From Acetivibrio sp. MSJd-27 (lineage in GTDB: Bacteria; Bacillota; Clostridia; UMGS1840; HGM11507): 64,000 bases of DNA. Positions 1-64,000 of the stretch are shown here, in pieces. The stretch is taken from positions 1-64,000 of the forward strand of contig NZ_JAHLPV010000013.1 in the NCBI RefSeq assembly GCF_018918095.1, written 5' to 3'. Each line of letters opens with the position of its first letter. Position 1 is the first letter of the stretch. A model generated the notes under the pieces. It did no database searches. It saw nothing but the letters and a program-made list of their open reading frames with translations, and was not told where the DNA came from. The position numbers were made by a program, and so were the translations under genes.

Positions 1-743
1 ATCTCTGTCGCCTGGCCGGTTTTGGTATCATACTCAACAAAGTTGCATATCATCGCGCCGGTTCCGGTGTCCTGATAGCCAAACGCGCCAGCATAAATTT
101 TGTCATCATAGATGGACATTGCCTTCACATAGTCTCCTACAACCAGGTTCTTTGCCAGCTGTTCCAGCTTGTCTGTCTTCACATTGTAACGGATCAGCAT
201 GGCATTGGGATAGGTGCCGAAATAGTAGTTTCCCTCCGAGTCAAACACACCCTGGTGCATCACAGCGGTCTCCGCTGTCCCGTCATGTTCAATCCTGCCA
301 TAGCATTTCAGTTCGTCGGTTTTTGGATCATAGCGGAAAAACAGTGTGTTGGACTGGGTAGCGATGTTAACCACTCCGTCCGGCCCCACGTCCACCGCAT
401 AGGCCACTTTTGCCGTATAATTGTATGTGCCGCCGTTGTAGGGCAGCTCTGCCTCCAGGTAATGGGTTGCCAGCACCTGTTTTGTATCGATGTTGTACAC
501 GAAGAACAGGGCGGGCGGACCTGACGTCACCGCATAAAAAATGTTGTCCCCATCCTCGTTGACCACCGTGCTACACCCCAGGATCTGAATATCTCTCACC
601 GGATATCCCAATTCCTCTGTCTCACCAACCTCCAGTTGGTTCAGCTTTGACGACTGGTATTCCGCCCCGGCCACAGGCAGGCATTGTGCCAGCACAACGA
701 TACCGAGCAGCAGTCCGACAGCCATCCGAAATTTCCTTCTCAT
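1..743 (-). CDS. Secreted beta-propeller-like protein, N-terminal part (runs off window)
   Basis: The reading frame starts at the ATG at 743, after a strong AAGGAGG site, and stays open to the window edge, so only about 247 N-terminal residues are visible. It begins with a signal peptide (MRRKFRMAVGLLLGIVVL, then ending near PVAGAE). After it come repeating blocks such as DSEGNYYFGTYPNAMLIRYN and KAMSIYDDKIYAG, the blade pattern of PQQ/NHL-like beta-propellers. The same pattern occurs in the proteins at 13680 and 16163, so the three are paralogues. The protein is probably exported and extracellular. Its ligand or substrate cannot be told from the sequence. It lies downstream of the stalk-domain gene ending at 863, on the same strand. 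Confidence 0.8.
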   Translation of the reverse strand, partial: MRRKFRMAVGLLLGIVVLAQCLPVAGAEYQSSKLNQLEVGETEELGYPVRDIQILGCSTVVNEDGDNIFYAVTSGPPALFFVYNIDTKQVLATHYLEAELPYNGGTYNYTAKVAYAVDVGPDGVVNIATQSNTLFFRYDPKTDELKCYGRIEHDGTAETAVMHQGVFDSEGNYYFGTYPNAMLIRYNVKTDKLEQLAKNLVVGDYVKAMSIYDDKIYAGAFGYQDTGTGAMICNFVEYDTKTGQATE

Positions 744-862
744 AAAAGCCGGTTCCTCCTTCATTCTCTTCTTATTTTTTTAGTAAAACATAAAGAATAA
801 AAGATGTCAATTTCCAAAGATGATAAAACATTCATTTTGTGAGATCAAATTCTTTGCCAGCT

Positions 863-2098
863 TCAGTCCTCCAAGCTGGAGGGCTGCTGGTTGGACTGCC
901 GGTAATCTAGATAATTGAACCGGTTGCGGTACTGCTTAACCACATTTACAGGCAGACCGTTTTGAAAATATGTAAAATCCACCAGCTCCCCCGGCTTATC
1001 CTTCCAGACCGTTCCGGTATAATAAGCTTTCCCGTCGCATACCACTTTTACATAGACCGGATCACAGTCCGGAATCATATTGCGGTAACGATTCAGCCAG
1101 TATAACATATAGTCCTCTTTTGCATCGGAAGTCATCCGCTGAAGAAGGGGAAATTCGTCCTCTTCAAGCAGCAGCATAGCCAATCCCTCATGATCTTTCA
1201 GATAATAAGGCTCCGGCCACATACCGTCGGTCATCAGTGTCACCGCCTCAGGTCCTTGAGAGCTGTCATCGACTGTCCCGGCTGCGTCTCGGGGCAGGAT
1301 ATCCGCCGTCTGGGTTTCATGATTCCACCTGACATCCGCACCAAGCGATTCCCCAACAAACCGGACAGGGATCATTGTTCTGTCCCGCACAATCATTGGA
1401 GGAACATCCAATCCATACGCTTTTTCGTTCACATAGGCCGTCTTGCTGTCAATCACCAGCTTCACAGAATGTTTGCCCATTCTTCCCGTAACGGAACGAG
1501 CTGCACTGTCCCACACAACTTGAGCACCTAGCGCGTCAAAGACAGCGCGCATAGGGACCATAATCCGTCCTTCCACATTGACTGGGGGCACCTCCGGCCA
1601 GAGCAAGGTTCCGCCTATTCGGACCGATGGTGCCAGCATATTCTGAAATTTCTCCAGTTCACGGAGAGAATTCAGATCCGTCTCCTCCCGCATCAGATTT
1701 TTCGTATCCGTATTAAGCTCCATTCTCTTTTTCAGATATTGCATAGATTTCTCAGGCTTTCCGGTAAGTGCGCTTGCACAGGCCGCATTAAACAGAGCAA
1801 GCTCATTTTCCGGATTCCATTCAATCTGCCTTTCCAATGTTTCTAACGTCTGGACATATCGTTTCAGCTCATACTGGCTGACCGCCTTATTGAAATAGGC
1901 CTCCATAAAAGCAGGATTTTCTTGAAGCATTCGTTCTGCAAGGCTGATACATTCCTGATAGTTTCCTTCTTCCCGCAAACGATACATTTCATTGACCTCA
2001 ATCAATACCGTTTCAAGATCTCCCGCAGAAACGCGAATTAAAATCAGAAACATGCCCAGCAGAAATCCCGCCGTTCTTTTAACCAAGCGTTTCGTCAT
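863..2098 (-). CDS. Secreted TPR protein with stalk (Cu amine oxidase N-like) domain pair
   Basis: I chose the ATG at 2098 (411 residues) because a GGGGAG site lies 10 nt upstream and the protein then starts with a signal peptide (MTKRLVKRTAGFLLGMFLIL). TPR-like helices follow at roughly residues 30-130. Next come two copper amine oxidase N-terminal-like ('stalk') units, shown by GRIMVPMRAVFDALGAQVVW and RTMIPVRFVGESLGADVRW. The C-terminal ~130 residues match nothing I recognise. Stalk domains are common on exported clostridial proteins and do not imply amine oxidase activity. The start overlaps the end of the UPF0340 gene by 20 nt, so the two are probably translated from one message. Role unknown, perhaps cell-surface assembly. 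Confidence 0.8.
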   Translation of the reverse strand: MTKRLVKRTAGFLLGMFLILIRVSAGDLETVLIEVNEMYRLREEGNYQECISLAERMLQENPAFMEAYFNKAVSQYELKRYVQTLETLERQIEWNPENELALFNAACASALTGKPEKSMQYLKKRMELNTDTKNLMREETDLNSLRELEKFQNMLAPSVRIGGTLLWPEVPPVNVEGRIMVPMRAVFDALGAQVVWDSAARSVTGRMGKHSVKLVIDSKTAYVNEKAYGLDVPPMIVRDRTMIPVRFVGESLGADVRWNHETQTADILPRDAAGTVDDSSQGPEAVTLMTDGMWPEPYYLKDHEGLAMLLLEEDEFPLLQRMTSDAKEDYMLYWLNRYRNMIPDCDPVYVKVVCDGKAYYTGTVWKDKPGELVDFTYFQNGLPVNVVKQYRNRFNYLDYRQSNQQPSSLED

Positions 2099-2627
2099 AA
2101 CAAGCACGCTCCCCGCCAATATATTTCGGCCGGGTTCTGGCACAGGTAAGATGCGCTTCCCCTATCTGCCGGACAGAAAGACGCACCGGAACCGCCACAG
2201 CTTGCAAATGCATGCCGATAAAGGTGTCGCCGATGTCCATCCCGGCCTGCCCCTTAATCTCCTCCACGGCAACGGGTGAAATCATATTACGGTAGGCCGT
2301 CGTGGCAAAAGAACCTCCCGCTTTCGGCTGTGGTACTGCATTGACAATGGGAAGCCCCCGCTTCTCGGCCGCTTCCTGTTCCAGAATAATGGCCCGGTTT
2401 AAGTGCTCACAGCACTGCGCCGCGAGATAAATTCCTTTTTCCTTCAAAACCGGATAGATACCCTCAAAAACCGCTTCCGCCGTTTCCAGACTGGATCCGG
2501 AACCAATACATTTTCCGGCGATTTCACTGGAAGAGCATCCCACTACCAGAATATCTCCTCTGTGAAGAGCGGCCTTCTCCAACAGCTCCTGCACCGCATT
2601 CCTTGCATCCTCTTTGATTGTTTTCAT
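2079..2627 (-). CDS. UPF0340 family protein (YwlG-like, DUF436)
   Basis: This 182-residue cytoplasmic protein matches the UPF0340/TIGR01440 family (B. subtilis YwlG) in length and in motifs such as DILVVGCSSSEIAGKCIG near residue 30, AAQCCEHLNRA near 75 and GMDIGDTFIGMHL near 140. The family has no established biochemical function. A plausible promoter reads leftward, with TTGACA at about 2671-2676 and an AT-rich -10 17 nt later. The gene is divergent from vanR and overlaps the following TPR/stalk gene by 20 nt. Confidence 0.85.
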   Translation of the reverse strand: MKTIKEDARNAVQELLEKAALHRGDILVVGCSSSEIAGKCIGSGSSLETAEAVFEGIYPVLKEKGIYLAAQCCEHLNRAIILEQEAAEKRGLPIVNAVPQPKAGGSFATTAYRNMISPVAVEEIKGQAGMDIGDTFIGMHLQAVAVPVRLSVRQIGEAHLTCARTRPKYIGGERACYDETLG

Positions 2628-2687
2628 CTTATCATCTCCTATGTAACTAAATTAACACGCATGGGACATTCTGTCAATACACCAGTC

Positions 2688-2716
2688 TTTACAATTTCTC
2701 TTTAAGATAGTATAAT
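2688..2716 (+). promoter_or_regulatory. Sigma-A type promoter of vanR-vanS
   Basis: TTTACA at 2688-2693 and TATAAT at 2711-2716 are separated by exactly 17 nt and lie 24 nt before the vanR-like start codon. The near-consensus match suggests substantial basal expression of the two-component system. Confidence 0.75.
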
Positions 2717-2739
2717 GCAAAGCAAAGGACGGTGAAATC

Positions 2740-3435
2740 ATGCAGAATATACATATCCTTGTGGTGGATGACGAAGCGGAAATTGCGGATTTGGTGGAAT
2801 TGTATCTAGTGAACGAGGGATTTCGCGTCACTAAGTTTTACGATCCTGGAAAAGCCTTGGAGGCAATCAAAAATACAACCTTTTCCCTGGCCATACTGGA
2901 CGTGATGATGCCGGATGTAGACGGTTTTTCTCTTTTGGGCGAAATCCGCAAGCTCCACACCTATCCAGTCATCATGCTGACCGCTAAAATAGAAAACATT
3001 GACAAGATTACTGGGTTAAACGCCGGAGCTGACGACTATATCACCAAGCCCTTTCACCCTCTTGAGATGACAGCACGGGTAAAGGCACAGCTGCGGCGTT
3101 ATCTCAGATACAATGAGACCGCTGACTTACAGCAGGATATCATCGATTTCTCCGGTCTTATCATCAATCGCAAAACCCATGAGTGTACCCTTTACGGCAA
3201 GCCGCTCTGCCTGACGCCCATAGAGTTTTCGATTCTATGGCTGCTGTGCGAGAACAGAGGAAGGGTTCTCTCCTCCGAGGAGCTGTTTGAAAGAGTATGG
3301 GGCGAGAAATACCTGGAATCCAACAACACAGTGATGGTTCATATCCGGCGGCTGCGGGAAAAGATGCAGGAACCGCCCAGAGCGCCGAAGTTTATCAAAA
3401 CGGTATGGGGGGTTGGCTATAAAATTGAAAAATGA
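2740..3435 (+). CDS. vanR: VanR-like OmpR-family response regulator
   Basis: This 231-residue protein has a receiver domain (about residues 1-120) with D10/D11, phospho-acceptor D54 in LAILDVMMPDVDG, T81 and K103, followed by an OmpR/PhoB winged helix (about 130-231) ending WGVGYKIEK. The sequence resembles VanR of enterococcal glycopeptide resistance operons, and the kinase and carboxypeptidase that follow support that reading. It should be phosphorylated by the adjacent VanS-like kinase and bind DNA before vanY. The assignment to the VanR subgroup is inferred from resemblance and context. The end overlaps the kinase gene. Confidence 0.8.
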   Translation: MQNIHILVVDDEAEIADLVELYLVNEGFRVTKFYDPGKALEAIKNTTFSLAILDVMMPDVDGFSLLGEIRKLHTYPVIMLTAKIENIDKITGLNAGADDYITKPFHPLEMTARVKAQLRRYLRYNETADLQQDIIDFSGLIINRKTHECTLYGKPLCLTPIEFSILWLLCENRGRVLSSEELFERVWGEKYLESNNTVMVHIRRLREKMQEPPRAPKFIKTVWGVGYKIEK

Positions 3436-4516
3436 ACTGACTGCAAAACTAAACCGCCGTTTGTTTTATGAGATGGTGCGCAATTTTCTGGCAAGTTCTC
3501 TTATCCTAGCGGCAATCATCATTCTATGCGACACGGTATTCAACGACTTTCTCGCCATGGTTGTCAGCAGCATAGATCGGTCTCTTTATTACTTTTTTCT
3601 GGGCCATAAAATCGAATTTTTTATTGTGTTGTTTTTCATCATTGTGCTTTACACAATCAGCAGAACACTCCGGAAAACAACCGGATATATCGAAAAGCTG
3701 GTAAATTCCGTCGATACACTTCTAAAGAAGGATGATCTGCTCATTGAGCTACCGGATGATCTGAAGGACGTGGAGACGAAGCTTAATGAGATAAAGTTTG
3801 AAAGCCTGCGCAATGAGCGTGCAGCAAAGGAAGCGGAACAGCGAAAAAATGATTTGATTGTTTACTTGGCACACGACTTAAAAACACCTTTGACCTCGGT
3901 TATCGGCTATCTGACTCTTCTGAATGACGAGAAGGAGATTTCTCCCGAATTGCAGGAAAAATATCTCACCATCGCCCGCAAAAAATCGGAGCGTCTGGAG
4001 GAGCTCATCAACGAGTTTTTTGAGATTACCCGCTTTAATTTGCAGAGCATTACGCTGGAAAACAGCAGGATTCATTTGTCTCACATGCTGATGCAGCTGA
4101 CAGACGAATTTTATCCCATGCTGTCGGAGAAGGAGCTTTCCATCCACACGGATATCTCTCCCAATTTGACTCTTTTCGGGGATGCCGACAAGCTGGCCCG
4201 GGTGTTTGACAACCTTCTGCGCAACGCCATCAGCTACAGTACGCCGGGAACCGCCATACAGGTTTCCGCCTCCCAAACAGCGGGGAATCTCTCCATCACT
4301 TTTTCCAACGAGGGACCGCAGATCCCGGAGCACCAGCTCAACAGCATTTTTGAGAAATTCTTTCGAGTGGACAGCTCCCGCTCCACCAAGACTGGTGGGT
4401 CCGGCCTGGGATTAGCCATTGCCAAGCAAATTGTGGAACTGCACCAAGGAAAAATCTCAGCCAGCAGCAATGCGCGGATAACCTCTTTTCATGTTCTTCT
4501 GCCAATTCAGCATTAG
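3413..4516 (+). CDS. vanS: VanS-like membrane sensor histidine kinase
   Basis: This is a 367-residue sensor kinase with two membrane helices (about residues 25-45 and 66-84), a linker, the H box VYLAHDLKTPLTSVIGYL with H154, an N box RVFDNLLRNAISYS and a G box GGSGLGLAIAKQIV. The TTG start at 3413 gives MAIKLKN, which matches the known start of enterococcal VanS (a TTG-initiated VIKLKN), and it overlaps vanR by 23 nt. The extracytoplasmic part is short, as in VanA/VanB-type sensors. It probably senses glycopeptides or cell-wall stress and controls the VanR-like partner. The actual signal is unknown. Confidence 0.8.
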   Translation: MAIKLKNELTAKLNRRLFYEMVRNFLASSLILAAIIILCDTVFNDFLAMVVSSIDRSLYYFFLGHKIEFFIVLFFIIVLYTISRTLRKTTGYIEKLVNSVDTLLKKDDLLIELPDDLKDVETKLNEIKFESLRNERAAKEAEQRKNDLIVYLAHDLKTPLTSVIGYLTLLNDEKEISPELQEKYLTIARKKSERLEELINEFFEITRFNLQSITLENSRIHLSHMLMQLTDEFYPMLSEKELSIHTDISPNLTLFGDADKLARVFDNLLRNAISYSTPGTAIQVSASQTAGNLSITFSNEGPQIPEHQLNSIFEKFFRVDSSRSTKTGGSGLGLAIAKQIVELHQGKISASSNARITSFHVLLPIQH

Positions 4517-4551
4517 AGCGCGAAAACGGTGGATTTTTTTCATGCTATCAA

Positions 4552-4585
4552 ACGTAAGAAAAAGTTAAGGTTTTGTACGGAAAAA
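4552..4585 (+). promoter_or_regulatory. Candidate tandem VanR boxes upstream of vanY
   Basis: Two similar blocks, CGTAAGAAAAA from 4553 and TGTACGGAAAAA from 4574, start 21 bp (two helical turns) apart. They resemble the TCGTANGAAANT direct repeats bound by enterococcal VanR, with mismatches at the ends. They lie in the 131-nt gap between vanS and vanY, where an activator site for vanY is expected. The match to the consensus is from memory and approximate. Confidence 0.45.
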
Positions 4586-4595
4586 TGTAAAGTAC

Positions 4596-4644
4596 AACTC
4601 CTTTCTCTCTGTTAAAATTTTTTACAGAGAGAAAGGAGTTTTTT
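4596..4644 (+). promoter_or_regulatory. 17-bp perfect hairpin with T tract, containing the vanY RBS
   Basis: AACTCCTTTCTCTCTGT (4596-4612) is exactly complementary to 4624-4640 across an 11-nt AT-only loop, and is followed by six T. The 3' arm carries AAAGGAG, the only Shine-Dalgarno sequence of vanY (ATG at 4647). In RNA this would be both an intrinsic terminator and a fold that hides the ribosome binding site. It could therefore attenuate vanY, unless transcription starts inside the left arm. Confidence 0.65.
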
Positions 4645-4646
4645 CA

Positions 4647-5582
4647 ATGAGAAGAAAACAGAAGAGAAAAATCTACCGCAACCGCAGGATTGTCATCTGC
4701 CTTTTTTTGTTTTTTCTGAGTTGTGCCATTGTGGCGGGAATACGCAGCTTTTCCGATATTTCCTCCAAACCATCTGCCGAAAAAGGTACAAATTCCAGTC
4801 TCAGCTATCAAACGGTTGAGAAAAAAACACAGGACATTCACAGCGGGGATCTGGTGCTTGTCAACAATAAAACAGAATACAAATTTCCCGAAAACAACCG
4901 CTTAAAATCCGTATTCAATCTGAAAAACAATGATTATCAGGTCAAGGACAAGGACGTGCTGCTGGTCGAGCAGATCATGTCCCCTCTGAATCAAATGCTG
5001 TCAGACTTCCGAAAAGAGAAGGGCGAGAATGATTTGATTGTGATAAGTGGTTACCGTACCAAAGAGTATCAGGCAGGTCTTCTGCAACAGCGAATCAAAG
5101 AAGACGGCGCTGCAGAAGCTGCCAAATGGGTTGCCCAGCCCGGCGGAAGCGAGCACCATACTGGATACGCCCTCGATTTCGGTATATACACTCGTTCCGG
5201 AAAAAGCGAGGATTACACCGGACAGGGAAAATACGGCTGGATCAACGAAAACTGCTGGAAATATGGCTTTATCGTCCGCTATCCCTCCGATAAGACGGAT
5301 TTGACCGGCATATTATATGAGCCCTGGCATTTCCGCTATGTAGGGCTTCCCCACGCCGCGACCATCCGCGAAAAAGGCTTCTGTCTGGAGGAATATATCG
5401 ATTATCTCCGGCAATTTCCTTACGATGGAGAGCATCTGCAAGTGACCGCTGAAGGGAAGAGTTATGAAATTTATTTTGTCAAAGCAGATGGCAAAAAGAC
5501 AAAAATTCCGGTACCGAAAAACAAAACATATAACCTTTCCGGAAACAATACAGATGGTTTCATCGTCACTGTTACACTGTGA
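4647..5582 (+). CDS. vanY: VanY-like D-Ala-D-Ala carboxypeptidase, membrane-anchored
   Basis: This 311-residue protein has a basic N-terminus and one membrane anchor (about residues 14-32), then a VanY/peptidase M15 domain. The zinc ligands are visible in S168-x-H170-x-x-G-x-A-x-D177 (SEHHTGYALDF) and in EPWH228. Such enzymes remove the terminal D-Ala from peptidoglycan precursors outside the membrane, reducing glycopeptide binding or remodelling the wall. With VanR and VanS upstream this forms a regulated cassette. No D-Ala-D-Lac ligase or VanX dipeptidase is in the window, so the cassette alone should not give high-level vancomycin resistance. A general cell-wall role is equally possible. 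Confidence 0.85.
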   Translation: MRRKQKRKIYRNRRIVICLFLFFLSCAIVAGIRSFSDISSKPSAEKGTNSSLSYQTVEKKTQDIHSGDLVLVNNKTEYKFPENNRLKSVFNLKNNDYQVKDKDVLLVEQIMSPLNQMLSDFRKEKGENDLIVISGYRTKEYQAGLLQQRIKEDGAAEAAKWVAQPGGSEHHTGYALDFGIYTRSGKSEDYTGQGKYGWINENCWKYGFIVRYPSDKTDLTGILYEPWHFRYVGLPHAATIREKGFCLEEYIDYLRQFPYDGEHLQVTAEGKSYEIYFVKADGKKTKIPVPKNKTYNLSGNNTDGFIVTVTL

Positions 5583-5603
5583 TAAGGCGTAGAACATAAA
5601 AAC

Positions 5604-5630
5604 GGCGCGGTTGCCTCTATGCACCGCGCC
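5604..5630. other. Hairpin downstream of vanY
   Basis: GGCGCGGT (5604-5611) pairs with ACCGCGCC (5623-5630). There is no T tract after it on the + strand, so this is at most a weak transcript-end structure for vanY. Confidence 0.4.
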
Positions 5631-5636
5631 ACAGCT

Positions 5637-5755
5637 TTCAATAAGAGGACATTGCTCCCGAATACACCCATTCAGCGGGAGATTATACTCCCGCTGAAGA
5701 AAGAAAGTAGTTTCCCTCGCCGGAAAAAGGCGGAAAACATCTTTCTTTCCGTTAT
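5637..5755 (+). repeat. Interspersed triple-hairpin element, copy A
   Basis: This copy runs from TTCAATAAG to CGTTAT. The central stem is TTCAGCGGGAG (5671-5681) paired with CTCCCGCTGAA (5688-5698), flanked by weaker GGAC/TCCC-type and CGCC/GGCG stems. The same architecture recurs at 11588, 12346, 21314 and 36420. It lies between the convergent vanY and nhaC genes and stops 6 nt before the nhaC stop codon, so it forms the nhaC 3' untranslated region. Confidence 0.75.
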
Positions 5756-5760
5756 TTTTC

Positions 5761-7272
5761 TCAATTTTTCTGTTTCTTTTCGGAAACCCAGTAAATTGTC
5801 AGCAGCGTTCCCATCAACAGAACAGCTGCGATTCCTAGACCCAGCCATCCGTTTCCAGTCAACCCTGCAATGATATAGCCGATAAAACAGCAAGCCGCCA
5901 CGATAAGGGCATAAGGCATCTGGGTGGAGACATGTTCAATATGATTGCAATCCGCACCCGTGGACGCCAGAATCGTGGTATCCGATATCGGAGATACATG
6001 ATCCCCGCAGACAGCTCCCGCAAGAATTGCAGCAACGGTGAGTACCAGCATCTGGCTGATCTCACCCGGGAAGACGGCGACGGCGATAGGAATCAGAATA
6101 CCGAAGGTTCCCCAGGAAGTACCAGTTGCAAAAGCAAGCCCAAGAGAAATCAGGAAAAACACTGCCGGCAAAATTCCGATCCCGATGCTGGAATTGGAAA
6201 CCAAGGTGCTGACATAACCGCCCGCATCCAGATAATTTTCATTACAGATACCGCTCAATGTCCAGGCCAGCGTAAGAATCAAAATTGCCGGAACCATTGC
6301 CTTAAACCCCTCTGGAATGGCTTCTGCAAATTCTTTAAAGGTGATAACCTTTCTAGGAATGTACAGCAAAAAGGTGATAATCAGGGTAAAGAAAGAGCCC
6401 AGAACCAAGGATTTTGCCGAGTCGCAGTTTGCGAAGGACTCTGTAATGGAGTTTCCTTCCAAAATACCGCCGGTATACAGCATAGCGCTAATGCAAAGCA
6501 CAATCAAAACCCCAATCGGAATCAGCAGATCAAATACCCTTCCCTTTCCGCCAGCACTTTTTTCATTCGCCTCACAGTCCTCTTCAATCTCTTTTTGATG
6601 AATTGTTTCATAGCGCTTCATCGGCCCGAAATCAAATTTTGATACGATCAAAAACAGCATCATCAGGATGGTGAGCAAAGCGTAAAGATTAAAGGGTATG
6701 GTATGCAGAAACAGGTTGAAGCCGTCGATGGAAGAGCTCTCCGGCAAGGAGGAACCCACCGCCGCAGCCCAGCTGGAAATTGGTGCAATGATACAGATCG
6801 GCGCCGCAGTGGCATCGATCACGTAAGCCAGCTTTGCGCGGGTAATTTTATATTTGTCGGTCACAGGCCGCATAACCGTTCCCACCGTCAGGCAATTGAA
6901 ATAATCATCCACAAAAATCAATGCGCCCAGGCCACAGGTGGAGAGCAAGGCTCCTCTTTTGGAACGGATGGATTTCGCCGCCCACTCCCCGTACGTCTTA
7001 GACGCACCAGACTTGGACAGCAGGGAAACCAAAATCCCCAAAAATACCAGAAATATTACAATGTTGATATTTCCCGAAACCTTTTCCCCCATCACCTCAA
7101 AAGTCGTTTCCGTCGCGCGCAGAAAATGAAAATCTGTGAAGAACAGCGCGCCCGAAAAAATTCCAACCAACAGGGAAAGGTAAACCTCCTTTGTCAAAAG
7201 CGCCAATCCAATTGCTATAATGGGCGGCACCAATACCCAAAAAGAACCTTGGAGCATAAAAGTCTCCTGCAT
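5761..7272 (-). CDS. nhaC: NhaC-family Na+/H+ antiporter
   Basis: This 503-residue polytopic membrane protein has about 11-12 hydrophobic segments. It matches the NhaC/ion transporter superfamily in length and in segments such as GALIFVDDYFNCLTVGTVMR (about residues 115-135), CIIAPISSWAAAVG and LAFATGTSWGTFGILIPIAV, followed by GDHVSPISDTTILAS near residue 430. The family exchanges sodium (or in some members organic acids) for protons across the cytoplasmic membrane. The ATG at 7272 follows a purine-rich AGAGGGGG site. The exact substrate is not predictable from sequence. Confidence 0.85.
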   Translation of the reverse strand: MQETFMLQGSFWVLVPPIIAIGLALLTKEVYLSLLVGIFSGALFFTDFHFLRATETTFEVMGEKVSGNINIVIFLVFLGILVSLLSKSGASKTYGEWAAKSIRSKRGALLSTCGLGALIFVDDYFNCLTVGTVMRPVTDKYKITRAKLAYVIDATAAPICIIAPISSWAAAVGSSLPESSSIDGFNLFLHTIPFNLYALLTILMMLFLIVSKFDFGPMKRYETIHQKEIEEDCEANEKSAGGKGRVFDLLIPIGVLIVLCISAMLYTGGILEGNSITESFANCDSAKSLVLGSFFTLIITFLLYIPRKVITFKEFAEAIPEGFKAMVPAILILTLAWTLSGICNENYLDAGGYVSTLVSNSSIGIGILPAVFFLISLGLAFATGTSWGTFGILIPIAVAVFPGEISQMLVLTVAAILAGAVCGDHVSPISDTTILASTGADCNHIEHVSTQMPYALIVAACCFIGYIIAGLTGNGWLGLGIAAVLLMGTLLTIYWVSEKKQKN

Positions 7273-7302
7273 TTTATTTCCCCCTCTTTTGTTATTAATT
7301 AC

Positions 7303-7337
7303 AAAGCCTGAAAGAAGCTTGTTCCCGCTCAGGCTTT
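7303..7337 (-). terminator. Possible terminator of the GNAT gene
   Basis: AAAGCCTGA (7303-7311) pairs with TCAGGCTTT (7329-7337) around a 17-nt loop, immediately after the GNAT stop codon. The following T tract is poor, so this is a weak terminator call. Confidence 0.5.
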
Positions 7338-7342
7338 GCGGA

Positions 7343-7822
7343 TTACTTTTTTACAGCTTCCGCGATTGCATCCCCGCTCAGCCGGTAGTTTGTCCATTCC
7401 GACATCGGAACAGCCCCCATGCGCAGATAAAATTCAATGGACGGCTGATTCCAGTCCAGACATGTCCACTCCATTCTCTGACAGCCTCTGTTTACCGCCT
7501 CCTGTGCCACGGCCTGAAACAGCTTTTTCCCGATCCCTTTTCCCCTTGCTTCCGGCAAGACGAAAAGATCCTCCAGATATAAGCCTGTCCTGCCCACAAA
7601 AGTGGAAAAATTCTCGAAGAAAAGGGCAAAACCAATCGGTTTTCCTTCCCACTCTGCAATAAAAACAGAGGCTGCCTTTCGGTCAAACACGAATTCTTCA
7701 AGGAGCTCCTTGGTAGCGGTTACACAGTCGGACATCTTCTCATAAGCAGCGATTCCTTTAATAAAATCAAGTACCAGCTGGGAATCCTTCTTCTCAGCTG
7801 CACGGATCTGAAAATTTTCCAT
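7343..7822 (-). CDS. GNAT family N-acetyltransferase (diamine acetyltransferase-like)
   Basis: This 159-residue single GNAT domain has the acetyl-CoA loop PEARGKGIGKKLF near residues 88-100, preceded by LYLEDLFVL. That pairing is typical of the spermidine/spermine or thialysine acetyltransferase (SSAT-like) branch. The C-terminal WNQPSIEFYLRMGAVPMSEW also fits that branch. It would transfer an acetyl group to a small amine in the cytoplasm. The specific substrate is an inference. The gene is monocistronic, with its own promoter and a possible terminator. Confidence 0.8.
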   Translation of the reverse strand: MENFQIRAAEKKDSQLVLDFIKGIAAYEKMSDCVTATKELLEEFVFDRKAASVFIAEWEGKPIGFALFFENFSTFVGRTGLYLEDLFVLPEARGKGIGKKLFQAVAQEAVNRGCQRMEWTCLDWNQPSIEFYLRMGAVPMSEWTNYRLSGDAIAEAVKK

Positions 7823-7858
7823 CTCTTTCTATTCTTTCCCTTTCTCCAAATTAATTTC

Positions 7859-7887
7859 ATTTTAATATAAATGAACCATTTTGACAA
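7859..7887 (-). promoter_or_regulatory. Promoter of the GNAT gene
   Basis: Read leftward, TTGTCA (7887-7882) and TAAAAT (7864-7859) are separated by 17 nt, about 37 nt before the GNAT start codon. Confidence 0.65.
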
Positions 7888-8082
7888 GATTTTTTTGTTT
7901 AAAATGCTAAATTTATCTTGAAATTTCATCTCTTACTTTGTCCGTTCTGGATAAAAATATATAAATAAAAGATTTCTCCTGTATTCATAGAGATTTCTTT
8001 CAGAAAAATGCAGCCGCGCTTCGCACGCTATTTTTTGAAACATGCAATTGCGCACAATTTCACACAGTTTCCCATGTTATAA
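7888..8082. other. AT-rich gap without recognised content
   Basis: Between the GNAT promoter and the groEL terminator I see no open frame with a ribosome binding site, no RNA gene and no clear repeat. Confidence 0.6.
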
Positions 8083-8114
8083 AAATATCCCCCGCAAAAA
8101 TGCGAGGGATATTT
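8083..8114 (-). terminator. Rho-independent terminator of groES-groEL
   Basis: AAATATCC (8083-8090) and GGATATTT (8107-8114) pair, extended by CCGCA/TGCG toward the loop. In the leftward direction the stem is followed by a run of T, as expected 28 nt after the groEL stop codon. Confidence 0.8.
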
Positions 8115-8142
8115 CTTATTGCATTCTATGATATTCTTCGAA

Positions 8143-9777
<1,635 letters not shown>

Positions 9778-9800
9778 TTACCTCCTTGTTTCATTTCAAA

Positions 9801-10118
<318 letters not shown>

Positions 10119-10139
10119 TTAACAATGTTAACCAAAATG

Positions 10140-10173
10140 TTAGCACTCATCATCGTTGAGTGCTAACATTATA
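10140..10173 (-). promoter_or_regulatory. CIRCE operator (HrcA) with groES -10 box
   Basis: TTAGCACTC (10140-10148), nine nt, then GAGTGCTAA (10158-10166) is an exact match to the CIRCE consensus, the HrcA repressor site of Gram-positive heat-shock operons. A TATAAT -10 box for leftward transcription abuts it at 10173-10168, so HrcA would cover the transcription start. A clear -35 at ideal spacing was not found. hrcA itself is not in the window. Confidence 0.95.
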
Positions 10174-10289
10174 ATAACCATTTGGTTCCTTTTTTTCAAC
10201 CGTTATTTTCCTGAAATAATTGCTGTTTTTTCATAAAAAATCTTTTCTTGCTCATGTTTTCTTTTATTTTCTTCACTTTTCATTTAAAA

Positions 10290-10859
10290 TCAAAGAAACC
10301 GTACGATATCCGAGAGTTTCCGCTTTGGAACATGAATCGCACCGTGCTCATCCATATAGTATTTGACATCGCCGTTTTCCATCTCTGTCGCTTCGGACTC
10401 TTGTGCTTTATATCCCATAGCTATCACCGAATGGATCTCCTGGCCTTCCGGAATTCTGACAATTCCCGCAAGCGTTTTTCGATCCACCGAGCCAATCCAG
10501 CACGTGCCGATTTCATCATCCTCTGCGGTCAGCAGGATATTCTCAATGGCAGCCGACGCATCGTTGTCTGCATCCTTCCGCACAGCGGTATCCACCAGGA
10601 CGACAATATATGCCGTGGGCTTCTCCCCCTCCTTCGGTGTTCCGTGAGGTGCAATATAAGCCGCCCATTTGGTTGTCCTAAATACCTCCTCCAGCAAGTT
10701 TTTGTCTGTCACCACCACATATTTCAGCGGCTGCAGGTTTGCGCCCGAGGGAGCCAATCTTGCGGCATTGATCATTTTCACCAGTTTTTCCTGCTCGATG
10801 GGCTGCTGGGTAAATTTTCTTATGGTTCTCCTGTTTAATATAGACGTATACGCGCTCAT
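10290..10859 (-). CDS. Nitroreductase family protein
   Basis: This 189-residue protein has the nitroreductase start pattern SILNRRTIRKFTQQPI (FMN phosphate-binding arginines near residues 10-15), APSGANLQPLKYVVV near residue 36, and the C-terminal GTCWIGSVDRKTLAGIVRIP with IAMGYKA. The family binds FMN and reduces nitro compounds, quinones or other small substrates with NAD(P)H. Here the substrate is unknown. It stands alone on the - strand between groES and the NUDIX gene. Confidence 0.85.
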   Translation of the reverse strand: MSAYTSILNRRTIRKFTQQPIEQEKLVKMINAARLAPSGANLQPLKYVVVTDKNLLEEVFRTTKWAAYIAPHGTPKEGEKPTAYIVVLVDTAVRKDADNDASAAIENILLTAEDDEIGTCWIGSVDRKTLAGIVRIPEGQEIHSVIAMGYKAQESEATEMENGDVKYYMDEHGAIHVPKRKLSDIVRFL

Positions 10860-10951
10860 TTATTCCACCTTGCCTTTCTTTTTTATCATTTTTTCTATAC
10901 TTCACTTTTCCTCCTCAATATTTTCACCAAAGCAATTTCTGCAACAAAAAT

Positions 10952-11458
10952 TTATTTCAAATAATGTAAAGAAGCGAAATAATGAAAATATCTTTTTTTC
11001 TGAGGTTCAATCATGTCAGAAGAATTCACAAAATCTATAAATTCCGTTTCTGTCATCCATTTATAACCTTCTGTTTCATTTTCCTGTAACGCAACTGAAT
11101 TTTTATCACAATCAACCATACAAATAAAAGAATAAAAAATGCAATGCTCCTCATCGCATATTTTATGACCTATCTCAACAAATTCATCACAAAGGATACC
11201 TGTCTCTTCCTCTAATTCTCTTTGAATACACTGCATTTTATTTTCACCGATAAGTGCAGAACCTCCTGCTGTCGCTTCAAAATACCCTGGATAGTCTGGC
11301 TTGGATACCGCTCTTTTCATGCATAAATAACTGCCGTCCACATGTTTTACCAGAACCTCACAAACTAGATGATAGAGTCCATTCGGTATCTGTTTTCCTC
11401 TTGTAAGTGTTTCACCGGCAAGCTGGCCGTCTCGTGTATAGGCATCCCATTGCTCCAT
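10952..11458 (-). CDS. NUDIX hydrolase
   Basis: A perfect Nudix box, GX5EX7REUXEEXGU, is visible from GSALIGE through RELEEETGI (about residues 68-90). I chose the ATG at 11458 (168 residues) because AGGAGGG lies just before it. An upstream in-frame ATG at 11476 precedes that site and is unlikely to be used. The N-terminal MEQWDAYTRDG and the tail resemble IPP isomerase-like NUDIX proteins. The substrate (a nucleoside diphosphate derivative or prenyl diphosphate) is uncertain. Confidence 0.88.
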   Translation of the reverse strand: MEQWDAYTRDGQLAGETLTRGKQIPNGLYHLVCEVLVKHVDGSYLCMKRAVSKPDYPGYFEATAGGSALIGENKMQCIQRELEEETGILCDEFVEIGHKICDEEHCIFYSFICMVDCDKNSVALQENETEGYKWMTETEFIDFVNSSDMIEPQKKRYFHYFASLHYLK

Positions 11459-11507
11459 TTTGTCCCTCCTATCCATTTCCTATTTCAAAACACATTTCAT
11501 CGACACT

Positions 11508-11536
11508 ATAGTATCGGAAAATCAATCCTTTGTCAA
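11508..11536 (-). promoter_or_regulatory. Promoter of the NUDIX gene
   Basis: Leftward TTGACA (11536-11531) and TACTAT (11513-11508) are separated by 17 nt, about 50 nt upstream of the chosen start. Confidence 0.65.
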
Positions 11537-11587
11537 TCACACAAAAATCACAGAATGATGTATAAAAAAGAAATTTCTGTCAAATAT

Positions 11588-11705
11588 ATAACTAAATTAA
11601 GATATCCCCGCCTCTGCAGACGGCGGGTTCCACTTCATTTTTCTCAGCGGGGGTTGCAATCCCCGCTGAAAACGTTGAATGACGGGACGGAAATCCCTTA
11701 TTGAA
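11588..11705 (-). repeat. Interspersed triple-hairpin element, copy B
   Basis: This copy reads in the opposite orientation to copy A. On the + strand it begins ATAACTAAATTAAGAT and ends CCCTTATTGAA. The central stem is TCAGCGGGG...CCCCGCTGA. A CCCGCC/GGCGGG stem lies to its left and a GGGAC...TCCC stem to its right. It ends only 40 nt before the rubrerythrin start codon, so it probably lies in that gene's 5' leader. Confidence 0.75.
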
Positions 11706-11745
11706 GTAAAGATTGATCAAACCAAAAAAGAAAGGAAAAAAACAG

Positions 11746-12282
11746 ATGGAAAAAATTCAGGGAACGCAAACCGAAAAAAACTTATGGAACGCCTATGCGG
11801 GGGAATCCATGGCCACCAATAAATATCTGTATTTTGCAGAAGCCGCACGCAAGCAAGGATATCAGCAGATGGCCGAAATATTTGAGGAAACCGCCATCAA
11901 TGAGCGTGCGCATGCCAAGCTATGGTATGAGATACTCTCCACCATCGGTACCATCAAGGAAAACCTTCAGGTGGGGATTGAAGGGGAACACGGAGAATGG
12001 TCAGAAATGTATCCTGTCTTCCAGCAGCAGGCGGAAGAAGAAAACCTTCCCCAGATTGCCGCCTTGTTTAAAATGGTCGCAGATGTGGAAAAAACACATG
12101 AACAGCGTTATCAGGCTCTGCTGGACAATATCAACGGTGACACGGTCTATCAAAAAACTAACAGCACCACCTGGGTCTGCCGTAACTGCGGTTATGTGCA
12201 CGAAGGTCCTCAGGCACTGGAGAGTTGCCCTATCTGCAAAAAACCAAAGGCCTACTTCCAGATCAAAGCCACAAACTATTAA
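11746..12282 (+). CDS. rbr: Rubrerythrin
   Basis: I chose the ATG at 11746 (178 residues) because AAAGGA lies 8 nt upstream. The N-terminal four-helix diiron domain shows GTQTEKNLWNAYAGESMA and FEETAINERAHAKLWYE, and the second ligand set is in MVADVEKTHEQRYQ. The C-terminal rubredoxin-like knuckle has CRNCGY...CPICKK (about residues 143-165). Rubrerythrins reduce hydrogen peroxide in the cytoplasm of anaerobes. The gene is flanked by oppositely oriented copies of the repeat element (11588 and 12346), and its promoter must lie in or upstream of copy B. Confidence 0.95.
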   Translation: MEKIQGTQTEKNLWNAYAGESMATNKYLYFAEAARKQGYQQMAEIFEETAINERAHAKLWYEILSTIGTIKENLQVGIEGEHGEWSEMYPVFQQQAEEENLPQIAALFKMVADVEKTHEQRYQALLDNINGDTVYQKTNSTTWVCRNCGYVHEGPQALESCPICKKPKAYFQIKATNY

Positions 12283-12345
12283 ACAAAATTAAGTCCGCTT
12301 CGTATATTATCTCTCCGGAACATACCATTGCGTATAGTGTCCGGA

Positions 12346-12464
12346 TTCATTAAGGAACTTTCGTCCCGTTATTTAACATTTTCAGCGGGGATTATAATTC
12401 CCCGCTGAAAAAATGGAGCTTCTCCTGCCGCTTGCAGAGGCAGGAGATATCTTCCTTTCGTTAT
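12346..12464 (+). repeat. Interspersed triple-hairpin element, copy C
   Basis: It runs from TTCATTAAGG to CTTTCGTTAT. The central stem is TTCAGCGGGG paired with CCCCGCTGAA, the right stem is CTCCTGCC paired with GGCAGGAG, and a short GGAAC/GTCCC block lies to the left. It lies 63 nt after the rubrerythrin stop codon and may serve as its 3' end. Together with the promoter and operator listed separately it accounts for the 312-nt gap before the LacI gene. Confidence 0.75.
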
Positions 12465-12520
12465 AAAACAGTATAGGAAGCAGACTTATTATTTTAAAAA
12501 TTGAAAAAAATTAATTATGA

Positions 12521-12549
12521 TTGACATTTATTCTTGAAAATGATATAGT
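12521..12549 (+). promoter_or_regulatory. Promoter of the LacI-family gene
   Basis: TTGACA (12521-12526) and TATAGT (12544-12549) are separated by 17 nt, 46 nt before the start codon. The operator at 12561 lies at about +5 to +20 of the predicted transcript. Confidence 0.8.
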
Positions 12550-12560
12550 AACAGCACCTA

Positions 12561-12576
12561 ATGCAATCGATAGCAT
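12561..12576. promoter_or_regulatory. LacI-type operator 1 (autoregulation)
   Basis: ATGCAATCGATAGCAT is a palindrome with one mismatch, differing by one base from the perfect operator at 13617. It sits just after the promoter of the LacI-family gene, which fits negative autoregulation. Confidence 0.75.
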
Positions 12577-12594
12577 AAGAAAAGAGACGATAAA

Positions 12595-13602
12595 ATGAAA
12601 AGAACATCTATATATGATGTGGCCAAAAACCTCAATATAAGTGCTTCAACGGTCTCGCGGGTTCTGAATAATGACAAGAGGATCAGTGAAGCAACAAAGA
12701 AAAAAGTCTTGCAGGAACTAAAGCGCATTAAATATATGCCCAACCAGTATGCAAAAAATCTTAAAAATATGGAAAATAAGAATATAGGTATTTTTTATAC
12801 CAATCACGTTCACGAAAAGATAACGCCTATACATATGAACGAAAAAATATGCGGTATCTGCAGTGAAATTGAAAAGGCAGGATACAATGCGTCCCTTTTT
12901 ATCCGGGACTATAAAGAAGAAGATATCTGGGATATTGTCATGAAAAATAACCTATGCGGGATTCTTTCGCTCGACCGGTTTGATATTGAGATGAGCAAAA
13001 ATATTATGGAATACAAAATCCCGCATGTCCAGGTTAACTGGCATAACGACGCTCTGCCCCCGGATAGCTATGTTTCAGTTGAAAATGATGCCGGGCAGGC
13101 CATACATATTTTGCTGGAGCATCTGTATCAGCAGGGTTACAGGGAAATCGAAGTGCTTTATCATCATGACACACCTCTAAATGACGAAAGGGCATTCCAT
13201 GCCATCGATTCGTTTAAAAAAGGAAAAAAAGATATCTCAATTATCGTCACAAAAAGTGAAATTGACTTCATCAATCCCCAGAAGAAAGAATATCAAAAGC
13301 AGTTACAAAGACATTTGGAGCAAGGGCTTAAAAGAGCTTACCTATGTACCTATTATGAGCACGCCTATTGGCTTCTGGATTTTGCAATGAAAAAAGGATT
13401 GCGGATTCCTGATGATATTGCAGTCGTTACACAGAATTATGATGACATTTTTTCGCTCTTCCATCCCATTATGACCGGAACCAAGCAATTACTCTATGAA
13501 ATCGGCAGTATGGCAGCAAAAAAGCTTCTCTCTGTCATCCAGGGAAATCAGGAAACTACTGTTTTTGTCACTCCTGAACTTTACATAGGAGAAAGTAGCT
13601 GA
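12595..13602 (+). CDS. LacI-family transcriptional regulator
   Basis: This 335-residue protein has an N-terminal LacI helix-turn-helix and hinge (SIYDVAKNLNISASTVSRVL near residues 5-24, then KRIKYMPNQYAKNL). A periplasmic-binding-like effector domain fills the rest. The effector is presumably a sugar or oligosaccharide. Matching ATGCAATCGATTGCAT-type operators precede this gene and the beta-propeller gene at 13680, so this protein likely represses both. The sensor domain is somewhat divergent and does not reveal the ligand. Confidence 0.88.
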   Translation: MKRTSIYDVAKNLNISASTVSRVLNNDKRISEATKKKVLQELKRIKYMPNQYAKNLKNMENKNIGIFYTNHVHEKITPIHMNEKICGICSEIEKAGYNASLFIRDYKEEDIWDIVMKNNLCGILSLDRFDIEMSKNIMEYKIPHVQVNWHNDALPPDSYVSVENDAGQAIHILLEHLYQQGYREIEVLYHHDTPLNDERAFHAIDSFKKGKKDISIIVTKSEIDFINPQKKEYQKQLQRHLEQGLKRAYLCTYYEHAYWLLDFAMKKGLRIPDDIAVVTQNYDDIFSLFHPIMTGTKQLLYEIGSMAAKKLLSVIQGNQETTVFVTPELYIGESS

Positions 13603-13616
13603 TGTTTTACCGCATA

Positions 13617-13632
13617 ATGCAATCGATTGCAT
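13617..13632. promoter_or_regulatory. LacI-type operator 2, perfect palindrome
   Basis: ATGCAATCGATTGCAT is a 16-bp perfect palindrome with the central CG typical of LacI-family sites. It overlaps a candidate -35 (TTGCAT at 13627-13632) that pairs with TATACA at 13649-13654 at 16-nt spacing, so a bound repressor would block this promoter of the beta-propeller gene. Confidence 0.8.
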
Positions 13633-13679
13633 ATATAGTGCAATTTGTTATACAAAATATCAAATCAAGGAGGATTACC

Positions 13680-16148
13680 ATGAAAAAATTATTCGCAATT
13701 CTGCTTACCCTAGCATTGGGATTAATCAGCCTGCCCGCCCTGGGAGCAGAAGAAACCAGCATGTTCTCTAAGGCAACCTGGTCCCAGCCGGAGAATTTGG
13801 GGCAACCGTTACGAAATGTGACCATACTCAACAGCTGCACAACAATGGAGGATGGACGTCCTGTTTTAGTTGCGGCATCTGTCGGCACACCGATGAAACT
13901 GAATATCCTTGATCTGGAAAGTATGCAGCTTTTGAGGACATTCGATGTCGATGTCGGCCACACGGTGTGGACCCATGCAGCGGATTCCAAGGGAAATGTT
14001 TATTTTGCGGGCTATGTCCATGCCGAACTGTACAAATACTCCCCTGCGGATAAGAAGGTCACTAATCTGGGAAGCCCTTCAGGAGAATATGCAGTCAGTC
14101 AAATCGCTATCGACGAACAGGACAACGTTTGGATGGGAACCTATCAAAACGCAAAACTGATCAAATATGATCCAAAAACCAACAAAATGACTGATTATGG
14201 AAATCAAATTAAGGACAGCGACTACTTCAAGTCCCTTGTCTATCTCAACGGTTATTTTTACGGCGGCGGCATGGGGCAATCCAATCCCGAGTTTGTGAAG
14301 ATCGACGCCAAAACTATGAAAAAAAAGGTTATCGCGCCGCCGAAGCTGAGTCAGGGAACCGTCAAAACCTATTACTCTGGAAAAGCCGTCGGGGATAAGA
14401 TCTTTATCTGGTGTGAAGGCGTTGGAAGAACCGACACTTTTTATGTTGTTCTGGACACCAAAACGGACACCTGGGTGGAAGGAGAAATCAGCAATGCAAA
14501 CGGCCTCTATCCCAGCGGTGAGATTGACGGCTTTGCTTATCTGACAACGATGTCCGGAAATGTAAAATTCGATTTAAAAACAAACGAAGTTTCTCTTACC
14601 AGTGTGAATACCGGCTCCATGCGCGGGGGAGATCTGGTGACATTAAAGGAAAATGCAGATTTTAAAGGACTAACCTATGCTGTAGCAACCTTCGGCGGCG
14701 ACGTTATGCTGGTGGATTTTCCGAATAACAGAATGAAGCTTTACCCCGGCGTATTGCAGGGATCCAATTCAAAAATATCCGCAATGCTTGTCGATGGGGA
14801 TAAGCTGTACGCCTCGCCGATGATCGGAGGAGAAGGCGCACAGTTTGATCTCAATTCCAAAACCGTGACGAAAAAATATAAAATCGGCCAATCCGGTTCG
14901 ATTGTGAAATATGGCGGGAAAATCTATTTTATGGACTATCCTTCCTGTGACTTGAAGGTGTATGATCCGAACGGCTCAGAAAATCCAAAGATCCTTTTCT
15001 CCCTGCTGGAAACCCACAGGCAGAGCCGCCCCAACACCATGATCGTTGCCGGAGATAAGCTTGCCATCGGCACGATTGCGGACTATACCATCACTCAGGG
15101 TGGCGTCGCTATCTATGATCCAGCGACAAACGAGATGGAATTTATTGAAATGGTAAAGAACCAGAGCATCACAGGACTTGCTTATAAGGATGGTATCCTC
15201 TATGCTTCCAGCACGGTTTACGGAGGCCTCGGTTCGCGGCCGGTAGAGACGGAGGCAAAAATCGTAAAATACGATATGAGGACAAAACAGAAGCTGTATG
15301 AAGGCACTCCAGATATTGCTGCTTCCGGCGACCTTCGGATGTTTGGAGGGCTTGCCGTTGGACCGGACGGAAATATCTGGACTGTTGCGGATGGCTTGAT
15401 ATTTGCCATGGATCCGGAAACCTGCAAGGTAGTCAAAGAAAAAAATATACTGGGTTTTGACTTTAACCGGTACACCAATTCCACCACCCCCTTCGCAATC
15501 AAATTTGACAGTCAGGGAATTTTATATGCGTCGCCGAGAAACCAGCCGCATGCCATCGACCCCTATACCCTTGCATATAAGGATCTGTCCGGCGGCGTGC
15601 CAAACTGCGAAAAGCTGGAGATATCCGGAGACAGCATCTATTTCAATAATGAGATGACTCTGTATCGTGTAAAACGTACGGACGCGTTTGCACCCGGCAA
15701 AGACAACGAGGAACCGTTCCGTGATACCGTCAATTTATTGGTCGGAAGCAAGAAAGCACTTGTGAACGGTGAGAAAAAAGAGCTCGATGTCCCTGCCTTT
15801 ACGGAAAACGATCGAACTTTGGTGCCAGTCAGATTTATTTCTGAAAGCTTCGGCGCCCAGGTCGGCTGGGAAGAATCGACCCAGACTGCCACGGTTTCAA
15901 TAGATGGGATCGAAAGCAGAGTTGTAATTGGAGAAAATCAGATTACTGTGAACGGACAGCAAAAAGACATGGACACTGCCGCAGTGACAAGAAATGACCG
16001 GACAATGCTGCCGCTCCGCGTCATCTGCGAATCCATCGGCAAAAAAGTTTTTTGGGATGACCGGGGACTGATCGTAGTTGGCGACACCGTTCCGGAACAA
16101 GGAAAAGACAACAGCTATATTGAAAAAATGATTCAGGAATTAAAGTAA
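13680..16148 (+). CDS. Secreted beta-propeller protein with C-terminal stalk domain pair
   Basis: The ATG at 13680 follows AAGGAGG and gives a signal peptide (MKKLFAILLTLALGLISLPA, then LGAEE). The open frame extends upstream to 13602, but that part overlaps the operator and promoter. The mature protein (822 residues in total) has about 650 residues of propeller blades (for example AADSKGNVYFAGYVHAELYK, AIDEQDNVWMGTYQNAKL). Two stalk (Cu amine oxidase N-like) units follow, marked by RTLVPVRFISESFGAQVGW and RTMLPLRVICESIGKKVFW. It is exported, and the stalk may tether it at the surface. The LacI operator suggests sugar-dependent induction. No catalytic motif is recognised, so lyase, lectin-like and scaffold roles remain open. 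Confidence 0.85.
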   Translation: MKKLFAILLTLALGLISLPALGAEETSMFSKATWSQPENLGQPLRNVTILNSCTTMEDGRPVLVAASVGTPMKLNILDLESMQLLRTFDVDVGHTVWTHAADSKGNVYFAGYVHAELYKYSPADKKVTNLGSPSGEYAVSQIAIDEQDNVWMGTYQNAKLIKYDPKTNKMTDYGNQIKDSDYFKSLVYLNGYFYGGGMGQSNPEFVKIDAKTMKKKVIAPPKLSQGTVKTYYSGKAVGDKIFIWCEGVGRTDTFYVVLDTKTDTWVEGEISNANGLYPSGEIDGFAYLTTMSGNVKFDLKTNEVSLTSVNTGSMRGGDLVTLKENADFKGLTYAVATFGGDVMLVDFPNNRMKLYPGVLQGSNSKISAMLVDGDKLYASPMIGGEGAQFDLNSKTVTKKYKIGQSGSIVKYGGKIYFMDYPSCDLKVYDPNGSENPKILFSLLETHRQSRPNTMIVAGDKLAIGTIADYTITQGGVAIYDPATNEMEFIEMVKNQSITGLAYKDGILYASSTVYGGLGSRPVETEAKIVKYDMRTKQKLYEGTPDIAASGDLRMFGGLAVGPDGNIWTVADGLIFAMDPETCKVVKEKNILGFDFNRYTNSTTPFAIKFDSQGILYASPRNQPHAIDPYTLAYKDLSGGVPNCEKLEISGDSIYFNNEMTLYRVKRTDAFAPGKDNEEPFRDTVNLLVGSKKALVNGEKKELDVPAFTENDRTLVPVRFISESFGAQVGWEESTQTATVSIDGIESRVVIGENQITVNGQQKDMDTAAVTRNDRTMLPLRVICESIGKKVFWDDRGLIVVGDTVPEQGKDNSYIEKMIQELK

Positions 16149-16162
16149 AAAGGAAGTTTAAT

Positions 16163-19100
16163 GTGAAAAAGAGAATATCAGTATTATTATGCTTCTGTAT
16201 CATGCTAAGCATGATACCTCAGACAGGATATACCACGTCGGATTTAGGGTTAGGTACGATATCGGAACCTTTTAAGATTCCTATAACAGAAGATTTCGCA
16301 GTCGGCGGGGATATGTCAAAGAAAAACCATGGGGAATACACATCAAATGCAAATAGCGGTACCGTATATGTTCTAGCAAAATTAGATTTAAACCATATCC
16401 CAGCAGAAGCCGTTTTAGAGGGAGCGAATGTGGAATTTTCGTTGCATACCGCAAACAGTAATACCTCGCTGTATGCCAAGACATATATTACGAATATGGA
16501 CTGGACAAATACCATAACTTCTGCGGAAATTAAAGATAACATCGAATCCAGTGACGAAACGGTATTTGTTAAAAAACAAAGACATGTGAAAGGAGTAGGC
16601 GACACCTTATCCCATATCAATGTCACTTCAAAATTAACTGCTGATATGTTGGACAACACCAAACATCAATCTCTAACACTGATTTATGAATTTCATTCTT
16701 CCAGTACCCAATGCTACTATTTCGGGAAAGAATATATCGGTGGTTTCTCCGCGGGTTGTGACAGCGTACATGAAAAACCATACGTTACAATCCGCAGTGG
16801 ATATACAGGCTCTGGAACAGACACGAACCCTTATCTTTTACCGGCCGTGAACAGCACTTTGATTTCAGCAGCCTCTGTATCGGTGAGTGAATATTTCAAT
16901 AGGTACCAGATGACTTCATCCAGAAAGAAAACTTACGGGTTAATCCAAGTGAATTTGAAACAGATACGGCAGGCAAATCCGGGTCAGGACATCAAACTAG
17001 ACTTGAATGCTTTGATATCAACCGGAGGCAAAGTGGGTGGAGTCTACGCAAATTATTATATTACTGACGCTCTCTGGGAAACCGGCATTACCCTTTCTCA
17101 GGTAGAAGCATTGATTTCCGGTTCCAGTAAAACGAAAGCTACAGCCTTTAACCTCGTACAATATAATGGAGTAAATTACAGAAGGGAGTTTCCTTTGGGT
17201 ACGATTCCCGCTTCTATGAAAGATCTGATAACGGTCATAATAGGCTTATCTGAACAACCTGCCGTCCATTTTCATGGACATGACGCAAATAATGAATTCA
17301 GAGATAAATGGAATTCCCGTGCTTATTTCAAAGGTTTCATCACCGAACCCTCAGCAAAATCAATTGCACAGCTTAAATATCTACCCTACGAGGATTTGGG
17401 ACAGCCGATCAAATCGACTTCTCTTATCCAAGGAACAGTAAGTTTGGAAGACGGAAAGCCGATTGGCTGCACCACCGCATCCGGAACACCGGCAAAATTT
17501 AATGTGGTCGATTTAACAACGGGAAATTTACTGCGCAGCTTCGAGGTAGAAGGTAAAGTTTTCTGGAGCCACGCCGTAGACTCAGAAGGAAACGTATTCT
17601 TCGCAGGATATTCTAATCCTGTTCTGTACAAATATTCTCCAGCGAATAAACAACTGTACAACTTGGGGAGCGTTGGGGAATCGGCTGTCTGCCAGATCGC
17701 CATTGATGAAAAAGACAATGTCTATCTAGCCACTTATCCAAACGCAAAAATCATCCAGTATGATAAGGAAGGCAACAAAATTGACTGGGGCAGACAGCTT
17801 CGAAACAGTTACTTCAAATCCCTCGCCTACCACAACGGCTTTCTGTACGGCGGCGGAATGGAGAATGGTGATCCTGAATTTTACAAAATTAATACGAATA
17901 CCCGGGAAAAACAACTCATTCCTCCTCCGGAATCATTAGTGGGAAAAATCACTAGCTATTACTACGCAAAGACTGTGAGGGATAAAATATTTATCTATAC
18001 AGAAAAAACAGATGCAACGACTTCTTATCTTATCTTTGATACAGTAACCGGTGCCTTCCTGGACGAAGAAATCATTACAAAGTGGGGCCTGTGCCCTACC
18101 CCCGAAATTGACGGATATACGTATATCAGTGGCCCTTCGGGCAGTATACAATACAATTTGGATACCGGAGAGAAGAAAACTGTACCAACCAGCGCATGGA
18201 CGATACGCGGTGGCGGCGTTATTACGCTTGAAAACAATCCGGAATTCCCAAACCCTGTGTTTGTTAATTTTGACTGGTCCGGATTTGTCACTCTGATAGA
18301 CTATAAGACGGGTAAAAGAATGAACTATCCTAAAAATATGGAAGCGGTCGGAACAGAAATCGTCGGTATCTGCCCTGCTGACGGATATGTTTATGTATCG
18401 GGTTATATGGGACCGACTTCATCCAAATACAATCCAGAAACCAAAACGGCAGATGTTTCGTTTGATATGCAGCAATGCAACCCGATTGCTGAAATCGGGG
18501 GCAAGATTTATTATGGAGCCTATCCCAATGCTGAGCTTTGGGTCTTTGATCCGCATTTGCCAGCTATACAGAATGAAAATCCAAAGAAATTATTTTCCCT
18601 TCATGAGGATTATAAACAGAACAGGCCGATGACGATTATTGAAGCAGATGGTAAAATTGTGATGGGCGGTATTGCAAATTATACGCTCCTTCAAGGAGGT
18701 TTTGCTGTTTATGACCCAGTTACAGAAGCATTAGAGTTTGTTAACGCCCCACAAGATCTAAGTGTAACCGATTTGGCTTATAAGGACGGAAAACTCTATG
18801 GCTCCACCACAATATACGGAGGACTTGGAAGTACACCTGTTAAAACATCAGCGCAGCTGTTCAAATATGACCTGGAAGATAAAACTATGGAATGGGGTAA
18901 GGAGCTTATTATTGGCGATTATGAAAAGCCAAAAATGTTCGGCGGACTGGCATTTGGTTCAGATGGACTTTTATGGTCTGTTTCTCAGGGACTGGTATTC
19001 GGATTAGATCCTGAAACCGGTGTTGCACAGAAAATATTGAATGTCAACGGATATACCAATTCTCCGGTTAGCTGGGTTCCTTATGGCGTTGAATTTGACA

Positions 19101-19291
19101 GCGACGGTTTTTTATATGTAGCGGCACATGGCAGATTATTTGTCATCGATATTCAAACAATGGAATATAAGAATATCGCACCGGACTTGACAGGTGTTAA
19201 TCAATTAAGTCTTGCAGACGATGGCAAAACAATTTATACATATAAAAACGATAAGCTTTACCGTGTGAAAAGGGATATTCCTGAATCTTAG
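16163..19291 (+). CDS. Large secreted protein: DNRLRE/CBM-like N-terminus plus beta-propeller
   Basis: The GTG start at 16163 follows AAGGAAG, 14 nt after the previous stop codon, so it is co-transcribed with the 13680 gene. The 1042 residues begin with a signal peptide (MKKRISVLLCFCIMLSMIPQ). The region at about 30-380 has patterns such as YVLAKLDLNHIPAEAVLEGA that resemble DNRLRE/CBM96-type modules of polysaccharide-active enzymes. The region at about 400-1040 is a propeller clearly paralogous to the 13680 protein (VDSEGNVFFAGYSNPVLYKY, YFKSLAYHNGFLYGGGM). Unlike its neighbour it lacks the stalk domains. It is probably extracellular and involved in binding or degrading a glycan. The function is not proven. 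Confidence 0.82.
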   Translation: MKKRISVLLCFCIMLSMIPQTGYTTSDLGLGTISEPFKIPITEDFAVGGDMSKKNHGEYTSNANSGTVYVLAKLDLNHIPAEAVLEGANVEFSLHTANSNTSLYAKTYITNMDWTNTITSAEIKDNIESSDETVFVKKQRHVKGVGDTLSHINVTSKLTADMLDNTKHQSLTLIYEFHSSSTQCYYFGKEYIGGFSAGCDSVHEKPYVTIRSGYTGSGTDTNPYLLPAVNSTLISAASVSVSEYFNRYQMTSSRKKTYGLIQVNLKQIRQANPGQDIKLDLNALISTGGKVGGVYANYYITDALWETGITLSQVEALISGSSKTKATAFNLVQYNGVNYRREFPLGTIPASMKDLITVIIGLSEQPAVHFHGHDANNEFRDKWNSRAYFKGFITEPSAKSIAQLKYLPYEDLGQPIKSTSLIQGTVSLEDGKPIGCTTASGTPAKFNVVDLTTGNLLRSFEVEGKVFWSHAVDSEGNVFFAGYSNPVLYKYSPANKQLYNLGSVGESAVCQIAIDEKDNVYLATYPNAKIIQYDKEGNKIDWGRQLRNSYFKSLAYHNGFLYGGGMENGDPEFYKINTNTREKQLIPPPESLVGKITSYYYAKTVRDKIFIYTEKTDATTSYLIFDTVTGAFLDEEIITKWGLCPTPEIDGYTYISGPSGSIQYNLDTGEKKTVPTSAWTIRGGGVITLENNPEFPNPVFVNFDWSGFVTLIDYKTGKRMNYPKNMEAVGTEIVGICPADGYVYVSGYMGPTSSKYNPETKTADVSFDMQQCNPIAEIGGKIYYGAYPNAELWVFDPHLPAIQNENPKKLFSLHEDYKQNRPMTIIEADGKIVMGGIANYTLLQGGFAVYDPVTEALEFVNAPQDLSVTDLAYKDGKLYGSTTIYGGLGSTPVKTSAQLFKYDLEDKTMEWGKELIIGDYEKPKMFGGLAFGSDGLLWSVSQGLVFGLDPETGVAQKILNVNGYTNSPVSWVPYGVEFDSDGFLYVAAHGRLFVIDIQTMEYKNIAPDLTGVNQLSLADDGKTIYTYKNDKLYRVKRDIPES

Positions 19292-19293
19292 CA

Positions 19294-19336
19294 ATATGCC
19301 TCTCGCAGAATAATTCTGCGAGAGGCATATATTTTT
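19294..19336 (+). terminator. Rho-independent terminator of the propeller operon
   Basis: An almost uninterrupted palindrome (19294-19311 with 19313-19330, core CCTCTCGCAGAA/TTCTGCGAGAGG) is followed by ATTTTT. It starts 3 nt after the stop codon. Confidence 0.9.
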
Positions 19337-19396
19337 GAAATATAATATATCTGATTACAAGCTTATATCCCCCTCTTTAATAATCCGATTTATTTG

Positions 19397-19425
19397 TTGT
19401 AATTTGCAGAAATTTATGATAAAAT
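19397..19425 (+). promoter_or_regulatory. Promoter of the SLH protein gene
   Basis: TTGTAA (19397-19402) and TAAAAT (19420-19425) are separated by 17 nt, 44 nt before the GTG start. Confidence 0.65.
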
Positions 19426-19469
19426 AACGATAAAAGTACATGCTTATGCAGAATTAAGGAGGAATACTT

Positions 19470-21272
19470 GTGGTTAAAAAATTAATTTCGACAATCGCCG
19501 CTGTTACGCTGCTGTTCTCCACCTTTGTGATCGGATTTGGCGCGTCAAGCTTTTCTGATTTGGATGAGACAAAATACAGCTGGGCGATCCAGCAGATTAC
19601 CGCAATGGCGCAAAAAGGTATTATAAACGGTTATCCGGACGGTACCTATATGCCGGAAAACAAAGTGACGCAGAATGAAATGATGCTCTTAATCGCCAGA
19701 ATCCTCGGTTCCAGCGATTCAGTATATGCAGAGCACAAGGACGAGATCAAGGGCCTGTATGCGGAGGATCTCTCCGGTCTTACCCTTCCTTATCCCTATG
19801 AGGTTTCCTTCCTTCTGTACAGAGGGATTCTGACACTTGACGAGGTGGAAAATATCGTCAACAACATTGGCATTAACCAACCGGTCAAACGTTATGAGGC
19901 TGCCATTTATCTGACAAAGGTGATGAACCAGTATGATTATGTCAGCGACAATTACGATTCCAATACCGGCTATTCGGATGAATCCAGCATTCCTACCAGT
20001 GCCAGGAAATTTGTGAAATATGTAAAAGATGAAGGGCTGATGCTGGGGATGACGGCAACCACTTTTGATCCCAACTATGATGTGACAAGAGCGCAGGCAG
20101 CTGTTCTTCTGTACCGTGCAATGGAAAAACAGAATATTATGTTTACATATGGCTCACTCTACAAAATATCTTCGGACAAGTTGACTCTGGAAGCCTCCAA
20201 CGGTAAAACCACACAGTATGATATCAGCAGTCTGACCACGTTCGCCTTAAACGGGGAAACGGTCGACAAAGAAGAGTTGAAGATTGACGAAAATGTTATC
20301 GTTATGTTCCAGGACGGCATGGTCTTCCGTGTCGAAATGCTTTATGAGGCTCCCACCGTATCCAACACAGTAAAAGGTGAGGTTACCGCTGTCAACACGG
20401 GAGCTACCAATACGGTGAAGCTCATCGACCAGACAGACGGCGTCACAAAAACCTATCAGGCTCTCAGTACCTGCGAGGTTTATGTTGACGGTTCCAAGGC
20501 AACGCTTTCCGTGGTCCGTACGCGGGACTATGCAACCCTCTCTCTTGATGAAAATGATATCGTTATTCGAATTGATATTGAGGACAGCACCTCTGAATTT
20601 TCCGGCGGTACAATCGAATCCATTGAGCTGGAAAATGATTTGAAAGTAAAAATCAAACGAGACAGCGGTAAAACAGAGACCTATCTGACAAAATCGGAAG
20701 TCGTCATCAAGCGCAATGGCTCTGACGCTACTTTCCGCGATGTGGTAAAAGGCGATACCATTGTCCGGTGCGTCACAAATTACGGAAGGATTACTCGTCT
20801 GGAAGTAAAAAGTGAAATCGGCACACTGAATGGAAAGATCGAGGAAATTGTAATTTCCGCTGATCCAAGTGTTGTTATCTCCGGAAAACGCTACAGTCTC
20901 AATAAGAATATTAAGATTCTTGTGGACGGCGCAGAGGAAGATGTCTATTCCCTCCGTCTGGATATGTCCGCAAAAGTTACAACCGACAGCGGCACTGTCA
21001 CAAAGATTGAGGTTTCAAAAGTCACCTCTGAGGTTGCACAGGTTTCCGGTAACGTGGAATCAGTCAATACCTCTTACGGATATATCAATCTGAAGCTGAC
21101 CGACGGCACTACCAAACAGATTTTTGTCAACTCCAGAAATACGACGATAACGGATAATTCTACTGGAACCACAAAACGTCTGCAGGATATTAAACCCGGT
21201 GATTTTATCATCGTTGTTGGAAAATCGGTCAACGGTGCCTTTGAAGCACAAACCATTGTCATTGCAAATTAA
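19470..21272 (+). CDS. SLH-domain surface protein with repeated small beta domains
   Basis: The GTG start follows AAGGAGG. The 600 residues begin with a signal peptide (VKKLISTIAAVTLLFSTFVI). Three S-layer homology units follow at about residues 28-215 (SFSDLDETKYSWAIQQITAM, GIINGYPDGTYMPENKVTQN, GLMLGMTATTFDPNYDVTRA). SLH domains bind pyruvylated secondary cell-wall polymers. The C-terminal ~370 residues carry several repeats of a small beta-rich motif (VKGEVTAVNTGATNTVKL, GTLNGKIEEIVISADP, VSGNVESVNTSYGYINLKL). It is probably a wall-anchored structural protein, transcribed alone between its own promoter and a terminator. Confidence 0.9.
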   Translation: MVKKLISTIAAVTLLFSTFVIGFGASSFSDLDETKYSWAIQQITAMAQKGIINGYPDGTYMPENKVTQNEMMLLIARILGSSDSVYAEHKDEIKGLYAEDLSGLTLPYPYEVSFLLYRGILTLDEVENIVNNIGINQPVKRYEAAIYLTKVMNQYDYVSDNYDSNTGYSDESSIPTSARKFVKYVKDEGLMLGMTATTFDPNYDVTRAQAAVLLYRAMEKQNIMFTYGSLYKISSDKLTLEASNGKTTQYDISSLTTFALNGETVDKEELKIDENVIVMFQDGMVFRVEMLYEAPTVSNTVKGEVTAVNTGATNTVKLIDQTDGVTKTYQALSTCEVYVDGSKATLSVVRTRDYATLSLDENDIVIRIDIEDSTSEFSGGTIESIELENDLKVKIKRDSGKTETYLTKSEVVIKRNGSDATFRDVVKGDTIVRCVTNYGRITRLEVKSEIGTLNGKIEEIVISADPSVVISGKRYSLNKNIKILVDGAEEDVYSLRLDMSAKVTTDSGTVTKIEVSKVTSEVAQVSGNVESVNTSYGYINLKLTDGTTKQIFVNSRNTTITDNSTGTTKRLQDIKPGDFIIVVGKSVNGAFEAQTIVIAN

Positions 21273-21275
21273 TTC

Positions 21276-21308
21276 AAAAGGGAACGGTTGACCGTTCCCT
21301 TTTCTTTA
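21276..21308 (+). terminator. Rho-independent terminator of the SLH gene
   Basis: AAAAGGGAACGGT (21276-21288) pairs with ACCGTTCCCTTTT (21291-21303) and is followed by CTTT. It starts 4 nt after the stop codon. Confidence 0.85.
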
Positions 21309-21313
21309 TCATT

Positions 21314-21434
21314 ATAACTAAATGAAGATGTCCCCCGCCTCTTCTATAGGCGGCGGGCTTCACTTCATTTTTTCAGCGGGGGTGCAATCCCCCACTGAAA
21401 ACGTTGAATGACGGGACGAAAGTCCCTTATTGAA
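21314..21434 (-). repeat. Interspersed triple-hairpin element, copy D
   Basis: On the + strand it begins ATAACTAAATGAAGATGT and ends CCCTTATTGAA, in the same orientation as copy B. The stems are CCCGCC...GGCGGG, TTCAGCGGGGG...CCCCCACTGAA and GGGAC...GTCCC. Over the right third, copies B and D share long near-identical runs (AACGTTGAATGACGGGACG). It directly follows the SLH terminator, upstream of the HAD gene. Confidence 0.78.
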
Positions 21435-21571
21435 CAAAATGAAATGCTTTTTGTACAGTGTGCGACAAAAGCCACGATACAAGCGTTTTAGCCTTGTGAA
21501 GCAGAAGCATATGAGCAAGGCTTTATCGTATGAAACCATCAAAGCGGAATACAATAGAAAAGGAACGGATC

Positions 21572-22237
21572 ATGTATCAAAATATTTTTTTCGATTTGGA
21601 CGGAACTCTGGTCAACACCGAGGAAGGAATTCAAAACGGTATCGAATATGCAAGAACACAATTGGATTTACCCAAACTGCCCTCCCCTATTCAAAAGAAA
21701 TTCATAGGACCTCCCCTCCATTTGTCCTTTGAAACCTATTACGGACTGGATAGTGAAACCGCATTGGAAGCCGTAGCTATTTACCGACAGTATTACAATG
21801 AAAAAGGACAATTGGAATGCGCTCTCTATGATGGGATTTTACCCCTTCTAAACCAGCTGTGCCAAGCGGGTTTTCATCTCTATGTCGCTACCTCCAAACC
21901 CACAGTCTTTGCACAGTCCATTCTCAAATCTTTTCAAATTTCATCCTGTTTTCAAAAAATTCAAGGAAGCGTTTTAAAGAATCCCGCCTCCTCAGCAAAA
22001 TCTGCTGTCATTGGCAGTTTACTTCATGAAAACAATTTGAAAAAATCCGAAACCCTCATGATAGGTGACACGAAATTTGATGCGGAGGGAGCTATGCAGA
22101 CGGAAATTGATTTTCTTGCTGTGCTCTATGGTTTCGGCGAAGAAGACAGTTTTGCTCCATTTCCCCGCATAGGAACAGCACCGACTGTACAATCCATCGC
22201 GTCATTTCTAACAAACGGCCAAAGTATCAAAAAGTAA
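21572..22237 (+). CDS. HAD-family phosphatase (phosphoglycolate phosphatase-like)
   Basis: The ATG at 21572 follows AAAAGGAACGG and gives MYQNIFFDLDGTLVNTEEG, placing motif I (DLDGT) at residue 8. Motif II (TSKPT) is near residue 110, the lysine motif lies in KNPASSAKS, and motif III (GDTKFDAEGA) is near residue 172. The 221 residues include a helical cap of the PGP/Gph type. It would dephosphorylate a small phosphometabolite in the cytoplasm. Substrate unknown. The small DUF951 gene follows after 12 nt. Confidence 0.88.
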   Translation: MYQNIFFDLDGTLVNTEEGIQNGIEYARTQLDLPKLPSPIQKKFIGPPLHLSFETYYGLDSETALEAVAIYRQYYNEKGQLECALYDGILPLLNQLCQAGFHLYVATSKPTVFAQSILKSFQISSCFQKIQGSVLKNPASSAKSAVIGSLLHENNLKKSETLMIGDTKFDAEGAMQTEIDFLAVLYGFGEEDSFAPFPRIGTAPTVQSIASFLTNGQSIKK

Positions 22238-22249
22238 GGAGGATTTTGT

Positions 22250-22432
22250 TTGGATATTCAAATCGGCGATATTGTCACTCTCAAAAAACCGCATCCCTGC
22301 AAAAGCTATGACTTTAAAGTGCTTCGCACAGGTGCGGATATCGGCATCAAATGTCTGGGCTGCGGACACTATATGCTTCTGCCCAGAAATAAACTAACAA
22401 AAAGTATCAAAGCCATTAACCGGCAGCAGTAA
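22250..22432 (+). CDS. DUF951 family small protein
   Basis: This 60-residue protein starts at a TTG preceded by AAGGAGG. It has the DUF951 pattern: DIVTLKKPHPCKSYDF, TGADIGIKCLGCGHY and LPRNKL, with cysteines in CLGC. The family is widespread in Bacillota and uncharacterised; a nucleic-acid-binding role has been suggested for related proteins. It is the second gene after the HAD phosphatase and ends at a strong terminator. Confidence 0.88.
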   Translation: MDIQIGDIVTLKKPHPCKSYDFKVLRTGADIGIKCLGCGHYMLLPRNKLTKSIKAINRQQ

Positions 22433-22440
22433 CAAAAACA

Positions 22441-22470
22441 AAAAAGATGGGGAGTCCCATCTTTTTCCTT
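22441..22470 (+). terminator. Terminator between DUF951 and fabG (bidirectional)
   Basis: AAAAAGATGGG (22441-22451) pairs with CCCATCTTTTT (22456-22466) across a GAGT loop. A and T runs on either side let it serve both convergent genes. Confidence 0.88.
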
Positions 22471-22471
22471 T

Positions 22472-23197
22472 TTAAATTACAATTCCCCCGTTTGGACTCA
22501 GTACCTGCCCTGTAATAAAATTCGCTTGCTGTGAGGAAAGAAAATGAATTGCCTCCGCAATATCCTGCGGTGTCCCCAGTTTTTCCAAAGGGGTTTCCTC
22601 CCTGAGCTCCTGCAGGATATTTTCCTGCAAATGGGCATTCATATCCGTTGCAATCACGCCCGGCGCCACACAGTTCACACAAATACCGGAGGGGCCAAGC
22701 TCCTTTGCCAGTGCTTTTGTAAAACCGATGACCGCCGCTTTGGAAGCGGAATAATGTACCTCGCAGGAAGCGCCTGTCATGCCCCAGATAGAGGATATGT
22801 TTACAATCTTACCCTTTTTTTCATGAATCATGCCGGGCAGAACAGCTTTCGTCACCAGATACATCCCCTTGACATTGACATCAAACATCCTATCCCAGTC
22901 TTCCTCTGTAATATCGGAGAACAGTTTCTGTTCCGCAATGCCCGCATTATTGATCAGCACATCGATTTTTCCAAAAGCATTCAGAGCCTTCTGTACCATA
23001 TGCTCCACATCCCTTGCTTTTGAGATATCCGCCCGGCAAAGAAGCACTTCCGTCTTCAGTGATTCCCTCAGTGCTCTTATTTTTTCTTCATTTTTCTGGT
23101 AATTTAGAATCAGACGACAGCCATCCTGTGCAAATCTTTTTGCGGCAGCCGCGCCAATTCCGCGGGAAGCGCCGGTAATCAGAACTGTCTGTTTCAA
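22472..23197 (-). CDS. fabG: SDR family reductase, FabG-like (3-oxoacyl-ACP reductase)
   Basis: This classical short-chain dehydrogenase has the NAD(P) motif TGASRGIG near residue 8, NNAG near 83, catalytic S in NISSIWG, and YxxxK in HYSASKAAV near 148. Its length (241 residues) and the C-terminal ITGQVLSPNGG fit FabG. I chose the TTG start at 23197 because AGGAG lies 8 nt upstream; an ATG at 23233 would run into the CRISPR remnant. It probably reduces a 3-oxoacyl thioester or similar ketone. The other fatty-acid synthesis genes are absent here, so another SDR substrate is possible. The gene follows directly on the CRISPR array, in the array's transcription direction. Confidence 0.8.
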   Translation of the reverse strand: MKQTVLITGASRGIGAAAAKRFAQDGCRLILNYQKNEEKIRALRESLKTEVLLCRADISKARDVEHMVQKALNAFGKIDVLINNAGIAEQKLFSDITEEDWDRMFDVNVKGMYLVTKAVLPGMIHEKKGKIVNISSIWGMTGASCEVHYSASKAAVIGFTKALAKELGPSGICVNCVAPGVIATDMNAHLQENILQELREETPLEKLGTPQDIAEAIHFLSSQQANFITGQVLSPNGGIVI

Positions 23198-23208
23198 AGA
23201 TTTTTCTC

Positions 23209-24383
23209 CTGCCTTTCCACACGTCTTGTGCAAGGCGTGTCTTTATCATATGCAATAATGACCGATTTTTTGAGTTTTCAATCCACATGCCTCATGCGAG
23301 GCGTGACTGCGAAGAAATCTTATCGCGCAAAACATATGAGATTTCAATCCACACGCCTCATGCGAGGCGTGACTGGTTTTGTAACCATAGAGCACATCCA
23401 TAGACAATTTCAATCCACACGCCTCATGCGAGGCGTGACATGCAATGACCCATTTTGGTCAGACGGAAGCAATATATTTCAATCCACACGCCTCATGCGA
23501 GGCGTGACCGCAGGAAGGAGACTACTATCTTACCACAATGGATTTCAATCCACACGCCTCATGCGAGGCGTGACTTAACGATCATTTCTTCGTCCTCCCC
23601 ATCAAACCATTTCAATCCACACGCCTCATGCGAGGCGTGACAACCAATCCAGACAATCCGCATCACTGGTTCAAGGATTTCAATCCACACGCCTCATGCG
23701 AGGCGTGACTGCTTGCCTACAAAAATCAGAATGGGGTTTCGCTATTTCAATCCACACGCCTCATGCGAGGCGTGACAACACCTTGCCTGACTGGAATCAT
23801 TGACCTTTCTCCATTTCAATCCACACGCCTCATGCGAGGCGTGACCGGAAAAACAACCGCTTCGGATATGGAAACGAACCATTTCAATCCACACGCCTCA
23901 TGCGAGGCGTGACCTGAAGGTACCATAGCTGATTATGTGACAGTGACATTTCAATCCACACGCCTCATGCGAGGCGTGACTTAAGTACATACAGGGATAT
24001 GACAACATTGTTGTTATTTCAATCCACACGCCTCATGCGAGGCGTGACTTCCCCATCCCGATCCGAGAACCGGTGATATGATATTTCAATCCACACGCCT
24101 CATGCGAGGCGTGACCCCTGCAATAATCGCATGTGCCGCATCGTTTTGATTTCAATCCACACGCCTCATGCGAGGCGTGACCGTTCGCGTATCAAATTTT
24201 GAAGAGTTAAGCAGAATTTCAATCCACACGCCTCATGCGAGGCGTGACATCGCAAGATGTGGGAAAGCATACGCAAAAAAATATTTCAATCCACACGCCT
24301 CATGCGAGGCGTGACGCGGCGTCCATAGGAGCCAAATACAATGTTGCAGAATTTCAATCCACACGCCTCATGCGAGGCGTGAC
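23209..24383 (-). CRISPR. CRISPR array, type I-C-like repeat, 17 spacers
   Basis: Seventeen 33-nt repeats start at 23275, 23341, 23407, 23476, 23542, 23609, 23677, 23744, 23813, 23881, 23948, 24016, 24083, 24149, 24216, 24283 and 24351. An eighteenth, degenerate copy lies at 23209-23241 (about 23 of 33 matches). Spacers are 33-36 nt. On the + strand the repeat starts ATTTCAATCCAC and ends GGCGTGAC around the palindrome ACGCCTC-ATGC-GAGGCGT. Its complement, starting GTCACGCC and ending GGATTGAAAT, is the usual type I-C form. The repeat at 23275 has two changes, so the low-coordinate end is the trailer and the leader lies at 24384. No cas genes are in the window. Confidence 0.97.
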
Positions 24384-24550
24384 AGCAAAAACACACAAAT
24401 TTTCTACTCTGCTCTGTGCAAAAATACCAAAAAAGTCAGTATAAAATGATAAAAAGCACTGCTTTGTTAAAAATTCTCTTGTATTTTTGTAAGAAAATCA
24501 GTGCGAATCCTCCTGTAACCTCATGTTCACTTAAGGTTCGCACCAGCTTT
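24384..24550 (-). promoter_or_regulatory. CRISPR leader
   Basis: This AT-rich, gene-free stretch adjoins the conserved-repeat end of the array. It contains an inverted repeat, GTGCGAATCC (24501-24510) with GGTTCGCAC (24535-24543), resembling the GGTGCGAACC...GGTTCGCACC element I associate with type I-C leaders. Transcription would run leftward into the array. The exact promoter is not resolved. Confidence 0.75.
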
Positions 24551-25057
24551 TCAAACGATAAGAACCTTTTCAATCTCCGCCACATACATCGTGTGATAAT
24601 CACTATTTGGATACCAACGCTCACAGATGGACGAATCCAAAAAGCATTCCTTTTGATACTCCTGCTGATAAAGCTTTTTGCAGATCAACACGGTATCTGC
24701 CTCTGCAAAATAGGGAATTTCGTTCTCCTCTGCCACAGTCAGCCCTGTTTTTGAAATTTTCTTCTCATCTCGTCCCGAAACAGACCCCAGATAACTGAGC
24801 TTTTCCTTGTACGCTCCGTCCAAAAAGGACAAAGAAAAGGAATCGGAAGCATCAATAAATTCCTTTGTATACCGCTGGGGACGGATAACCACAAAAGCAA
24901 CATTTTTCCCCCACATCACCCCAAGGCCGCCCCAGGATGCCGTCATTGTATTTACTTTATCTCCTTTTTTGGCTGTAACCAACATCCACTCTTTTCCTAT
25001 CATTTGAAAAGGTGTCTTTTGCAGCTGCTCCGGTGCAATTTCATGAAAATTTTTCAT
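24551..25057 (-). CDS. Flavin reductase-like FMN-binding protein
   Basis: The ATG at 25057 (168 residues) follows AAAGAGG and comes one nt after the coaX stop codon, so translation is probably coupled. The pattern WMLVTAKKGDKVNTMTASWG (about residues 19-38) followed by VAFVVIRPQRYTKEFIDASD and FSLSFLD is the flavin reductase-like FMN-binding domain. Members are small flavoproteins with varied redox roles. The longer upstream frame is part of coaX. The gene ends right at the CRISPR leader. Confidence 0.82.
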   Translation of the reverse strand: MKNFHEIAPEQLQKTPFQMIGKEWMLVTAKKGDKVNTMTASWGGLGVMWGKNVAFVVIRPQRYTKEFIDASDSFSLSFLDGAYKEKLSYLGSVSGRDEKKISKTGLTVAEENEIPYFAEADTVLICKKLYQQEYQKECFLDSSICERWYPNSDYHTMYVAEIEKVLIV

Positions 25058-25058
25058 T

Positions 25059-25847
25059 TTATAACCTCTTTTCTCCATTTTCTTTTTGATTCTTTTCATA
25101 CAGAATGCGCAGTCCGTCCAGTAAGAGGCTCTTATCATAAATCATTTGATGGCTGCAGTAGCGTATGATATATCCGGCGGGACTGCCGGTTGCAATGACC
25201 GTCAATTTTTCTCCCATTTCCCGTCGATAACGCTCCACCATTCCGTCCAGCATGCTTGCAGTGCCATAGACAATACCAGATTTCATACATTCCACCGTGT
25301 TTGCTCCGATGACATTTTTCGGTGCTTCCAAGCTAATTTGAGGCAGCTGGGCAGTTTTCTCCACCAAGCTGTTGAGCATAATGTTTACCCCCGGCATAAT
25401 AGAGCCCCCGATAAAAGCACCCGTGTCATCCAAAGCGGATATCGTAGTCGCCGTGCCCATGTCAAAGACAATGGACGGTGCCGGATATTTCTCCAATGCC
25501 CCCACCGACACACAGACCAGATTTGCTCCGAGCTGCCCCGGATTATCGATCTTGATGTTCAGTCCGGTTTTGATCCCAGGACCGACAACCAGTGCTTCCA
25601 CTCCGCATACCATTTTGACAGCGCGCAAAAAGATAGTTATCATCTGAGGAACCACCGAACCGATAATTCCGCCGGTAATCTCCTCTCTGCGCACCCCATA
25701 CAGTTCTAAAAGAGAGCCCAGAATAATCGTGTACTCATCGTCCGTCTTTGCCGTATCCGTGCTGATTCTGGATTTAAAAACCAGCTTTTCTCCGTCATAC
25801 ACCCCGATCACCGCATGGATATTGCCGATGTCCACTGCTAAAATCAT
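25059..25847 (-). CDS. coaX: Type III pantothenate kinase
   Basis: The ATG at 25847 follows AGGAGG with 7-nt spacing. The 262-residue protein shows the CoaX ASKHA motifs: MILAVDIGNIHAVIGVYDG at the start, a GxxVVP-type loop (GSVVPQM), FDMGTATTISALD near residue 125 and GGSIMPGVNIM near 145. It phosphorylates pantothenate, the first committed step of coenzyme A synthesis, in the cytoplasm. The open frame continues upstream through the divergent ferredoxin promoter and is not used. It is translated with the flavin reductase gene. Confidence 0.95.
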   Translation of the reverse strand: MILAVDIGNIHAVIGVYDGEKLVFKSRISTDTAKTDDEYTIILGSLLELYGVRREEITGGIIGSVVPQMITIFLRAVKMVCGVEALVVGPGIKTGLNIKIDNPGQLGANLVCVSVGALEKYPAPSIVFDMGTATTISALDDTGAFIGGSIMPGVNIMLNSLVEKTAQLPQISLEAPKNVIGANTVECMKSGIVYGTASMLDGMVERYRREMGEKLTVIATGSPAGYIIRYCSHQMIYDKSLLLDGLRILYEKNQKENGEKRL

Positions 25848-25926
25848 GGAAGAACCTCCTAAACATTCATATTTTTTATTATATCTTTTTATGCGTAAAA
25901 TGTCAACGCAGAAGGAATACATGCTA

Positions 25927-25955
25927 TTGTAATCGGATTCCGGATATGATAGAAT
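25927..25955 (+). promoter_or_regulatory. Promoter of the membrane ferredoxin gene
   Basis: TTGTAA (25927-25932) and TAGAAT (25950-25955) are separated by 17 nt, 34 nt before the start codon. Confidence 0.6.
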
Positions 25956-25989
25956 AATAAAAAATAATGTATAGAACGGAGTGAAAACA

Positions 25990-26817
25990 ATGAGAAAGTC
26001 TCTCACGGCTCTAATTCTGTGGTTTCTGTTTGAAAGCATTGCCGTTTCGCTTTGGCTTACAATGGACAATCCGTTTTACCTGTTCAATTTCTCTTACATC
26101 GGAACCTGCCTTGCTCTAGGCATTTTTCTTTATACCAAAAAGCTGAAATATGCCAGAAATATGGTGCAGTTTGCAGTCGGTCTTTATATGCTGTTTTACC
26201 TTGGAATTTTTTCAAAGGAAAATATGCAGATAGAAGGCTTTTGGTATTATCTGTTCCTCGGCGTCTTTGAAGCTGCTGTCATCCACTACGCCGTCGCCAA
26301 GCTTTTCGGACCTCTGTTCTTCGGCCGCGGATGGTGCGGATACGCCTGCTGGACGGCCATGGTTTTGGATTTACTCCCCTATAAAATACCGGATCGCCCG
26401 CGGAAAAAGCTCGGTTTTCTCCGCTATATCACATTTGCTCTTTCCCTGCTGTTTGTCACCCTTCTGTTTCTTACAGGCGTTCCCGAAAAGGATAAAATCA
26501 TTTACCGAAGCTTTCTCATCGGCAATCTTCTCTACTATACTGCCGGGATTTTGCTCGCTTTTTTATACAGGGATAACAGGGCTTTCTGCAAGTATATCTG
26601 CCCGGTTACCGTTTTTCTGAAGCCCGCAAGCTATTTCTCACTGCTCCGGATAAAAAATGATAAAACAAAATGCGTCTCCTGCGGTAGGTGCCGAAAAATC
26701 TGTCCAATGAATGTAGATATGACAGACAATGCCCGCAGAAGACGCAATGGAACCGAGTGTATTCTCTGCTTACAGTGCATTGAGGAATGTCCCCATAAAG
26801 CACTTTATCTCTCCTGA
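25990..26817 (+). CDS. Membrane-bound 4Fe-4S ferredoxin (NapH/YccM-like)
   Basis: This 275-residue protein has about five hydrophobic helices, a cytoplasmic GRGWCGYACWTAMVLDLLPY loop near residue 110 and a C-terminal double ferredoxin motif (CVSCGRCRKICP and CILCLQCIEECP). That matches the NapH/CcoG/YccM group of membrane electron-transfer proteins. I chose the ATG at 25990 because of GGAG 8 nt upstream; a GTG at 25981 is possible. It would pass electrons between the membrane and a soluble partner, which is not evident nearby. Its 3' end overlaps the convergent GntR gene by 13 nt. Confidence 0.85.
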   Translation: MRKSLTALILWFLFESIAVSLWLTMDNPFYLFNFSYIGTCLALGIFLYTKKLKYARNMVQFAVGLYMLFYLGIFSKENMQIEGFWYYLFLGVFEAAVIHYAVAKLFGPLFFGRGWCGYACWTAMVLDLLPYKIPDRPRKKLGFLRYITFALSLLFVTLLFLTGVPEKDKIIYRSFLIGNLLYYTAGILLAFLYRDNRAFCKYICPVTVFLKPASYFSLLRIKNDKTKCVSCGRCRKICPMNVDMTDNARRRRNGTECILCLQCIEECPHKALYLS

Positions 26818-27467
26818 GAAATATGATTCAGAAAATTCTCTCGGGCATTTGCAATGTGCTGCCGTGTCAGCACCCGTGCTTTCTCCCCATCGTGCTGAGC
26901 AACCGCCTCATAGATATCCCTGTGCTCTTTTACGGAAAGTGCTGTTCTGCCCCCGCTTTTGAAAGAGAGTTCTCTAGCCTTTTGAATATAATTGTGGAAA
27001 TTAGTAAGGGTATGTTTTAAAGGACGGCTGCGGGAAGCGTCATAAATGGTTTCATGAAACTTCCGATCCAGCTGCCATACCTGCAGAACATCATTTTTTT
27101 GTGCATAAAATTCCTGTAATTCTATAATTTCTTTCAGCTTCTCCAACTCTTTCCCATTGATTTTCTGAGCCGCCCACTCACAGGCAAGTCCCTCAATGGA
27201 CATACGGATGGTGTAAATATCCTCAATGTCCTTTTGCGAAATTCCAACCACAACCGTTCCTTTGTTGGGCACGCTTTGAACCAATCCCTCCAGTTCCAGC
27301 TGACGGAGTGCCTCCCTTACCGGGGTACGGCTGACCCCCAGTTCGGCGGACAGTCCAAGCTCTGTCAGGCTGTCTCCGGCGGCGTAAGTCCCGCCCAGAA
27401 TGGCCTGCTCTATCGCTTCAAATACCTTTCCTCCCAAAGAAGCGTGATTCCATTCAATCTTTTTCAT
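26805..27467 (-). CDS. GntR-family regulator (FadR subfamily, FCD domain)
   Basis: This 220-residue protein has an N-terminal winged helix (SAELGVSRTPVREALRQLEL near residues 39-58) and a C-terminal all-helical FCD domain (about 75-215) with DRKFHETIY and HRDIYEAV, which bind metal or carboxylate ligands in this family. The start codon overlaps the citrate-synthase stop codon (ATGA), so it is co-translated. A TTGTATACAA palindrome over the operon promoter at 28858 is the likely operator, suggesting autoregulation by an organic acid. Confidence 0.9.
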   Translation of the reverse strand: MKKIEWNHASLGGKVFEAIEQAILGGTYAAGDSLTELGLSAELGVSRTPVREALRQLELEGLVQSVPNKGTVVVGISQKDIEDIYTIRMSIEGLACEWAAQKINGKELEKLKEIIELQEFYAQKNDVLQVWQLDRKFHETIYDASRSRPLKHTLTNFHNYIQKARELSFKSGGRTALSVKEHRDIYEAVAQHDGEKARVLTRQHIANARENFLNHISQER

Positions 27468-28834
27468 GCAAACCGCCCATCCTTTGCAGTGCGGATCCGT
27501 TCCACCATCTCTTCATCACTGATGACGGTCTGTCTGCCGTTTTCGTATTCCTTGTCCACCCATTCTTTGATGTATGAGACAATGGGATCTTTTTTGTCAA
27601 TCTTTTGATCCCCTGTGAATCGAAAATACGTATTTAACCAGTATGCGATTCCGGCCAGCCCGGACGTGTTGCTGACAGCCACGGAAACCGGACGGTTCAG
27701 CAGCTTGTCTGTATCAAAAATATTATAGATTTCCTCATCCTTCAACAGGCCGTCCGCATGAATTCCAGCGCGTGTGACATTAAAGTGTTTTCCTACAAAG
27801 GGAGTCATAGGCGGAATCTGATAACCCAGTTCCCGCTCAAAATATTCAGCGATATCGGTGATCACGGTTGTATCCATACCGTCCGTCGTACCCCGCAGGG
27901 ATGCGTATTCGAACACCATTGCCTCCAGGGGTACATTCCCTGTCCGCTCCCCGATCCCAAGAAGGGAACAGTTTACAGCGGATGCTCCATACAGCCATGC
28001 AGTGGATGCATTTGCAACTCCTTTATAGAAATCATTGTGCCCATGCCATTCGAGAAGCTCGGAGGGAACCTCCGCACAGTGCTGAAGTCCGTAAACAATC
28101 CCCGGTACGCTGCGGGGCGGCGCAATTCCCGTATAGGGTACACCGTATCCCATTGTATCGCAGGCGCGGATTTTGACCGGTATGCCGGACTGGCGGGACA
28201 TTTCCATCAATGCGCTGGCAAAGGGGACGACAAAACCATAGAAATCAGCTCTTGTAATATCCTCAAAATGACAGCGGGGCGACAGCCCTGCCTCTATGGC
28301 GTCGGACACGACCGACAAATAGTGTTCAAGCGCTTGGCGGCGAGTCATGTTCAGCTTTTTAAAAATATGGTAATCCGAGCAGCTGACTAGAATTCCTGTT
28401 TCTCGGATGCCGATATCCTTCACCAGCTGAAAATCTTTTTTGGAAGCCCGTATCCAGGTTGTAATTTCAGGGAATTGATATCCGCGTTCCATACATTTGG
28501 CAAGGGCCTGCTGATCCTTTTTGCTGTATACGAAAAATTCTGTCTGGCGGACAATCCCTTTTTCTCCGCTCAGCCTGTGCAGCATATCGTACAGGTCTAC
28601 AATCTGTTTCACGGTATAGGGTGTCCGGGACTGTTGTCCATCCCGGAAAGTGGTATCCGTAATCCAAATATCCTCCGGCATATTCATAGGGACTTTTCGG
28701 AAATTAAAAGGAATTTTCGGCACTTCTGTATAGGGGAACATCTCCCGAAATAAATTGGGTTCCTTCACGTCCTGCAGAGTGTAATGATATGGATCCTGCT
28801 CCAGAACATGGGTGTTTTTACTCAGTTCTAACAT
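27464..28834 (-). CDS. Re-citrate synthase-like DRE-TIM metallolyase
   Basis: This 456-residue HMGL-like TIM-barrel enzyme shows the DRE-TIM signature ITDTTFRDGQQSRTPYT (about residues 57-73), CHFEDITRADFYGF near 195 and the metal-binding HxH in EWHGHNDF near 262. Its length and sequence resemble the Re-face citrate synthase of Clostridium kluyveri more than leucine-pathway isopropylmalate synthase, and it lacks an allosteric LeuA regulatory domain. The likely reaction is acetyl-CoA plus oxaloacetate to citrate, for glutamate synthesis in anaerobes. Homocitrate or isopropylmalate synthesis remains an alternative. GGAGG lies 7 nt before the ATG. It forms an operon with a GntR regulator. Confidence 0.72.
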   Translation of the reverse strand: MLELSKNTHVLEQDPYHYTLQDVKEPNLFREMFPYTEVPKIPFNFRKVPMNMPEDIWITDTTFRDGQQSRTPYTVKQIVDLYDMLHRLSGEKGIVRQTEFFVYSKKDQQALAKCMERGYQFPEITTWIRASKKDFQLVKDIGIRETGILVSCSDYHIFKKLNMTRRQALEHYLSVVSDAIEAGLSPRCHFEDITRADFYGFVVPFASALMEMSRQSGIPVKIRACDTMGYGVPYTGIAPPRSVPGIVYGLQHCAEVPSELLEWHGHNDFYKGVANASTAWLYGASAVNCSLLGIGERTGNVPLEAMVFEYASLRGTTDGMDTTVITDIAEYFERELGYQIPPMTPFVGKHFNVTRAGIHADGLLKDEEIYNIFDTDKLLNRPVSVAVSNTSGLAGIAYWLNTYFRFTGDQKIDKKDPIVSYIKEWVDKEYENGRQTVISDEEMVERIRTAKDGRFA

Positions 28835-28856
28835 AAGGCATCCTCCTTATCGCATT

Positions 28857-28895
28857 ATTGTATACAATTATACAATCATATGTTTTAAAAGTCAA
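28857..28895 (-). promoter_or_regulatory. Citrate synthase-gntR promoter with GntR-type operator
   Basis: Leftward TTGACT (28895-28890) and TATAAT (28872-28867) have 17-nt spacing. The palindromic block ATTGTATACAATTATACAAT (28857-28876) overlaps the -10, and its core TTGTATACAA resembles FadR/LldR-type sites. The adjacent gntR product is the obvious candidate to bind here. Confidence 0.75.
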
Positions 28896-28980
28896 TCCTC
28901 CTCTTCGATCACAGCAAAAAAGAAGAAAAACAATGGAATATTTCCAAAAGAGCTGATATTCCTTTTCCGTTCTTTTTTTC

Positions 28981-29009
28981 TTTACAAAAGTATCTCATCT
29001 TGTTATAAT
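28981..29009 (+). promoter_or_regulatory. Promoter of shikimate kinase
   Basis: TTTACA (28981-28986) and TATAAT (29004-29009) have 17-nt spacing, 48 nt before the start codon. Confidence 0.75.
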
Positions 29010-29057
29010 AACGTATGGACTCGATTCTCCTTAAGCCTGACATATGGAGGTAAGACA

Positions 29058-29549
29058 ATGAATATGATATTGATCGGTATGCCGGGTGCGGGAAAAAGCA
29101 CCATCGGTGTTATTCTGGCAAAAACATTGGGAATGAATTTCTGTGACACCGACTTGGTGATTCAGCAGAACACAGGGCAGCGCCTTCAGCAAATTATTGA
29201 CACGCAGGGTCTTGACGCTTTTTTAAAGGCCGAGGAGGAGGCTATCTGTTCCCTTTCTTGCCGGAATACTGTGATCGCCACCGGTGGAAGCGCCGTACTC
29301 AGCCAAAAAGCCATGGCGCATCTTCAAAGCTGCGGCAAATGCGTTTACTTAGATGTCACTCTGGAGGAATGCAAACGCAGAATCCTGAATATTCGTACGC
29401 GCGGCATTGCCGTGCGAAAAGGACAAACTCTTGACGATGTTTTCCGGGAGCGCATCCCGCTGTATCAAAAATATGCAGCCCTAACTGTCTGCTGTACGGA
29501 TAAAAGTACAGAGGATATCGTGGCGGAACTGGTTTCCTGTAAAGAATAG
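29058..29549 (+). CDS. aroK: Shikimate kinase
   Basis: The ATG at 29058 follows TGGAGG. The 163-residue P-loop kinase has Walker A GMPGAGKST (residues 7-15), the shikimate-binding DTD near 34, TGGSAVL near 78 in place of the usual GGG, and a lid region RTRGIAVRKGQTLDDVFRER. It phosphorylates shikimate in aromatic amino acid synthesis. The longer upstream frame crosses the promoter and is not used. No other aro genes are nearby, and related gluconate-type kinases are a less likely alternative. Confidence 0.85.
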   Translation: MNMILIGMPGAGKSTIGVILAKTLGMNFCDTDLVIQQNTGQRLQQIIDTQGLDAFLKAEEEAICSLSCRNTVIATGGSAVLSQKAMAHLQSCGKCVYLDVTLEECKRRILNIRTRGIAVRKGQTLDDVFRERIPLYQKYAALTVCCTDKSTEDIVAELVSCKE

Positions 29550-29591
29550 CTTATCACCAAAACGCCTTCCGCATTACATAGACTTATTTAA

Positions 29592-29627
29592 GGATTATTC
29601 TGATTATTTTGGAATAATCCGTTTTTT
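29592..29627 (+). terminator. Terminator of shikimate kinase
   Basis: GGATTATTC (29592-29600) pairs with GAATAATCC (29612-29620), followed by GTTTTTT. Confidence 0.85.
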
Positions 29628-29628
29628 A

Positions 29629-29657
29629 TTGCATTAATTCTCATAATATGGTATGAT
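29629..29657 (+). promoter_or_regulatory. Promoter of the tandem stalk-domain genes
   Basis: TTGCAT (29629-29634) and TATGAT (29652-29657) are separated by 17 nt, directly after the preceding terminator and 35 nt before the start codon. Confidence 0.65.
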
Positions 29658-29692
29658 ATTCCTATCAAAACAATCATATAGGAGGACGAAAT

Positions 29693-31159
29693 ATGTTTCA
29701 AAAAATAGCTTCCGCCATCCTGTCAATCTGCCTTCTTTTTTCAACCGTAACCTGGGCCGAAGAGGAAAAGGCTCCCTTTACCACCTATGTCAACGGAGAA
29801 AAAATTGAAGCGAAGGATCCCATCTGGATGGAGTATTATGATGTGATTCCCCTCGCGCCTATTGTAAGAAAACTGGGCTATACCGTCACCTATGATGAGT
29901 CAGAAAACAAAGTACTCTGTCAAAAAGACAATTTGGTAATTGCTATTGTTCCAGGGAACAATTTCGCACAAATGTCTAATCAGGATAGCCAATGGACGGA
30001 ATATATAAGATATTCTCCCTGTGAATTTGACGGCACGGTCTATCTCAGCCAATATTCCTTCTACATATTATTTCACATTTCTGTCTCTGTATTCTCCGCA
30101 CAAAGAGAAGTGCATGCCATCACTCAGGATGCGGTCACCGATCTCGTCAGAGAAAAAGCAGAACCGCTGAAAAAATTTCTGAAAACGGAGAAGATGTTTG
30201 AAAACTGCCGGTCTGATTTTACGTTTCAGTCGGGCTTTTCCGGAAAAAGCGAATTGTTTGGAATTGAGTTGGATGGCATCAGCGACGGTAATCTTACCCT
30301 TCAAAAACAAGGCAGAAATTTCTATGCCTCGGTCAAACTGGAAAACAGCGGACTGTATAATTTCTATAACTTGATGCTGACAGATATGCTCACCGATCCG
30401 GAGGGGAAACCTGCCTCCCTTGTTGGAAAGCCAGTAGAACTGGAATTCTTTCTGGACGATGAAGGGCTTTATGTAAAAGCGGCAGCCTTATCCATGGACG
30501 TTGTCGACAATTATGTGGCTCCCCTTCGCTATATTGAACAGGGGATCATCGATAAATGTAACGCCTTTGTCAAGGACAAATGGATCTTCTTCCCCTTTAA
30601 TGAGGAGAAAAAACAGGAATTTTCTTTCTTGTTTGATGGGAAGTACGCTAACTATGAGCAGTGGATAACAACTTTAACAGACAATGTTTTTGAAGCTTAT
30701 GGTCACCAAAGTTACCAAAAGATTGTGTCTGATATCGAAGAGCTTGCTGAACTTTGGGACAGCAATCATCTCTCCGTGACGGACACCGACGGAAAGAGAA
30801 CGGTCACCTATCGTCTGGACAAGACGACACTAAAAAGTCTTTTAAAAGCAACCGGAAGCTTCTTCTATGTTTATCAGGAAGACGCTTTTGATAAGGCATT
30901 CCCTCTTCTTTCTTTTGACCTCCGTTTTGACTCCGTCTCAGACAAAACCTCCCAAGCGGAACAAACGCTTCTCATGGAACTTTCCCTCTCCAACATTCCC
31001 AATGAATTTGGCTTGGAATGCGGTTCGCTTCAATATACGGTGTTGGGAAAAAATACAGTAAAAGAAGGGGCACAGAATATAAGCCGCCCAGAACCCTCCC
31101 AGACGGTTTCCAACACGGAAATATTGGATCTGTTAAATGAAAAAAATACGGATGAATAG
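29693..31159 (+). CDS. Secreted stalk-domain protein of unknown function, paralogue 1
   Basis: This 488-residue protein has a signal peptide (MFQKIASAILSICLLFSTVTWA) and one N-terminal stalk-like domain (VNGEKIEAKDPIW through VIPLAPIVRKLGYTVTYDES, about residues 28-90). About 380 residues follow that I do not recognise. It shares with the next gene the blocks LFGIELDGISD...LTLQKQG and LSLSNIPNEFGLECGSLQY, so the two are tandem duplicates. GGAGG precedes the ATG. It is probably extracellular. The neighbours give no clear clue to function. Confidence 0.75.
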   Translation: MFQKIASAILSICLLFSTVTWAEEEKAPFTTYVNGEKIEAKDPIWMEYYDVIPLAPIVRKLGYTVTYDESENKVLCQKDNLVIAIVPGNNFAQMSNQDSQWTEYIRYSPCEFDGTVYLSQYSFYILFHISVSVFSAQREVHAITQDAVTDLVREKAEPLKKFLKTEKMFENCRSDFTFQSGFSGKSELFGIELDGISDGNLTLQKQGRNFYASVKLENSGLYNFYNLMLTDMLTDPEGKPASLVGKPVELEFFLDDEGLYVKAAALSMDVVDNYVAPLRYIEQGIIDKCNAFVKDKWIFFPFNEEKKQEFSFLFDGKYANYEQWITTLTDNVFEAYGHQSYQKIVSDIEELAELWDSNHLSVTDTDGKRTVTYRLDKTTLKSLLKATGSFFYVYQEDAFDKAFPLLSFDLRFDSVSDKTSQAEQTLLMELSLSNIPNEFGLECGSLQYTVLGKNTVKEGAQNISRPEPSQTVSNTEILDLLNEKNTDE

Positions 31160-31169
31160 GAGGCAACCA

Positions 31170-32627
31170 ATGCGAAAAAGAATAATTGCAGTCATCTCTT
31201 CATTTCTGATGATTTCTACATCCTGCTTTGTCAGTGCAACGGAAGATTACACACCGCCTCAAGTAAAAATATATCTGGACGGGGAAGAAATCGTTGCCTC
31301 TCCCAATCAAATGTACAGCTCTCACGTTCCCTTTGCGGCAGTGGCAAGAAAGCTCGGCTATCAGGTGTCCTATCAGGAGTCTACCTGTGAAGTCACAGCA
31401 GTAAAGGGCGAAAAAACGGTTACCATAAAAATCGGTTCCCGTATCGCCGGCATTCAGGAAGGAGAGGAAAGCACTCCTGTTATGCTTGCATCGCAGGCCG
31501 TTGAAAAGGACGGCGTCACTTACCTAATGTACTGGGATTTGGATATGTTGCTTGGAGTGCTGACGGTCAGGAGTTACAAAGACAGCTCTATCCATCTCTA
31601 TTGCATGGAGCGCTATATAAAATATGTTGAGGAAAACTGCAAGACCTATCTGGATTATATCACTTCATTGGATATCCCTTCTGAATTTTCCAGTTCTTCG
31701 CAGTCAAAAATAGAGTTCCACGCCAATAGTAACTTATTCGGTATCCATATTAACGGAACCAGCGATATCTCCATGAATCTGCAAAAGCAGGGAACCATGT
31801 TAGGACTGCAGCTGGAAATGAAAAATGACGGACTGTTCCATTTTTTAGATCTGCAGACCAAACCTGCTGTTTTCACCGGGATGGAAGCCTTGCGGGAAAA
31901 GATTGATCTTTCCAAACCGCTCAAAGCAAATCTTTATCTGGATAAGGACGCGCTGTATTTGGACTCGGAAACGGCAACTCCTATCGTTATTTATCAGGAT
32001 TATTGCGATGCCGCAGAAGAAAAACTCGTCCAGGCATTGGAACGGACAAAAAACGGAAGAATAAAGATAGGTATTTCCGATGATGAATATGTGCAAGATA
32101 TCATGGATCCAGTTTTTACGGCACTGGAGAACAGTACCTACCGTCGGGAAAAAGAAGAGTTTGTCGAGTCCATAACAACGATGATTCTTCAATCGAACGG
32201 GCCGGAGGGATACGACAATGTCATGAAATGTTTTGAGCTGATCTCAAAACTGACCAACGCTCCCTATTTCACGGTCAATGAGACAGAAAAAGAGACAACG
32301 GTAACTTATAAAATCGATACAAAGGATCTGCAAAACCTGATAAAAAGCCTGGGTTTTTCAGACGGCAACGAACAGCTGCTCCAATATTTTAACTATGATG
32401 TTGACATGACAGCTACATATATGAAATCCAATGATATCACGGTTAAAAGTTATTGCAAAATCGGTCTTTCCAACATTCCAAATCCTTACGGCCTGGAAAT
32501 CGGTTCGGTGGAGCTGATTGTCCGCGAGGACAACCAGCAGAAAATTGGGAACCAGGATATTTCGAAGCCGAAGGATGAGGACTATGTCAATTATAATGAA
32601 ATTGATAAAATCATGAAGGGAATCTAA
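31170..32627 (+). CDS. Secreted stalk-domain protein of unknown function, paralogue 2
   Basis: The ATG at 31170 lies 10 nt after the previous stop codon, with AGGAGG between them, so the two genes form an operon. The 485 residues begin with a signal peptide (MRKRIIAVISSFLMISTSCF). A stalk-like domain follows (YLDGEEIVASPNQMYSSHVP, AVARKLGYQVSYQES), then the same unknown region as paralogue 1 (LFGIHINGTSDISMNLQKQG, IGLSNIPNPYGLEIGS). The pair is well conserved in layout but diverged in sequence, suggesting different ligands or an assembled complex. Confidence 0.75.
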   Translation: MRKRIIAVISSFLMISTSCFVSATEDYTPPQVKIYLDGEEIVASPNQMYSSHVPFAAVARKLGYQVSYQESTCEVTAVKGEKTVTIKIGSRIAGIQEGEESTPVMLASQAVEKDGVTYLMYWDLDMLLGVLTVRSYKDSSIHLYCMERYIKYVEENCKTYLDYITSLDIPSEFSSSSQSKIEFHANSNLFGIHINGTSDISMNLQKQGTMLGLQLEMKNDGLFHFLDLQTKPAVFTGMEALREKIDLSKPLKANLYLDKDALYLDSETATPIVIYQDYCDAAEEKLVQALERTKNGRIKIGISDDEYVQDIMDPVFTALENSTYRREKEEFVESITTMILQSNGPEGYDNVMKCFELISKLTNAPYFTVNETEKETTVTYKIDTKDLQNLIKSLGFSDGNEQLLQYFNYDVDMTATYMKSNDITVKSYCKIGLSNIPNPYGLEIGSVELIVREDNQQKIGNQDISKPKDEDYVNYNEIDKIMKGI

Positions 32628-32690
32628 GTGAGAAGAAAATAAAAGATAAAAATGAATGAAGATTTGTTTTGCTCCGGCTTCCACTAAAAC

Positions 32691-32736
32691 AGAAAGAGGT
32701 ATCCTAACACTTTTCACAGGCAGGATACCTCTTTCT
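32691..32736. terminator. Bidirectional terminator after the stalk pair and DUF378
   Basis: AGAAAGAGGTATCCT (32691-32705) pairs perfectly with AGGATACCTCTTTCT (32722-32736), between two convergent genes. Confidence 0.85.
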
Positions 32737-32745
32737 TTTCATTAT

Positions 32746-32964
32746 TTATTCTCTGTCAATGGACTCGTCATGAGCCGGTATTTTGTCCTTAAACAGGATG
32801 GTGATTGCCCATAGCCCGGCAAGACCAACGATAGTAAAAATGATTCTGGAGAACATAGCACCTTGCCCGCCAAACAGCGAGCCAACAAGATCGAAACCAA
32901 ACAATCCGATGGATCCCCAGTTGATGGCGCCTATGATCACTAAAATCAAAGCCAGATTATCCAT
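32746..32964 (-). CDS. DUF378 small membrane protein
   Basis: This 72-residue protein has two hydrophobic helices and the DUF378 pattern LVIIGAINWGSIGLFGFDLV, then IFTIVGLAGLW, as in B. subtilis YuzA. It is an inner-membrane protein of unknown function. It stands alone downstream of the phosphohexomutase, on the same strand. Confidence 0.9.
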   Translation of the reverse strand: MDNLALILVIIGAINWGSIGLFGFDLVGSLFGGQGAMFSRIIFTIVGLAGLWAITILFKDKIPAHDESIDRE

Positions 32965-33015
32965 AAAGATCTCTCCTTTATCTTTTGCTTTTAGTATGGC
33001 GCCGCTTCCATGTTT

Positions 33016-34356
33016 TTATACATCGACTCCCATTTTTTCTTTTAAAATTTTTAATTTTTCTTCCAAAAGGGTTTGATTGTCCGCTTCTGCAACCAGCCGC
33101 AGATACGGCTCTGTATTTGACTTTCTGATATTGAACCACCAGTCATCAAAATCAAATCGGATGCCGTCAAAATCATAAAATTTCTGATATCCGCCCTGCT
33201 TTTTGAAAGAATCTGTCACACGCTTTATGACTGCATCTTTGTTTTCCACTTTAAAATTCAGCTCTCCGGAAAAAGCATAAACAGAAAGTTCATCGATGAC
33301 ATCCGAGAGGTAAATATTATCCTTCTTCCATTCCGCCAGAGCATTTAACAGGTAGATTGCGGCCAGAAAAGCGCTGTCACAGCAGCCAAACTCCCTGAAA
33401 TAGTAATGTCCTGCCAATTCTCCTCCGAACACTGCATCAAGCTGCTTTATTTTCGCCTTGGCGTAGACATGCCCTACCTTCCAGATCACCGGATCCCCAC
33501 CGATCGATTTGATATATTGGGAAACCGCTTTGGAGCTGCGAATATCCATCACAACCTTCTGCCCCGCCTCGTCCACCAGCACATTTGCCAGAACGGCAAT
33601 GATCAAATCTGGCGAGACAAAGCGTCCTTTATTATCAATAAACATGGCGCGGTCTGCGTCCCCGTCAAAAATGATTCCAATATCGCTTTTCTTCTCCAGC
33701 ACATCCCTGCGGAGTGCCTCTCTGCTGTCCGGCTCCAGAGGATTTGGACTGTGCGCTGAAAAAGAGCCGTCAAAGGAGTCGAAAAGATAGGATACTCCAT
33801 CCGTTCCAAGGATTTCCTTCGCCAGTAAAGAGGCCATACCTCCCGAGCAGTCAACTGAAATTTTCAGTCCGCTGATATCCAGAAGCTTATTCTTCATAAA
33901 GGGAAGATATTTGTCCTTTAAATCAAAAGAAATTACGTCTCCCTTTTTTGGGGATATTTCTATTACACCATGCAGTACTTTTTCTTCCAGGATTTTCAGT
34001 CCGCTGTCCTCCCCCACCGGAGCTGCTTTTGGACCGGAAATCTTAAAACCATTGTATTCTTTTGGGTTATGGGATGCCGTTATCATAACGGAAGTCAAAA
34101 AATCGTTGGAAAAGGAGCCGAAATAGATCATCGGAGTTGTGCAGAGTCCGGCATCATATACCGTGGCACCGCTGTCACAAATCCCTTTCGCCAATGCCTG
34201 AAACAGCGCTTCGGAGGAAAGACGGATATCACGTCCCACCAATATTTTATCCGCACCAAACAGATCCTTTAAAAAATAGCCGATCCGATATGCCCTTTCC
34301 TCATTCAGTTCTGTGGGATATATCCCCCTGATATCATAAGATTTAAAAGCTGACAT
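33016..34356 (-). CDS. Phosphomannomutase/phosphoglucomutase
   Basis: The ATG at 34356 follows GGGAGGA and gives MSAFKSYDIRGIYPTEL, the standard start of alpha-D-phosphohexomutases. The active-site phosphoserine loop is TASHNPKEYNG (about residues 97-107), the metal loop is DGDADR near 245, the sugar loop is GGELAGHYYF near 325 and the phosphate loop is RKSNTEPYLRLVAEA near the end. Its 446 residues are typical. It interconverts hexose-1- and 6-phosphates for cell-wall and exopolysaccharide precursors. The longer frame upstream lacks a ribosome binding site. Confidence 0.93.
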   Translation of the reverse strand: MSAFKSYDIRGIYPTELNEERAYRIGYFLKDLFGADKILVGRDIRLSSEALFQALAKGICDSGATVYDAGLCTTPMIYFGSFSNDFLTSVMITASHNPKEYNGFKISGPKAAPVGEDSGLKILEEKVLHGVIEISPKKGDVISFDLKDKYLPFMKNKLLDISGLKISVDCSGGMASLLAKEILGTDGVSYLFDSFDGSFSAHSPNPLEPDSREALRRDVLEKKSDIGIIFDGDADRAMFIDNKGRFVSPDLIIAVLANVLVDEAGQKVVMDIRSSKAVSQYIKSIGGDPVIWKVGHVYAKAKIKQLDAVFGGELAGHYYFREFGCCDSAFLAAIYLLNALAEWKKDNIYLSDVIDELSVYAFSGELNFKVENKDAVIKRVTDSFKKQGGYQKFYDFDGIRFDFDDWWFNIRKSNTEPYLRLVAEADNQTLLEEKLKILKEKMGVDV

Positions 34357-34533
34357 ATGAAATAAATCCTCCCATATATTTTTTGGAGTGGAAGCCCTTC
34401 CTTTTAAAAATGGGACGTACTGAGACGCCCCATATCTTTTTAACATAGAAAACGGTACAGATTTGTACACAGTTGCTTGTTTCAAAAAACAGTGTGCGAA
34501 GCGCAGCCGCGTTTTTCGGAAGGAAAAACTTTT

Positions 34534-35460
34534 TTATTTTTTCGCAGTTGGTACAGGATTACCGGAAGGATTGGTACTTTCCTCCGGCACAATATTTAAA
34601 AACACCTCGTTTATAAGCTTATCGGTCTCTTCCCGGTCACAAATATAATAAGAGATATTATTGATATATCTGGGTTCTCCCGGCAGCTGATAGGTATTGG
34701 TCTTCTCCGCGCTGACCAGCTTCATGAGGGGTATAAACGTCCCAATATCCGCCAGTGAAATATTGGTGGTCAGATACTTTTCTACCTCCGCAAAGATATC
34801 CTTTGCTTTAAAAATCAAATCCAGATTCAGCTTCTGCTCAATCAGGGCTTTGATGAACATCTGCTGTGCCTTTACCCTGCCGATATCCCCCTCCGGATAA
34901 GAGCGGAAGCGGCAGAATTGTTCTGCTTTATCGCCGTCCAAATGCTGCATACCGGGATAGAGATCAATATATAAATTCTGGGCGGGATCGCTGTATTTCA
35001 TCCGCTGGGGCACATCAATATCGACACCTCCCAGCACATCTATAATAGCTGAGAAACCGTCTGGATTGACCACCGCATAATAGTGAATAGGCATTCCAAC
35101 CATATCTCGAACGGTCTTGATCGCCAGCTCATGCTTTCCAATTGCATAGGCCGCATTAATCTTCTGTGCCGAATTGTTTATGGTAACTTTGGTATCCCGT
35201 GGAATGGACAGTATATTCAGCTGTTCCCGCTCCCTGTCAAAAGAAGCAAGCATCATGGTATCGGTCCGCTGACCTCCCTCATCCGTAGCCATCAGTAGAA
35301 CATTTACCCGTTTGCCTTTCAGTTTTGACAGCCCCAGCTCCTCATCACTGGTATCCGTCTCTCTGTTTATCACATATCCGGCTACGGCAAAGCCGCACCA
35401 CAGCACCAGACAAAAAGCCAAAGCTAAAGAGATGATTTTCATATATTTCTTGACATTCAT
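34534..35460 (-). CDS. LytR-CpsA-Psr (LCP) family protein 1
   Basis: I chose the ATG at 35460 (MNVKKYMKI) because TTGGAG lies 8 nt upstream and the paralogues start the same way; a start at 35523 has no such site. The 308 residues have one N-terminal membrane anchor (about 10-30) and an extracytoplasmic LCP domain. Its marks are RVNVLLMATDEGGQRTDTMM, LSIPRDTKV, HYYAVVNPDGFSAIIDVLGG and DKAEQFCRFRSYPEGDIGR. LCP enzymes attach teichoic acids or other anionic glycopolymers to peptidoglycan. It is one of three paralogues within 4 kb. Confidence 0.92.
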   Translation of the reverse strand: MNVKKYMKIISLALAFCLVLWCGFAVAGYVINRETDTSDEELGLSKLKGKRVNVLLMATDEGGQRTDTMMLASFDREREQLNILSIPRDTKVTINNSAQKINAAYAIGKHELAIKTVRDMVGMPIHYYAVVNPDGFSAIIDVLGGVDIDVPQRMKYSDPAQNLYIDLYPGMQHLDGDKAEQFCRFRSYPEGDIGRVKAQQMFIKALIEQKLNLDLIFKAKDIFAEVEKYLTTNISLADIGTFIPLMKLVSAEKTNTYQLPGEPRYINNISYYICDREETDKLINEVFLNIVPEESTNPSGNPVPTAKK

Positions 35461-35711
35461 TTGTGAAACTCCAATCTGCCGTCTCGTTTCTTTCCGTATT
35501 CCCGATGCATTGAAATCTTTCATTTCATGCTATTACATGAATTATTATATATCATATCCAATCATATTTTCAATTATTTTTTACCGTTTTGCTTTATTCT
35601 TAAGATTTCATTCATATTTACCGAAAAATAAGAACGGTAATTTATTTGCCCGTCTGTTATCTCTATCCCTGTTGTTCCGCATTTCAGGGGCAAACTGCAT
35701 CCGCTTGGCTT

Positions 35712-36257
35712 TTATTCCATCTGATAGGTCTTATACTCCTTTCCATCAATCTCCTTCCAAAGAAACGATCCCTTCTCAAGGATAAGGTAACCGTGGGGAC
35801 TATTTTCTTTCGGGATGGAGATGGAACCAGGGTTGATATAGATGATTTTATTTTCCACCTCGCATGCTGGTACATGGGTATGCCCGTGCAGTAAGATATC
35901 GCCCTGCTTTAACTGCGGCGGAGAGGAGAGGTTGAAACGGTGTCCATGGGTTGCAAAGATCAAACGCTCCCCCTCCGAAAGAAGGCAGTATTCCGCCATA
36001 ATCGGAAATTCCAGCACCATTTGATCCACTTCCGTATCGCAGTTGCCTCGGACACACAGAAGTTTTTCCTTTCTCCGGTTCAGCAGGGAAATCACCTCTT
36101 TCGGAGCGTATTCATCTGGAAGATCATTGCGCGGGCCATGATACAGGATATCGCCCAGAATAAGCAATCGATCCGCATGCTCTCTGTCGAACGCCTCCAG
36201 CATTTTACGGCACCAAAAGGCAGAGCCGTGGATATCCGATGCAATCATAAATTTCAT
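35712..36257 (-). CDS. yfcE: YfcE-type metallophosphodiesterase
   Basis: This 181-residue calcineurin-like phosphoesterase has SDIHGS (residues 7-12), ILGDILYHGPRN near 33, RGNCD near 70, ATHGH near 102 and LHGHTHVP near 122, the complete metal-binding set of the MJ0936/YfcE family. These enzymes hydrolyse phosphodiesters in vitro; the physiological substrate is unknown. GGAGAAAG precedes the ATG. It lies between two LCP genes on the same strand but with wide gaps, so it is probably transcribed separately. Confidence 0.9.
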   Translation of the reverse strand: MKFMIASDIHGSAFWCRKMLEAFDREHADRLLILGDILYHGPRNDLPDEYAPKEVISLLNRRKEKLLCVRGNCDTEVDQMVLEFPIMAEYCLLSEGERLIFATHGHRFNLSSPPQLKQGDILLHGHTHVPACEVENKIIYINPGSISIPKENSPHGYLILEKGSFLWKEIDGKEYKTYQME

Positions 36258-36316
36258 TTTTCTTTCTCCTCTCCTTAAACGATTCTTTCTGTAGATCGTT
36301 TACCGTATTCTGAATG

Positions 36317-36355
36317 AAAAAAACGGTGCATACCAGACCGCTGCACCGTTTTTTT
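36317..36355. terminator. Terminator hairpin between LCP2 and yfcE
   Basis: AAACGGTGCA (36321-36330) pairs with TGCACCGTTT (36342-36351), flanked by A and T runs on both sides. Confidence 0.75.
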
Positions 36356-36419
36356 ATTTGTTTGAATAAAGGATTTTGCCCTGGAATACAGCCTTTGTCA
36401 GGGAATATCCTGCTTTTCG

Positions 36420-36536
36420 TTCAATAAGGGGCAAAGCCCCGGAATGCCCCGTTTCTGTGATGGAATTGTACCGCCACAGAAAAATGAAGCGGAACCCGCC
36501 GCCTAAGAGACAGGGGGGACATCTTCCTTTCGTTAT
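36420..36536 (+). repeat. Interspersed triple-hairpin element, copy E (divergent centre)
   Basis: The ends match the other copies (TTCAATAAGGG at the left, ATCTTCCTTTCGTTAT at the right), and AAAATGAAGC and CCGCC are also in place. The central stem has a different sequence, TTTCTGTG paired with CACAGAAA, so pairing is kept although the bases changed. The right end overlaps the stop codon of the LCP2 gene (36533-36535). Confidence 0.7.
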
Positions 36537-37471
36537 TTTTTAGAATTCCCCTGTTTTGCGGACGCCGTTGTCGCTTCCGGCGACGGCGACGGCTGAATAT
36601 TCAAAAAGGTTTCGTTTATCAGTTTATCCGTCTCTTCCCGGTCACAGATGAAATAAGACGCACCGTTAATTGTTTTGGTATCGCCGGGCAGCTGATAGGA
36701 ATACATATTTTCTGCATTGAACATTTTGATAAGAGGCAGAAAGGTAGTTACATCGCTCAGCCCGATATTGGTATCAATATACTTGGAAGCCTCACTGAAA
36801 AGTTCCGGCGCTTTGAGAATATACTGCGGTTTCAGTTTCTGTTCCACCAAGGCTTTCAAAAATTGCTGCTGGGCTCTCTGACGTCCCAAATCCTGATCGG
36901 CATACCCCTTCCGGAACCGGCAGAATTGTTCCGCCTTGTCACCATCCAGCACCTGAACGCCCGGATAAAGGTCAATATGCAGATTCTGAGCCGGATCGTC
37001 ATACTTCATTCTCTGGGGCACGTCAATCTCTACACCCCCCAGAATATCTATAATCTTTCCGAATCCCTCCGGGTCAACCACTGCATAATAGTGAATCGGA
37101 AGATTCACGATTTCTTTTATTTTTTGGATCGCCAGTTCCTGCCGTTTACCCTTTTCTCCAAACGCATAAGCCGCATTCAGCTTTTGCGTCTTATTATTGA
37201 TGGTAATCTTGGTGTCCCTTGGCAGAGAGAGCATATTTAACATATTGCGCTCCTTGTCAAAGGAGGCAATGATCATGGTGTCTGTCAGCAAACCGCCCTT
37301 GTCGGTAGCCATTAAAAGGACATTTACCCTTTTTTCTTTGTTCTGCTTGGATACCATGCCTCCGTCCCCGTCTCCATTGATAAAATAACTGGAGGCGTAA
37401 ATGGCACCCAGCACGGTTGTGCAGATAACAGCAGCCAATAAAACAATTTTTATGTATTTCTTGAAATTCAT
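36533..37471 (-). CDS. LytR-CpsA-Psr (LCP) family protein 2
   Basis: This 312-residue protein has a membrane anchor (about 8-28) and an LCP domain carrying RVNVLLMATDKGGLLTDTMI, LSLPRDTKITI, IHYYAVVDPEGFGKIIDILG and EQFCRFRKGYADQDLGRQRA. It is closest to the LCP genes on either side. The C-terminal tail is rich in Ser, Pro and Thr. The ATG at 37471 has only a distant GGAG (13 nt), a weak site. The stop codon lies inside repeat copy E. Predicted role: transfer of a glycopolymer to the wall. Confidence 0.92.
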   Translation of the reverse strand: MNFKKYIKIVLLAAVICTTVLGAIYASSYFINGDGDGGMVSKQNKEKRVNVLLMATDKGGLLTDTMIIASFDKERNMLNMLSLPRDTKITINNKTQKLNAAYAFGEKGKRQELAIQKIKEIVNLPIHYYAVVDPEGFGKIIDILGGVEIDVPQRMKYDDPAQNLHIDLYPGVQVLDGDKAEQFCRFRKGYADQDLGRQRAQQQFLKALVEQKLKPQYILKAPELFSEASKYIDTNIGLSDVTTFLPLIKMFNAENMYSYQLPGDTKTINGASYFICDREETDKLINETFLNIQPSPSPEATTASAKQGNSKK

Positions 37472-37596
37472 CGATTCGGTTCAGCTCCATATTTTTCTTT
37501 TCGTTTGCGTAACAACTTTGACTTTTGGTTTTAGCCAGTCACTATTCTATTATAACATATCAGTCTTGAAATTCAACTTTTTTTTGTTCCATTCAC

Positions 37597-37641
37597 AAAA
37601 GCAGCGGATCCTCCGCAAATAATCTGCGGAGGATCCGCTGC
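37597..37641 (-). terminator. Terminator of LCP3
   Basis: GCAGCGGATCCTCCGCA (37601-37617) is perfectly complementary to 37625-37641. In the leftward direction the stem is followed by TTTTG. It lies 24 nt after the LCP3 stop codon. Confidence 0.85.
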
Positions 37642-37665
37642 TTAAAAAAGATAGTATCGATAGCA

Positions 37666-38604
37666 CTATGCCGCCGCGTCCGCGGAGTTTCCGGCAGGCT
37701 GATTCAAAAATTTTTCCCGGATCAGCGCGTCCGTCTTCTCCTGATCAGGCAGGAAATACCACACGCCGTCAATCACCTTGTCTTCCCCAGGCATATAGTA
37801 CATGTTCGTATTTCCATTATTGATCGATTTGATAAACGGCAGAAAGCTGGCGATATCCCCAATTCCTACATTGGTATCCAGATTTGCCGATATCTCCTGA
37901 AAGATACTGCCGATTTTAAAGAAATATTCCGGTTTCAGCTTCTGATCGATCAGTGCTTTTAAAAATTGCTGCTGAGCCATAGAACGCTCGTAATCCTGAT
38001 CCACATATCCTTTTCGGAAGCGGCAAAATTGTTCCGCTTTGTCTCCATCCAGCACCTGCAGCCCGGGATACAGATCGATATGCAAATCCTGCTCCGGATC
38101 GTCGTATTTCATCCGCATGGGCACATTAATCTCCACACCGCCCAAAATATCCACAATATTGCGAAAGCCTTTGGTGTTTACCACAGCGTAATAGTGAATC
38201 GGAAGATCGATAAACTCATTGATCTTGCGGATCGTCAGCTCTTGCTGCTGTCCCTTTTTTCCTAACGCGTAAGCGGTGTTCAGCTTATAAGGCTTTTCAT
38301 TGATCATGACCCGGGTATCCCGCGGAACCGCTATGATATTGAGCATTTGGCGCTCCTTGTCATAGGATGCGATCATCATACTGTCCGTATGCACGCCGCC
38401 CAGGTCCGTAGCCATCAAAAGAACATTTATCTGTTTGCTGTCCCCCTCCAGGGTAGCTGTTCCCTGAAGCAGCTGGGATTCATCTATCTCTGGTTCCTCC
38501 TCCACCGCATAATTGATAAAATACCGGGAGGCAAACACGCCTGCCGAAGCCAGCAGAAAGATACCCAGACTGAACGCTGCTATTTTAAGCACTCTCTTTT
38601 TCAT
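37666..38604 (-). CDS. LytR-CpsA-Psr (LCP) family protein 3
   Basis: The ATG at 38604 is 8 nt from AGGG; a GTG at 38613 is an alternative. The 312 residues have a membrane anchor (about 8-28), then LCP motifs INVLLMATDLGGVHTDSMMI, IAVPRDTRVMI, HYYAVVNTKGFRNIVDILGG and EQFCRFRKGYVDQDYERSMA. It is the first of three consecutive same-strand LCP genes, ending in a strong terminator. Three paralogues in a row suggest several wall glycopolymers or redundancy. Confidence 0.92.
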   Translation of the reverse strand: MKKRVLKIAAFSLGIFLLASAGVFASRYFINYAVEEEPEIDESQLLQGTATLEGDSKQINVLLMATDLGGVHTDSMMIASYDKERQMLNIIAVPRDTRVMINEKPYKLNTAYALGKKGQQQELTIRKINEFIDLPIHYYAVVNTKGFRNIVDILGGVEINVPMRMKYDDPEQDLHIDLYPGLQVLDGDKAEQFCRFRKGYVDQDYERSMAQQQFLKALIDQKLKPEYFFKIGSIFQEISANLDTNVGIGDIASFLPFIKSINNGNTNMYYMPGEDKVIDGVWYFLPDQEKTDALIREKFLNQPAGNSADAAA

Positions 38605-38710
38605 ATTCTTCACCCTATGATAAATTTTTCAAATGATTCAAAACATATTTATCATAGCATAGCGCTTTTGGAATGTCTATCCTTTCTTTGTAAACATTTT
38701 GCAAACATTT

Positions 38711-40567
38711 CTATTCCAACTCGAAGGCACCGGTATATAACTGATAATATTTTCCTTTTTCGTCAATAAGCTGCTCATGCGTTCCCCGCTCGATAATTCT
38801 GCCCAGCTCCAGCACCATGATGACATCCGAATTGCGTACGGTTGACAGCCGGTGCGCAATGACAAAAACCGTACGTCCATGCATCAAACCGTCCATTCCC
38901 TGCGCCACGATAGATTCCGTTCTGGTATCAATACTGGAGGTAGCCTCATCCAGAATCATGACCGGAGGATCTGCCACCGCCGCGCGGGCAATGGCAATCA
39001 GCTGGCGCTGTCCCTGGGAAAGGTTGGCGCCGTTTCCGGATAGCTGGGTATCATATCCGTTGGGAAGCATCCGGATAAACTCATCCGCATTGGCCAGCTT
39101 CGCCGCCCGAATAATCTCCTCATCCGTGGCATCCAGTTTGCCGTACCGAATATTTTCCTTCACTGTACCGGTAAACAGATTTGTTTCCTGCAGTACAATT
39201 CCCAGCGACCTTCTCAAGTCGCTCTTTTTTATCTTATTGATATTGATTCCATCGTACCGTATTTTCCCGTCTTCGATGTCATAAAACCGGTTAATCAAAT
39301 TGGTGATTGTGGTTTTCCCTGCCCCGGTAGCCCCCACAAAGGCTACTTTTTGACCAGGCTGAGCATAGAGGGTTACATTGTGCAGAATCGTCTTTCCAGG
39401 ATCATAGGCAAAATCCACGTCAAAGAAACGAACGTCTCCCTGGACTCTTGTATAAGTGACTGTCCCGTCCCCGTGGGGATGCTTCCAAGCCCAGATTCCA
39501 GTGTGCTCGGTGGTTTCTGTCAGCTGTCCGTTCTCCAGTATTGCGTTTACCAGCGTAACGTACCCATCATCCTGTTCCGGCTCTTCGTCCATCAGATCGA
39601 AAATACGCTGTGCTCCGGCCAGCGCCATAACAATAGAGTTCATCTGCTGAGAAATCTGATTGATGGGCTGTGAAAAGCTTTTGGAAAGCTGAAGGAAGGA
39701 AGCGATCATGCCAAGGCTGATCCCGCCAAATCCAATGATAGACATAGCTCCTCCCAGAACGGCAATCAAAACATACTGCAGATTCCCCAGATTATTCATA
39801 ATAGGCCCCATAATATTCGCAAATTTGTTGGCCTTATAGGCATTTTCAAACAGCGACTCATTCAGTCCGTCAAATTCCTTCTTGGCTTTCTCTTCATGAC
39901 AAAATACTTTGACGACCTTCTGCCCGCCGATCATCTCTTCAATGAAACCATTCATTTTTCCAAGTGCCTGCTGCTGTTTCACAAAATGGGTACCGCTTTT
40001 GCCCGCTACCTTTCGCACCACCACAAGCATGACAGCAACACACAGAAGGACCAGAATGGTCAATGGGATACTCATCACAATCATGGCACAGAGCACGGCG
40101 GCCACTGTGATAACAGAATTGAACAATTGAGGAATGCTCTGTGAAATCATTTGCCGCAGCGTGTCGGTATCATTGGTATAATGACTCATAACATCCCCAT
40201 GAGAATGCGTATCAAAATATTTGATTGGCAGTTCCTGCATATGGTCAAACATATTATCCCGGATGTCTTTGAGGACATTCTGGGAGATCGTCACCATCAG
40301 CCGGTTATAGCAGAGAGTGGAAACAACGCCGGTCAGATAAATCATTCCCATTATGAGAATTGCTTTCAGAAGTCCGGTAAAGACAGGGGAGGGATCCAAA
40401 AGCAGCGGTGAAATATAATCGTCGATCAGTACCTGAATAAACATAGATCCCGCAACGTTGGCCACAGCGCTTATCAAAATGCAGACAAGGACGATGAGAA
40501 ACTGTAGCTTATGCCCGGCCGTCACATATTTCATCAGCCGTCTCAAGGTACCTTTTTTCTTATTCAT
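38711..40567 (-). CDS. ABC exporter half-transporter, canonical ATPase site
   Basis: This 618-residue fusion has a six-helix exporter membrane domain (about 1-320) and an ATPase domain (about 370-610) with Walker A VGATGAGKTTI, signature LSQGQRQ, Walker B with catalytic Glu (VMILDEATSSID) and the H loop AHRLSTV. About 40 extra residues (roughly 335-375, including EHTGIWAWKHPHGDG) lie between the two domains. It overlaps the preceding ABC gene by 8 nt and probably pairs with it as a heterodimer of the BmrCD or TM287/288 kind. The MarR repressor upstream suggests drug or metabolite efflux. Confidence 0.92.
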   Translation of the reverse strand: MNKKKGTLRRLMKYVTAGHKLQFLIVLVCILISAVANVAGSMFIQVLIDDYISPLLLDPSPVFTGLLKAILIMGMIYLTGVVSTLCYNRLMVTISQNVLKDIRDNMFDHMQELPIKYFDTHSHGDVMSHYTNDTDTLRQMISQSIPQLFNSVITVAAVLCAMIVMSIPLTILVLLCVAVMLVVVRKVAGKSGTHFVKQQQALGKMNGFIEEMIGGQKVVKVFCHEEKAKKEFDGLNESLFENAYKANKFANIMGPIMNNLGNLQYVLIAVLGGAMSIIGFGGISLGMIASFLQLSKSFSQPINQISQQMNSIVMALAGAQRIFDLMDEEPEQDDGYVTLVNAILENGQLTETTEHTGIWAWKHPHGDGTVTYTRVQGDVRFFDVDFAYDPGKTILHNVTLYAQPGQKVAFVGATGAGKTTITNLINRFYDIEDGKIRYDGININKIKKSDLRRSLGIVLQETNLFTGTVKENIRYGKLDATDEEIIRAAKLANADEFIRMLPNGYDTQLSGNGANLSQGQRQLIAIARAAVADPPVMILDEATSSIDTRTESIVAQGMDGLMHGRTVFVIAHRLSTVRNSDVIMVLELGRIIERGTHEQLIDEKGKYYQLYTGAFELE

Positions 40568-42293
40568 GGATAATTCCTCCTTTCACCTGGGAGGTATATA
40601 CTTCTTGATAGATCGCATTATCCCGCATCAGCTCTTCATGGGTTCCAAACCCATTAATTCCTCCATTATCCATCACAATAATTCTATCCGCATCCTCCAC
40701 CGAGGAAATACGCTGCGCAATAATAAATTTCGTTGTGTTGGGGATCTGTTCCTGAAATGCTCTGCGAATCAATGCGTCGGTTTTCATATCCACAGCACTG
40801 GTGGAGTCGTCCAGAATGAGAATCTTTGGTTTTTTCAATAGTGCCCTTGCGATACACAGTCTCTGCTTCTGTCCTCCGGAAACATTGGCACCGCCCTGCT
40901 CAATATAAGTATCGTAGCTATCCGGGAAACTGCGTATAAATTCATCTGCCTGTGCCAGCTTACAGGCGTGTATCATCTCCTCATCGGTCGCGCTCTCATT
41001 TCCCCAGCGCAGATTTTCTTTGATGGTTCCCGAAAAGAGAGTATTCTTCTGCAATACCATAGCAACCTCATTGCGCAGGGTTTCAACATCATATTGCCTT
41101 ACGTCGATACCTCCCACCTTGACAGTACCCTCCGTCACATCATACAAGCGGGGAATCAACTGCACCAAAGTGGTTTTTGCGGAACCGGTTCCTCCTATAA
41201 TTCCAATGGTTTGCCCGGATTTGATATCCAGATTCACCTGATGGAGACAAAGCTTTTCTTTTGATTTTGCATAACTGAAACTGACATTTTCAAACTGAAC
41301 CGCACCGTTCGGTACTTTCCGAACCGGATTTGGTCCATTGTGCAGATCGCTCTGCTCCTGCAGAATTTCATCGATCCGTTCCGCAGATGTTCTGGCAATT
41401 GTAATCATGACCAGAATCATAGAAACCATCATCAGGCTCATTAAAATCTGCAGTGTATAAGAGATCAGACTGGTAAGCTGCCCGGTTGTCATCGTGGAGG
41501 CCACAATCATCTTTGCACTGAGCCATGAAATCAGAAGGATCGTGGAATAAACACACAGCTGCATCAAAGGCATGTTGTAGGCGATTGTTTTTTCCGCCTT
41601 GGTGAAGTCCCGGTAAATCGAATCGGAAACCTCGTTGAATTTCTTTTTTTCATGTTCTTCCCTTACATAAGATTTCACAACACGGATTCCAAGCAGGTTT
41701 TCCTGCACGACATTATTCAGCCTGTCATAGGTTTTAAAAACCCGTTTAAAAATCGGATGGGCATACCGTATGATCAGATATAACCCAAGTGCCAGCACTG
41801 GGACAACTCCCAGAAAGATCACTGCAAGTCTGGAATTGATGGTAAACGTCATAATCAATGAAAATATCAGCATCAGCGGTGCGCGGACAGCGATGCGGAT
41901 AATCATCTGATAGGCGTTCTGTATATTGGTGATATCTGTTGTCAGCCGTGTGACAATCCCGGCTGTTGAATATTTGTCTATATTAGAGAAGGAAAAGTTC
42001 TGAACCCGGTAAAAGACATCCCTGCGCAGATTCTTTGCAAACCCTGCCGAAGCCCTGGCCGCATACTTTCCCGCCAATACTCCGCACAGCAACGCCAGCA
42101 ATGCGAAAACAACCAGCATCGCACCATATTTATATATATTGGAGATATTCCCCACATTGATTCCTTCGTCAATCAGGAATGCCATAAAAAATGGAATAAT
42201 AACCTCCATAAGCACCTCAAATGTAACGGTTACCGACGTCAGAATCGAATCTTTCTTATATTCTCTGACACAGGCCGCAAGCCGTTTAATCAT
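40560..42293 (-). CDS. ABC exporter half-transporter, degenerate ATPase site
   Basis: I chose the ATG at 42293 (MIKRLAACVREYK) because GGAG lies 7 nt upstream. The 577 residues have six membrane helices (about 15-300) and an ATPase domain. Walker A reads GGTGSAKTTL, with Ala replacing the last conserved Gly, and Walker B reads LILDDSTSAVD, with Asp in place of the catalytic Glu. The signature VSGGQKQ is intact. Such asymmetry is normal for one half of a heterodimeric exporter: this half binds ATP and the other hydrolyses it. It is the second gene of the marR operon. Confidence 0.92.
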   Translation of the reverse strand: MIKRLAACVREYKKDSILTSVTVTFEVLMEVIIPFFMAFLIDEGINVGNISNIYKYGAMLVVFALLALLCGVLAGKYAARASAGFAKNLRRDVFYRVQNFSFSNIDKYSTAGIVTRLTTDITNIQNAYQMIIRIAVRAPLMLIFSLIMTFTINSRLAVIFLGVVPVLALGLYLIIRYAHPIFKRVFKTYDRLNNVVQENLLGIRVVKSYVREEHEKKKFNEVSDSIYRDFTKAEKTIAYNMPLMQLCVYSTILLISWLSAKMIVASTMTTGQLTSLISYTLQILMSLMMVSMILVMITIARTSAERIDEILQEQSDLHNGPNPVRKVPNGAVQFENVSFSYAKSKEKLCLHQVNLDIKSGQTIGIIGGTGSAKTTLVQLIPRLYDVTEGTVKVGGIDVRQYDVETLRNEVAMVLQKNTLFSGTIKENLRWGNESATDEEMIHACKLAQADEFIRSFPDSYDTYIEQGGANVSGGQKQRLCIARALLKKPKILILDDSTSAVDMKTDALIRRAFQEQIPNTTKFIIAQRISSVEDADRIIVMDNGGINGFGTHEELMRDNAIYQEVYTSQVKGGIIHE

Positions 42294-42365
42294 AACAACA
42301 CTCCAATCTTTTTCTGTCTCAAATTTCCGAAAATAGGTTTCACTTTCTGACCACATCTCCTCCTG

Positions 42366-42794
42366 CTATCTCAAATTCTGTTTGATTTTTTCCGCTATGG
42401 CCATAAACTGTTTGATTTCTTCCTCCGACAATCCTCTGGCTGCCTGCTGTTCAATAATTTGAAGTTTTTCCGCAATTTTTTCATGCTGGGTTAGGGCTTG
42501 GGGCGTCAAAGAAAGTTTTTTCAGCCTGGCGTCAAAATCTGCAGTCTCCCTTTCTAAAATTCCTTTCTCTTCCAGTGCTTTTAAAAACCTGGAGGCGGTG
42601 GAACGGCGGATGGAAAATCTCTCTTCAATGTCCTTCTGATAGATTGCCTTATCCCTGTTTTCATAGAGATAAGCAACAATTCCCGCCTGCATGCCTGTCA
42701 ATCCAAACCGGTCCGGAGGAGGCGCGTACTCAAATACCTTCCTCTTCAACAGGTTGGAAAGCGTTCTGATTTGATAACCGATTTCATTTCTCAT
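42366..42794 (-). CDS. MarR-family repressor
   Basis: The ATG at 42794 follows AAGGAGG with 7-nt spacing; a GTG two codons earlier sits too close to that site. The 142-residue protein has a MarR winged helix (LTGMQAGIVAYLYE, DIEERFSIRRSTASRFLKAL near residue 65, KGILERETADFDARLKKLSL). It very likely represses its own operon, which encodes the two ABC exporter halves, and is released by an exported compound. A palindromic site lies just upstream. Confidence 0.92.
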   Translation of the reverse strand: MRNEIGYQIRTLSNLLKRKVFEYAPPPDRFGLTGMQAGIVAYLYENRDKAIYQKDIEERFSIRRSTASRFLKALEEKGILERETADFDARLKKLSLTPQALTQHEKIAEKLQIIEQQAARGLSEEEIKQFMAIAEKIKQNLR

Positions 42795-42811
42795 CCTCAC
42801 CCCTCCTTTTT

Positions 42812-42854
42812 GTTAGCATGCTTACATTATATCTCTGTCTCGTGTTCATGTCAA
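42812..42854 (-). promoter_or_regulatory. marR-ABC operon promoter and palindromic operator
   Basis: Leftward TTGACA (42854-42849) and TATAAT (42831-42826) have exact 17-nt spacing. Immediately after the -10, GTTAGCATGCTTAC (42812-42825) is an imperfect palindrome centred on GCATGC, the probable MarR operator at the transcription start. Confidence 0.8.
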
Positions 42855-43021
42855 CCGTATGAAGAAAATCAAAAATGAACTTTCTGTGAATAGGACGCAG
42901 CTATTTGCAAAGTGAATATGTAGAAGCAAAGATATGCTTTCACATGCCATTATGACAATATTTTTCCGATTTTTGCAAAATTATCGGGAATTGCTCATAT
43001 AAATTTTATCCAAAATTTCTA

Positions 43022-43050
43022 TTGAAAAATTCCGGATTTTCCGTTATACT
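43022..43050 (+). promoter_or_regulatory. Promoter of the DUF2798 gene
   Basis: TTGAAA (43022-43027) and TATACT (43045-43050) are separated by 17 nt, giving a leader of about 100 nt. Between 42855 and 43021 I see only AT-rich sequence. Confidence 0.65.
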
Positions 43051-43079
43051 TATGTTATCATTAACGCGTATAATGGTTC

Positions 43080-43113
43080 AGCGTGAAATCGAGATTGATT
43101 TCACGCTTTCTTT
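43080..43113 (+). terminator. Leader hairpin/attenuator before the DUF2798 gene
   Basis: AGCGTGAAATC pairs with GATTTCACGCT across a GAGATT loop and is followed by TTCTTTTT, so it has the form of an intrinsic terminator. It lies between the promoter at 43022 and the start codon at 43157. Either most transcripts stop here as a short RNA of about 55 nt, or it is a conditional attenuator. Confidence 0.7.
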
Positions 43114-43156
43114 TTGGCTTAAAACAAATTTAGAATGAAATAAAAGGAGAACGCAT

Positions 43157-43636
43157 ATGGAATTTTACATGAAATTACCGAGAAACAAAAAAGAATTCGC
43201 ACTGTTTATGGCAGTCATCTCAATCCTGTCCGTGAATATCATTGCACCGCTTATCACCTGCTTTGAATTTGGATTTCACCTGCATGTATGGGCGGATGTT
43301 TTAAAAGTGATACCATTTCTATGGTTGAGTGTCATCGCATTGGTTCTCATTACCTATAAACCAGCTGAATGGCTGACATCAAAAATCGTAGCGGAGGGTG
43401 ACAGCTTTTGTTCACACATTACCATCAATATTTTGTGTACTGTCTTTTTGATGTCTATCTTTTTGACCGTAATCGGCAGCCGGCAAATCTCCTGGGAGCC
43501 AATCCTTCTGTTCTTCTATAAATGGCCTCGGAATTTTGCAATATCCTTTGCAGTGGAAGCAATCATCGCTCAGCCTATCGCCCGGGCGGTCATTCTAAAA
43601 TTACATCAGATAGAAGAGATAAGACGTAAATCTTAA
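43157..43636 (+). CDS. DUF2798 membrane protein
   Basis: This 159-residue protein begins MEFYMKLPRNKKEFALFMAV and has four hydrophobic segments in two similar halves. LPRNKKEFALFMAVISILSV is echoed by FFYKWPRNFAISFAVEAIIA, as in tandem DUF2798 repeats. AAAGGAGA precedes the ATG. Function unknown; it sits in the cytoplasmic membrane. It is monocistronic between a leader hairpin and a strong terminator. Confidence 0.85.
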   Translation: MEFYMKLPRNKKEFALFMAVISILSVNIIAPLITCFEFGFHLHVWADVLKVIPFLWLSVIALVLITYKPAEWLTSKIVAEGDSFCSHITINILCTVFLMSIFLTVIGSRQISWEPILLFFYKWPRNFAISFAVEAIIAQPIARAVILKLHQIEEIRRKS

Positions 43637-43643
43637 AAATTTT

Positions 43644-43678
43644 AAAAGCGCACCGCAATACAATGCAGTGCGCTTTTT
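43644..43678. terminator. Bidirectional terminator, DUF2798/ftsH
   Basis: AAAAGCGCAC (43644-43653) pairs with GTGCGCTTTT (43668-43677), with A and T runs on the two sides serving both convergent genes. Confidence 0.85.
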
Positions 43679-43679
43679 C

Positions 43680-45599
43680 TCATTCTTTTGTGCTTTCTTC
43701 TGAGGATTTCAGGTGTTCCTGAGATGCTATCTCTTCCTTTTGCACATCCTTTTCGACCTCATCGGCCAGCAAGTCTTCCTGCTCTTCCTTTTCATAAGGG
43801 AAGATTACCATGAATTCTTCCTCGTCCAGTTTTTCTTTCTCCAAAAGGGCCTGTGCAACCTCATGCAGTTTTTGAATATTGGTTTCCAATAATTCCTTGC
43901 ATTTTTCATAAGCGGTATCAATGATGGATTTGATTTCCTCATCAATTTCTGCCGCAATACTTTCGGAATAGTCTCGTGTCTGGCCAAAATCCTTGCCAAT
44001 AAAGACTTCATCGTGGCCGGTGCCAAAACAGCGGGTTCCCAGCCTGTCGCTCATACCATATTTTGTGACCATATCCTTCGCAATTTTGGTCGCACGCTGA
44101 ATGTCATTGGATGCTCCTGTGCTGATGTCATCCAAGATCAACTTTTCAGCGACACGTCCGCCCAGCAGAGCAACAATCTCCTCCTCCATCTCGATTTTGG
44201 AGGAATAGCTCTTATCATGGGAAGGCAGAGAAAGGGTATATCCCCCCGCCATTCCTCTGGGGATAATGGAAATCTGATGTACTTTGTCCTGAGAAGGCAG
44301 GAGCGCTGTGACAATCGCATGGCCTGCCTCGTGATATGCGGTCAGGCGTTTTTCTTTTTTGGTAATTTTTCTGGATCTCTTTTCCGGCCCGGCAATGACT
44401 TTGATCATTGCCTCCTCCAAATCCCGGTTGCCGATCAGCTTGCGGTTTCCTCTTGCCGTAAGCAAAGCAGCTTCATTCAAAAGATTTTCCAAATCTGCCC
44501 CGGTAAAGCCCTGAGTGGTCTTTGCCAAAACCTTAAAGCTTACATCCGGCTCAAACTTTTTCCCGCGCGCATGAACCTTCAAAATTTCTTCTCTGCCCTT
44601 GATATCAGGATAATTTACAACAATCTGGCGGTCGAAACGTCCGGGACGCAGCAGTGCAGGATCCAGAATATCAGGACGATTGGTGGCTGCAATTACAATA
44701 ATATTTGTATTGGATGCAAATCCATCCATCTCCACCAACAGTTGGTTTAATGTCTGTTCTCTCTCGTCATGTCCACCGCCCAAGCCAGCACCTCTATGCC
44801 GGCCGACAGCATCAATCTCGTCAATAAAGATGATGCAGGGAGCGCTCTTTTTCGCTTGTTCAAACAAATCTCTCACACGGGACGCGCCGACACCCACATA
44901 CATTTCCACAAAGTCAGAACCACTGATACTGAAAAAGGTAACGCCTGCTTCGCCTGCAATGGCTTTTGCCAGCAATGTTTTACCCGTTCCGGGAGGGCCT
45001 ACCAAAAGTACGCCCTTAGGCACCCTCGCACCGATTTCCGTAAATTTGGAAGGATCTTTTAAGAAATCAACGATTTCACTCAAGTCCTCCTTTTCTTCGT
45101 CAGCGCCTGCAACGTCGGCAAAGGTTACCTTATTTTTATCGGTATCCGCCACTTTCGCGCGGCTCTTTCCAAAGGACATCGCTTTTCCTCCGCCGCCCTG
45201 GGACTGTTTCATGAAGAACATCCAGAAGAATACGGCAACCAAAACGATTCCCAGAGGCGGAATCAAAGTAACCCACCAGGGCATTCCAGGTGAGACAGGT
45301 GTTGTGATATCCAGCGTTTGCTTGAGTATCTGTTCATTGATAGCAGCCCCTGCGTCACGGTATAGAATATCCTTGCTTGGAATATCAACCTCCGCCTTCT
45401 TATCATTGTTATAAATAATATAGGCCTTGTTGGATTCGGTAATTTCCATCTGCTTGATTTGCCCGGAATGAATATCCCTCACCAGCTGGGAATAGGTCTT
45501 CTGATCCATCTTGTTATTGTTAGTCAGCAAAAAGACCATCGAAATAAACAAAACAAACATTAGCAGATAGAAACTGATCTCTTTTACGTATTTTTTCAA
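43680..45599 (-). CDS. ftsH: ATP-dependent zinc metalloprotease FtsH
   Basis: The TTG at 45599 follows AGGAGG with 9-nt spacing and gives [13 protein letters not shown], running into the first membrane helix; an ATG at 45638 lies before that site. The 639 residues have two helices (about 8-25 and 107-127), Walker [12 protein letters not shown], Walker [13 protein letters not shown] and the protease motif [10 protein letters not shown]. It degrades misfolded membrane and regulatory proteins as a hexamer in the membrane. It closes the conserved gdpP-rplI-dnaB-tilS-hpt-ftsH block and also has its own promoter. Confidence 0.97.
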
Positions 45600-45661
45600 A
45601 CGTCCAAACCTCCTCGTGCGAAAAAAACAGCGCACCATGCCTTACAAATCAAATTATGATA

Positions 45662-45690
45662 ATTCTAACATATATTTTCCAAAATTACAA
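45662..45690 (-). promoter_or_regulatory. Promoter of ftsH
   Basis: Leftward TTGTAA (45690-45685) and TAGAAT (45667-45662) have 17-nt spacing in the 149-nt gap between hpt and ftsH. Confidence 0.65.
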
Positions 45691-45748
45691 CATTCGTTTC
45701 CGTATAATATTGTTACCTATTTTAAGCATTTCAAACCGAACAATAAAA

Positions 45749-46294
45749 CTATTCGTAAATTTCACGTTTCAAAATTCCGATATAGGGCAGGTTTCGGTAT
45801 TTGTTGTCATAGTCCAATCCATAGCCGATGACAAATTCGTCCGGAATATCAAAACCGATGTAATCTACCTTTACATCCGCCTTTCTGCGTTCCGGCTTAT
45901 TGAGCAGTGTGCATATTTTCAAGCTTTTTGGATTGCGTTTTAACAGCATTTCCTTCAGATAGGACAGAGTGATTCCCGAATCGATAATATCCTCTATAAT
46001 CAAAACATTTTTTCCGCTGATGTCAATATCCAGATCCTTTAAAATTTTTACGGCACCGGAGGACTTGGTGGAAGCTCCGTAGCTGGATACCGCCATAAAC
46101 TCAAGCTCCACGCTCTTTTCAATCTCCCGCACTAAATCGGCCATAAAGATAACAGATCCCTTGAGTATACCAATGGCGATAATCGGTTCACTCTCATCAA
46201 AATCTGTTGAAATCTTTTTTCCCATCCGGGCAATTCTCTCTTTCAGCTGCTCCTGAGACAATAGAATTTTTTCGCAGTCACTGTGCATCATCAT
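45749..46294 (-). CDS. hpt: Hypoxanthine phosphoribosyltransferase
   Basis: This 181-residue protein has the PRPP-binding motif VLIIEDIIDSGITL near residue 98 and GILKGSVIFMADLVR near 42, standard for bacterial HPRT. It salvages hypoxanthine and guanine to IMP and GMP. Its start is 3 nt after the tilS stop codon, with AGGAG upstream, so the two are co-translated; the tilS-hpt-ftsH order is conserved across Bacillota. Confidence 0.95.
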   Translation of the reverse strand: MMMHSDCEKILLSQEQLKERIARMGKKISTDFDESEPIIAIGILKGSVIFMADLVREIEKSVELEFMAVSSYGASTKSSGAVKILKDLDIDISGKNVLIIEDIIDSGITLSYLKEMLLKRNPKSLKICTLLNKPERRKADVKVDYIGFDIPDEFVIGYGLDYDNKYRNLPYIGILKREIYE

Positions 46295-46297
46295 AGG

Positions 46298-47647
46298 TTA
46301 TCTCTCCTGTTTTTCAATGGTTATAATATAATATTGCTTTCCGTTCTGCCGGACCTCATTTTTATAAAAACCCGCCATCCATACAATCTCATCCTGATAA
46401 GTGATAAAAGGCCAAGCATTCCGCATGGAACGGGGAATTTTCTTATCTATAAAAATATCCTTTACCTTCTTGCTTCCGGTTCCCGGAAGCTGCATGCTGT
46501 CTCCCTCTCTCCGGGAACGAACCGTAATCCGTCCGTCTGCCGGAAGAGACAAAAGGTTTTTTCCCGCTTCCTTCTGGGAGGAGAGCCTCGCGCTGATACG
46601 AAAACCAGTCTCTGCGAACAGATGGGAAAAGCCATCGGTAATCGCAAAGGAAAACGTCTTTTCTGCAGAAGACCGCGGGTGCATAACAAAAGAATCATAC
46701 CGGATTTCAGCCAGGATTCCTCCGGGTAGAGATATCTGTTTTCCCGTTTGATTGGCCAAAAGTTTTTCCGCCGCCTTGATATGATGATACGCAAGCCGCT
46801 TCCCTGCCAGTTTTTGATAGGCCTTCCGAATCAAGCGGGAGCGAATTGCCGGCTCCTCGTGTTGGAGTTCTTTTTTGGAAAACCTCGCCTCGCCATCCCA
46901 AATCTTACAGAGGGATGCAAAACGCGTTTCCGCCCTTTTTTCAAGGCAGGCACAGTCCTCCGAGGCAAGGGCGGAAAGCCGGAAAAGTGCCTCCTTTATC
47001 CCCGGATTATATTCCCTTTCAAGGCAGGGAAGCAACTCATTGCGGATTTTGTTGCGGGTATAATCGCAGGAAAAATTGGTTTCATCCGTCACATAAACCT
47101 GACTGATTTGATTTAGATAATCCAGAATTTCTGCCTTGGAAACACAAAGAAGGGGACGTATCACGCCATCCTCTCTCACCGGCAGAATCCCTTTGAGCCC
47201 CTCCGTACCACAACCCCGTAGCAGTCTTAAAAGCACGGTCTCCGCCGCGTCGTCTTTATGGTGTGCCGTCGCAATGACATCGCAGCAAAGTCTTTTGCGG
47301 TACTTCTGAAAAATCCGGTACCGCTCCTGCCGGCCTGCATCCTCCAGGGAAATGTTCTTCCTGCGGCTGACCTCAGCCACATCCGCCCGCTCTGCAAAAA
47401 ACAGAATCTCCCTTTTCCTGCACAGCTCACGGGAAAAAGCTTCATCCCTCTGCGCATCCTCCCGCAGCATATGGTTGACATGAACAGCGGCTATCTGGAT
47501 AGACGGATCCCGGGAGGCCATATCATGCAATAAACATAAAAGGGCAACCGAGTCCGCACCGCCGGAAAGTCCGACCAGGACCCTGCCGCCATTTTGAAGC
47601 ATCTGATATTCATCCATGAAAGCGCTTACTTTAGTAAGGAACATCAT
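46298..47647 (-). CDS. tilS: tRNA(Ile)-lysidine synthetase
   Basis: The ATG at 47647 (MMFLTKVSAFMDEYQML) follows AAGGAG and overlaps the end of dnaB by 17 nt. The 449 residues have the N-type ATP pyrophosphatase PP-loop VGLSGGADSVALL (about residues 24-36), HVNHMLREDAQRDE near 58 and ATAHHKDDAAETVLLRLLRG near 123, then a C-terminal TilS domain. It converts C34 of the AUA-reading tRNA-Ile to lysidine, an essential step. The longer frame into dnaB is not used. Confidence 0.95.
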   Translation of the reverse strand: MMFLTKVSAFMDEYQMLQNGGRVLVGLSGGADSVALLCLLHDMASRDPSIQIAAVHVNHMLREDAQRDEAFSRELCRKREILFFAERADVAEVSRRKNISLEDAGRQERYRIFQKYRKRLCCDVIATAHHKDDAAETVLLRLLRGCGTEGLKGILPVREDGVIRPLLCVSKAEILDYLNQISQVYVTDETNFSCDYTRNKIRNELLPCLEREYNPGIKEALFRLSALASEDCACLEKRAETRFASLCKIWDGEARFSKKELQHEEPAIRSRLIRKAYQKLAGKRLAYHHIKAAEKLLANQTGKQISLPGGILAEIRYDSFVMHPRSSAEKTFSFAITDGFSHLFAETGFRISARLSSQKEAGKNLLSLPADGRITVRSRREGDSMQLPGTGSKKVKDIFIDKKIPRSMRNAWPFITYQDEIVWMAGFYKNEVRQNGKQYYIITIEKQER

Positions 47648-48965
47648 GGGAAATCTCCTTGTTATAGAACGTAGTGTATTCACCAAGCCAGACCAGTTCC
47701 ACCTTGCCGGTAGAACCGCCCCTGTTTTTTGATATATAGCAGTCACAGATATTTTTACGCTCGGTCTCTGCATTATAATATTCTTCCCGATATAAAAACA
47801 TGACAATATCCGCGTCCTGCTCAATCGCACCGGATTCCCTCAAGTCGGAAAGCCGCGGTACAGGGTCGTCCTTTCTCTGTTCCGCCGCCCTGGACAGCTG
47901 GGACAACGCGATGACAGGAATCGACAGTTCCTTCGCAAGAATTTTCAAAGAACGGCTGATCTCTGAAATTTCCTGCTGCCGGGATTCCTTTCCAGAACCC
48001 TGCATCAACTGCAGATAGTCAATGATAACCAAACCAATATTCCGCTCCAGCTTCAGCCGCTTACATTTCGCCCGAAGCTCGGTAACGGAAATAGCTGAGG
48101 TATCGTCAATATAAATCGGGGAAGCCGCAATCGGCTCAAGCAGATCGATAAAGCGCCCCAACTCCTCCGCATTAATATCGCCGGTCTTTAATTTCTGGGA
48201 GCTGATTTTTGCCTCGGAACAGATGATACGGTTTACCATCTCCTCCTTCGCCATTTCCAGATTAAAAATCGCCACAGGAATATTGCCGCGGATTGCTGCG
48301 TTCTGCGCAATATTGACCGCTAAACTGGATTTCCCCATACCCGGCCGAGCCGCGATCAGAATCAGCTGACCGGGCTGCAATCCCAGAAGTACACTGTCCA
48401 AATCGGTATAGCCGCTGGAAATGCCGGAAATCTTATTTCCGTTTTTCATCAGCTCCGACAGACGGTTATAATTTTCATAAATGATGGGTTTAATATGGGA
48501 AACTCCCTGGGAATCACGGTTTTGTGCCACATCAAATATCTTCTGCACCGCGTATTCCATCACATCATTGGCTTCTCCGTTGTTTAAGCATGCCTGTTCA
48601 ATATCCTTGGAGGCGTCAATCAAACTGCGGATTTCCCATTTTTGTTTGACGATCTCCGCGTAGGAGAGAACATTCAGAGCAATAGGCACATTGGTGATGA
48701 TCTCCTGCAGGTATATCTTGCCGCCAACCGCATCATACACATCATTTTCAATCAGCTTTTCCCCCAGCGTCACCACATCGATAGGCTTATTGCTGTTAAA
48801 AAGCTCCACAATCGCTGTGAAAATCAGTTTGTTTTTTTCTATGTAAAAATTGTGGGGGGCAACCGCCTCCAGCACCTCCGGCAGGCAGGAGGGCTTGATT
48901 AAAATCGAACCGATAATGGCCTGTTCCGCTTCGCTGGAATATGGCACCTCTCTCCCGATTTCCAT
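47631..48965 (-). CDS. dnaB: Replicative DNA helicase DnaB
   Basis: This 444-residue helicase has an N-terminal primase-interacting domain (PYSSEAEQAIIGSIL, about residues 8-22) and a RecA-like domain with Walker A ARPGMGKSSLAVNI near 206, Walker B LVIIDYLQLM near 312 and RLSDLRESGAIEQDAD near 375. It unwinds DNA at the replication fork as a hexamer. It starts 17 nt after rplI in the conserved gdpP-rplI-dnaB order. Confidence 0.97.
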   Translation of the reverse strand: MEIGREVPYSSEAEQAIIGSILIKPSCLPEVLEAVAPHNFYIEKNKLIFTAIVELFNSNKPIDVVTLGEKLIENDVYDAVGGKIYLQEIITNVPIALNVLSYAEIVKQKWEIRSLIDASKDIEQACLNNGEANDVMEYAVQKIFDVAQNRDSQGVSHIKPIIYENYNRLSELMKNGNKISGISSGYTDLDSVLLGLQPGQLILIAARPGMGKSSLAVNIAQNAAIRGNIPVAIFNLEMAKEEMVNRIICSEAKISSQKLKTGDINAEELGRFIDLLEPIAASPIYIDDTSAISVTELRAKCKRLKLERNIGLVIIDYLQLMQGSGKESRQQEISEISRSLKILAKELSIPVIALSQLSRAAEQRKDDPVPRLSDLRESGAIEQDADIVMFLYREEYYNAETERKNICDCYISKNRGGSTGKVELVWLGEYTTFYNKEISHDVPY

Positions 48966-48982
48966 ATGGCTTCTCCTTACTT

Positions 48983-49429
48983 TTAGAGCTCTTTGATCGC
49001 AACGGTAAAGGTCGCGGTAACTTCCGGATGAATTTTTGCTTCCACCGTATAGTTTCCGATATTTTTGATGGGATCGCTCAAAATGATTTTGCGCTTATCG
49101 ATCTCTACCTTTAATTCTTTTTTCACCGCTTCCGCAATATCCATCGTTGTCACAGAACCAAACAGTCTGCCTCCATCTCCGGCTTTTGCCTGCAGGGAAA
49201 CCGTCTTATCCTGAATTGCTTCCCTAATTTGCTGTGCGTTGTTCCATTCCACTTCCCTGCGGTGCGCCTGTGCGCTCTTCTCGTTGTTCAGCTTGTTCAT
49301 ATTATCGTTGGTCGCAGGAGCCGCCAATCCTTTTTTCAGCAAAAAGTTGTTGGCATACCCATCACTGACATTGATGACATCGCCTTTCTTGCCCTGCGCT
49401 TTCACGTCTTTTAATAAAATTACTTTCAT
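48983..49429 (-). CDS. rplI: 50S ribosomal protein L9
   Basis: This 148-residue protein starts [20 protein letters not shown] and has the L9 signature [16 protein letters not shown], then a long connecting helix and the C-terminal rRNA-binding domain. It is located in the large ribosomal subunit. It sits 14 nt after gdpP and 17 nt before dnaB. Confidence 0.97.
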
Positions 49430-49443
49430 GATATCTCTCCGTT

Positions 49444-51450
49444 CTATGTGTTGTTGTTTTCAAGATAGTGATCAATCGCCTTTTCCAGTTCCGCGGTAAC
49501 CTCCTCCAGCGTTTTTCCGGAAACTTCGGTTCCAGCGGCAAGCTGATGCCCTCCGCCCCCCAACTGCTCCATAATCACCTGGACATTGACATCTCCCACA
49601 GAACGGGCGCTTATTTTCGTAATATGATTATAATGGTAGAGAACAAATGTCGTGGTGATGCCCTTGATATTTATCAGATCATCCGCCGCCTGGGCGATAA
49701 TAGTGAGATCTTCCAGCTCACTGCCTGAGGAAGCGCTGATGGCAATCTGATCCCGGTAAATCTTTGCATTCCGCACCATGCTGGAACGGATTAAATAGGT
49801 ATCCAGATCACATTTCACCATTTCCTTTGCGGCGATAGGATCCAACCCTGCCCTCCTTAAAAAGGAGGCGGCCTCAAAGGTTCGCACACCGGTTTTAAAA
49901 GCAAAATTCTTGGTATCAACCAGTATCCCTGCATACAGGGAATCGCATTCTACCTTGGTCAGTTTTACCTTGTCATCAATGTATTGCAGCATCTCAATGA
50001 TTAACTCGGAAGTAGAAGATGCATAGGGCTCATGATAACAAAGCACTGTATTGGTGATAAAGTCTGCACTTTTGCGGTGGTGGTCAATCAAAACAATACT
50101 CTCCGCCATATCCACCAGTTCCGGGAAAGACACCACACTTTTCTTGTGGGTATCCAGAATCACGAGAACCGCATCGGAATTCATCATCATCTCCGCCTGA
50201 TATTTCGAGATAAACGTATCGTTGTACTCGTCGTCGCTGTCGATACGTTCCTTCATATTGTGAATAGAAGGATTGATGGTGTCCAGCGCAATGTAACAAT
50301 TCTTGTTCAGGGTCCTGACAGCACGGTAAATTCCCAGCGCAGCTCCCAGCAAATCCGGATCGGGATTTTTATGTCCAATGACGATCACATTTTTTTTGCT
50401 CTCGATCAGTTCCCTGAACGCAAAGGAAATCACCCGCGCACGAACCTTGGTGCGCTTTTCCGTCTCCTTGGTGTTTCCCCCATAATAGGAAAATCCATCC
50501 TTATCCTTAATGACAACCTGGTCTCCGCCACGGCCCAGGCACATGTCCAGTGCCGCCTTTGAATACTCATCCGCCGTCATCGGATTTTCATCGGATACAC
50601 CGATTCCAATACTCAATGTAACCGGAATGCTCAAATCCATATCAATATTTTTTACGCTCTCCAAAATTTCAAAGCGGTTGTTCTTCTTATATTCTTTTAA
50701 GTATTTTTCCTGGATCAGCAGGATATAGCGATCCTTTTCCAGTTTCTTGATGTAACCGGATATGTTTTTTGCCCACTGGAAAATCAAATTATCTATCTTT
50801 GCGGTCAGCTGTGCGATATCGCTTCCGATTAAACCGGAGATGCTCTCCTCGTAGTTATCTATGACGATGGAGGCATATGCCAGCCGTTCGTTTTCATACT
50901 TTTCCTCCAGCTGCGCATACTGTGTGATGTCCACCCAATAAAGCAGAGCCCATTTTTTTGATTTTTCCTCCTGAAAATTTTCTACCGAACCAACCACGTT
51001 GTACTCCCGATCGTTTAACCGGCAGGTGAAATTCAGTTCCTTCCGTCCCTTTTCATAGGTCAGCTTAGGAAAATCAGGCACAACGTCAGTGATCTTTTCG
51101 GTGGAGATAATCCGCTTTCCCAGAATGTCACAAAATTTATCGTTTCCCCAGATCATCTGATTCTTTTCTGTCAGAATGACCAAAGGGAAATTGCTGTTCA
51201 CAATAAAATTCTTTGTGATGGAATCGCTGGAAAGATACACATCTTCAATAAAGTCAGACAGCTTCCGATTCTTCTCACTGGTAAAAACCGTCTGACACAG
51301 GATGACAAGAATAATAATTCCCAGCTGTATAATCCCAAGAACGGGATTATATATAAACATTAACAAGGCGAATATGACAATGAGGAAATATACAATCATC
51401 AGTTTTGAATTGATCATCCCTGTGATTTTCCCCAACAGGTTATGCTTCAT
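49444..51450 (-). CDS. gdpP: c-di-AMP phosphodiesterase GdpP (DHH family)
   Basis: The ATG at 51450 follows AAAGGAG. The 668 residues have two N-terminal membrane helices (about 15-55), a PAS-like domain (about 70-160) and a degenerate GGDEF domain (about 165-300). The DHH/DHHA1 phosphoesterase follows, with [32 protein letters not shown] and [11 protein letters not shown]. It hydrolyses the second messenger c-di-AMP, which controls potassium, osmotic and wall homeostasis. It leads the operon with rplI and dnaB and has its own promoter at 51688. An upstream frame to 51594 lacks a ribosome binding site. Confidence 0.95.
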
Positions 51451-51687
51451 TTTGGTTACTCCTTTAAAAAGGGCACTGATTTTAAGTTTATACCGAAAAG
51501 CAAGAGGTCTCCCGCCGAATCGTTGCATAGCGGGGCAATGCTCCTTATGAAACAAAACAAAATGCTTTGCAAAAGCATTCTGCAAACGTTTCAATCCTGC
51601 GAAACGAGGGCTGCTTTCCTCCGCTGCTCATAAATTCGCTTCAACCGCTTACAGAAACAGGAAACATTGCTGACAAGGTTATATTAA

Positions 51688-51716
51688 ATTATACCACAAC
51701 GGATTCTTCCAGTCAA
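51688..51716 (-). promoter_or_regulatory. Promoter of the gdpP-rplI-dnaB operon
   Basis: Leftward TTGACT (51716-51711) and TATAAT (51693-51688) have 17-nt spacing, leaving a leader of about 230 nt. That leader (51451-51687) holds no recognised riboswitch. Confidence 0.75.
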
Positions 51717-51772
51717 ATAAAACCTCAGAAATGAGAATCCTTTCGCAATGCAAGCCTTCTTATCGGAAACTC

Positions 51773-52435
51773 CTATCCCACGATCTCTCCGTCTCGCATC
51801 CGAATCGCCTGGGTAAACAGTCTTTGATGCTCCATATTATGCGTTACCATGATAATGGTGTACCCCTGCCTGTGCAGGTTTTGAAACAAATTCATCACCG
51901 TCTCGCCCGACTTGGAATCCAAATTTCCAGTTGGTTCGTCCGCAATGATCAGTCTGGAATCATTGACGATAGCGCGGGCGATGCTAACTCTTTGCTTTTG
52001 TCCTCCGGAAAGTTCCTGCGGCCTATGGTTCATCCGGTCGGACAGTCCCACCTGTCCGAGCGCCTCCCTGGCGGATTCCACTCTCTGTTTCGGCGGCACA
52101 TTTCCGTATTGCATGGGAAGCATCACATTCTCCAGTGCCGTCAAATTATCCAGCAAATGAAACGACTGAAATACAAAGCCGATGCTTTGATTCCGAAACC
52201 GTGAGATCTCCCTGTCTTTCATTTGAAACAGATTTTTGCCATTCACCAGCACTTCACCGTCTGTAGGCTTCTCCAGGCCGGCCATGATACTCAAAAGAGT
52301 GGATTTCCCGCTTCCCGAATCACCGATGATACCCGCAAAGGACTGATTTGGGATCTCCAGGTTAATATCTTTTAAAATCAAAAGTTCCCTGTTCTTCAGC
52401 TGATATGTCTTTGTAATATGATTGACCGTGATCAT
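51773..52435 (-). CDS. ABC transporter ATPase, LolD/MacB-like, without permease
   Basis: The ATG at 52435 follows AGGAGAG. The 220-residue ATPase has Walker [14 protein letters not shown] loop [20 protein letters not shown], signature [14 protein letters not shown], Walker [19 protein letters not shown] and the H loop MVTHNMEHQ. The family works with FtsX/MacB-type permeases in peptide export, lipoprotein release or bacitracin-type resistance. No permease gene adjoins it here, which is unusual. Confidence 0.92.
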
Positions 52436-52488
52436 ATTTTTCTCTCCTGTCTGCCTTCCGGCTTTCATTGTATCTGTTCCGAAAAAAA

Positions 52489-52518
52489 GAGAGCCCGTTA
52501 AATATAAAACGAGCTCTC
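52489..52518 (-). terminator. Terminator of the thioesterase operon
   Basis: GAGAGC..GTT (52489-52499) pairs with AACGAGCTCTC (52508-52518) and in the leftward direction is followed by seven T. Confidence 0.85.
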
Positions 52519-52647
52519 TATATCACATGCTGTTTTCCAACTTCATATCATATATTCTCACGGATGAACCGTTTTGAAAGCTCTATTTACACCTAGCGAA
52601 CTCTACACTATTATCTTAAATCAATTCAATTGAAAAATACATGGAAA

Positions 52648-53070
52648 TTATTTCATTGTATCTTCCACTCTCTGTTCCAGCATGAACATTGTTACCGTTC
52701 CCCTTGCAATTGGAAGACCATCCTCTGTTATCTCCACATCATAGACACCTGTGCTTCGGCCTTGATGTATCTTCTTGGCAACCGCCTTTAGGGGAAGCCC
52801 TCTTGTCGCCGATTTGATGTAGGAGATGCTGCTGTTTAAAGTGACGCAGATATGCCCGCTGGTCATGGCGGCTGTCCCCGCAACCGAATCCGCCATGGTA
52901 AACAGAAGACCTCCGTGGATATGGGGGAACCCAATATTGCTGTTTGAGGTGCCGGACGGAAGAAGCTCTGCTTCCGCAAAGCCCGGACCACATTTTTTTA
53001 ATACAATTCCATTGGAATAACCGAACGCATTCTTCTCATTGATGTAATTGATAAATTTCTGATAGTCCAT
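52648..53070 (-). CDS. PaaI-type hotdog-fold thioesterase
   Basis: This 140-residue protein has the PaaI/YbgC hotdog signature NIGFPHIHGGLLFTMADSVA (about residues 45-64), where HGG and D are the active-site residues, followed by VTLNSSISYIKSATRG. It hydrolyses an acyl-CoA or aryl-CoA thioester in the cytoplasm. It starts 2 nt after the DMT transporter stop codon, so the two are co-translated. Substrate unknown. Confidence 0.88.
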   Translation of the reverse strand: MDYQKFINYINEKNAFGYSNGIVLKKCGPGFAEAELLPSGTSNSNIGFPHIHGGLLFTMADSVAGTAAMTSGHICVTLNSSISYIKSATRGLPLKAVAKKIHQGRSTGVYDVEITEDGLPIARGTVTMFMLEQRVEDTMK

Positions 53071-53072
53071 AC

Positions 53073-54035
53073 TTATATCTCCTCGGTCCGTATGGGGGGT
53101 TTTTGTCTTTTCTGCTCCAGCAGATCCGGCAGAATCGTCGTAAGTGAGCCCGATAGAATCAGAAGAATCCCCAGAAACATATGCAGAGGAATCGCCTCAC
53201 CCAAAATGACAAGCGCGAGCACCGGAGCAAGGGCTGGCTTAAAGAAAAACACTAGGGAGGCCGTATTGGCAGAGGCCGCTTCCATTGCCAGAAAATAAGC
53301 TGCGTATCCGATTCCCGTAACTCCCACAGCTATGTATAAAACCGTCAGGATATTGTCCGGCGTATAGCCAGCCAGCAAAGGTATGTCCGCAAACGTCTCC
53401 ATTCCATGAGCCGTTATAAAATCGGCTATCGGACCAATCTTGGTCAAAACAGCCAGCAAAAGCATTTCCAAGCTGCCAAATAAAAAGCTAAAACAGGTTA
53501 CAACAACTCCTCCGAACTGACGGCATTTCTTTTTACCAAGCACGCCGTACAATGCAAAGGTAACAGTGGCCAAAACCGTAAACAGCAATCCTGCTCCGTC
53601 AATCTCCATCTGAAAGGGATTGATGATGGCGATAATACCCGCAATCTCTAAAATGAGGGCGGCAATATGCCTTTTTGTGATAGCTTCCCGCAGAATAAAA
53701 TAGGCAAAAAACAGAACAAAAACCGGGTTGGAACTGAACAGCACCGCAACCACAGACGCCTTTACCCGCTCCACGGCCAGCTGATAAAAGGACATGCTGA
53801 CAACAACCCCCATCAATCCAAGCAAAGCAAAATAGCCCAAGCTCTTTTTATCCAGTGAAATTTGTTTTCTTGCCAGAGCACGCAGCGCAAAAGGCAGAAG
53901 AACGATTCCGCCGACCAGAAAGCGCGTCAATGTCATCTGGATAGGATGAAATGCCCCCGCCAGTGTTTTTAAAGCAATCTCCATACTGCTGAACAGTATG
54001 GTCGCAATCAGAATGTACAAATACCCCTTTTTCAA
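53073..54035 (-). CDS. DMT-superfamily (EamA) transporter
   Basis: The protein has ten hydrophobic helices in two EamA repeats, with QMTLTRFLVGGIVLLPFALR in the first half and IGYAAYFLAMEAASANTASL in the second. I chose the TTG at 54035 (LKKGYLYILI) because CGGAG lies 10 nt upstream; an ATG at 54059 has no such site. The 320-residue length is typical of metabolite or drug exporters of this family. The adjacent thioesterase suggests an organic acid or amino acid derivative, but this is only a guess from context. Confidence 0.87.
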   Translation of the reverse strand: MKKGYLYILIATILFSSMEIALKTLAGAFHPIQMTLTRFLVGGIVLLPFALRALARKQISLDKKSLGYFALLGLMGVVVSMSFYQLAVERVKASVVAVLFSSNPVFVLFFAYFILREAITKRHIAALILEIAGIIAIINPFQMEIDGAGLLFTVLATVTFALYGVLGKKKCRQFGGVVVTCFSFLFGSLEMLLLAVLTKIGPIADFITAHGMETFADIPLLAGYTPDNILTVLYIAVGVTGIGYAAYFLAMEAASANTASLVFFFKPALAPVLALVILGEAIPLHMFLGILLILSGSLTTILPDLLEQKRQKPPIRTEEI

Positions 54036-54071
54036 CCAACAGCATCTCCGTTTCTTCATTTTGTGTGATTC

Positions 54072-54100
54072 ATTATAACAAATCAAATTCGCAAAATCAA
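54072..54100 (-). promoter_or_regulatory. Promoter of the DMT-thioesterase operon
   Basis: Leftward TTGATT (54100-54095) and TATAAT (54077-54072) have 17-nt spacing, 36 nt before the TTG start. Confidence 0.75.
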
Positions 54101-54128
54101 TGTGAAAGATGCACAATATCCAGCCATA

Positions 54129-54163
54129 AAAAAGTGTCCCGCCGTAACAGGCAGGACGCTTTT
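54129..54163 (-). terminator. Terminator of the 54177-55155 gene pair
   Basis: AAAAGTGTCC..GCC pairs with GGC.GGACGCTTTT with one bulge. In the leftward direction it is followed by six T. Confidence 0.8.
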
Positions 54164-54176
54164 GGAAAGAAAAATC

Positions 54177-54584
54177 CTACTTCTGACAATTTTGATCTTT
54201 GAGCACACATGTCAAAAAGCTGTATAGGCTGATGACGGTATACACAAAAAAAGTGGTAACTAAAAATACAAGCACAACCAGAATCAAAAGATTTGTAAGG
54301 GCAAAAAGAATACTGATGACACTGCCGGCAAAAAGGGCAAGCGCTGCTACAAGCAAGCGTTTCCCGCATTGGCGAACACATTTGTCAATCGAAGGATCCT
54401 GCCTTAGCAGGCTGGAGCCTACTATCGTGAGCACCAAAAGTGAAAAACCGGCAAGACCAATGGCAATCCATGGTGCTATCAAAAATGATGTGATAAAATT
54501 TATAAATGCAATAATTGCAAATCCGATCCCCGCTAAAATACTTATGAGCAAACACAGAACATCATAATTTTTATCATGACACAT
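54177..54584 (-). CDS. Small membrane protein of unknown function
   Basis: The ATG at 54584 follows AAGGAGAG. The 135 residues contain four hydrophobic segments (about 8-28, 32-52, 70-90, 95-120). The charged loop LLRQDPSIDKCVRQCGKRL and the tail CVLKDQNCQK together hold three cysteines. I do not recognise a family. It lies 22 nt after the 54607 gene and shares its terminator, so the two form one unit. Confidence 0.7.
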   Translation of the reverse strand: MCHDKNYDVLCLLISILAGIGFAIIAFINFITSFLIAPWIAIGLAGFSLLVLTIVGSSLLRQDPSIDKCVRQCGKRLLVAALALFAGSVISILFALTNLLILVVLVFLVTTFFVYTVISLYSFLTCVLKDQNCQK

Positions 54585-54606
54585 ATAAAACTCTCCTTTT
54601 ATTATA

Positions 54607-55155
54607 TTATTCGCCAAAGCCTGCGTTGTCCGCATTCAGCAAAACTGCACCGGCCCCTAAATTGATATCAATATAGTGGGCGTCAACACGAACTTTAAAC
54701 CGCCTTCCGGATCTACACCCATCCTGCGGCATGCTTACACTGATATCCTCCGGCATGATAAAACGAATCGGCGCCACTCTAACATTGGTGCATCCCATGT
54801 TGTGATGAGCTGGAACCGTCATTATCTTCAGCCCCCGATGGTATTCTCTCTGAAAACAATCCAGTTCATAGAGCTGGACACTTAACGCAACCCGTTTGCC
54901 AGGACATATATTGCGCAGCGTAACGGTTAGGTCCAGAATTCTTCCCTGATTTTCTATCGGTCTGCTTAACTCAACTGTCTTTGCATCTTCACAAGACGTA
55001 AAGGCAATCTCATTTCTGGAACAGGGAGAAGACTTGCAAAAGGATTCTTTTGAACTTTTTGGGACGAATGATGTTTCTGCTTCCGATTGGGACTGCGCAT
55101 TCATTTCAGAAAATTGATTTCCCAGCGATAATTTTCCTAAATTAATTTTATCCAT
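54607..55155 (-). CDS. Conserved-looking protein of unknown function, RBS in a palindrome
   Basis: The ATG at 55155 follows AAGGAGC. The 182 residues have a low-complexity N-terminal third (MNAQSQSEAETSFVPKSSKE), then a beta-rich part with ILDLTVTLRNICPGKRVALS, HRGLKIMTVPAHHNMGCTNV and FKVRVDAHYIDINLG. I recall similar uncharacterised proteins in Clostridia but cannot name a family. There is no signal peptide. The ribosome binding site lies inside a 22-bp perfect inverted repeat, and the gene shares a transcript with the membrane protein at 54177. Confidence 0.65.
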   Translation of the reverse strand: MDKINLGKLSLGNQFSEMNAQSQSEAETSFVPKSSKESFCKSSPCSRNEIAFTSCEDAKTVELSRPIENQGRILDLTVTLRNICPGKRVALSVQLYELDCFQREYHRGLKIMTVPAHHNMGCTNVRVAPIRFIMPEDISVSMPQDGCRSGRRFKVRVDAHYIDINLGAGAVLLNADNAGFGE

Positions 55156-55159
55156 AAAT

Positions 55160-55216
55160 TTTGCTCCTTCCTTTACATACAATATAAATTATACTGTATG
55201 TAAAGGAAGGAGCAAA
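55160..55216. promoter_or_regulatory. 22-bp perfect palindrome over the start region of the 54607 gene
   Basis: Positions 55160-55181 are exactly complementary to 55195-55216 across a 13-nt AT-rich loop. Each arm contains AAGGAAGGAGC, so a Shine-Dalgarno sequence faces outward on both strands. The loop contains TATAAT on the - strand. It could be an operator, an RNA fold that hides the ribosome binding site, or a divergent start region. Confidence 0.7.
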
Positions 55217-55523
55217 TCTATAGAAATGCAATCGATAAAACCGGGATGTTGTAATTGTATTCCTGTCTGTGTACTATAATGGTATGCATGAAAACCGCTG
55301 TTTGATACAACTTGGCCATTTTTATCTGGCAGAAAAATAGATTTCTCACCTTCAGAACCGCTTTCCTTTCTCTTTCTCCAGGCATTCCCAGAATTGGATC
55401 TGAATAAGATCTCTTTTGTCAGGCTGATATACCGAACACTTTCCAGCTTAAATATAAATTAATTGAATTTTATATCATTTTAATATATTTCATCGAATCC
55501 TTTTACCATCTTAGTGTGAGCCA
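55217..55523. other. Gap between divergent genes, no clear content
   Basis: This AT-rich stretch contains only very short frames, the best being a 17-codon frame at 55226-55279 (see findings). I see no RNA gene. Confidence 0.5.
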
Positions 55524-55532
55524 TGCTATAAT
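55524..55532 (+). promoter_or_regulatory. Extended -10 promoter of truncated dapA
   Basis: TGCTATAAT is an extended -10 element 50 nt before the dapA start; no good -35 is seen. Confidence 0.5.
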
Positions 55533-55581
55533 CTTTTCATAAAAACGTATCCACCACATTATCTTGAAAGGAAATCATGTT

Positions 55582-56181
55582 ATGAAACCTATTGTTTTTA
55601 AAGGATCTGCTGCAGCGCTTGTAACGCCAATGGGGAAAGATTATGAAGTAAATTATGACACATTGGATAGAATCATTGATTTTCAGCTTTCAAACGGAAC
55701 AGACGCTATTGTCGCAGCCGGCACAACCGGCGAATCCGCAACGCTCAGCGATAAAGAACATATCGCAATCATAAAATTCTGTGTGGAAAAGGTCAAAGGG
55801 GCAATTCCCGTTATCGCAGGCGTCGGAAGCAATAACACCCGGCATGCAGTGGAGTTATCCAAAGCCGCCGAAGCGTGCGGTGCCGACGCCCTGCTTCACG
55901 TCACTCCGTATTACAATAAAGCGTCGCAAAATGGGTTATATCTGCACTTTAAAGCATGTGCGGAATCCACTAACCTTCTGGTTATACTGTATAATGTTCC
56001 CACAAGAACAGGCGTTAATATTCTTCCTGAAACGTATCAGAAGCTATCCGCTATATCAAACATCGTTGCGGTTAAAGAGGTAAGCGGAAATTTTTTACAA
56101 ATGAAAAAACTTCCGCATTGTGCGGTCGTTTACTATTTTCGGTGCAACATCGTTCGTCTTTGTCTTTCCGAAAACCTTTGA
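55582..56181 (+). pseudogene. dapA: 4-hydroxy-tetrahydrodipicolinate synthase, truncated
   Basis: The ATG at 55582 follows AAAGGA. For about 173 residues it is a normal DapA (Class I TIM barrel): PMGKDYEVNYDTLDRIIDFQ, AAGTTGESATLSDKEH, HVTPYYNKASQNGLY, catalytic Tyr in LYNVPTRTG and Schiff-base Lys in VAVKEVSGN. After SGNFLQ the frame runs for about 26 unrelated residues, where a normal enzyme (about 290-300 residues) would continue. It meets the equally truncated LRR gene on the opposite strand. DapA condenses pyruvate and aspartate semialdehyde for lysine and diaminopimelate; this copy should be inactive. Confidence 0.85.
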
Positions 56182-59139
56182 GGATTTTTCGCCGATTTTG
56201 AGTATGAGCTGATTTTCCGAATTATCTTTTTCTGTCCAACCGGCATAAAGCGTAAAACTCTTTGTTACCTTTCCGGAAAAATCATACTTTGTTTTGAGTT
56301 CCTTATCAGTATACCAGCCTGCAAAATCAAACCCTTCTTTTGTCGGTGCGGTCGGCTCTTTCATTGCCGTATTTCTTGTAACGCTCTGGCTTACCAGCTT
56401 ACTTCCGCCGTTTGTTTCAAAGGTTACGGTATAGCGTGTCGTTCCGCCGCCTGTCGATTTTGAGTAGAGCTTAATCGTACCCGTTAATGTTTCGTAATTA
56501 TCCTTATCGGCCGGGGTAAAGAGCCATTTGTAATATTTGTTCGCCTCAACAACGGTTGTCGTATCAAGGGGGGTTTCGCCGTCGTCAGCCACCCACATTA
56601 CAGTTCCGTTTACGCTGAGGCTTGCGGCCTCCAGTGAAAGAAGTGCGTCTGCAAGCGTTTTTCCGGATTCTTTAATCAATGCGACACTCGGCTTACCTGT
56701 CGGCTTCGCCTTGTCGATTGTCCAGCTTATCTTGGCCGCATCGGTTGAGCCGTCACTCCAGGCAGTTTTCGGAGCAACTGTGATTTCGTATTTGCCGGCA
56801 TTTGTTTGAACATTTCCGGAAATTGTCATCGTCTGCGAATCAAAGCCCTTAACCTGCGCAGTCTGCTCACTTCCTGTATAGACGTATGTACCTGTTACCG
56901 AAAGCGCCGATTTTTCAGGAGGCTCCGTAAAGTACAGCGTTGCTTTTTTTAATTCTTCATTGTCGTTGCCAATTACTACGTTTGCCCAAGCTGCTCTGCT
57001 TCCGCCGTAATAAATATCTGTCAAGCCGTCGACTTTGGCAAACGCTCTGTCATTTATATATTTTATACTTAACGGCAATTTCACAGAAGTGATTTCATCA
57101 TGATAACTAAACGCACCTTCGCAAATTCCCACAGTGCCTTCCTGAACCTCAAAGTTTTCGGATAAATCTGCGTCATACCTTGTATATAAAAGCCAATTGT
57201 CGTGATAATAAACATCTTTTTTGGTTTTTATGTCACAAATAGAAGTATAATAAAATGCATAATCGCCTACAAAGGTTACGCTTTCGGGAATTTTGATATT
57301 CTCCAGTGCCTCACAGTTGTTGAACGAACTGTTTCCGATATATTCAACGCCTTCTGGCAAATCTGCTTTTTTAAGCTCTGTACACCAGGAAAATGCCCAG
57401 GTGCCGATCTTTTTAAGCGAGGACAAAAATGTTACCTCTGTAATATCCATATTTGCAAACGCACTGTCGCCGATTTCTTCAACACCCGACAAATTCACGG
57501 TTCTAAGGTTTTGATTGCCGCCAAACGCATATTCACTAACAGTTTTTACGGTTGCCGGTGCAGTAAAATCACTATCGGCTTTATTGACCGGATATGTAAT
57601 TAAATTGGTCTTTCCCTTATCATACAACACCTCGTCCAAAGATGAATAATTTTTGTTTTCGGCACTCACCGAAATGCTTTCAAGTTTTCGGCCCCAGAAC
57701 GCTCCACTTCCGATTGAAGTAATATGTTTCGGTACGGTGATGTTTTTCAGATTTTTACAGCCTGCAAATACGCTGTTTGCAATATGAGTAACGCTGTCTG
57801 CAACATTAATCACGTAATCGTTCGGAATATCGTCGCTTTTTGCGTCAACAATCCATTTTCCGACAATCAGCAGGCCGTTTGTATATTCAGCATTTTTGCT
57901 GCATTCGTAAAATGCGCTACCGCTCACCTCGGTCACGCTTTCGGGTATGGTATATCCAACAAGCGATTTACTTGCCGGGAATTTGTATAGTACGGTTTTG
58001 TCTTTGTTAAAAAGCACCCCGTCCAAAAATGAATATTCGGTGTTCTCCGCAGCAACGTCAATTTCTGTAAGCGCCGTGCAGCCGTAAAACAACTCCTCAT
58101 CCACGTCAAGGTCAATGAGTGATGCCGGGATATTTATTTTGGTAAGACTGCTGCAATTTACGAATGTATTGCATGGAAGATATTCAATTCCGTCTGCCAA
58201 AGTAATATCGTTTAAGCTTGTGCAATTCCTGAAAACATCCCACGAGAGGTCCGTCACTTTATCAATATTGATTGTTTGAAGCGATCTACAGCCGGAAAAG
58301 GCATCGCTGTATATCTCTTTTACGCTGTCGGGAAGTACAACCTCTTTCAGCTTCGGCCATTCGTAAAAAGCATATGTACCTATTGTTGTCACACCGTTTT
58401 TAACAACAACCTTTTCAAGGCTGCTGTTGATTTCCTCATTTTCTCTCCAAGGCGCAACCTTACCGGTACCGACCACACTCGAACCGGGAGTATCGAAATA
58501 ATTGTCCATTGCTCCCGTGCCGCTTATTGTAAGCGTTTTTGTTGATGAATCATATGTCCATGTTAAGTTTGTGCCGCAAGCTCCGCTTGCTGTGTCCTCG
58601 GCTTTACCGTACGTAATAATACTTTCATCTATTGAATATTTTTCTCCTTTTTCTATTGCTGCCCATTCTGCTTCACTTCCGATATAATAAACCTTATTTA
58701 AGTTTGTGCATTCTCTAAACGCTTGTTCGCCAATGCTTATTACACTGTTCGGGATGGTAACGCTTGTCAGGCTTTCGCAGCCATAGAAGGCTTTATTGCC
58801 GATGCTTGGCACGCCGTCCGGGATTGTTATGCTTGTTAAGCCGCTGCAGCCGTAAAATGCATAATTGCCTATTGATTCAACACCGGCTTCTATAACCACA
58901 TTTTCAAGATTGTTTTTGATGCTGCTGCTTTTTACCCACGGTGGAACTGAGCCTGCCTCTTCATAATTGGTCATTTCGCCTGTTCCGCTTATCGTGAGCG
59001 TTTTTGCTGAGGAATCGTATGATCATGTCAGATTTTCGCCGCATGTTCCGGTGTCATCGGCAAAGGCTGCCATCGGCAGCAATGCAAACAGCATACAAAA
59101 CACAATGACCGACGCCCATATTTGTTTCATTTTAATCAT
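56095..59139 (-). pseudogene. Secreted BspA-like leucine-rich repeat protein, with nonsense codon and lost 3' end
   Basis: The original start is ATG at 59139 (or 59130), after GAAAGAAAGGCGG, with signal peptide KQIWASVIVFCMLFALLPMA. An in-frame TGA at 59023-59025 stands where an internal repeat of the same module has Trp (NLT-stop-SYDSS against NLTWTYDSS). The rest reads open: many LRR_5 repeats (SITIPDGVPSIGNKAFYGCE, AFSGCRSLQTINIDK), MBG-like and InlB-type repeats (YTVTFETNGGSKL, DFAGWYTDKELKTKY), and the first part of a stalk domain (APKIVNDRTM). That domain breaks off at 56116, at the dapA junction. Such proteins are surface adhesins. Reinitiation at the ATG at 58974 would lack a signal peptide. 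Confidence 0.82.
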
Positions 59140-59175
59140 AATAAATTCCGCCTTTCTTTCAGTTTTCATTCTCCT

Positions 59176-61062
59176 TTAGTTTGAATTCAGCTCATACGCA
59201 AGATTTGAAAACATCGTCGCCGTTTCGGCTCTTGTCGGTGCAGCCTTCGGATAGATTGCATATTCATAACCGTCAAGTGAGTATATAAACATAATGTGGT
59301 GTTCATAGCACCATTCAACAGTTTTTTTTGCATAGTCTGCTATTTTCGGATAGTCATTATACGTTTGAAGCGCCTCAATCCAACTTTCATCAACCGACAT
59401 ATCAAGCCCCTTGCCCTCGGCATAGCGATAGAATACAGCCGCAATCTGCTCTCTTGTGACGGTATCGTCCGGCGAAAAGGTTGTATCCGCGGTGCCGTTT
59501 AAAATTCCGTTTGCCGCCGCCCATGCGACAGGCTTTTTGTACCAGTCCTCTGTCAAATCCGTAAACTTTGAGCTTTCACCCGAATCAGGACTTCCCGCAA
59601 GACGGTAAAACATTGTTGCAAACTGCGCTCTCGTAATCGTATCATCGGGGGAGAACGTGTCTGCACCGGTTCCCGTCATAATACCGTTATCAAGGCAGAA
59701 CTCAATTCCGCTGTGATTCGGATCGCCGTCTGCACTCCGTATATCCTTGAATCTTTTCACCGCGCAGCTGTTTCCCTTTTCCTCACAGGTAAATCTGCCA
59801 TCCGCAGCAGCGGTGGATTCGCCTTTTTCTATTGTTTCGCCCGTATCGATCAAAATGCACTTAAAACCGTTGTCTTTTGCATACTGCTCGGCCGCCGTGC
59901 CGCTATAGCATTTGATGACCAAATTTTCATTCCTTACATCATAATCGTCCACATAATCCCAGCCGAAAGCGTGCATATCAATCTGCGTTACGCTTCTCGG
60001 AATCGTAACCTCGTTTAGGTTGTTGCATCGGAAAAACGCCGCCTTGCCGATATGCTCGACGCCTTCTTCGATTGTGAGATTGGAAAGGCTTTCGCACCAT
60101 GAAAAGGCATTATCGCCGATTTCCTTAACCGTGCCGGGAATGACAACATTATTCAGATTTTTGCACCAGTAAAATCCGAGTTTTGAAATAGATTTTAATG
60201 TTGACGGGAATTGAACCGAGGTAATGTCTGACATACCGAAAGCGTCTACCCCCATAAGAGTTGTTCCCTCGCGGATTTCGATATCGCCGACGGCTTCCCA
60301 TTCATGAATCTGTTTATTCTCGGTCGGTGCGGACGGGTCGGGATTATCTATTACGGCATAGCCGATTCGGATTCCTGCGATTAAGTATTGTCCGTGATAC
60401 TGAATTCCGTCCACTCGGTTATTTGTGTCTTGGTCATACGCCGTGCCGTAAAATATTCTCTTGCCCATATATTCAAGATGTTGCGGCATTGTAATGTTTT
60501 TTAAGGCTTCGCCGCTGATTGTCTCACTTCCTATGTACTTTACGCTTTCGGGAATTACGAGGGTTTCAAGCTCATCTCCGCAGTTGAGTGCATAATTCTT
60601 TATCACCTCAAGACCATCGTTTAAATTCAGATATTTTAAGTAGCGGCAGTCAATTGCTTTGACTCCGATTTCCTTAATCGTGCTTGGCAGTGTTATGCCC
60701 ACAATTTTTGCAAAGCCGTCACGAAGCGCCCCATCTGCAATTGCCGTAACGGTATGACCTTTTATTTCGGAAGGAATATTAAATTCCAGTTTCAACTCTT
60801 CACTGAAAAACTTGCCGGAATATCCCGTAATCATCGCCGAGCCGTCATCTCTGACGGTGTAAAGCAGCGATGTCACATCGTTCGGGTCGTCTTTTTCCCG
60901 CATTTGTTCCATATCGTCGGTAACGGCGGTTTTGCTCCCTTCATAGTACTCATCACCGTAGTCGGTGTCGTAAATGCTCCAGGCGCTTGCCGTCAGTGCA
61001 AACGATGCAGTAAAGAGCATTGCCGCGCTGAGCGCAGTACAAATCGTTTTTTTCAAGTACAT
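59176..61062 (-). CDS. Secreted LRR (BspA-like) protein with C-terminal SLH domains
   Basis: The ATG at 61062 follows GAAAGAAAGG with 9-nt spacing. The 628 residues begin with a signal peptide (MYLKKTICTALSAAMLFTAS). LRR_5 repeats follow (about 70-390; IKEIGVKAIDCRYLKYLNLN, VKEIGDNAFSWCESLSNLTI, ending YAKDNGFKCILID). Three SLH units close the protein (about 430-625; GIEFCLDNGIMTGTGADTFS, DDTITRAQFATMFYRLAGSP, ARAETATMFSNLAYEL-like end). It is a wall-anchored adhesin-like protein. Its leader resembles that of the neighbouring LRR pseudogene, suggesting duplication of a shared expression unit. Confidence 0.9.
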   Translation of the reverse strand: MYLKKTICTALSAAMLFTASFALTASAWSIYDTDYGDEYYEGSKTAVTDDMEQMREKDDPNDVTSLLYTVRDDGSAMITGYSGKFFSEELKLEFNIPSEIKGHTVTAIADGALRDGFAKIVGITLPSTIKEIGVKAIDCRYLKYLNLNDGLEVIKNYALNCGDELETLVIPESVKYIGSETISGEALKNITMPQHLEYMGKRIFYGTAYDQDTNNRVDGIQYHGQYLIAGIRIGYAVIDNPDPSAPTENKQIHEWEAVGDIEIREGTTLMGVDAFGMSDITSVQFPSTLKSISKLGFYWCKNLNNVVIPGTVKEIGDNAFSWCESLSNLTIEEGVEHIGKAAFFRCNNLNEVTIPRSVTQIDMHAFGWDYVDDYDVRNENLVIKCYSGTAAEQYAKDNGFKCILIDTGETIEKGESTAAADGRFTCEEKGNSCAVKRFKDIRSADGDPNHSGIEFCLDNGIMTGTGADTFSPDDTITRAQFATMFYRLAGSPDSGESSKFTDLTEDWYKKPVAWAAANGILNGTADTTFSPDDTVTREQIAAVFYRYAEGKGLDMSVDESWIEALQTYNDYPKIADYAKKTVEWCYEHHIMFIYSLDGYEYAIYPKAAPTRAETATMFSNLAYELNSN

Positions 61063-61302
61063 AGATATCAGCCTTTCTTTCATTCATTATATTGCATACA
61101 ACAATCCCACTGTACTTTTATTTATTATACTATATTTATTGTTTTAAGCAAATGCTATTTCCTTAATTGGCATTGCCACACTCGGAAATTTTTTTGCTTT
61201 CTATTTATTTTTTATAGAAATATGGTATAATATATTATGGTGACATTTCGCCGCCTTCGTTGTTGTGGTATAATAAAAAAAAGAATGTAAGGAAGTGAGA
61301 AA

Positions 61303-61839
61303 ATGTTTTGCGATAAACTAAGTGAATATATGGATATGCTGGGTTGCTCCGGCAAAGAATTTGCAGAACAATCCGGAATATCCGAAGCAACTGTAAGCCG
61401 GTACAAATCCGGTGCAAGAACGCCCAAGACAAATTCCGAGGATATGAAAAAGCTATGCCGCGGAATCTGTGCAATTGCTGCCCAAAAAGGCATTGATATG
61501 TCATATAAAACCGTGTTGCAGGAGCTGAACAGCCTTGCAGAGATTACACCTTTTGATTATGACTCTTTGCAGACAAAATTTAATATGTTATGTTCTGTCT
61601 TTTCCGTTAACCTTGCCGATATGTCAAAAAGCCTTAAGTACGATTCATCATATATGTCGAGGATCAAAAGCGGCAAGCGCAGACCAGCTGTTCCGCAAAA
61701 ATTTGCTTTTGATGTTGCCGGGTATTTTCCCGGGCGCTGCGACTCAGGCAATGACAAAAAGATGATTGCGGAAATGATGAATATTAAGCCGGATCAAATT
61801 AAAACACGGAACGCCTATCTATCGGAACTTACAAATTGA
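61303..61839 (+). CDS. HTH (XRE-like) DNA-binding protein
   Basis: This 178-residue protein begins with a Cro/CI-type helix-turn-helix (LGCSGKEFAEQSGISEATVS, about residues 13-32). A second HTH-like segment follows at about 95-120 (FSVNLADMSKSLKYDSSYMS then RIKSGKRRP), so it may contain two DNA-binding units. AAGGAAGTGAG precedes the ATG, and TATAAT with no strong -35 lies about 30 nt upstream. It is followed after 38 nt by the 387-residue unknown gene on the same strand, with which it probably works. Targets unknown; the divergent LRR-SLH gene is one candidate. Confidence 0.75.
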   Translation: MFCDKLSEYMDMLGCSGKEFAEQSGISEATVSRYKSGARTPKTNSEDMKKLCRGICAIAAQKGIDMSYKTVLQELNSLAEITPFDYDSLQTKFNMLCSVFSVNLADMSKSLKYDSSYMSRIKSGKRRPAVPQKFAFDVAGYFPGRCDSGNDKKMIAEMMNIKPDQIKTRNAYLSELTN

Positions 61840-61877
61840 CTTACCGACAGTAAGCTGACAAAAAACCGGAAAATCCC

Positions 61878-63041
61878 ATGAAAAAGTTTTTGGACACGCT
61901 TGATTCGTTTAACTTAAACGAATACATAAAAGCAATCCGCTTTGACGAATTAAAGGTTCCGTCACTTCCGTTTCAGATTCCGGTTTCAAAAAGTTACTAT
62001 GGCGTTGATGAAATGAAAAACGGCGAGCTTGATTTTCTGAAAGCCACTGCTCTTTCAAAATCAAAACACAGCGTTTTTATGTGCAGCGATATGCAAATGG
62101 ACGATATGGTAGCAGATATGGACTTTTCAAAAAAATATATGTTCGGGCTTGCGGCAATACTGAAAAAGGGACTGCATATCAATATGATTCACAATCTCAA
62201 CCGTCCGTTTCACGAACTGATGTTAGGACTCGAGTGTTGGATACCTCTTTATATGACAGGACAGATTTCGCCGTATTACTTAAAAGGCACATATAATCAG
62301 ATTTTTTGTCATTTTCTGTATGTATCCGGTGCGGCGGCATTGTCCGGCGAATGCATTTCCGGTTTTCATACGAAAGGCAAATATTATCTTACGAAAAACA
62401 AGGAGGAGCTTTCGTATTATCAGGAAAGAAGCGCTTGTATATTGAAAAAGGCACATTCTCTTATGGATATATACCGTGAAGATAAAGCATCGGAGCTTTC
62501 AGCGTTTCTGCTTGCCAATTCACATACAGGCGGAAACCGAAGAAACATTCTTTCCACACTTCCGATATATACAGCGACAACTGAGTTTTTAACCGAATTT
62601 CTGGATAAACGCAATGTGTCTGCCAATGGAAAACAAAAGATACTTGAATATGCCGCCATGCGCAGAGAACAAACGCTCGAAATTCTCAAAAATAACCCTA
62701 TTTCGGATGAAATACCTTATCCGGACGAAAATGATTTCAGAAAGCATCCGCTGTCGCTCTCTTTATCCCTTATGTTCTGCGATACCAATTATGAATATAC
62801 GTTTGAGGAATATACCGAGCATCTGGAACTTACAAAAGAGTTTGCAAAAGAAAATAAAAATTACTCAGCCGTGCAAACAAGAGAAAATGCCTTTACAAAT
62901 ATACAAATCACAACGCACGAAAATGAATATGTCATGATTTCAAAAAATAAGGCGCCGACAATTCATTTTGTCGTGCGCCATCCGATACTTCGGGAAGCAA
63001 TAGAAAATTTGGAATTTCCTGTTTTTGAATTGAGCAAATAG
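61878..63041 (+). CDS. Unknown 387-residue protein, partner of the HTH gene
   Basis: The protein starts MKKFLDTLDSFNLNEYIKAI and has no signal peptide or membrane helix. It appears globular and helix-rich, with conserved-looking patches HNLNRPFHELMLGLECWIPL (about 97-116), CHFLYVSGAAALSGECISGF (about 138-157) and a C-terminal TTHENEYVMISKNKAPTIHF. The ribosome binding site is weak (only CCGG near the ATG). The pairing suggests a sensory or regulatory module: DNA binding in one gene, ligand binding in the other. It is not a frameshifted continuation, since its own frame has a stop codon at 61851. Confidence 0.65.
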   Translation: MKKFLDTLDSFNLNEYIKAIRFDELKVPSLPFQIPVSKSYYGVDEMKNGELDFLKATALSKSKHSVFMCSDMQMDDMVADMDFSKKYMFGLAAILKKGLHINMIHNLNRPFHELMLGLECWIPLYMTGQISPYYLKGTYNQIFCHFLYVSGAAALSGECISGFHTKGKYYLTKNKEELSYYQERSACILKKAHSLMDIYREDKASELSAFLLANSHTGGNRRNILSTLPIYTATTEFLTEFLDKRNVSANGKQKILEYAAMRREQTLEILKNNPISDEIPYPDENDFRKHPLSLSLSLMFCDTNYEYTFEEYTEHLELTKEFAKENKNYSAVQTRENAFTNIQITTHENEYVMISKNKAPTIHFVVRHPILREAIENLEFPVFELSK

Positions 63042-63054
63042 AGGTTATTTTCGG

Positions 63055-63098
63055 GGCGGTTTGGGGTTAGGGTATTGCCCTATGCCCCAAGCCGCCTT
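63055..63098. terminator. GC-rich hairpin after the HTH pair
   Basis: GGCGGTTTGGGG with AGGG pairs with CCCT and GCCCCAAGCCGCC, followed by TTAAAATTT. It is a strong structure 14 nt after the stop codon, probably the transcript end. Confidence 0.65.
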
Positions 63099-63195
63099 AA
63101 AATTTGCTGATTTTGCGGTGTTTTCAGCCGTCTGTTTGCTCAATGATTCCTTGCCTTTTTATTTACCGTTCATTTTCCTTATCGTATTATCGGTA

Positions 63196-64000
63196 TCAGC
63201 CTACTATCTCATCAGGGTCATCATATGCGGTTCTGGCAGGAATGACCCAAATCATGTGAGTATTGTTATCCCACTCAACCCGGCAATCCAATGCATCTGT
63301 TATATCACGAAGCTTAAAGTAATTGTTTCCGTCAATATTATAACAGGTCGCTTTAATCGGCACGCCATCGAGCGTTAAAAATGCCGATGACGAAAGGGCT
63401 GTCCTTGTAGCTCCGTCTCCCGATGTTAATTCGCCGCCGACCGATGTGTAATCATAAAAGCTCAACATATCGATTGAATTTGTTGCTTCATCATACTTAA
63501 TATCAAAGGTTTTAATGGTTCCGCTTAAGATTTGTGCAATATCCCTGAGCTTGAAATAGTTATTGTCGTCAATGTTATATGCGACTGTATTATATTTTCG
63601 GCTGTCCAGGCAAACAGTCTGCGTTTTGGCAACAGAGGTTTTGCTGAATCCGTTTCCGGGATAATAGGTAAATGTATCTTGCATATCATCCTCGTGAACC
63701 AGATAGCGAATCTCTCCGTTATAGAAAATAGTGTAGATTTTTCCTGTTATAATCCAAGGTTCTATGTCGGAAGAATCTATTCCGGGAATATCCCTCATAT
63801 CCGCATCTCGGTCAAACGAAATTTCTTCAATACCATATACATTTACCCATTCTTTGTCTTGTATTTTATTGATTTCACCATTGTTTGAAAGAACCCACTT
63901 ACTGTACTCCGACATCTTATTCTCATCAACGTTAATATATCCGTAACGGTAATCTTTCAGTTTTGCAAGCCCCTCGGCAGAATAGGTCAGTGCACCCCAT
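63196..64000 (-). CDS. Stalk-domain protein, C-terminal part (start outside window)
   Basis: The frame is open to the window end; the visible 268 residues read WGALTYSAEGLAKLKDYRYG onwards without a start signal. The C-terminus contains two units of the diverged stalk / Cu amine oxidase N-like type (YNIDDNNYFKLRDIAQIL and YNIDGNNYFKLRDITDAL) separated by SFYDYTSVGGELTSGD. The upstream part (RYGYINVDENKMSEYSKWVL) resembles a WG-like or peptidase-associated surface region. The protein is probably extracellular and its enzymatic part lies outside the window. Confidence 0.75.
   Translation of the reverse strand, partial: WGALTYSAEGLAKLKDYRYGYINVDENKMSEYSKWVLSNNGEINKIQDKEWVNVYGIEEISFDRDADMRDIPGIDSSDIEPWIITGKIYTIFYNGEIRYLVHEDDMQDTFTYYPGNGFSKTSVAKTQTVCLDSRKYNTVAYNIDDNNYFKLRDIAQILSGTIKTFDIKYDEATNSIDMLSFYDYTSVGGELTSGDGATRTALSSSAFLTLDGVPIKATCYNIDGNNYFKLRDITDALDCRVEWDNNTHMIWVIPARTAYDDPDEIVG

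Follow-up and report, generated by a model that had tools for sequence, protein, structure and literature searches.

A palindrome overlapping the putative promoter and the translation start of a Clostridia gene may act as a filter against read-through transcripts

In the 64,000-nucleotide stretch of Acetivibrio sp. MSJd-27 DNA analyzed here (contig NZ_JAHLPV010000013.1, positions 1 to 64,000; hereafter the window), a leftward gene for a protein of 182 amino acids has a long, nearly perfect palindrome as its leader (Table 1). The protein has no match in Pfam or NCBIfam, its AlphaFold model is of low confidence (mean pLDDT 63, beta-rich) with no fold match in the PDB at E 0.001 or better, and no relatives were found in viral contigs. 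In GTDB genomes 96 relatives were found and 80 kept; in most of these the 182-aa domain is the C-terminal domain of Clostridia proteins of ~460 aa, which presumably resemble von Willebrand A proteins. The 182-aa gene is without the N-terminal part present in the homologues, and its promoter may therefore not descend from theirs. Its upstream neighbor on the minus strand is a leucine-rich-repeat gene that ends at 56095. A dapA-like ORF on the opposite strand (55564–56181) aligns to no more than the initial 173 of 289 profile positions before running out where the leucine-rich-repeat gene ends; it appears to be a truncated copy or a rearrangement border.

Table 1. Features of the palindrome locus and of the vanY leader, in window coordinates
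Feature	Position	Strand	Remarks
57-bp inverted repeat	55160–55216	both	arms 55160–55187 and 55189–55216, centre 55188
Full hairpin of leftward read-through RNA	55151–55224	−	~35-bp stem with one bulge; SD and start codon inside
Candidate −35, ATA	55219–55221	−	sigma-E type; 18 nt upstream of the −10; in the hairpin, paired to the region of the start codon
Likely −10, CATACAGTA	55192–55200	−	sigma-E/sigma-K type; 45 nt before the ATG; overlaps TATAAT 55193–55188
Inferred transcription start region of own promoter	55181–55188	−	
Shine–Dalgarno (SD) sequence AAGGAAGGAG of the 182-aa gene	55164–55173	−	in the left arm, which is the 3′ arm of the RNA; 8 nt upstream of the ATG
182-aa gene	54607–55155	−	start ATG 55155; the palindrome is its leader
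Mirror SD (55203–55212) and 17-codon Cys-rich ORF (55226–55279; MQSIKPGCCNCIPVCVL)	55203–55279	+	candidate ORF, ATG 55226
vanY leader hairpin	4596–4640	+	17-bp arms, SD in the 3′ arm, then a T-run; GTTAAAATTTT in the loop

A repeat search of the window returns the palindrome with arms of 28 nt that are 96% complementary, separated by 1 nt and interrupted by a single mismatch (55182/55194). The outer 22 bp of the arms are perfect, as the first-pass annotation had described, and form the longest perfect inverted repeat in the 64-kb window. That annotation had also called the palindrome far beyond chance, and this is borne out by 30 first-order Markov copies of the window, in which the longest chance arms measured 9–13 against 22 here. 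Alignment of the two halves extends the complementarity to 55151–55224, at the cost of one gap or bulge and two transitions, and takes in the start codon. Folded as minus-strand RNA, the extended hairpin has an energy of −47.2 kcal/mol and a z-score of −12.0. Each of the three mismatches in the stem, one central and two outer, becomes a G-U pair when the RNA runs leftward and A-C when it runs rightward, which would be expected by chance 1 time in 8. A chimeric origin in assembly or amplification, which can produce palindromes, is hardly credible for an inverted copy that ends after ~36 bp with diverged edges, unlike a chimeric join.

Several familiar classes of inverted repeat were rejected. 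The stem is followed by no T-run on either strand and the A/T polarity of its arms is the reverse of that in terminators, which rules out an intrinsic terminator. The palindrome is a single copy in the genome and matches no plasmid, which rules out a REP, a MITE or an insertion sequence end; an 18-base piece of it has no match in viral contigs. No Rfam family reaches the gathering score anywhere in the window, the palindrome included, so that a known RNA family is likewise excluded. A longer inverted duplication of the flanks is ruled out by a flank alignment score of 19 against a shuffle median of 18, and a palindrome common to the homologues is ruled out by its absence from their leaders.

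The right half of the palindrome contains a likely promoter: minus-strand positions 55221–55192 read ATA-N18-CATACAGTA, and in a motif test this −10 fits those of the sigma-E and sigma-K regulons, CATACANT and CATANNNTA. The leaders of the homologues point the same way. The 80 loci gave 61 usable leaders, 51 of them full length, and CATANNNTA, which was fixed beforehand among five patterns, occurs in 21 of these 51 (shuffles mean 1.2, max 5; reversed 3). CATANNNT, which like CATANNWTR was chosen afterwards, occurs in 47/51 (mean of 4.8 and maximum of 10 in shuffles, 7 in reversed sequence). Its median distance to the start is 51 nt (IQR 46–53), as against 45 nt in the 182-aa gene. With the −35 element included, AC-N15-17-CATANNNTA is present in 10 of the 61 homologue leaders (shuffles 0.5, reversed 3), and sigma-E patterns with ATA are present in none of the 61. 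In 864 kb of the genome (800 kb in 40 stretches, plus the window), ATA-N16-18-CATACANT has eight matches against four in the reversed control, and the palindrome holds the only one that leads into an SD and an ORF. The spacer is 18 bp at the 182-aa gene versus 15–16 bp, by eye, at spoIVA and spoIIID of this genome (ATA-N15/16-CATAT), which we take to be sigma-E regulon genes. This spore-former has genes for SpoIVA, sigma-E, SpoIIID and sigma-K, all above cut-off. According to excerpts from PMC3789822, sigma-E and sigma-K share the −10 and differ in a −35 of ATA or AC, with 16–18 bp as the more classical spacing. A promoter of the mother-cell type, read by sigma-E, sigma-K or both, is thus well supported by motif and family comparison. 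The choice between the two factors is not, because the family favors the AC form of sigma-K, whereas the ATA of the 182-aa gene fits sigma-E. A consensus scan found no standard sigma-A promoter within the palindrome; TTGCTC-16-TATAAT was seen by eye only, and its TATAAT, which the first-pass annotation had reported as −10-like, lies on the minus strand at 55193–55188.

Two alternative readings draw on the symmetry of the locus. In the first, a symmetric divergent promoter would also drive a rightward small peptide of 17 codons with four Cys: CATACAATA is found on the plus strand too (55176–55184), together with an SD and the ATG at 55226. The gap of 13 nt from this SD to the ATG, the very short ORF and a rightward −35 ATA spacing that by eye would be 19 leave little to recommend it. 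The SD sequence does occur in each arm, at 55173–55164 on the minus strand and at 55203–55212 on the plus strand, and to that extent the reported SDs on both strands are real; probably one alone is functional, and the other is its mirror image. In the second reading, the palindrome is a DNA operator, bound by a symmetric repressor or activator where it overlaps the promoter. The near-perfect symmetry around the promoter and the half-sites TTTACATAC/GTATGTAAA would suit such a protein. Usual operators are, however, far shorter than this symmetry, which moreover reaches into the start codon. Sites resembling an arm occur elsewhere in the genome with two mismatches (one site) or three (three sites), and those with at most one mismatch are the palindrome's own two arms, so that no such operator stands before other genes. 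We regard an operator as improbable.

The position of the putative promoter within the palindrome has a direct consequence for RNA folding. In a series of RNAs with different starts, the SD of the 182-aa gene has an accessibility of 0.00–0.01 when the RNA begins at 55212 or further upstream, where a stable stem takes up the SD in its 3′ arm, and of 0.81–0.92 when it begins between 55198 and 55174; from the inferred own start the value is 0.83–0.85. The AUG is also paired when the RNA begins at 55225 or beyond. Among the 537 genes screened in the 864 kb, the folding energy is the lowest (−47.2 against a mean of −16.8, sd 6.5) and the SD is the most closed. These calculations suggest a model in which the right half, 55189–55224, would be the promoter, probably read by sigma-E and/or sigma-K, and the left half, 55151–55187, would be an untranslated leader, reverse-complementary to that promoter, in which the SD and the start codon lie. 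An mRNA begun at the gene's own promoter, near the centre of the palindrome, could not fold shut, because the 5′ arm of the hairpin is the promoter half and would be absent from it; it would be translated. An RNA entering from upstream would contain both halves, form the ~35-bp hairpin over the SD and AUG, and stay silent. The element would in this way sort messages by their origin and keep a sporulation gene off under stray transcription. A simple scan found no minus-strand terminator between the stop of the leucine-rich-repeat gene at 56095 and the palindrome, and promoter-like sites in that interval near chance level. We give a probability of about one half to the reading that the palindrome is a read-through filter, with promoter and translation start folded onto each other.

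The first-pass annotation had proposed an RNA-based or protein-based switch. An RNA-based element whose 3′ arm holds the SD agrees well with the data; the likely promoter inside the palindrome points away from a sensing switch and towards a filter for the origin of transcription. A conditional switch in an upstream-started transcript, responding to temperature, a ligand or a protein, would also account for the full pairing of SD and AUG in the long RNA. It is nonetheless very improbable: a stem as stable and near-perfect as this offers scant scope for conditional melting, no Rfam family was found in the window at the gathering score, and the likely promoter lies within the element.

A further alternative concerns origin. 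In template switching, a described mechanism (PMC7202029, PMC3820800), replication copies one half of a quasipalindrome from the other, so that the two become reverse complements, and the hairpin could be an unselected by-product of such a mutation next to an ordinary promoter and SD. The element is a single copy absent from the homologues, and near-perfect arms around a 1-nt centre are what such events leave. On the other side, promoter and SD are arranged in the same way as at spoIIR, vanY and sigG (see below), and three of three mismatches keep the pairing in the sense RNA. We consider an unselected hairpin unlikely, although a functionless relic keeps some weight, because the element is known here from sequence and no relative carrying it is at hand. 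Template switching is an account of origin and is compatible with function, and it is the likely source of the palindrome in any case.

Conservation of the gene family does not extend to the hairpin: no close relative was found to carry the element, and the SD is closed in the read-through RNA of 9 of the 61 homologue leaders, near background. In the leaders of the 460-aa homologues (L014–L093), a small G+C-rich hairpin often lies right behind the sigma-K-type −10, with a mean energy of −7.9 kcal/mol versus −2.8 in shuffled sequence and p ≤ 0.05 in 27 of 38; this is possibly a 5′ stabilizer of late mother-cell mRNAs.

Within this genome a similar layout does stand before a few other genes. Perfect stems of at least 9 bp over the SD precede 3 of the 366 genes with an ATG and a strong SD in the 864 kb, against none of 732 shuffled leaders; they measure 22 bp at the 182-aa gene, 17 at vanY and 10 at a gene with a Spore_II_R domain (spoIIR). 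The vanY hairpin with its ribosome-binding site in the 3′ arm, to which the first-pass annotation had likened the palindrome, is present as reported, and the gene behind it encodes a VanY domain. In both the vanY and the spoIIR leader the pairing partners of the SD are centred 10 nt before a sequence that we take to be a sigma-F-like −10 (GTTAAAATTTT in the vanY loop, GTCAATGCTT in the spoIIR loop), that is, in the promoter spacer. Accessibility of the SD changes from 0.00 in read-through RNA to 0.82–0.90 from the own start at vanY, from 0.07 to 0.64–0.85 at spoIIR and, looked at separately, from 0.00 to 0.47 at sigG. In the spoIIR leader (G000:C4:3347, L112) the spacer sequence CCTCCTT pairs with the SD AAGGAGG, and a T-run follows. 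The suggestion that such a switch recurs in this organism thus holds in a limited sense. Weaker occlusion (SD open < 0.05) shows little excess, with 23/366 genes versus 27/732 shuffled leaders, and opposed SD cores show none, with 9 places genome-wide versus 11 in the control, in a scan whose gap limit of 35 just misses the palindrome (gap 37).

Inverted repeats with arms of at least 14 number 62 in the 864 kb, and a script assigns a T-rich tail to 22 of them. An SD-like word with a possible start at the arm accompanies three of the 62, all in the window: the palindrome, the vanY hairpin and the minus side of the repeat at 37599. Apart from these three, most of the 62 have, by eye, A...T arms like terminators. 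The repeat at 37599 (37599–37643) consists of 19-bp perfect arms around a 7-nt loop; it follows closely on the stop codon of the minus-strand ORF 38613–37666 and is probably a terminator. Other repeats were noticed in passing. A dispersed family of 38-bp palindromes has a GGGAG...CTCCC core between CCGC and GCGG ends and constant flanks tgcatagcagtg and atatggaacccg, with several copies in the 800-kb sample (L103, L108, L109, L112). At 10136–10170, TTAGCACTC-N9-GAGTGCTAA precedes the minus-strand ORF 10085–9801 and is presumably a CIRCE-like element (HrcA operator). At three contig starts (L103, L109 and L124, near position 358), ttcgacaggctg stands immediately upstream of inverted repeats that differ from one another, so that one repeated sequence forms the beginning of several contigs.

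The spoIIR gene links the forespore and the mother cell, and its leaders were compared across the class. Of 148 genomes, 105 have a match to PF09551 (SpoIIR), and 71 leaders were assembled from the 30 best-scoring loci, 40 fetched loci (those of the four closest relatives plus 36 that come after them in the list, with one omitted because it lay at a contig end) and our own; 12 had no acceptable start and 59 were counted. The SD is closed (<0.1) in the read-through RNA of 18 of the 59, against a mean of 5.75 and a maximum of 10 in 20 sets of dinucleotide shuffles, and 19 of the 59 rank at or below 1 of their 20 shuffles. Occlusion is thus commoner than the 9–12% of other genes under similar settings, namely 4/37 spoIIR neighbors (p = 0.03), 35/290 genes of the homologue loci (p = 0.001) and 46/521 genes of this genome (p = 1e-5), although related species count as separate leaders and the independent events are therefore fewer than these counts. 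Among the 24 leaders with a sigma-F-like −10, a pattern chosen after the leaders had been inspected, the read-through RNA is closed in 13 (1.9 in shuffles, max 6), and from the inferred own start the leaders are as open as their shuffles (0.63 vs 0.61). Shortening any leader opens the SD somewhat, and the gain of +0.44 observed for spoIIR compares with +0.17 in shuffles. In most of the closed, motif-bearing leaders all the pairing partners lie upstream of the inferred start, the exceptions being L213 and L190; the L219 leader is closed even from its own start. By eye, the closed leaders show at least three designs, with the 5′ arm in the spacer, with the 5′ arm at the −10 end, and with unlike sequences. 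Our literature search, outside of which most subscription journals lay, found no paper on a spoIIR read-through hairpin, and excerpts from PMC5942855 name spoIIR only in a reference title.

These comparisons suggest a tentative generalization, to which we give less weight than to the filter itself: promoters of Clostridia sporulation genes may commonly encode an anti-SD sequence, in the spacer or at the −10 end, that would make read-through RNA of spoIIR, sigG and some sigma-E/K genes untranslatable, with the palindrome as an extreme case. If this is true, an anti-SD in the promoter would act as an additional lock, coupling the output of protein to the proper σ-factor, and a promoter and leader that are reverse complements over ~36 bp would be the extreme form of that design. 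Terminators in bacteria are leaky, and development can be thrown off course when even a few copies of a sporulation regulator appear at the wrong moment. A hairpin that forms in misplaced transcripts alone would guard against this at low cost and without any protein. Its use by spoIIR and mother-cell genes across the Clostridia would amount to a general and testable design rule. There is also a warning here: a hairpin over an SD, when it is predicted from the genome sequence, may have no regulatory role in the actual mRNA.

Several known systems share parts of this arrangement; PMC7438776 and PMC10681294 were consulted in addition to the papers named elsewhere. RNA thermometers and translational riboswitches also sequester the SD in a hairpin; unlike them, the palindrome shows no ligand or melting domain, and the choice would here be made by the start site. 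Intrinsic terminators that overlap an SD likewise put that SD into the 3′ arm of an inverted repeat upstream of a gene, and the vanY and spoIIR leaders of this genome have the T-runs of that class, whereas the palindrome has none. In the leaders of T4 gene e and soc and of the IS10 and IS50 transposase genes, RNA from outside promoters folds over the SD and RNA from the own promoter does not; these are phage and transposon genes with other purposes, unlike the 182-aa gene. The closest relative is on record in Bacillus subtilis, where, according to portions of PMC5942855, a hairpin of more than 20 bp was proposed to block translation of sigG read-through RNA and cannot form in RNA from the sigG promoter. 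As far as that description goes, the two leaders have in common an SD in the 3′ arm, a stem expected only in upstream-started RNA, the gene's own promoter (here a predicted one) inside the element, and a connection to sporulation. In contrast to sigG, the stem described here is ~35 bp long, nearly perfect and covers the start codon too, and it belongs to a previously undescribed gene with a mother-cell type promoter and is known from computation. By analogy, this leader is best read as a read-through filter of the sigG kind in extreme form.
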